NCBI GenBank assembly: GCA_003663525.1
Contig: QMUF01000017.1
Span: 1 to 16,495, forward strand
Direction of reading: 5' to 3'
From: Thermococci archaeon
GTDB taxonomy: Archaea > Methanobacteriota_B > Thermococci > Thermococcales > Thermococcaceae
Length of the DNA stretch: 16,495 nt
Positions 1 through 16,495 of this stretch are shown here, one piece after another. Below the pieces are notes generated by a model. That model worked only from the letters and a program-made list of their open reading frames with translations, was not told where the DNA came from and did not search any database. The translations under genes were made by a program, and so were the position numbers. Position 1 is the stretch's first letter; each line of letters starts with the position of its first letter.

Positions 1-686
1 GCTCTTTCGTAATGGAGTTTACGTCTTTCAAATTCCTCAAACTCCAACTGAACACTCTTGACCTTAGACTTCTCAAAGATTATTTCAGGAATTTTCTTCC
101 ACTCTATGATCTCTTTCAAACACCAGACATCATACAAATCCCTTGGTCTCGTTCTCTGGAAGAGCGAGCGGACTTTCTCGACAAAGATTTCTTCAAGGGA
201 ATACACTAAGACTTCAGCATTGCATTCATCAGAGTAAGGGTGAATAATCCTCCTTTTTTCTAATGTGAGCAAGATGAGTTCGTTTTCAATTTTGGTCAAA
301 TCAATCTTGATTTTTAGTGGAGAACCCGATGTTCTTATTATTCTAAAGTATACCGTAGCTTCATAGCCATTCAACGTCTCTTTAAAGACAATGTTCTCTT
401 CAAAACCGATACCACTTTCTCTTCTGGCAATCATAACACCTCTCAATAACTCCTCCAGTATTGTTTTCCTGTCATATTCCTCCAAAAGCGTGAAATCTAA
501 ATCATCAGAAAACCTGTAATCCCCAATGAAGACCTTTTTTATTCCGGTTCCTCCCTTTAACGCCATTTTAAGTGATGTCTTTGAAAGCCCAAACAAGAGC
601 CAGTTCTGGGCATAATCCCTCTCCACAGTACTCTCAGGAACTTTTGCTCTTCTCGCAATTGCTTTGATTTCAAGTATCGGAATCAT
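1..686 (-). CDS. AbiEii-type nucleotidyltransferase toxin, 3' end outside the window
   Basis: The minus strand is open from an ATG at 686 through base 1, giving 228 codons of a gene whose C-terminus lies beyond the window. Seen: KGGT at residues 44-47, then RFSDDLDF at 58-65, which is the GG[T/S]-x-DxD signature of the polymerase-beta-like nucleotidyltransferases of the AbiEii/MenT family. A later segment, VRSLFQRTRPRDLYDVW, matches the conserved C-terminal helix of the family. The start overlaps the stop of the AbiEi-like gene as ATGA, so the two are translationally coupled. In type IV TA systems the enzyme inactivates a host target by adding nucleotides (for MenT3, tRNA 3' ends); the target here is unknown. 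No frameshift is visible in this part, unlike the broken paralogue at 9454-9715. Confidence 0.85.
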   Translation of the reverse strand, partial: MIPILEIKAIARRAKVPESTVERDYAQNWLLFGLSKTSLKMALKGGTGIKKVFIGDYRFSDDLDFTLLEEYDRKTILEELLRGVMIARRESGIGFEENIVFKETLNGYEATVYFRIIRTSGSPLKIKIDLTKIENELILLTLEKRRIIHPYSDECNAEVLVYSLEEIFVEKVRSLFQRTRPRDLYDVWCLKEIIEWKKIPEIIFEKSKVKSVQLEFEEFERRKLHYER

Positions 687-1426
687 TCTAATCCCTCCAA
701 TTCAACATTAACTATGATCTTCCATTTACTGTCAACATGTCCCTCTCTAGGCATTGTTGGATCAAGGAGAATATAGTTTCTCGTTTTCAGCTTTGGTAAG
801 CCAATATCTACTCCAAAATAATCACACAAGTAGCCAAGCCGTCTTATGACGGCAGAATTATTCATCCTCACTGCATACTCTCTGAGCTTTTCTGCCTCAA
901 GCTCCTCCCTGAATGCCTTAGCAACCTCAAGTATTCCCCCACAATATCTCGGCTTATCTAAGCAGTCGATTACGGTTTTTTCTCTGTCTGTTATGGGAAC
1001 TTGAAACTCCTCAATCCATGTCTTTTCAATACCGAAGTATTTCTCGAGCTTTATTCTGACGATTTTGTATCTAACCCCAAAAATTCTGAGGTCTTGTTTT
1101 TTCTTTCTTGCTGTCGTCTGGATGAATACAGTGTTGGGTATTTGTTCGGTAAAGCCGTGATAGTTGAGAGCTGACCAATAGGCTATAGTGGAAGGCTTTA
1201 CAAGCAGAGAACCTATTATGAATTCATGAAGCGTGTATTCTCCTTTTTCTGCTCCCAAAGGAATTACAATGTATTTTCCCTTTTCAATTCTCTCAATCCA
1301 GCCTTTTTTCTCGAGCCTGCTAAGGAGAACTTTCAGGATGTTTTTATCAATTCCTGTTATCTTAACCGCTTCCTCTATGGTGAAGATCCTCTTTCTTGCG
1401 AGTTTGTTAAGCATTTCAATTCTCAT
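683..1426 (-). CDS. AbiEi-family antitoxin / winged-helix transcriptional regulator
   Basis: 247 residues. An N-terminal winged helix (about residues 1-55, with KITGIDKNILKVLLSRLEKKG as recognition region, then a basic wing) is followed by the AbiEi C-terminal domain, recognisable by STIAYWSALNYHG, VPITDREKTVIDCLD and the CGG motif in KPRYCGGILEV. AbiEi proteins bind inverted repeats in their own promoter and neutralise the AbiEii nucleotidyltransferase encoded immediately downstream; here the ATGA overlap with that gene supports this. ATG 1426 is chosen because it starts the HTH and lies just downstream of the TATA box and palindrome at 1434-1474. A homologue with the same layout is at 9708-10496; the two diverge strongly, so they are not a recent duplication. 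Confidence 0.85.
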   Translation of the reverse strand: MRIEMLNKLARKRIFTIEEAVKITGIDKNILKVLLSRLEKKGWIERIEKGKYIVIPLGAEKGEYTLHEFIIGSLLVKPSTIAYWSALNYHGFTEQIPNTVFIQTTARKKKQDLRIFGVRYKIVRIKLEKYFGIEKTWIEEFQVPITDREKTVIDCLDKPRYCGGILEVAKAFREELEAEKLREYAVRMNNSAVIRRLGYLCDYFGVDIGLPKLKTRNYILLDPTMPREGHVDSKWKIIVNVELEGLE

Positions 1427-1433
1427 AATTATC

Positions 1434-1474
1434 CACCATAGTTAACAATTTTGATAACTTTGGTGTATATTTTT
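1434..1474 (-). promoter_or_regulatory. TATA box with inverted-repeat operator for the first AbiE pair
   Basis: CACCATAGTTA (1434-1444) and TAACTTTGGTG (1455-1465) form an 11-base inverted repeat with one mismatch and a 10-base spacer. An AATATA element on the minus strand at about 1466-1474 would place transcription start near 1440-1445, inside the palindrome. Repressor binding here would block initiation, as known for AbiEi autoregulation. The assignment to AbiEi is inferred from position. Confidence 0.6.
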
Positions 1475-1587
1475 GAGATTCATCCTATTAAATCTTTTGG
1501 AAATCCAACATATTCATTCAATTACCGATCAATGATACTCATCTCCATGCTTTTCGAGCTGATTCTCTCCTTACTCTGACAGGTGAG

Positions 1588-1641
1588 GCTTTTAAAAGAA
1601 AGTTTTGCCGTTAAGTATCATAAACCCTAAAAACTTAACGG
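1588..1641 (+). promoter_or_regulatory. Promoter and palindromic operator of the winged-helix relic
   Basis: A TATA-like TTTTAAAAG at about 1590-1598 is followed by CCGTTAAGT (1608-1616) and ACTTAACGG (1633-1641), a perfect 9-base inverted repeat with a 16-base spacer. The half-site CCGTTAAGT occurs again at 1891-1899, just before another TATA-like stretch. ATG 1647 lies 5 bases after the right arm. This is the arrangement expected of an autoregulated HTH gene. Confidence 0.5.
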
Positions 1642-1646
1642 TAAAC

Positions 1647-1799
1647 ATGAATGAACTTATGAGGAGGAGCGGAGAAATATCTGAAGCAATTGGTCTTTCA
1701 AAGCCTGCTGTAGTTGAGAGGCTAAAGAAGCTCGAAAGCCTGGGACTCATCAGAAAAGCTGGAAGAGGAGCACATGTAAAGTATACCACCAGAGCCTAA
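1647..1799 (+). pseudogene. Truncated winged-helix (MarR/ArsR-like) regulator relic, copy 1
   Basis: From ATG 1647 the frame encodes about 50 residues containing a clear helix-turn-helix, ISEAIGLSKPAVVERLKKLE, then a wing ending in GAHVKY. Complete regulators of this kind are at least 90-100 residues and usually carry sequence before the HTH and a dimerisation helix after the wing; both are missing, so I read this as a remnant, although a functional mini-regulator is not excluded because promoter and palindrome are intact. A second copy lies at 15390-15533. Each copy sits near the 3' end of a DUF4143-type ATPase gene on the opposite strand. Differences between the copies are mostly synonymous or conservative, which argues that the ancestor was under selection. 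Confidence 0.6.
1677..1784 (+). repeat. 108-bp dispersed direct repeat, copy 1 (partner 15405-15512)
   Basis: Aligned by eye with 15405-15512 there are about 11 differences over 108 bases and no gaps. The repeat covers the HTH and wing codons. Similarity ends abruptly on the right and shortly before 1677 on the left, where copy 2 lacks one A. Confidence 0.85.
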
Positions 1800-1837
1800 G
1801 TGGAACAAATAGTAATCCAGCTTTTTTCATCTCTCAC

Positions 1838-1881
1838 GCCCGCTGGAGACCCCATCCGTAAGGGTGGGGAGGAAAGCGGGC
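1838..1881. other. Two-tier GC-rich hairpin
   Basis: Outer arms GCCCGCT (1838-1844) and AGCGGGC (1875-1881) enclose a 5/5 internal loop (GGAGA/AGGAA), then inner arms CCCCATCC (1850-1857) and GGGTGGGG (1862-1869) with a GTAA loop. The one imperfect inner pair would be G-U in RNA. It stands out from an AT-rich background. It could be a transposon end, a terminator for the relic at 1647-1799, or the first domain of an RNA; its shape resembles IS200/IS605-type end hairpins. Confidence 0.6.
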
Positions 1882-1890
1882 TTCTCACCT

Positions 1891-2116
1891 CCGTTAAGTT
1901 TTTAAACACTAATGGTATACACGAGTATTGATTAAGGAGTCAATCCCAAAGGCACCCTCTGGGTAAACGGCTGTGTGGGAATGAGGCTCCAAGCGTTGCC
2001 TTGGGGAGCTGGCTCCCCTTGGCAGGGCCGCCGTCAACCGGCCTAATGTAGGGATGAATGGTTTCGACCATTATGATTCACCTGCAAGCTCCTTCCGATA
2101 GGGAGGGGTAGTTGAC
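1891..2116 (+). ncRNA. Candidate structured RNA or IS200/IS605-type 3' end relic
   Basis: This block is visibly GC-rich compared with its flanks and contains several hairpins: GGGGAG-CTGG-CTCCCC (2003-2018), AATGGT-TTCG-ACCATT (2057-2072) and an imperfect CTCCTTCC/GGGAGG stem at about 2089-2107, followed by GTTGAC. A TATA-like TTTTTAAAC at 1899-1907 would start transcription near 1930. No convincing protein is encoded, although two plus frames are open for 30-40 codons before stops near 2030-2045 and could be a worn TnpB C-terminus. The final stem plus GTTGAC resembles right ends of IS200/IS605 elements, where TnpB guide RNAs end. Strand and boundaries are uncertain. Confidence 0.4.
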
Positions 2117-2154
2117 TAAGCGTATACATCTCTGAGTTGTCTTTCTTAAAAAGT

Positions 2155-3468
2155 TCAAACATCAAAGCATGCAAGGAACAGATAAACCGGGATCATTAAA
2201 GGACTAGTGAAAAAATCCTCTTTTGATAGAGTTACAATATTTTTTATTTTTCCCACCTTAACTCTCAAAGGCTTTGCATTCCTCCCCCACTTAACTTCAA
2301 AGCCAATACCATCCTTTGTTACCACATCAACTTCGCCCCCACTCCTCCAGTAGCCAACCTCATACTTTCTGGCCAAGTGCGACGCAACAACACTTTCAAC
2401 AATCTTATCCTCACCCGGGCCTTCAATCAAACACCAGCGTGAGAAAAGGTGATACAAAAATGGGTCCATGAAATGAATCTTCTTCTCTTTTTTGAACTCC
2501 GGTTCCAAGGTGTTGGGATTAAAATACTGCAGAACTTCAAGGACAAAACTTTTCTCAAAAAATTCAACGTAGCTAAAAACCGTTTTATGAGAACCAACCT
2601 CAACCTCTTTTGCAATTGTGTTCCATCCTACCGGAGATGGAACCCTCTCAAGGATGGCTTTTATTATCCTTTTTGCGACACCTTCACTCTTCCCCAGCCT
2701 GATCAAATCCCCTCTGATCCAAGAGAGGTAAGTATCATAAGTCTCCTCACTTACTTTGCCTTTCTTAAGAATATCCTTCACAGCCCTTGGGAACCCACCA
2801 CTCTTCAGATAAAGAACAAAAAGGTCGTACAGTTCTTCTTTCCATGGTCGTAGCTTCAAACATTTTTCAATCTCAGCAACGTCTTTAATCTTGGGAATCC
2901 TTGAGTAAAGCTCTGGCGCAGCAACTTTTACAAATTCCCTAAAGCTTAGAGGATACATGATGATATCCCTTCCTCTCCCCCTCCTTCCTGGAAAAGTTTC
3001 AACCTCACCTTTAAGATACATACTGAGAGAGCCCGTTAGAATTAGAACATCCCTTTTGAATTTCCCCATGTCAATGTAGAGCTTTATTGCTCTGAACCAT
3101 TCCTTCGGAAATGTAATCTCATCCAAGAGAAAATAAGAACCCTCAATTCCTTCAATCTTCCTGAGCTCCATATACTCATCCAAAACCTCAATAAGCTCTT
3201 TATAATCGCTTAGATAATCACACCGCACATAAAATATCGCTTTGGGATCAACTCCACTATCCAAGAGCTTTTTTATAACAAGCTTTAGGAGGGTTGTCTT
3301 ACCCACTTGCCTTGGGCCAAATACGAAATTTAGAGAAAATGGCTCCAGTGAGATCTTTTCAATCGCTTCCGGGATCCATCTAACCTCGCTTTCTTTCCAT
3401 TTGCTATAATCTTCATCCTCCTCTATAAAGTCCCTTCCCTTCCACCATGGATTAAACTGTTCAATCAT
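2155..3468 (-). CDS. AAA-family ATPase with DUF4143-like C-terminal domain (COG1373 type)
   Basis: 437 residues. Walker A GPRQVGKTT is at 51-59, Walker B YFLLDE ends at 117, and the sensor/arginine region TGSLSMYL followed by FPGRRGRGRD lies near 150-170. After a middle helical region there is a winged-helix-like stretch (SPVGWNTIAKEVEVGSHKTV), then a C-terminal restriction-endonuclease-like region with GGEVDVV and GFEVKWG, the E/D...ExK arrangement common in this family. These ATPases are abundant in archaea and usually of unknown function, often near TA genes; the nuclease-like fold may be inactive. ATG 3468 fits a probably leaderless transcript from the TATA box at about 3491-3500. The gene appears intact and is related to the partial gene at the right edge. 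Confidence 0.8.
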   Translation of the reverse strand: MIEQFNPWWKGRDFIEEDEDYSKWKESEVRWIPEAIEKISLEPFSLNFVFGPRQVGKTTLLKLVIKKLLDSGVDPKAIFYVRCDYLSDYKELIEVLDEYMELRKIEGIEGSYFLLDEITFPKEWFRAIKLYIDMGKFKRDVLILTGSLSMYLKGEVETFPGRRGRGRDIIMYPLSFREFVKVAAPELYSRIPKIKDVAEIEKCLKLRPWKEELYDLFVLYLKSGGFPRAVKDILKKGKVSEETYDTYLSWIRGDLIRLGKSEGVAKRIIKAILERVPSPVGWNTIAKEVEVGSHKTVFSYVEFFEKSFVLEVLQYFNPNTLEPEFKKEKKIHFMDPFLYHLFSRWCLIEGPGEDKIVESVVASHLARKYEVGYWRSGGEVDVVTKDGIGFEVKWGRNAKPLRVKVGKIKNIVTLSKEDFFTSPLMIPVYLFLACFDV

Positions 3469-3520
3469 GTTGGTATTTGTATTACCAACTCTTTAAAAAT
3501 ATTTTGGTAATGCCATTACC
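3469..3520 (-). promoter_or_regulatory. TATA box flanked by two copies of a 15-bp palindromic operator
   Basis: GGTATT-TGT-ATTACC (3472-3486) and GGTAAT-GCC-ATTACC (3506-3520) are two versions of GGTAWT-N3-ATTACC, 34 bp apart start to start. The first is extended to GTTGGTA...TACCAAC (3469-3489). Between them lies an AT-rich TATA-like stretch (minus strand ATATTTTTAA, about 3491-3500). The arrangement implies a dimeric regulator that covers both sides of the ATPase promoter; which protein binds is not known. Confidence 0.65.
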
Positions 3521-3538
3521 GATGCTATTCATATAGCC

Positions 3539-3634
3539 CTTAGGGAACTCTCCACTCAACTGGGCCTTTCGAGGGCAAGAGTCTCCACAATTACCAGATC
3601 TCTTGAAACAAAAACTACCTTTAACCCACAATAG
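3539..3634 (+). pseudogene. Helix-turn-helix remnant without a start
   Basis: One plus frame reads LRELSTQLGLSRARVSTITR and then SLE before diverging and stopping at 3632-3634. This is a typical helix-turn-helix, but no start codon or wing is present, and it lies just beyond the operator at 3506-3520. It overlaps the last codons of the minus-strand fragment ending at 3556. It seems to be what is left of a regulator that was divergent from the ATPase at 2155-3468. Confidence 0.45.
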
Positions 3635-3750
3635 GCCCACAAATCTGTAGAACAACCGTTAACTTTTTTAACTGTTGTTCTATAAATTGAAAGATTCCTC
3701 GAATCATAAACCTCAATGAATATGTCATCAGAAAGTTCGGGCCTCTTCAT
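3556..3750 (-). pseudogene. Truncated second gene of the wHTH operon, family unknown
   Basis: The frame starts at ATG 3750, inside the end of the upstream wHTH gene (23-base overlap), with a purine-rich GTGAGAAGA just before it. Only the first 30 or so codons (beginning MKRPELSDDIFIEVYDSRN) look like an ordered protein start; from about 3682 leftward the sequence is a long palindrome and then the antisense of an HTH remnant. I read it as the 5' end of a partner gene, plausibly a toxin given the neighbours, cut off by rearrangement. I do not recognise the family. Confidence 0.45.
3648..3682. repeat. 35-bp near-perfect palindrome
   Basis: TAGAACAAC (3648-3656) and GTTGTTCTA (3674-3682), plus inner arms GTTAA (3658-3662) and TTAAC (3668-3672), pair around a CTTTT loop with one mismatch. 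TATAAAT follows at 3681-3687. It is the size and style of the operators elsewhere in the window, but here it lies inside a broken gene, so it may be an orphan operator/promoter or the hairpin of a lost element. Confidence 0.6.
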
Positions 3751-4351
3751 TCTTCTCACTTTCAATTATGGAGACGATGGTCTCAAAAACATCATCAAAG
3801 AGCCTCGTGTACGTTCCCTGAACGAGCATATCAGCCAGAATCATTCCCCAGCTTGGAATGTAATAACCGTTGAGTTCCTTCCTAATCTTGAAGTAGAAGT
3901 CATCGTAAATGCAAACCTTAAAGGGGTAGCCTTTAGGATCTTTAAACTTCATGAGCTCTTTGAAAGTTTTTTCACTTGCATAGAGAATCCCACCTGCAGG
4001 AGTTATTACCTTGCCAAGCAGCCAGAGGGCAGAATTTCCAGAAAAGAGGACCAAATTCCTCATGTCATAATCCGGAACGAGTTTGAGGGTTATAGGACTT
4101 AGAGAATTCAATATTACCTCCTTATCCTTTGCCCACTTGAATATCAGCCCTTTTTTGTCTAAAACTACTAGCTTCCTGCTTGGCGTTGTTGTTAAATAAT
4201 TCTCCTTCCGTAGAGTTCTGACAACCTGGAAGACATACTTATAGTTCATTCCTGTAATTCTGGAGATTTCGGGGATCGAGATTGGACTGCGATCAAAAAT
4301 CAGGCTGTAAACTTTTTCCCTAGAAGTCGGGGGCTTCACTTTCTCCACCAA
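3728..4351 (-). CDS. Winged-helix DNA-binding protein, candidate antitoxin of unknown family
   Basis: 207 residues. The N-terminus (about 8-55) is a helix-turn-helix with SIPEISRITGMNYKYVFQVV and RTLRKENYL. The remainder, with motifs VLFSGNSALWLLG and SWGMILADML, is a mixed alpha/beta domain I do not recognise with certainty; its layout (N-terminal wHTH, overlapping partner downstream, own palindromic operator) is that of TA-type antitoxins such as AbiEi. ATG 4351 lies just downstream of the TATA/operator at 4358-4394, giving a leaderless or nearly leaderless message. The downstream partner is truncated, so the protein is probably an orphan. Confidence 0.6.
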   Translation of the reverse strand: MVEKVKPPTSREKVYSLIFDRSPISIPEISRITGMNYKYVFQVVRTLRKENYLTTTPSRKLVVLDKKGLIFKWAKDKEVILNSLSPITLKLVPDYDMRNLVLFSGNSALWLLGKVITPAGGILYASEKTFKELMKFKDPKGYPFKVCIYDDFYFKIRKELNGYYIPSWGMILADMLVQGTYTRLFDDVFETIVSIIESEKNEEARTF

Positions 4352-4357
4352 ATCTAC

Positions 4358-4394
4358 AATATCAACAAATATTTAAAAAGCTTTTGTTGATATT
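4358..4394 (-). promoter_or_regulatory. TATA box inside a perfect 12-bp inverted repeat
   Basis: AATATCAACAAA (4358-4369) and TTTGTTGATATT (4383-4394) are perfect inverted copies. The 13-base spacer holds the TATA element (minus strand TTTAAATA, about 4371-4378), so transcription would begin near ATG 4351. A regulator bound to both arms would straddle the TATA box; autoregulation by the wHTH protein at 3728-4351 is the natural inference. Confidence 0.75.
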
Positions 4395-4453
4395 GATGAT
4401 TTGATAGAAAGAATGATAGCTCCAGCCTCACTCATGGGGATCACCTTTTGTTT
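4373..4453 (-). other. Relic gene start (GGTG-ATGAGTGAGGC), border copy A
   Basis: On the minus strand AAAAGGTGATCCCC is followed by ATG (4435-4433) and a frame of 20 codons beginning MSEAG that ends in the next unit's operator. The ribosome site and first codons match three other sites: 5684, 7686 and 9384. It lies directly after the ATPase ending at 4469. The peptide is probably not a product in itself but the start of a lost downstream gene. Confidence 0.55.
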
Positions 4454-4468
4454 ATGGCCCTTACTCGT

Positions 4469-5684
4469 TCATTTTGCCTTTGGAGAGAGGGACAGTCTCT
4501 CCGCAGCGTACCTGTAGATAGGATCTGAAAACCTGTAGACTCCTATGTCGTCCTTGACCACTGCGAACAGCTCACCTGTGAGGGCATCTAAGAGCCTGCT
4601 GAGGGTGTCTTTTGAGATTCCAGTTTTTTCCAGTTCCCCCCAGGTGGCACCGTAGGTTAACCTCTTAATTACTTCTCTGGCTTTTGGGCTTCTTCCCTCC
4701 AGGAAGTGCTCCAGCTCCCTCAGCGCCTCATTCACAGCTTTCTCAAATACCCTCTGCAGTGCTTCTTCATGAGATGCCCCGAGGCATCGCCTGAGTCCAT
4801 AAAGGTTTAACCAGCCGGGCAGTGTCCCAAGCCTCCAGAGCGTGTCTTGAATCTCCCTTTGGGTGAAATCTACGCCACACTTCTCGAAACCCTTTCTCAA
4901 AAACTCCACGGCTACCCATTCAGGCCAGGGAGGGAGGAGTATTTCAATCGGTGGCCTTCCATAAAAACTGTCCCTGTGGGTAGCCTCGAACAGCTTTTTG
5001 ATGACACCTGCGTAGGAGCCCGTAAATATTACCAGCAAGGAATCATTTTCATTAAATGCAGTGGCCAAGGCTTTTAGAAAGCTATTCACGCCCTGTTTTA
5101 CATTCTGGACTTCATCGAGTATTAGTATTGTGTTCTTCAATGAAAAAAAGAGCATCCTCCAGCGCATTTTTAGCAGCAGCATTTTCTCTGAGCCTTACAC
5201 CACCACCTGTGCCCCCGGCGGAAAGAGAAACCTCAGCAATATACTTGGTTAGTGTTTCAAGAATTGATTTTGGCAGTCTGCCCAGTATCTTCTCCGTAGC
5301 CTGGCGGGAGGTTTCAGTATTCCTCAGGTCAACAAAAATTACCCTGTATTTCATTTCCTCCGCAAAGGAGTTGGCACCAGCCAGTGCAAGGCTTGTTTTT
5401 CCTGCCATTCTTGGCCCAAGAATCGCCACCCAGCTTTTGGCATGAAGAGCGTTTACCAACCTGTTAAGCTCCTCAGAACGTCCAAACAGCCGACTTTTAT
5501 CTTTCCTGGGTCTCTGGTCGAAAAATGATATGCCCCTCTCTACCCTGCGTCCCACTTCGATACCCCCGAACTGGTTCGGGGGGTATTGTTCATAAGTCTT
5601 TCGTTTGGGCAAGGAAAACATCGAAACTACCATCCCGGCAAAGACTACTCCAGTCCCCCTGGCAATCTTCTGCCGCTCGCTCAT
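4469..5684 (-). pseudogene. Archaeal AAA ATPase split by a frameshift near 5145, with a flippase-like N-terminus
   Basis: The first frame (5684 to 5112) carries LFGRSEELNRLVNAL, Walker A GPRMAGKTS (residues 90-98) and the following strand. The second frame (to 4469) resumes with Walker B TILILDEVQN, sensor VIFTGSYAGV, and the C-terminal winged-helix part. The frames meet near a run of seven T (coding strand, 5143-5149), where a +1 shift would restore about 405 residues. A sequencing error, true inactivation or recoding cannot be told apart here. The first 24 residues (MSERQKIARGTGVVFAG...) resemble the start of archaeal polysaccharide flippases rather than ATPases of this family, so the gene may have been joined to a flippase start. 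The ATPase could instead begin nearer SLPKRKTYEQ. It is preceded by RBS AAGGTGAGCTC. Confidence 0.65.
5560..5586. repeat. GC-rich palindrome within the ATPase 5' region
   Basis: ATACCCCCGAAC (5560-5571) and GTTCGGGGGGTAT (5574-5586) pair almost perfectly around TG; one arm has five C and the other six G. It lies in codons for the PPNQFGG segment, just after the flippase-like N-terminus, close to where the two parent sequences would be joined. Confidence 0.6.
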
Positions 5685-5703
5685 GAGCTCACCTTTTTAA
5701 TCT

Positions 5704-5745
5704 ATGATACCTTTATGAGCCCTTTATGATTCCTTTGAGCCCTTT
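5704..5745. repeat. Two tandem 20-22-bp repeats in the promoter region of the ATPase
   Basis: Units 5704-5725 and 5726-5745 both read ATGAT-(A/T)CCTTT-(AT)GAGCCCTTT. They lie upstream of ATG 5684 and directly downstream of an AT-rich TATA-like stretch at about 5742-5752 (minus strand). Direct repeats at this position suggest a cooperative operator, different in type from the inverted repeats used by the neighbours. Confidence 0.55.
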
Positions 5746-5757
5746 AATACATAATAA

Positions 5758-6126
5758 GTACCCCTTCCCGTAGCCCCAATTCTCAGGAGCACAGTGCTTT
5801 ACGAGTTTGGACTCTTTGAAAGGGATTCAAAAACACTTGGTATGCTTCTTGAGGATGCTGTGGCACTTTACCTTCATCTACTTGCCAGAGAGAGGAAGGC
5901 AAGACTTCACTATGATGCTCAAAAAGGCGGCGCAGACTTTATCTTGAAGAACCACTCTAAGGGAATTGTAGTTGAGGTTGGATGGGGAAAGAAAGGACTC
6001 CGTCAAGTCATTAAGACCATGAAAAAAACAGGGTTAGACCGTGGTCTCGTAATTTATAACGGCCAGCTGAAAAAGAAAGATAATGTATGGTTTGTCCCAA
6101 GAGAGCTCTTTCTACTAATGCTATAA
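5758..6126 (+). pseudogene. C-terminal fragment of a DUF4143-type ATPase
   Basis: The plus frame is open from 5758 after a TAA and begins VPLPVAPILRSTVLYEFGLF, which matches the region before the C-terminal domain of DUF4143 ATPases, so the usual 250 or so N-terminal residues with Walker A and B are absent. The retained part contains LGMLLEDAVALYLHLLARE, then KGGADFILK and GIVVEVGWG, the nuclease-like D...ExK-type pattern with G in place of the lysine neighbour. A GTG at 5794 could start a 110-residue product, but there is no obvious ribosome site. It is in opposite orientation to its neighbours, indicating rearrangement. Confidence 0.65.
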
Positions 6127-6207
6127 CCTTCCAAGAATTTTAAAAATAAAGGAACTGGCCCCCTCATCCAAAAGACAAGGTTTCAAAAGAAAATGAGAAT
6201 CTTAAAT

Positions 6208-7566
6208 TTAACTGAAAGCGTTCTCAAAATCTTCTAAATCCCACACAAACCAACCCTCACTTTTAAGAGCTTCCTTACCCTTCACATCCTTCGCTATTAC
6301 TCCACAATGCATTTGCCAGTCTTCCAGCTTAAGGTGTTCACTCTTACGCTCCAAGTCTTTCAAAATTCCCCTCGCCCCTTTCTCGCTCAATTCCTTCCAC
6401 TTTACCTCCACCAACAGGCCTTTTTTCTCCCTCTCATTCAATGCAACGAGATCAATTTCCTCGTTTTTATGCCACCACTTTCCAATCTTCGTAAATTTAA
6501 ACGGCAGCCTTCCATGCTTATTAAGCTCTATCAAAAACTCTCTGGCCACTTTTTCGAAGGTCTTTCCAAGATAAGTATTGAAATTCCCCAGAAAATCCTG
6601 AATTGCCGGCTCAGGGTTGAGTGACTCTACATCCTCATAATGCGAACTGACGAAGCGGTGATAAAAGCGGAAGTACTCATCCTCTATAACATAAATCCCC
6701 CTCTTGGCTTTCTTCTCCGTTACTGGGACTTCCCGCCTCACAATCCCAAGATTCGAGAGCACTCTGAGATAGGTGGATAGGTCTTTGGCCTCCATCCCGG
6801 CATACTGTGCAATCTCGTTCAACCGGGTTTTCCCCATAGCTATGGCCTCGATAATCTGCATATACTTGGCTGGATTCCTAAGTTCCTCCATGAGGAGAAG
6901 CCTCGCCTCATTGAAAAGAAAAGCACTCGGCTCGAAGAAGTTGTTGATGATCTCCTCATCGCTCCCCGTTTTGAAGAACTCCATGTACCTGGGAATCCCC
7001 CATGTGACCCCATAGAGTCTTAAAAGCCTTTCGAAGTCCTTTCCAAACCACTCTACCATGTCGAAGAATCGGAACGGCCTCACCTTCAGAACACCGCTCG
7101 CTCGCCCGTATAGAGGGCTCTTGTAGCTGAGAACCTCACGCTCCATCATTCCAACGCTCGAACCGCAGAGAATAAGAGTAACCCCAGAGGCCTCAAGGAT
7201 TACATCCACCACCTCCTGAAACTCGGATGTAACACCCTTGCTTGCTTCTATTAGGTAAGGGAACTCATCGAAAACCACCAAAAGCTTTCCCTGCCCTCTT
7301 AGGAACTCAAATGCATCCCTAAAGCTTTCGAATTTTACCGGAGCACCAATAAAAGAACCTATTTCGTGAGAAAATCTCTCGATGTCTTTTTCATATCCCC
7401 TCTGGGAGCAGAGGAAATATATGCCCCTTTTATTCTCCAGCAATTTCCTCAAAAGGGCAGTCTTTCCCACCCTTCTTCTCCCATAGACCACAAAAAGCCG
7501 ATAACCCTCTTTGCATGCCTTTTCCAGAACTTCAAGCTCTCCCTTCCTATTTACAAATTTTCGAAT
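6208..7566 (-). CDS. Archaeal ATPase with DUF234-type C-terminal domain
   Basis: 452 residues from ATG 7566. IRKFVNRKGELEVLEKA precedes Walker A GRRRVGKTA (30-38); Walker B LLVVFDEFPYL has D101/E102; CGSSVGMM is the sensor strand. A winged-helix stretch (ARLLLMEELRNPAKYMQIIE, then LNEIAQYAGMEAKDLSTYLR) and EYFRFYHRFV mark the start of the DUF234 region, which ends with NEEIDLVAL and GLLVEVKW, an intact D...ExK nuclease-like motif. The longer possible start at 7626 is rejected because it reads through the TATA box and operator. The family is common in archaea, and its role is unproven. The gene appears complete and has its own promoter. Confidence 0.8.
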   Translation of the reverse strand: MRKFVNRKGELEVLEKACKEGYRLFVVYGRRRVGKTALLRKLLENKRGIYFLCSQRGYEKDIERFSHEIGSFIGAPVKFESFRDAFEFLRGQGKLLVVFDEFPYLIEASKGVTSEFQEVVDVILEASGVTLILCGSSVGMMEREVLSYKSPLYGRASGVLKVRPFRFFDMVEWFGKDFERLLRLYGVTWGIPRYMEFFKTGSDEEIINNFFEPSAFLFNEARLLLMEELRNPAKYMQIIEAIAMGKTRLNEIAQYAGMEAKDLSTYLRVLSNLGIVRREVPVTEKKAKRGIYVIEDEYFRFYHRFVSSHYEDVESLNPEPAIQDFLGNFNTYLGKTFEKVAREFLIELNKHGRLPFKFTKIGKWWHKNEEIDLVALNEREKKGLLVEVKWKELSEKGARGILKDLERKSEHLKLEDWQMHCGVIAKDVKGKEALKSEGWFVWDLEDFENAFS

Positions 7567-7601
7567 CATGATTATAATAAGCATGACTCGAATATTTAAA
7601 T
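7562..7601 (-). promoter_or_regulatory. TATA box and inverted repeat for the DUF234 ATPase
   Basis: CGAATCATG (7562-7570) and CATGACTCG (7582-7590) form a 9-base inverted repeat with one mismatch. Next to it the minus strand reads AATATTTAAATATT (about 7588-7601), a strong TATA element. Transcription would start near 7570, almost at ATG 7566, so the operator covers the start site. Confidence 0.65.
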
Positions 7602-7656
7602 ATTTTGGTTTTAGCAGGAAAAACAAAGCGGGGTTTAAAATGGGGAACCCACTTGC

Positions 7657-7697
7657 CTAAATACCAATCTTCCTCGCCTCGCTCATGGGTTCACCCG
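7657..7697 (-). other. Relic gene start (GGTG-ATGAGCGAGGC), border copy C
   Basis: GCGGGTGAACCC precedes ATG 7686, followed by only ten codons (MSEARKIGI, stop at 7657). The stop of the nucleotidyltransferase gene (7691) overlaps the ribosome site, so this was evidently the next gene of that operon. MSEARKI matches the start of the frame at 5684 (MSERQKI) and of archaeal flippases; the rest has been lost. Confidence 0.6.
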
Positions 7698-8377
7698 CTT
7701 ATTTCTTTCAAATATTCTCTAAGATGGATAAGCCCTTTTACAGTCCCAATCTGACTCATTAAAAGGTCAACACGGTGCATCATTAACTGGATTAGATCCT
7801 TAAGGGATTCATCCATGGAAAGCTGGTTTTCAAGCTCCTGAATAATTGTGCTATAATCTAGCCCGGTTTCGACAAGTGCGATCAAATCCTCGACGTCCCT
7901 CACTCTTTCCGTTGAGGTTACGCTTTTAAACAAAAAGATGTCCTCTTTTGAAATAAGGTAGACCTCAAAGAACTCATGAGATTCAAACTCTCCAGGAACT
8001 TCTGCCCTCAAGACCATAGACTCAGACAGGTACAGCTTGCCGAGAACCCTCTTCACAAAAACATCAAGGTTGAACCCATGTAGGGGATGTATGTATCTAG
8101 CACTCATCCCCAGATCATAGTTCCATTGAGAACTGTACTGTCTCACATAAACGGGTAGTTTTGGCAATGGGGCTTCTAAAAGGTTTTGCAAAAGAGAAAA
8201 CTGCTTCCTGTTTAGGACTACAATGTCAATGTCCTTCGTCGCACTCTTGAGTCCCCTGAGAGCCAAATTTCCACCACCAACTAAATAGACCTGCAGGGGC
8301 TCAATGTGCAGTAATCTGGCTTTCTTCTCCATCAGGTGAAGTTCGGATATTATTTTCTCTCTGGTTACCGCACCCAC
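7691..8377 (-). CDS. Nucleotidyltransferase-fold protein, probable toxin of a wHTH/NTase pair
   Basis: 228 residues. YLVGGGNLALRG (31-42) followed by TKDIDIVV (47-54) is the GG...DxD signature of minimal nucleotidyltransferases, with D49 and D51 as likely metal ligands. The C-terminal third is helical (ERVRDVEDLIALVETGLDY). It starts with GTG at 8377 and overlaps the stop of the wHTH gene by 13 bases, so the two are coupled. By analogy with AbiEi/AbiEii and MNT-type systems it is a plausible toxin that modifies RNA or protein with nucleotides, but it belongs to a different branch from the AbiEii proteins here. The gene looks intact. Confidence 0.7.
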   Translation of the reverse strand: MGAVTREKIISELHLMEKKARLLHIEPLQVYLVGGGNLALRGLKSATKDIDIVVLNRKQFSLLQNLLEAPLPKLPVYVRQYSSQWNYDLGMSARYIHPLHGFNLDVFVKRVLGKLYLSESMVLRAEVPGEFESHEFFEVYLISKEDIFLFKSVTSTERVRDVEDLIALVETGLDYSTIIQELENQLSMDESLKDLIQLMMHRVDLLMSQIGTVKGLIHLREYLKEISG

Positions 8378-9309
8378 TTCTCTTCACCGAAGTACATTTT
8401 GAAGATCTCTTTCACTTCCCCCATGGATGGATAAGGGTATCTTTTAACCTCTTCGCCTTTGAGGTGTTTCAACAATTCGCTCACGCTGATATCATATTTC
8501 ATGCCAACCCTAAAAAGGTTCTTTTGATCTATTTTATCCTTGTGTGCCAGCAAAAGGACAATTGAATACAGAATCGTCCTGGGATTAAAATCAATGAGCA
8601 GCGCATGCACAATAACCTCTTCCAGGGAAAGGCCTTTTGCTTTCTCAGAATAATAATAGTGATACCGTCCGGTTCCAATAAGCTCCATTCCAAAGTCACT
8701 AAACCTCTCAAGTCCGGTTAGATGAAAGTTTCCAACATCTTTTCCCTTATACTCTCTCGTTGACAGAATAAATTCCCCAACTCCACTCCAAACTAGGGTG
8801 GAGTCCTCAGAGAACTCTTTCGCTTTTAGAGTGTTTTGCAGCTCGTAAAACTCCTCTGCAAACTCGTGGAACAATCCATACCTCTCCACCAGAAAATATC
8901 CTCCCTCCTTTTTCCCAATAAGGCCATAACTAGAAAGCTTATCAATTACATGGTAGAGGGTGCTCCTCGAAAGATTGGCCTTTATACAGAGCTCATAAGC
9001 ACCTAATGGGGCCTCCCTGAGAACTGCGAGAAGGGAGAGATTCCTTCCGCTCAGAATCTCATCAAGGGGCATGTGGCCAAATTTAGACACCAATTTTCTA
9101 AAAAGCTCTGCAGGCTTTGCCTCACTTAATGACACTATCTTGTACTTTCCTCTTTTTTCCGTCTTTACGAGACCTTTTCTTTCAAGAGACGTAACGAGAA
9201 TAGAGGTCCGGTAAATGGATAAACCCAATTCATTAGCTAATTCGGTTACAGATTTTTTTCTCTCAAGCTTTAAGAGAACCTTAACTTCCATTCTTGACAG
9301 GCCATCCAT
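8365..9309 (-). CDS. Double winged-helix regulator, probable antitoxin partner of the nucleotidyltransferase
   Basis: 314 residues from ATG 9309. Two HTH units are visible: residues about 10-60 (SVTELANELGLSIYRTSILV) and about 95-150 (APLGAYELCIKANLSRSTLY). The remaining C-terminal part, with LIGTGRYHYYYSE and VIVHALLIDFNPRT, is an uncharacterised domain found in archaeal proteins encoded beside nucleotidyltransferases. A TTG two codons upstream (9315) is possible but less likely; ATG 9309 is at the predicted transcription start, implying a leaderless message. It is probably an autorepressor acting at the palindrome 9309-9358 and may neutralise the downstream enzyme. Confidence 0.7.
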   Translation of the reverse strand: MDGLSRMEVKVLLKLERKKSVTELANELGLSIYRTSILVTSLERKGLVKTEKRGKYKIVSLSEAKPAELFRKLVSKFGHMPLDEILSGRNLSLLAVLREAPLGAYELCIKANLSRSTLYHVIDKLSSYGLIGKKEGGYFLVERYGLFHEFAEEFYELQNTLKAKEFSEDSTLVWSGVGEFILSTREYKGKDVGNFHLTGLERFSDFGMELIGTGRYHYYYSEKAKGLSLEEVIVHALLIDFNPRTILYSIVLLLAHKDKIDQKNLFRVGMKYDISVSELLKHLKGEEVKRYPYPSMGEVKEIFKMYFGEEKWVR

Positions 9310-9358
9310 GTCCAAAAATTAGAAAGTATTATATATAACATTTTTGGTTTTTTGGACA
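9309..9358 (-). promoter_or_regulatory. TATA box between perfect 10-bp inverted arms
   Basis: TGTCCAAAAA (9309-9318) and TTTTTGGACA (9349-9358) are perfect inverted copies 30 bases apart; a further partial arm TTTTTGG lies at 9341-9347. Between them the minus strand has GTTATATATAAT (about 9328-9339), an excellent TATA box that would start transcription at about ATG 9309. The first arm overlaps the start codon, so binding would block initiation. Confidence 0.75.
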
Positions 9359-9393
9359 GATTTTGCGGAGCTCGCCTCGCTCATGGAGCACCT
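9319..9393 (-). other. Relic gene start (GGTG-ATGAGCGAGGC), border copy D
   Basis: AAAAGGTGCTCC is followed by ATG 9384 and a 21-codon frame (MSEASSAKS...) that runs into the operator and TATA box of the next unit and stops at 9319. It follows the broken AbiEii toxin by about 60 bases. Only the ribosome site and the first four or five codons match the other border copies. Confidence 0.55.
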
Positions 9394-9453
9394 TTTGCAT
9401 CATTATTGCTTCATCTTTGCATCATTTGGATCGTAGTAGTTTATCCCATTTGG

Positions 9454-9715
9454 CTATCCTATGTTTTTGTTAAAGGTTCCTTCATTAAAGAACCCTTCCA
9501 CCCTAAAGCGCAGGCTTTCAATGAGTTCTTCCCAGTTTGGACGTAGTGTCTTAGGGATAAACCCTGTTGAGTGCAGTCCCACCTTTTAGGATTGCTTTCT
9601 CGCCAAAAATTTCCCACAGCTGGCTTAAGAGCAATGATATTTTTTCCTCCTTGTCCACATAGTTTAAGCCCAATCCAGTCTTGGCAGCTGTATATTTTAG
9701 CATTCTCTCATCCAT
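9454..9715 (-). pseudogene. AbiEii-type toxin remnant with its centre deleted
   Basis: From ATG 9715 the frame encodes about 54 residues: MDERMLKYTAAKTGLGLNYV, then LWEIFGEKAILKGGTALNRV, stopping at TAA 9551. The KGGTAL motif is the N-terminal half of the nucleotidyltransferase signature; the DxD half is absent. After the stop another frame reads TLRPNWEELIESLRFRVEGF and ends at TAG 9454, which looks like the C-terminal helix of the same protein. An intact toxin would be about 250-300 residues, so some 150-200 residues have been lost and the enzyme must be dead. The start overlaps the AbiEi stop by 8 bases. Confidence 0.75.
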
Positions 9716-10496
9716 ACGCCCACCCCAAAATTCTTTCCTTTCCAAGGTTGTCGATCAGCTTCCATTCCTTGGTACCCTTTCCCTTAGAAGGAAGCGTTGG
9801 AACAAGCTTAGTCCATGTTTTAACCCTACCCTTAAAATATTCAATAACACCCCCCGGAACATCAACACCGAGATCTTTCACAAGCTCCAAAATGTAACCT
9901 GTCCTCTGGCAGAGAGAATTGCTCGCAAACCGTTTAAAGTAGCTCAAGAACTCATCCCAATCCATTTTCTCAGCCTCGTAGAGTGCTTTTGTTACCTCGG
10001 AATAACCCCCGCAGTACTGAGGTTTATAAAAGCAGTCAAAGAAAGTTTTAGCCAAGGTAGATGTGTAGATCCCATTCTTGAAGGTCATCCCCACTGCTTT
10101 TTCACCCAAGGCAACAGCTTTTACGGTGTATTCCCCTATTTCTTTCTCACCGGACTTTCTTGGCGTTGCCACGAATATCGTGAACGGCTCATACTCAATA
10201 AGGCCGTAGAGCCTCAATGCTGAGGAGAATGCAATGTAGCCCGGGAAGAGCATGAGTGCTATTTGGTATGGGTTTTTTATCAGAGGTTTTCCGGATTCCT
10301 CGTTTACAAGGTAAAGACCTCTTTTAAGTCTATACAGGTAGCCTTTCCTGACAAGACTTGAGAGTACTTTCTTAATCATACCCTTGCTTAATCCTGGAAA
10401 GAGCTCCTCTACTTCTTGAATTGTTACTATATCTGTGCTCTTGAGAGCGCTGATCAATTCCTGTTCAGTTCTTGAAAAGTAGTAATTTTTCATCAT
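9708..10496 (-). CDS. AbiEi-family antitoxin / regulator, orphaned
   Basis: 262 residues. N-terminal winged helix (about 10-65: TIQEVEELFPGLSKGMIKKV, wing GLYLVNE), then the AbiEi domain with YIAFSSALRLYGL, FVATPRKSG, TLAKTFFDCF and the CGG motif in KPQYCGGYSEV. The C-terminus is a GWAYG-ended tail. The reading frame is undamaged although the partner toxin is deleted, so it is either retained for regulation or only recently orphaned. Two adjacent ATG codons (10496 and 10493) can start it; both lie beside the operator at 10498-10518. Confidence 0.8.
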   Translation of the reverse strand: MMKNYYFSRTEQELISALKSTDIVTIQEVEELFPGLSKGMIKKVLSSLVRKGYLYRLKRGLYLVNEESGKPLIKNPYQIALMLFPGYIAFSSALRLYGLIEYEPFTIFVATPRKSGEKEIGEYTVKAVALGEKAVGMTFKNGIYTSTLAKTFFDCFYKPQYCGGYSEVTKALYEAEKMDWDEFLSYFKRFASNSLCQRTGYILELVKDLGVDVPGGVIEYFKGRVKTWTKLVPTLPSKGKGTKEWKLIDNLGKERILGWAYG

Positions 10497-10497
10497 A

Positions 10498-10533
10498 TGG
10501 TGACTATTTTGGTCACCAACTTAATAAATTTTT
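10498..10533 (-). promoter_or_regulatory. Operator and TATA box of the second AbiE unit
   Basis: TGGTGAC (10498-10504) and GTCACCA (10512-10518) are perfect 7-base inverted arms with a 7-base spacer. The minus strand then has AAATTTATTAAG (about 10519-10530) as TATA element. The operator lies between TATA and ATG, so a bound AbiEi dimer would occlude the start site. Confidence 0.65.
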
Positions 10534-10875
10534 CGACATACAAGAACCGAAATGTACATGAAGTGCATAGCCCGTTAATTTGCCGCAGAATATCTTTCAA
10601 AGCAACAAAATCAATATCTAAGGATAAGAGGGCTCTGCTCCCTAATTTCTGAGCCTGCTTAACCGTGTAAAGTTTCTCCTTCACTACCATACACTCACAT
10701 TTAATCACTAAAAGTTTTAAAGATTTCAGTCAGAAGGAACTGTTGATTAGGCATTAGTCGAATAAAAGTGAAGACACTAGCAAAATGGTACGCGAGGGAA
10801 AGGCAAAAACTCGAGGATTACACGGTTTCTTTAGGGCCCAAATCCCACGCCAACAATTATCAAACAAAAGCCACG
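10534..10875. other. 342-base gap with only weak coding remnants
   Basis: No complete gene is visible. On the minus strand ATG 10690 begins MVVKEKLYTVKQA, which resembles the start of MerR-like HTH domains in IS607-type serine recombinases, but resemblance ends after 13 codons. On the plus strand about 10769-10860 reads KTLAKWYARERQKLEDYTVS, reminiscent of a transposase fragment but unassigned. The minus strand has a TATA-like CTTTAAAACTTTTAG near 10710-10725. I regard the gap as the scar of a lost mobile element. Confidence 0.3.
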
Positions 10876-11385
10876 TCAGTAGATTATAACTTTTTTAACC
10901 CCCTCAAGCCTTGAGACCTCATTCACAAGGTCGCCAGGAATTGGCTCTCCAGCAACAATCATAATCCTCCCCCAGGGATTAAACCTAAAATCCTCTGCAA
11001 CGACTTGAACAACGTTAATGCCTCTTTCCGCAATCTTTGACACAACTCTCACAAGAACTCCTACACCTCTTGGTTCCGTCTCAATTTCAACTACACCATA
11101 ACCAAGGTGTTTACCAACATGCTTCAAGCAAACCGTCGACTCAAGCCTCTTAAATACTTCCCTAAGCTCGGGCGTCTTTAAAATCATTACGGCCGTTTTC
11201 TTGACGACCCTTTTCTGAACATTCAATGCCCCTGCTATTTTGGTGTAGGGCACTTCAATGTCCCCGCACCTTACCCTCGCATCTTCCGTCACCTTAAGCC
11301 CATACTTGAGGAGGAGCTTCACCACCCGCCTTCTTGCTGGGTACTCATCAAAGCACTCTTCAATGGTCCTCCACACACTACTCAC
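10876..11385 (-). CDS. ACT-domain regulator of amino-acid metabolism (COG2150 type)
   Basis: 169 residues from GTG 11385, which overlaps the TBP stop by 8 bases (GTGAGTAG). The N-terminal half (about 1-75) is helical with [20 protein letters not shown], an HTH-like element; the C-terminal half (about 90-168) is an ACT domain: [20 protein letters not shown], then a second half-repeat ending [11 protein letters not shown] domains bind amino acids or other small ligands. It is the last gene of the operon that starts with the zinc ribbon at 12653, and is presumably made together with the TBP. The exact ligand is not evident. Confidence 0.75.
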
Positions 11386-11965
11386 CCATCAACTCATACT
11401 TCTCAAGCTCATGAAGGAGGTTTCTAACAGCCCTCCAAGCATCATGCTCACTCTTTACACCACTGCAAACAATTCTCCCAGTAGTGAAGAGGAGTATAGC
11501 TGCTTTAGGCTCCCTAACACGATAAATTACTCCTGGAAAAATTTCAGGCTCAAACTCACAATTAGGCAGCGCAAGAGCAACAGTATTGAGATTAAACTCC
11601 CTCCCAAGATCACCACTGAAAACCATGTTTTGAACACTAATCTCAGGAGCGCGGTGGAATTTAACCCCAATTTTTGAAAGCACTTTAACAAGTTTCGAAA
11701 CTGCTGCTTGAACATCATCAAAACTCTTACCTCCAGTCACGACGCTTTTTCCAGTGTTGAAGAGGAGGAGAGCAACTCTCGGCTCACTAAAGTGGCAAAT
11801 AATTCCCGGGAATTCTTCGGGATTGAACCTTAAAGCCGTGAGGAATTCTCCAAGGTTTGGATTTTGAAGTGCCGTCATGACTTCATCCAGGTTTAGGGAA
11901 GTGAATAAGTCAACGGACGCTACAATGTTCTCAACCTTAAGCTTCACTCCACTCAAGTCAACCAT
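11378..11965 (-). CDS. tbp: TATA-box-binding protein, divergent form with an insertion in repeat 1
   Basis: 195 residues from ATG 11965, chosen for the [10 protein letters not shown] start and the GGGGGTGTGATT ribosome site; a longer TTG start at 11983 is unlikely. The saddle consists of two direct repeats (about 8-107 and 108-190). The four phenylalanines that intercalate into TATA DNA are present: F52 (EEFPG), F69 (LLLFNTGK), F143 (EIFPG) and F160 (LLFTTGR). Compared with Thermococcales TBPs as I remember them, repeat 1 has about 8 extra residues (LGEFLTAL, 38-45), and the acidic C-terminal tail is missing. It lies in an operon with two Lrp-type ligand-binding proteins upstream and an ACT regulator downstream. 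It may be the only TBP of the genome or a second, specialised one; the window cannot decide. Confidence 0.9.
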
Positions 11966-11983
11966 AATCACACCCCCAAGCAA

Positions 11984-12223
11984 TCAATCCTCCCCCAAAT
12001 ACCCAACCACTTCCGCTGTCACACTCATGACACCATTAACATTCTGCACGTCACGCAAGATTCTTTTCAATTCCCTCAAATCCGCAGCCTCAACTTCAAT
12101 TATTGCATCGTAAGGCCCAGTCACTGCATCAGCCTTTATTACGCCTTGTATTGCCCTAACTTCCTCAAGAACTCTCTTAATCCTTCCAACTTCAACCGTT
12201 AACAAAATGTACGCTCTAACCAT
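11984..12223 (-). CDS. Stand-alone Lrp/AsnC ligand-binding (RAM) domain protein, copy 1
   Basis: 79 residues from ATG 12223 with ribosome site GAGGTGATT. It is one RAM domain: AYILLTVEVGRIKRVLEEVR, GVIKADAVTGPYDAIIEVEA, then LKRILRDVQNVNGV. The GPYDAI motif is characteristic. There is no DNA-binding HTH, so it is the kind of protein known to assemble into oligomers with Lrp-type regulators or to sense amino acids alone. The stop is 18 bases before the TBP start. It resembles its upstream neighbour in fold but not closely in sequence. Confidence 0.8.
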   Translation of the reverse strand: MVRAYILLTVEVGRIKRVLEEVRAIQGVIKADAVTGPYDAIIEVEAADLRELKRILRDVQNVNGVMSVTAEVVGYLGED

Positions 12224-12228
12224 TCCAA

Positions 12229-12474
12229 TCACCTCTCCCAACCATAAGAGGTTGCGATAAGGGTTTCACTCATCACAGCTTCCCTAATCTTTCTTAGAAC
12301 TTTATCGCGGAAGTCATTCAGCCCGCTAACACCCTCAACCTCAATCTTGACAATAACATCATACTCCCCGCAAACCTTGTAAACCTCCTTCACCCTAGGA
12401 TCGGTTTTAAGCTTCTCAATAACTTTATTCTCATCCCCGGACTTCATGATGATTAAAACGAATGCCGTGATCAC
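12229..12474 (-). CDS. Stand-alone Lrp/AsnC ligand-binding (RAM) domain protein, copy 2
   Basis: 81 residues from GTG 12474, supported by a strong GGAGGGTGA site and a 4-base GTGA overlap with the zinc-ribbon stop. It has the RAM pattern: ITAFVLIIMKSGDENKVIEK, VKEVYKVCGEYDVIVKIEV, then a helix and ETLIATSYGWER. GEYDV replaces the GPYDA of its neighbour. It also lacks an HTH. Having two different RAM subunits next to each other suggests a hetero-oligomer. Confidence 0.8.
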   Translation of the reverse strand: MITAFVLIIMKSGDENKVIEKLKTDPRVKEVYKVCGEYDVIVKIEVEGVSGLNDFRDKVLRKIREAVMSETLIATSYGWER

Positions 12475-12653
12475 GAGTCACCCTCCAATGGTTCGAACTT
12501 GTACTCCATGATGGCCTTAAACTTTCGACCGCATTTTGGGCACTTCACAGTATCGCCAGGGCCCAACACTATTACGGTGAAAACGTGCCCACAATCACAT
12601 TCTAGTTTTGCCTTTACTAGGGAGAATTCATCCTCATAACTCAAGAGCTTCAC
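12471..12653 (-). CDS. Small zinc-ribbon protein, first gene of the TBP operon
   Basis: About 60 residues from GTG 12653 (site GGTGGTC six bases before it); an earlier GTG at 12686 would add eleven residues and overlap the biotin-carrier frame. Metal ligands are ECDCGHVF and CPKCGRKF, a C-x-C...C-x2-C pattern typical of small archaeal zinc ribbons related to transcription or translation factors. Position at the head of a TBP operon favours a role in transcription, but nothing in the sequence proves it. Confidence 0.6.
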   Translation of the reverse strand: MKLLSYEDEFSLVKAKLECDCGHVFTVIVLGPGDTVKCPKCGRKFKAIMEYKFEPLEGDS

Positions 12654-12680
12654 AATGACCACCGTAATAAGTTTGGAAGT

Positions 12681-13010
12681 TTGCACGTTAAGTTTTATGG
12701 TGCTAGGATTATCACTTCATCAGCAGCATTCTGCAAGGCTTCAACTTCGGCTCCGAGTGTTCCAATTGAAATTTCAAAACCGCAAGTGGTTACTAGTGGC
12801 AATGCTGTCACTGCTCCAATGCCTGGGAAAATATTAAGAATTCTCGTGAATGAGGGTGAGAAAGTTAAAGTGGGTCAAGAATTACTGGTGTTAGAGGCCA
12901 TGAAGATGGAGAATGAAATCCCAGCGCCCAAGGATGATGTTGTTATCAAAATACTCGTAAATGAAGGAGAAACTGTTGATACGGGGCAACCACTAATAAA
13001 AATTGAGTGA
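12681..13010 (+). pseudogene. Biotin carrier subunit of a decarboxylase, N-terminus lost
   Basis: The biotinyl domain is complete: VTAPMPGKI, then EAMKMENEI with the biotin-accepting lysine at residue 75 counting from TTG 12681, and VDTGQPLIKIE at the end. The family's usual N-terminal segment of about 40-60 residues and alanine/proline-rich linker are missing or degenerate, and the only start in reach is a TTG without a good ribosome site, in sequence that also serves the divergent zinc-ribbon gene. Thermococcales carry this subunit (methylmalonyl-CoA or oxaloacetate decarboxylase gamma) beside alpha and delta subunits; no alpha subunit is present here. A shortened functional carrier remains possible. 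Confidence 0.65.
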
Positions 13011-13047
13011 TGAAAAAGTGAGTTTCTTCCATTGTGAAGTGCAGGAA

Positions 13048-13365
13048 ATGGTGACGGTAGAAGCATTTTTTGAGGGCCTCTATGTCACTATTTTGGGTGT
13101 CACGGTAGTCTTCGCAGTGCTGGCAATATTGGCTCTAGCCATGTATGGAATAGGCTACTTGGAGAGGGTATTGGTAGAGCGTGAAAAGTCTGCTGTTGAA
13201 ACCGTACAAAAGCCCAAGGAAGAGGAAGTTAAGGTAGAGGAAAAACCAGCCATCGAGCCAAAGAAGCTCGCCATAATAACTGCTGCAATTTTGGTTAGAG
13301 TGTTGTACTGGGTATATGCTTTCAAGGTGTTCACCCTAGAATTCCTTGCATTGGGGAGTAGTTAA
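13048..13365 (+). pseudogene. OadG-like delta subunit of a sodium-pump decarboxylase, C-terminus altered
   Basis: From ATG 13048 the protein starts MVTVEAFFEGLYVTILGVTV with one transmembrane helix (about 6-32), then YGIGYLERVLVERE, a charged glutamate/lysine linker and KKLAIITAAIL, all typical of the small membrane-anchor subunit. After that it ends with RVLYWVYAFKVFTLEFLALG, which does not look like the family's soluble C-terminal part and suggests fusion to unrelated DNA. It follows the biotin carrier by 37 bases in the same direction, the gene order of the decarboxylase operon. Confidence 0.6.
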
Positions 13366-13409
13366 GTTCTTGGGTAATCCACCTTGAAGCGTGAGGCTTG
13401 AATTTTTAG

Positions 13410-13779
<370 letters not shown>

Positions 13780-13813
13780 AATGATCTCTCAATGTTTGAG
13801 GCCTCCGTGAGGC

Positions 13814-14093
13814 TTAAGTCTTATCTGGCTCATATTCAATGCCTCCATAGTCATCCCAATGTGCATCGGCCTCACTGTTCCAGTCTTTGGCAAGAATTGG
13901 CTCGATGGCTCTAAGCATAAGCTTAGCATACTCTTCTTCACCAGCCTTGGAATACTTTTTCTTCAGCAGGAACTCTCGAAGAGCTTCTTTGATAATCTCG
14001 CTCCTGTTAGAGTATATTCCGGCTTCAATCAGCTTATCCATTTCCTTTGCAAGGACTGGGGATTCTTGCGGAAATTTTAATTACCGTCGTCAT
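13814..14093 (-). pseudogene. Ribbon-helix-helix antitoxin (MazE/CopG type) with a frameshift
   Basis: The longest frame starts at ATG 14041 and encodes 75 residues: MDKLIEAGIYSNRSEIIKEA, then LREFLLKKKYSKAG and an acidic tail ending YEPDKT that would bind the toxin. The natural N-terminal strand, MTTVIKISARIP (ATG 14093), is in another frame; a single-base change near 14055 would join them. Without that strand the DNA-contacting ribbon is missing, so DNA binding is lost, although toxin neutralisation by the tail could remain. It ends 35 bases before the toxin start. Confidence 0.7.
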
Positions 14094-14126
14094 TTGTGTC
14101 ACTTAAAACCTTACTTATTTGTCGGA

Positions 14127-14140
14127 CAATTTAAAAGTTT
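14127..14140 (-). promoter_or_regulatory. Probable TATA box of the MazEF-like pair
   Basis: The minus strand reads ACTTTTAAATTG here, a TATA element about 40 bases before ATG 14093, which predicts a start near 14105. No inverted repeat was noticed. Confidence 0.35.
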
Positions 14141-14452
14141 TTAGGAGGAGGAAGGTTGGTCGTAACGAGACTTACAAACTTTACAAAAATTACAGCTAAC
14201 CAGAACACTGACTTCCCCCGAGTGTAGAAAAATTTTCACGCTTGCTTGAAGAGCGGGTCAAATAATGCTGGATAACCCGCTTATTTTTCAAGAGCAACAT
14301 TATGAACATGAATAGGATTACCATTGTAAAGACTAATACTCCCTGCACCACCATCTCACCAAAAATAACAAACTAAATTAATAACTTTTTCGCAGTAATG
14401 TGATTAAAGTAACTCCCCAAAGTTAGTATTCTTACAAATTTTTGCACAAAGT
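14141..14452. other. Gene-free stretch with one long hairpin
   Basis: No frame of plausible protein is visible on either strand. The stretch is AT-rich and contains one clear structure, the hairpin at 14245-14292. I see nothing else in it. Confidence 0.6.
14245..14292 (+). terminator. Two-part hairpin, possible terminator or element end
   Basis: CTTGAA (14245-14250) and AGCGGGT (14252-14258) pair with ACCCGCT (14275-14281) and TTCAAG (14287-14292); the right side holds an extra TATTT. The loop is 16 bases. The T-rich right side would fit plus-strand termination, but no plus-strand gene ends here, so it could equally be a small mobile-element relic or a structured RNA. Confidence 0.4.
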
Positions 14453-14484
14453 TTCAAAAAATGAGAGAAGCTGCCTCAAGGCAG
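14453..14484 (-). terminator. Hairpin and T-run at the end of the DUF257 gene
   Basis: CTGCCT-CA-AGGCAG (14471-14484) overlaps the stop codon at 14476-14478. On the minus strand it is followed after about ten bases by a run of six T (14455-14460), adequate for archaeal termination. Confidence 0.5.
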
Positions 14485-15117
14485 GACAAACGAGACTCCC
14501 CAGAGTTCCTTGTTCACCGACTTCACTATCGAGAACTTGTGGGACTTTCCCTCCACATCAACCCTAATTACCGTGCTTGCCAACTCTTCAAGCAGGGGCA
14601 AGGCTTCTGGAGCAGCACTCCTCAACAAGTCAGTGTTAATGAAGTAAACCCCAATCCTCCGCTCGTCGCTAATAAGAGGGAGGATTCCATTCACGGTACT
14701 CAACACTTCCCTCTTAGACTCAGCAAGCAGGAAAAGCTTCTCAAAGCCCAGAACAGGATTAACTACCGCCCCCCCCCCCCCCGAGAGGGGCGCAAAAATT
14801 TGTCCGTACTCTTGCTCTCGAATTACTGGCTCTTTAATGTGAAGATGACCAACAACTTGACCAACTTCCAACCTACCACCAAGTTTTATGACTTTAACAT
14901 CATTCAAAATGCTAGTGTTCAAGCCAGCCAACTTCATCTGAGTCTTGTACAAGTAAAGAGTGTCTAAAACATCATCAACGATTACTTGGTACCCCTTCCC
15001 TTTCGCCCAATTCATTAACTGGCATAACCCCACGTAGGGAACTCCCGTCGAAGAATGCTTTATCAGCACTATTTCGCCAAGCTTGACACCATCCCAAACA
15101 TTCCTAACAATACTCAT
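14476..15117 (-). CDS. DUF257-family protein with a 14-G tract (possible phase-variable gene)
   Basis: 213 residues from ATG 15117 with ribosome site GGAGGGTG. The N-terminal half has KLGEIVLIKHSSTGVPYVGL and GYQVIVDDVLDTLY; the middle has KVIKLGGRLEVGQVVGHLHI and NPVLGFEKLFLLAESKREV. These are features of DUF257, a Thermococcales family with a RecA/KaiC-like fold and no known function; the P-loop position is degenerate. Between APLS and AVVNP lies GGGG (113-116), written as 14 consecutive G in the coding strand. One base fewer gives TAG and one base more gives TAA within a few codons, so slippage would cut the protein near residue 118. In the sequence as given the frame is open. Confidence 0.75.
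   Translation of the reverse strand: MSIVRNVWDGVKLGEIVLIKHSSTGVPYVGLCQLMNWAKGKGYQVIVDDVLDTLYLYKTQMKLAGLNTSILNDVKVIKLGGRLEVGQVVGHLHIKEPVIREQEYGQIFAPLSGGGGAVVNPVLGFEKLFLLAESKREVLSTVNGILPLISDERRIGVYFINTDLLRSAAPEALPLLEELASTVIRVDVEGKSHKFSIVKSVNKELWGVSFVLP
14769..14782. repeat. Mononucleotide run of 14 C (14 G in the coding strand)
   Basis: C14 is uninterrupted and is the longest homopolymer in the window. It lies in the middle of the DUF257 gene. Its true length may vary between cells or be misread by sequencing. Confidence 0.95.
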
Positions 15118-15139
15118 TCACGCCCACCCTCCAACTGGA

Positions 15140-15158
15140 CCTTCACTAAATATTTAAA
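15140..15158 (-). promoter_or_regulatory. TATA box of the DUF257 gene
   Basis: The minus strand reads TTTTAAATATTTAG at about 15145-15158, 30-40 bases before ATG 15117; transcription would start near 15125. No palindrome accompanies it, unlike the TA and ATPase promoters. Confidence 0.45.
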
Positions 15159-15193
15159 ATCAAGGAAATTTAACTCTTACGGTTTTCTTCCGA

Positions 15194-15223
15194 AAGCCTC
15201 TCCCTTTAAGGTAAGGAAGTCAG
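15194..15223. mobile_element. Worn IS200/IS605-type end resembling 13632-13666
   Basis: AAGCCTCTCCCTTTAAGG followed by TAAGGAAGTCAG parallels the AAGCCTCGCCCTTTAGGG...GGAGGTCAG of the mazF insertion, with the right half of the stem decayed. Taken with the element at 13627-13666 this is a second insertion scar of the same kind. The stretch 15224-15353 that follows holds no recognisable gene. Confidence 0.4.
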
Positions 15224-15353
15224 ACCCGCCTCCTCTATGGACCCAAACAACTTTGTTTGTCTCTTTTCAACCTTTGTTGGATATCGGATATGTCTGGCTA
15301 GACCATGCAAACTTTCATGTGTAGTTTTTCAAATTTTTGTCTCCCTGTTGCTT

Positions 15354-15379
15354 GCAAGACTCCTTCCGAAAGGGAGAGG
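15354..15379. repeat. Hairpin element shared with 2084-2109
   Basis: GCAAGACTCCTTCCGAAAGG and GAGAGG here correspond to GCAAGCTCCTTCCGATAGGG and AGGGG at 2084-2109. Both lie within a few hundred bases of a copy of the winged-helix relic, one after it and one before it. Confidence 0.5.
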
Positions 15380-15389
15380 ATACGCAAAG

Positions 15390-15533
15390 GGAGGGGAGTG
15401 GAGAATATCTGAAGCAATTGATCTTTCAAAGCCTGCTGTAGTTGAGAGACTGAAGAAGCTCGAAAGCCTGGGGTTCATCAGAAAAACAGGTAAGGGAGCA
15501 CATGTGAAGTATTTTATCCCTTCCCCACCGTGA
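15390..15533 (+). pseudogene. Winged-helix regulator relic, copy 2
   Basis: The frame reads ISEAIDLSKPAVVERLKKLE and then SLGFIRKTGKGAHVKY, stopping at 15531-15533. No convincing start codon or promoter precedes it; the sequence on the left is the hairpin at 15354-15379. The copy lacks one base relative to copy 1 just before the HTH. Its end is 13 bases from the 3' end of the ATPase on the other strand. Changes relative to copy 1 are mostly conservative (G/D, L/F, A/T, R/K). Confidence 0.6.
15405..15512 (+). repeat. 108-bp dispersed direct repeat, copy 2 (partner 1677-1784)
   Basis: About 11 differences from 1677-1784 without gaps. The two copies are 13.7 kb apart in the same orientation, so recombination between them could delete or excise everything between. 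Confidence 0.85.
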
Positions 15534-15545
15534 AGGTGAGATTTG

Positions 15546-16495
15546 TCAGGGCAGTTGAATCAAAAATAAAGGAACTGGAATTATCACCAGGTTCCTTCCC
15601 TCCACAAACTCCATATCCTTTTTTGAGAGCAGCAGCTTGTTCTTTATTCCTACTCGTGGGAAATCGCTTGCCTTGACTTTGTTCTGCCACTTAACCTCTA
15701 CTCCAAACCTTTTAGTAACAAAATCCACCTCTCGCTTTCCGTAGAAGAAGTAGGTCTCAAAATTTCTCTTCAGGTGTTCACCAACCACACCCTCAATCTT
15801 CTTTGAAATATCCACATCAAACCCGAAGTGTCTTGAAAAAGTGTTGACAACTAAGGGATCAATAAAGTAGACCTTTCTCTCCTTTCTTAAGAGAGGAGCA
15901 AAAGATTTCAGGTCAGCTTGAAAATAATTTCTACCAATAAAAAGCTCTTCAAACAGCTCCAGATAATCCCTAACGGTTGTGTGGGCCCCGATTTCAAGTT
16001 CTTTTGCAAGGGAATTCAGAGAAACCCTATCCCCATAACGTCTCAAAATTCCCAAAACTATGGACAGAGCTATCCTCTCACTCCTTCCCAGCTTCGTGAT
16101 GTCAAAAATTGTGGCATTGTAAATCATTTCATAAGTATCGAGACTTATCTCACCATCCATAAGCTCATATATTGCCCTTGGGTACCCCCCAGAGTTCAAA
16201 TAAAAATAAAACGCATTCATAAGCTCATCATAATAGGGATAAAGGTCAAGAGCATTTTTATAGATCTCTTCTGGTGTTGTTGGGACCTTTAGCTTTTCTA
16301 CTATCCCCTTGAACTCCGGCTTTAACAGGAAAACAACCTTTCTAAAACTTAATGGAAGAAATTCTTCAATTTTAATTGGTCTTCCGGGAAAACTCTCCCG
16401 TTTAATCCCCGTAGATGTTGATCCAGTTACATAAAGGTTTATGTTCCGGCTCAAGGGCGAATCGAGGAAGAACTTTATCGCCCTCTCCCACTCAC
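15546..16495 (-). CDS. DUF4143-type AAA ATPase, 5' part beyond the window
   Basis: The frame is open through the right edge; the first visible residues EWERAIKFFLDS are those that follow Walker B in this family, so about 120 residues with Walker A are outside. Seen: sensor YVTGSTSTG with the basic stretch KRESFPGRP, LPLSFRKVV, a middle winged-helix part (SLNSLAKELEIGAHTTVRDY) and a nuclease-like C-terminus with KREVDFVTK and GVEVKWQNK. It resembles the intact gene at 2155-3468 throughout but is clearly diverged. A TTG at 16454 is internal and not a real start. Confidence 0.75.
   Translation of the reverse strand, partial: EWERAIKFFLDSPLSRNINLYVTGSTSTGIKRESFPGRPIKIEEFLPLSFRKVVFLLKPEFKGIVEKLKVPTTPEEIYKNALDLYPYYDELMNAFYFYLNSGGYPRAIYELMDGEISLDTYEMIYNATIFDITKLGRSERIALSIVLGILRRYGDRVSLNSLAKELEIGAHTTVRDYLELFEELFIGRNYFQADLKSFAPLLRKERKVYFIDPLVVNTFSRHFGFDVDISKKIEGVVGEHLKRNFETYFFYGKREVDFVTKRFGVEVKWQNKVKASDFPRVGIKNKLLLSKKDMEFVEGRNLVIIPVPLFLIQLP

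Follow-up and report, generated by a model that had tools for sequence, protein, structure and literature searches.

The window, i.e., the whole stretch of 16,495 nucleotides analyzed here, covers positions 1 to 16,495 of contig QMUF01000017.1 from a Thermococci archaeon (assembly GCA_003663525.1). On its reverse strand lies a gene for a DUF257 protein that contains a run of 14 G (hereafter, tract 1), with the remnant of a second gene downstream (Table 1). The product of the first gene matched DUF257 (PF03192) with an E value of 7.6e-48 and 163.5 bits against a cut-off of 25, covering model positions 5-202 of 205. It thus belongs to this family above the Pfam gathering cut-off and across most of the model. 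The window genome has 10 DUF257 matches. The AF2 model of the protein (pLDDT 91.9) has 2ekd as the nearest solved structure, and the list of similar folds showed 2ekd and RecA-like chains, so a RecA-like fold is predicted. RecA/KaiC-like ATPases have, besides this fold, the Walker A motif (P-loop), GxxxxGK[ST]. The N-terminal GEIVLIKHSSTGVP lacks this motif, and we therefore file the protein under the RecA-like fold and not as an ATPase. In the model, tract 1 corresponds to the loop between the helix at residues 97-112 and the strand at residues 118-123.

Table 1 Features of the DUF257 locus and of the gene downstream of it (positions in the window)
Feature	Position	Strand	Basis
DUF257 gene, 213 aa, carries tract 1	14476..15117	(-)	ORF and Pfam; start codon at 15117
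Putative Shine-Dalgarno-like GGAGGGTGGG	15123..15132	(-)	Upstream of the DUF257 start; suggested by sequence reading
G14 run (tract 1)	14769..14782	(-), C14 on the + strand	Codons 112-117; read from the sequence
TM-DUF835 remnant, 52-aa ORF with membrane segment, without the DUF835 domain	14196..14354	(-)	ORF and match to P0065
G5 remnant of the second G run (tract 2)	14215..14219	(-)	Homology to G031 stops here
Palindromic repeat, dispersed, about 57 bp	14150..14206	(.)	Short matches in many of the 94 genomes

Tract 1 lies exactly where the first-pass annotation had placed it. It extends from codon 112 (TCG) into codon 117 (GCG), and the coding context is ..CTC TCG GGG GGG GGG GGG GCG GTA.., i.e., S112-GGGG-A117 of the 213-residue frame, in agreement with the four glycines described earlier. 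Read from the sequence, the loss of one base (13 G) leads to ..GGGG CGG TAG and a protein of 117 instead of 213 residues, and the gain of one base (15 G) leads to ..GGGG GGC GGT AGT TAA and 119 residues. Both off frames terminate 1-3 codons past the tract, which bears out the earlier estimate of a stop at about residue 118 on either slip. Two hallmarks of phase variation are present, i.e., a homopolymer of at least 8 within the reading frame (here G14) and an early stop upon a change of +1 or -1 base (119 and 117 aa). The hallmark of C-terminal phase variation, an off frame that encodes an alternative C-terminus, was not found, as the off frames of the window just stop.

The length of 14 is that of the assembled sequence, taken from a genome assembly that is 83% complete and in 220 contigs. 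Tract 1 is the sole G run of at least 9 in this assembly of 1.62 Mb. By a Markov estimate based on the composition of the window, chance would produce 11-13 such runs, and 0.013-0.017 (about 0.015) runs of at least 14. Long G runs thus look avoided in this genome. Across 94 Thermococcaceae genomes, the rows of the run search merged into 52 G runs of at least 9, of which tract 1 is the longest.

The homologous loop was compared in 20 DUF257 loci from 18 genomes, chosen from many more matches. A long G run is present in four of them (14 in the window, 11 in G017, 10 in G088, and 8 in G031), spread over three genera, and the longest run is at most 5 in the remaining 16. The first-pass annotation had named tract length in other strains and a glycine tract in homologs as points of comparison. 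The lengths of 8, 10, and 11 in orthologs of other species do differ from the 14 of the window. As G017 is a one-contig genome, a long tract at this loop is not peculiar to fragmentary assemblies. All four long-run loci are in frame, in a sample too small and too related to serve as a test. The loop differs in length and sequence across the orthologs, and its amino acids do not require a G run, because G102 encodes SGGG as TCA GGC GGA GGG. The window's genus also includes G012 and G010. A search for related loci with a single DUF257 protein gave none that was confirmed in genome or viral contigs. The same search with the alignment A2 gave 24 genome loci, 3 of them with a G/C run of 7 or 8, and no G/C run fell inside the match in the ten matches whose positions were compared. 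In G088, the 5' end of the DUF257 gene contains a further G8 (L123 position 1650-1657 in the orientation of the gene), and the usual N-terminal motif is altered where this run sits.

On either side of the tract, most dN/dS values were well under 1. Before and after it, they were 0.25 and 0.44, 0.16 and 0.13, and 0.25 and 0.10 in three pairs. After the tract, the comparison of the window with G031 gave 0.44 and that with G012 gave 0.81, and the pairs G017-G028 and G088-G092 had 0.10-0.25 on both sides. Third codon positions of the window and G012 were the same at 76 and different at 21 sites after the tract, against 66 and 45 before it. A mosaic gene was considered on this basis (p = 0.0044) and is not relied on, this being 1 of 9 comparisons.

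Public proteins were read for 29 of 64 cluster representatives, with tract lengths inferred from the amino acids. P0001, whose N-terminal part is 99% identical to that of the window, has GGG where the window has GGGG, and P0002 and P0003 have GG at the loop. P0003 (LS2) is 98.6% identical to the G031 gene and both have two glycines, so there is no length change between LS2 and G031. Six of the 29 representatives stop at the tract, i.e., P0017 (..LWGGGGGS), P0062 (..LSGGGS), P0033 and P0063 (both ..LSGGGGR), P0064 (..LLGGGR), and P0051 (..LPGGGGGGGGYL). The first five have R or GS tails as the off frames would give, and the P0051 tail matches neither off frame of this flank. A further candidate for a shortened allele, P0061, was dropped as an artefact, since its C-terminal LSLIHI is presumably a translated Nextera adapter. 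The others have jgi, ena, lgn, and ncbi as their sources, and we infer that slippage, rather than an error in sequencing, gave rise to them. The counts do not provide an ON:OFF ratio, because the shortened query of one protein search favors shortened forms. Differing lengths are seen between species in DNA, and on and off forms among the public proteins at the protein level only. P0017 and the DUF835 protein P0068 have the same source, the longest contig of each having 2698 bases, and may perhaps lie on one contig.

The region downstream of tract 1 points to a second G run. Alignment of the window with G031 (82% identity over 971 bp) stops in CTCGGGGG, 563 bp past tract 1. The short ORF in this region is 90.9% identical to the start of P0065 across 44 residues. 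With 193 aa and a DUF835 match at an E value of 5.8e-36, P0065 represents the intact TM-DUF835 protein, in which the membrane segment and the domain meet at ALGGGRVFLCDHVEKWE, and the corresponding joints of P0066 and P0067 read ALGGASG and ALGGGASG. The DUF835 domain is gone from the window, and the dispersed palindrome and an antitoxin-like gene stand next. Downstream of the DUF257 gene of G031 are a short membrane ORF, a G7 run (tract 2, 540 bp after tract 1, start to start), and then the DUF835 domain in a different frame. The second gene of G031 may be in an OFF state, because its membrane start and DUF835 domain differ in frame (G031:C1:542927-543051, L121); those of P0065-P0067 are in frame. 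DUF835 is found at most 1 kb downstream in 4 of the 20 DUF257 loci (G031, G088, G092, and G117). Among the 20, G031 is the only locus with a G run at the membrane/DUF835 joint, apart from the remnant of one in the window.

The palindrome that adjoins the site of the lost domain is of a 57-bp type (GTTCTGGTTAGC..GCTAACC), its matches corresponding to query 20-76 of a search over the 94 genomes. The antitoxin-like gene (about 13816-14090, reverse strand) encodes a ribbon-helix-helix protein (RHH_1, E value 6.9e-06). Its start and main part are frame-shifted apart in the window, and they are in one frame in relatives such as L159.

Two public proteins link the two genes. In P0013 (260 aa), the N-terminal half of DUF257 runs through GGG into a DUF835 domain (E value 8.7e-37) in frame, the N-terminal half being 97% identical to that of the window and the DUF835 end 96% identical to P0065. 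P0012, with an N-terminal part 99% identical to that of the window, continues after GG with AEFSCVITLKSGSSS, i.e., the start of DUF835 in the wrong frame (compare AEFSCAITLKSGSSF, frame 2). The two have differing sources (lgn and ena; jgi), and the joint in these chimeras is the joint of the intact TM-DUF835 protein P0065. The simplest origin of the chimeras would be the loss of the interval between two G runs. The exact sequence common to the two tract contexts in G031 is 9 bp. Given tract 2 downstream and the chimeras joined at G runs, tract 1 is probably a recombination joint as well, which goes beyond the plain on/off switch that the first-pass annotation had proposed.

We profiled the repair genes that bear on the stability of such runs. 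MutS_I was found in none of the 94 genomes by profile search, and MutL (PF01119) was above the cut-off in none of them, with 11 of 14 control genomes matched in each case; G028 had one weak MutL match with stops. NucS was above the cut-off in 88 of the 94 genomes and matched in all 74 near-complete ones, with no match in the window's own incomplete assembly. According to the part of the source available, mycobacterial NucS leaves indels of 1-2 nt unrepaired, and its authors tie this blindness to homopolymer phase variation (PMC11551767). On hairpin templates in vitro, PolB and PolD of Pyrococcus abyssi are described, in the available part of another paper, as slipping from one short direct repeat to another, with the slippage suppressed by PCNA (PMC4134008). 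Slippage in the cells studied here is thus plausible, because no MutS or MutL was found, NucS is indel-blind in mycobacteria, and Pyrococcus polymerases slip in vitro.

We conclude that the two G runs probably serve to switch the reading frame and as joints at which deletions occur. Replication slippage would alter the G count in tract 1. In the flank of the window, 8, 11, or 14 G would keep the frame and give full-length DUF257, and the remaining two frames would break off the protein at about 117-119 residues, partway through the predicted RecA-like fold, as the OFF state. Tract 2 sits about 550 bp from tract 1, where the membrane segment and the domain of the adjacent TM-DUF835 gene meet. 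Slippage or recombination between the two runs could delete the interval and thereby fuse the N-terminal half of DUF257 with the DUF835 domain, with the frame kept or lost. We have moderate confidence that the G14 run is a slippage-prone contingency site, with the full-length product under selection and the chimeras arising from inter-run deletion. Switching would then be frequent and reversible, and both states may be useful. The switch proposed in the first-pass annotation is a prediction, which now has more support than it had there, from the ortholog run lengths (8, 10, and 11), the full and shortened public proteins, the low dN/dS, and the lack of MutS/MutL matches. Points against it are the same length in LS2 and G031, the dN/dS of 0.81 against G012, the tail of P0051, the small number (four) of in-frame tracts, the lack of a NucS match in the window's own assembly, and the mid-gene position, as such tracts are less usual for ON/OFF switching than those near the start.

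Other explanations were weighed as well. The loop could be a length-tolerant surface loop in which slippage has expanded the run neutrally, the off alleles being loss-of-function forms of a redundant paralog and switching bringing no advantage. The variable length and sequence of the loop, the 10 DUF257 matches in the window genome, and the higher dN/dS after the tract (0.44 with G031 and 0.81 with G012) would all fit. Such drift is, however, at odds with the rarity of G runs of at least 9 (1 against 11-13 expected) when the run is long at one loop in three genera, and with dN/dS of 0.10-0.25 on both sides in G017-G028 and G088-G092, so we regard it as unlikely, while taking it seriously.

Errors of sequencing or assembly at homopolymers might instead account for the length of the run as well as for the shortened and chimeric proteins, and the incomplete assembly in 220 contigs and the adapter-like end of P0061 show where this concern comes from. 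We consider this improbable, because G11 occurs at the same loop in the one-contig genome G017, the remaining shortened proteins have several sources (jgi, ena, lgn, and ncbi), and the 9 bp common to the tract contexts of G031 are short for an assembly mis-join. Recoding, in which RNA polymerase or the ribosome slips so that the full-length and the short protein are both made in every cell regardless of the number of G in the DNA, is more improbable still. Long homopolymers can cause transcriptional slippage, and recoding would explain the persistence of off-frame alleles, but it leaves the chimeras and the end of homology at tract 2 unexplained.

Phase variation at homopolymers is a textbook subject in bacterial pathogens; its kind is well known in bacteria and little documented in archaea. 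The locus resembles the translational phase variation by poly-G/C tracts of Campylobacter, Neisseria, and Helicobacter in its in-frame G run, the several lengths seen between species, and its off-frame stops. It differs in that it belongs to an archaeal hyperthermophile, the tract is at residue 112 of 213 and not near the start, a second tract is found in the next gene, and switching at the clone level is predicted. Genetic tools exist for Thermococcus, so that switching is directly testable. As a free-living hyperthermophile does not have to escape an immune system, the purpose of switching would have to lie elsewhere (viruses, changing vents, or partner proteins).

The C-terminal phase variation of Helicobacter canadensis, as far as the available part of the paper goes, likewise has a homopolymer deep in the frame and an altered C-terminal part (PMC2823697), whereas the off frames of the window stop at once, and among the forms found here only the chimeric alleles have a new C-terminus. 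Mycobacteria share NucS-type repair, the absence of MutS/MutL, and long runs in genes (PMC11551767, in the part available), but ours is an archaeon and the indel blindness known from mycobacterial NucS may not hold for Thermococcus NucS. The hypervariable VARTIG module, from the same order, also varies C-terminal domains by recombination; it concerns Ig-domain proteins and exchange between species, with no homopolymer described in the accessible part of that source (PMC8416519). Slippage by PolB and PolD of Pyrococcus abyssi offers a possible route to deletions between short repeats, although the accessible part of that work concerns hairpin templates rather than homopolymers and reports PCNA suppression (PMC4134008). 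No paper among the best-ranked literature matches described homopolymer phase variation in a Thermococcales coding gene. With paired tracts, the exchange of domains would come on top of ON/OFF switching, and tract 2 and the chimeras, if confirmed in DNA, would amount to more than a plain on/off switch.

Long G runs were also found ahead of start codons. Of the 52 runs of at least 9, 20 are 1-12 nt before a start codon that opens at least 60 aa on the G strand, compared with 1 of 52 in the C-strand control and 438 of 4160 (10.5%) random positions. For 14 of these 20, the first 35 residues of the product include a hydrophobic stretch (mean hydropathy of at least 2.6 over 10 residues), so G runs recur at the translation starts of secreted proteins. 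In three of the 14 (G020a, G079, and G116a) the start codon actually used is likely 16-17 codons downstream. Start-adjacent runs include those at L016, L018, L025, L066, L079, L145, L081, L088, L144, and L156, among others, and many of the genes behind them open with a signal-peptide-like segment. G012 and G031 have in common a run (12 and 10, respectively) before the same gene for a secreted Cys-rich protein. Changes in run length at the starts of secreted-protein genes could tune translation.

We put forward only tentatively, and as rather doubtful, that the locus is an archaeal two-tract domain switch and that long G runs are a general contingency system of Thermococcales without MutS/MutL. 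If this were true, cells could make DUF257 at full length or shortened, turn the membrane protein DUF835 on or off, or produce a soluble fusion of DUF257 and DUF835. The choice would be made by slippage within and deletion between matching homopolymers of two neighboring genes for RecA/KaiC-like proteins, the soluble DUF257 and the membrane DUF835. The contingency runs of Thermococcales would then be located both here and at the ribosome-binding positions of genes for secreted proteins. A separate run, at L142 (G082), is a G11 on the sense strand at codon 258 of an ORF whose start looks adenylosuccinate synthetase-like by eye.
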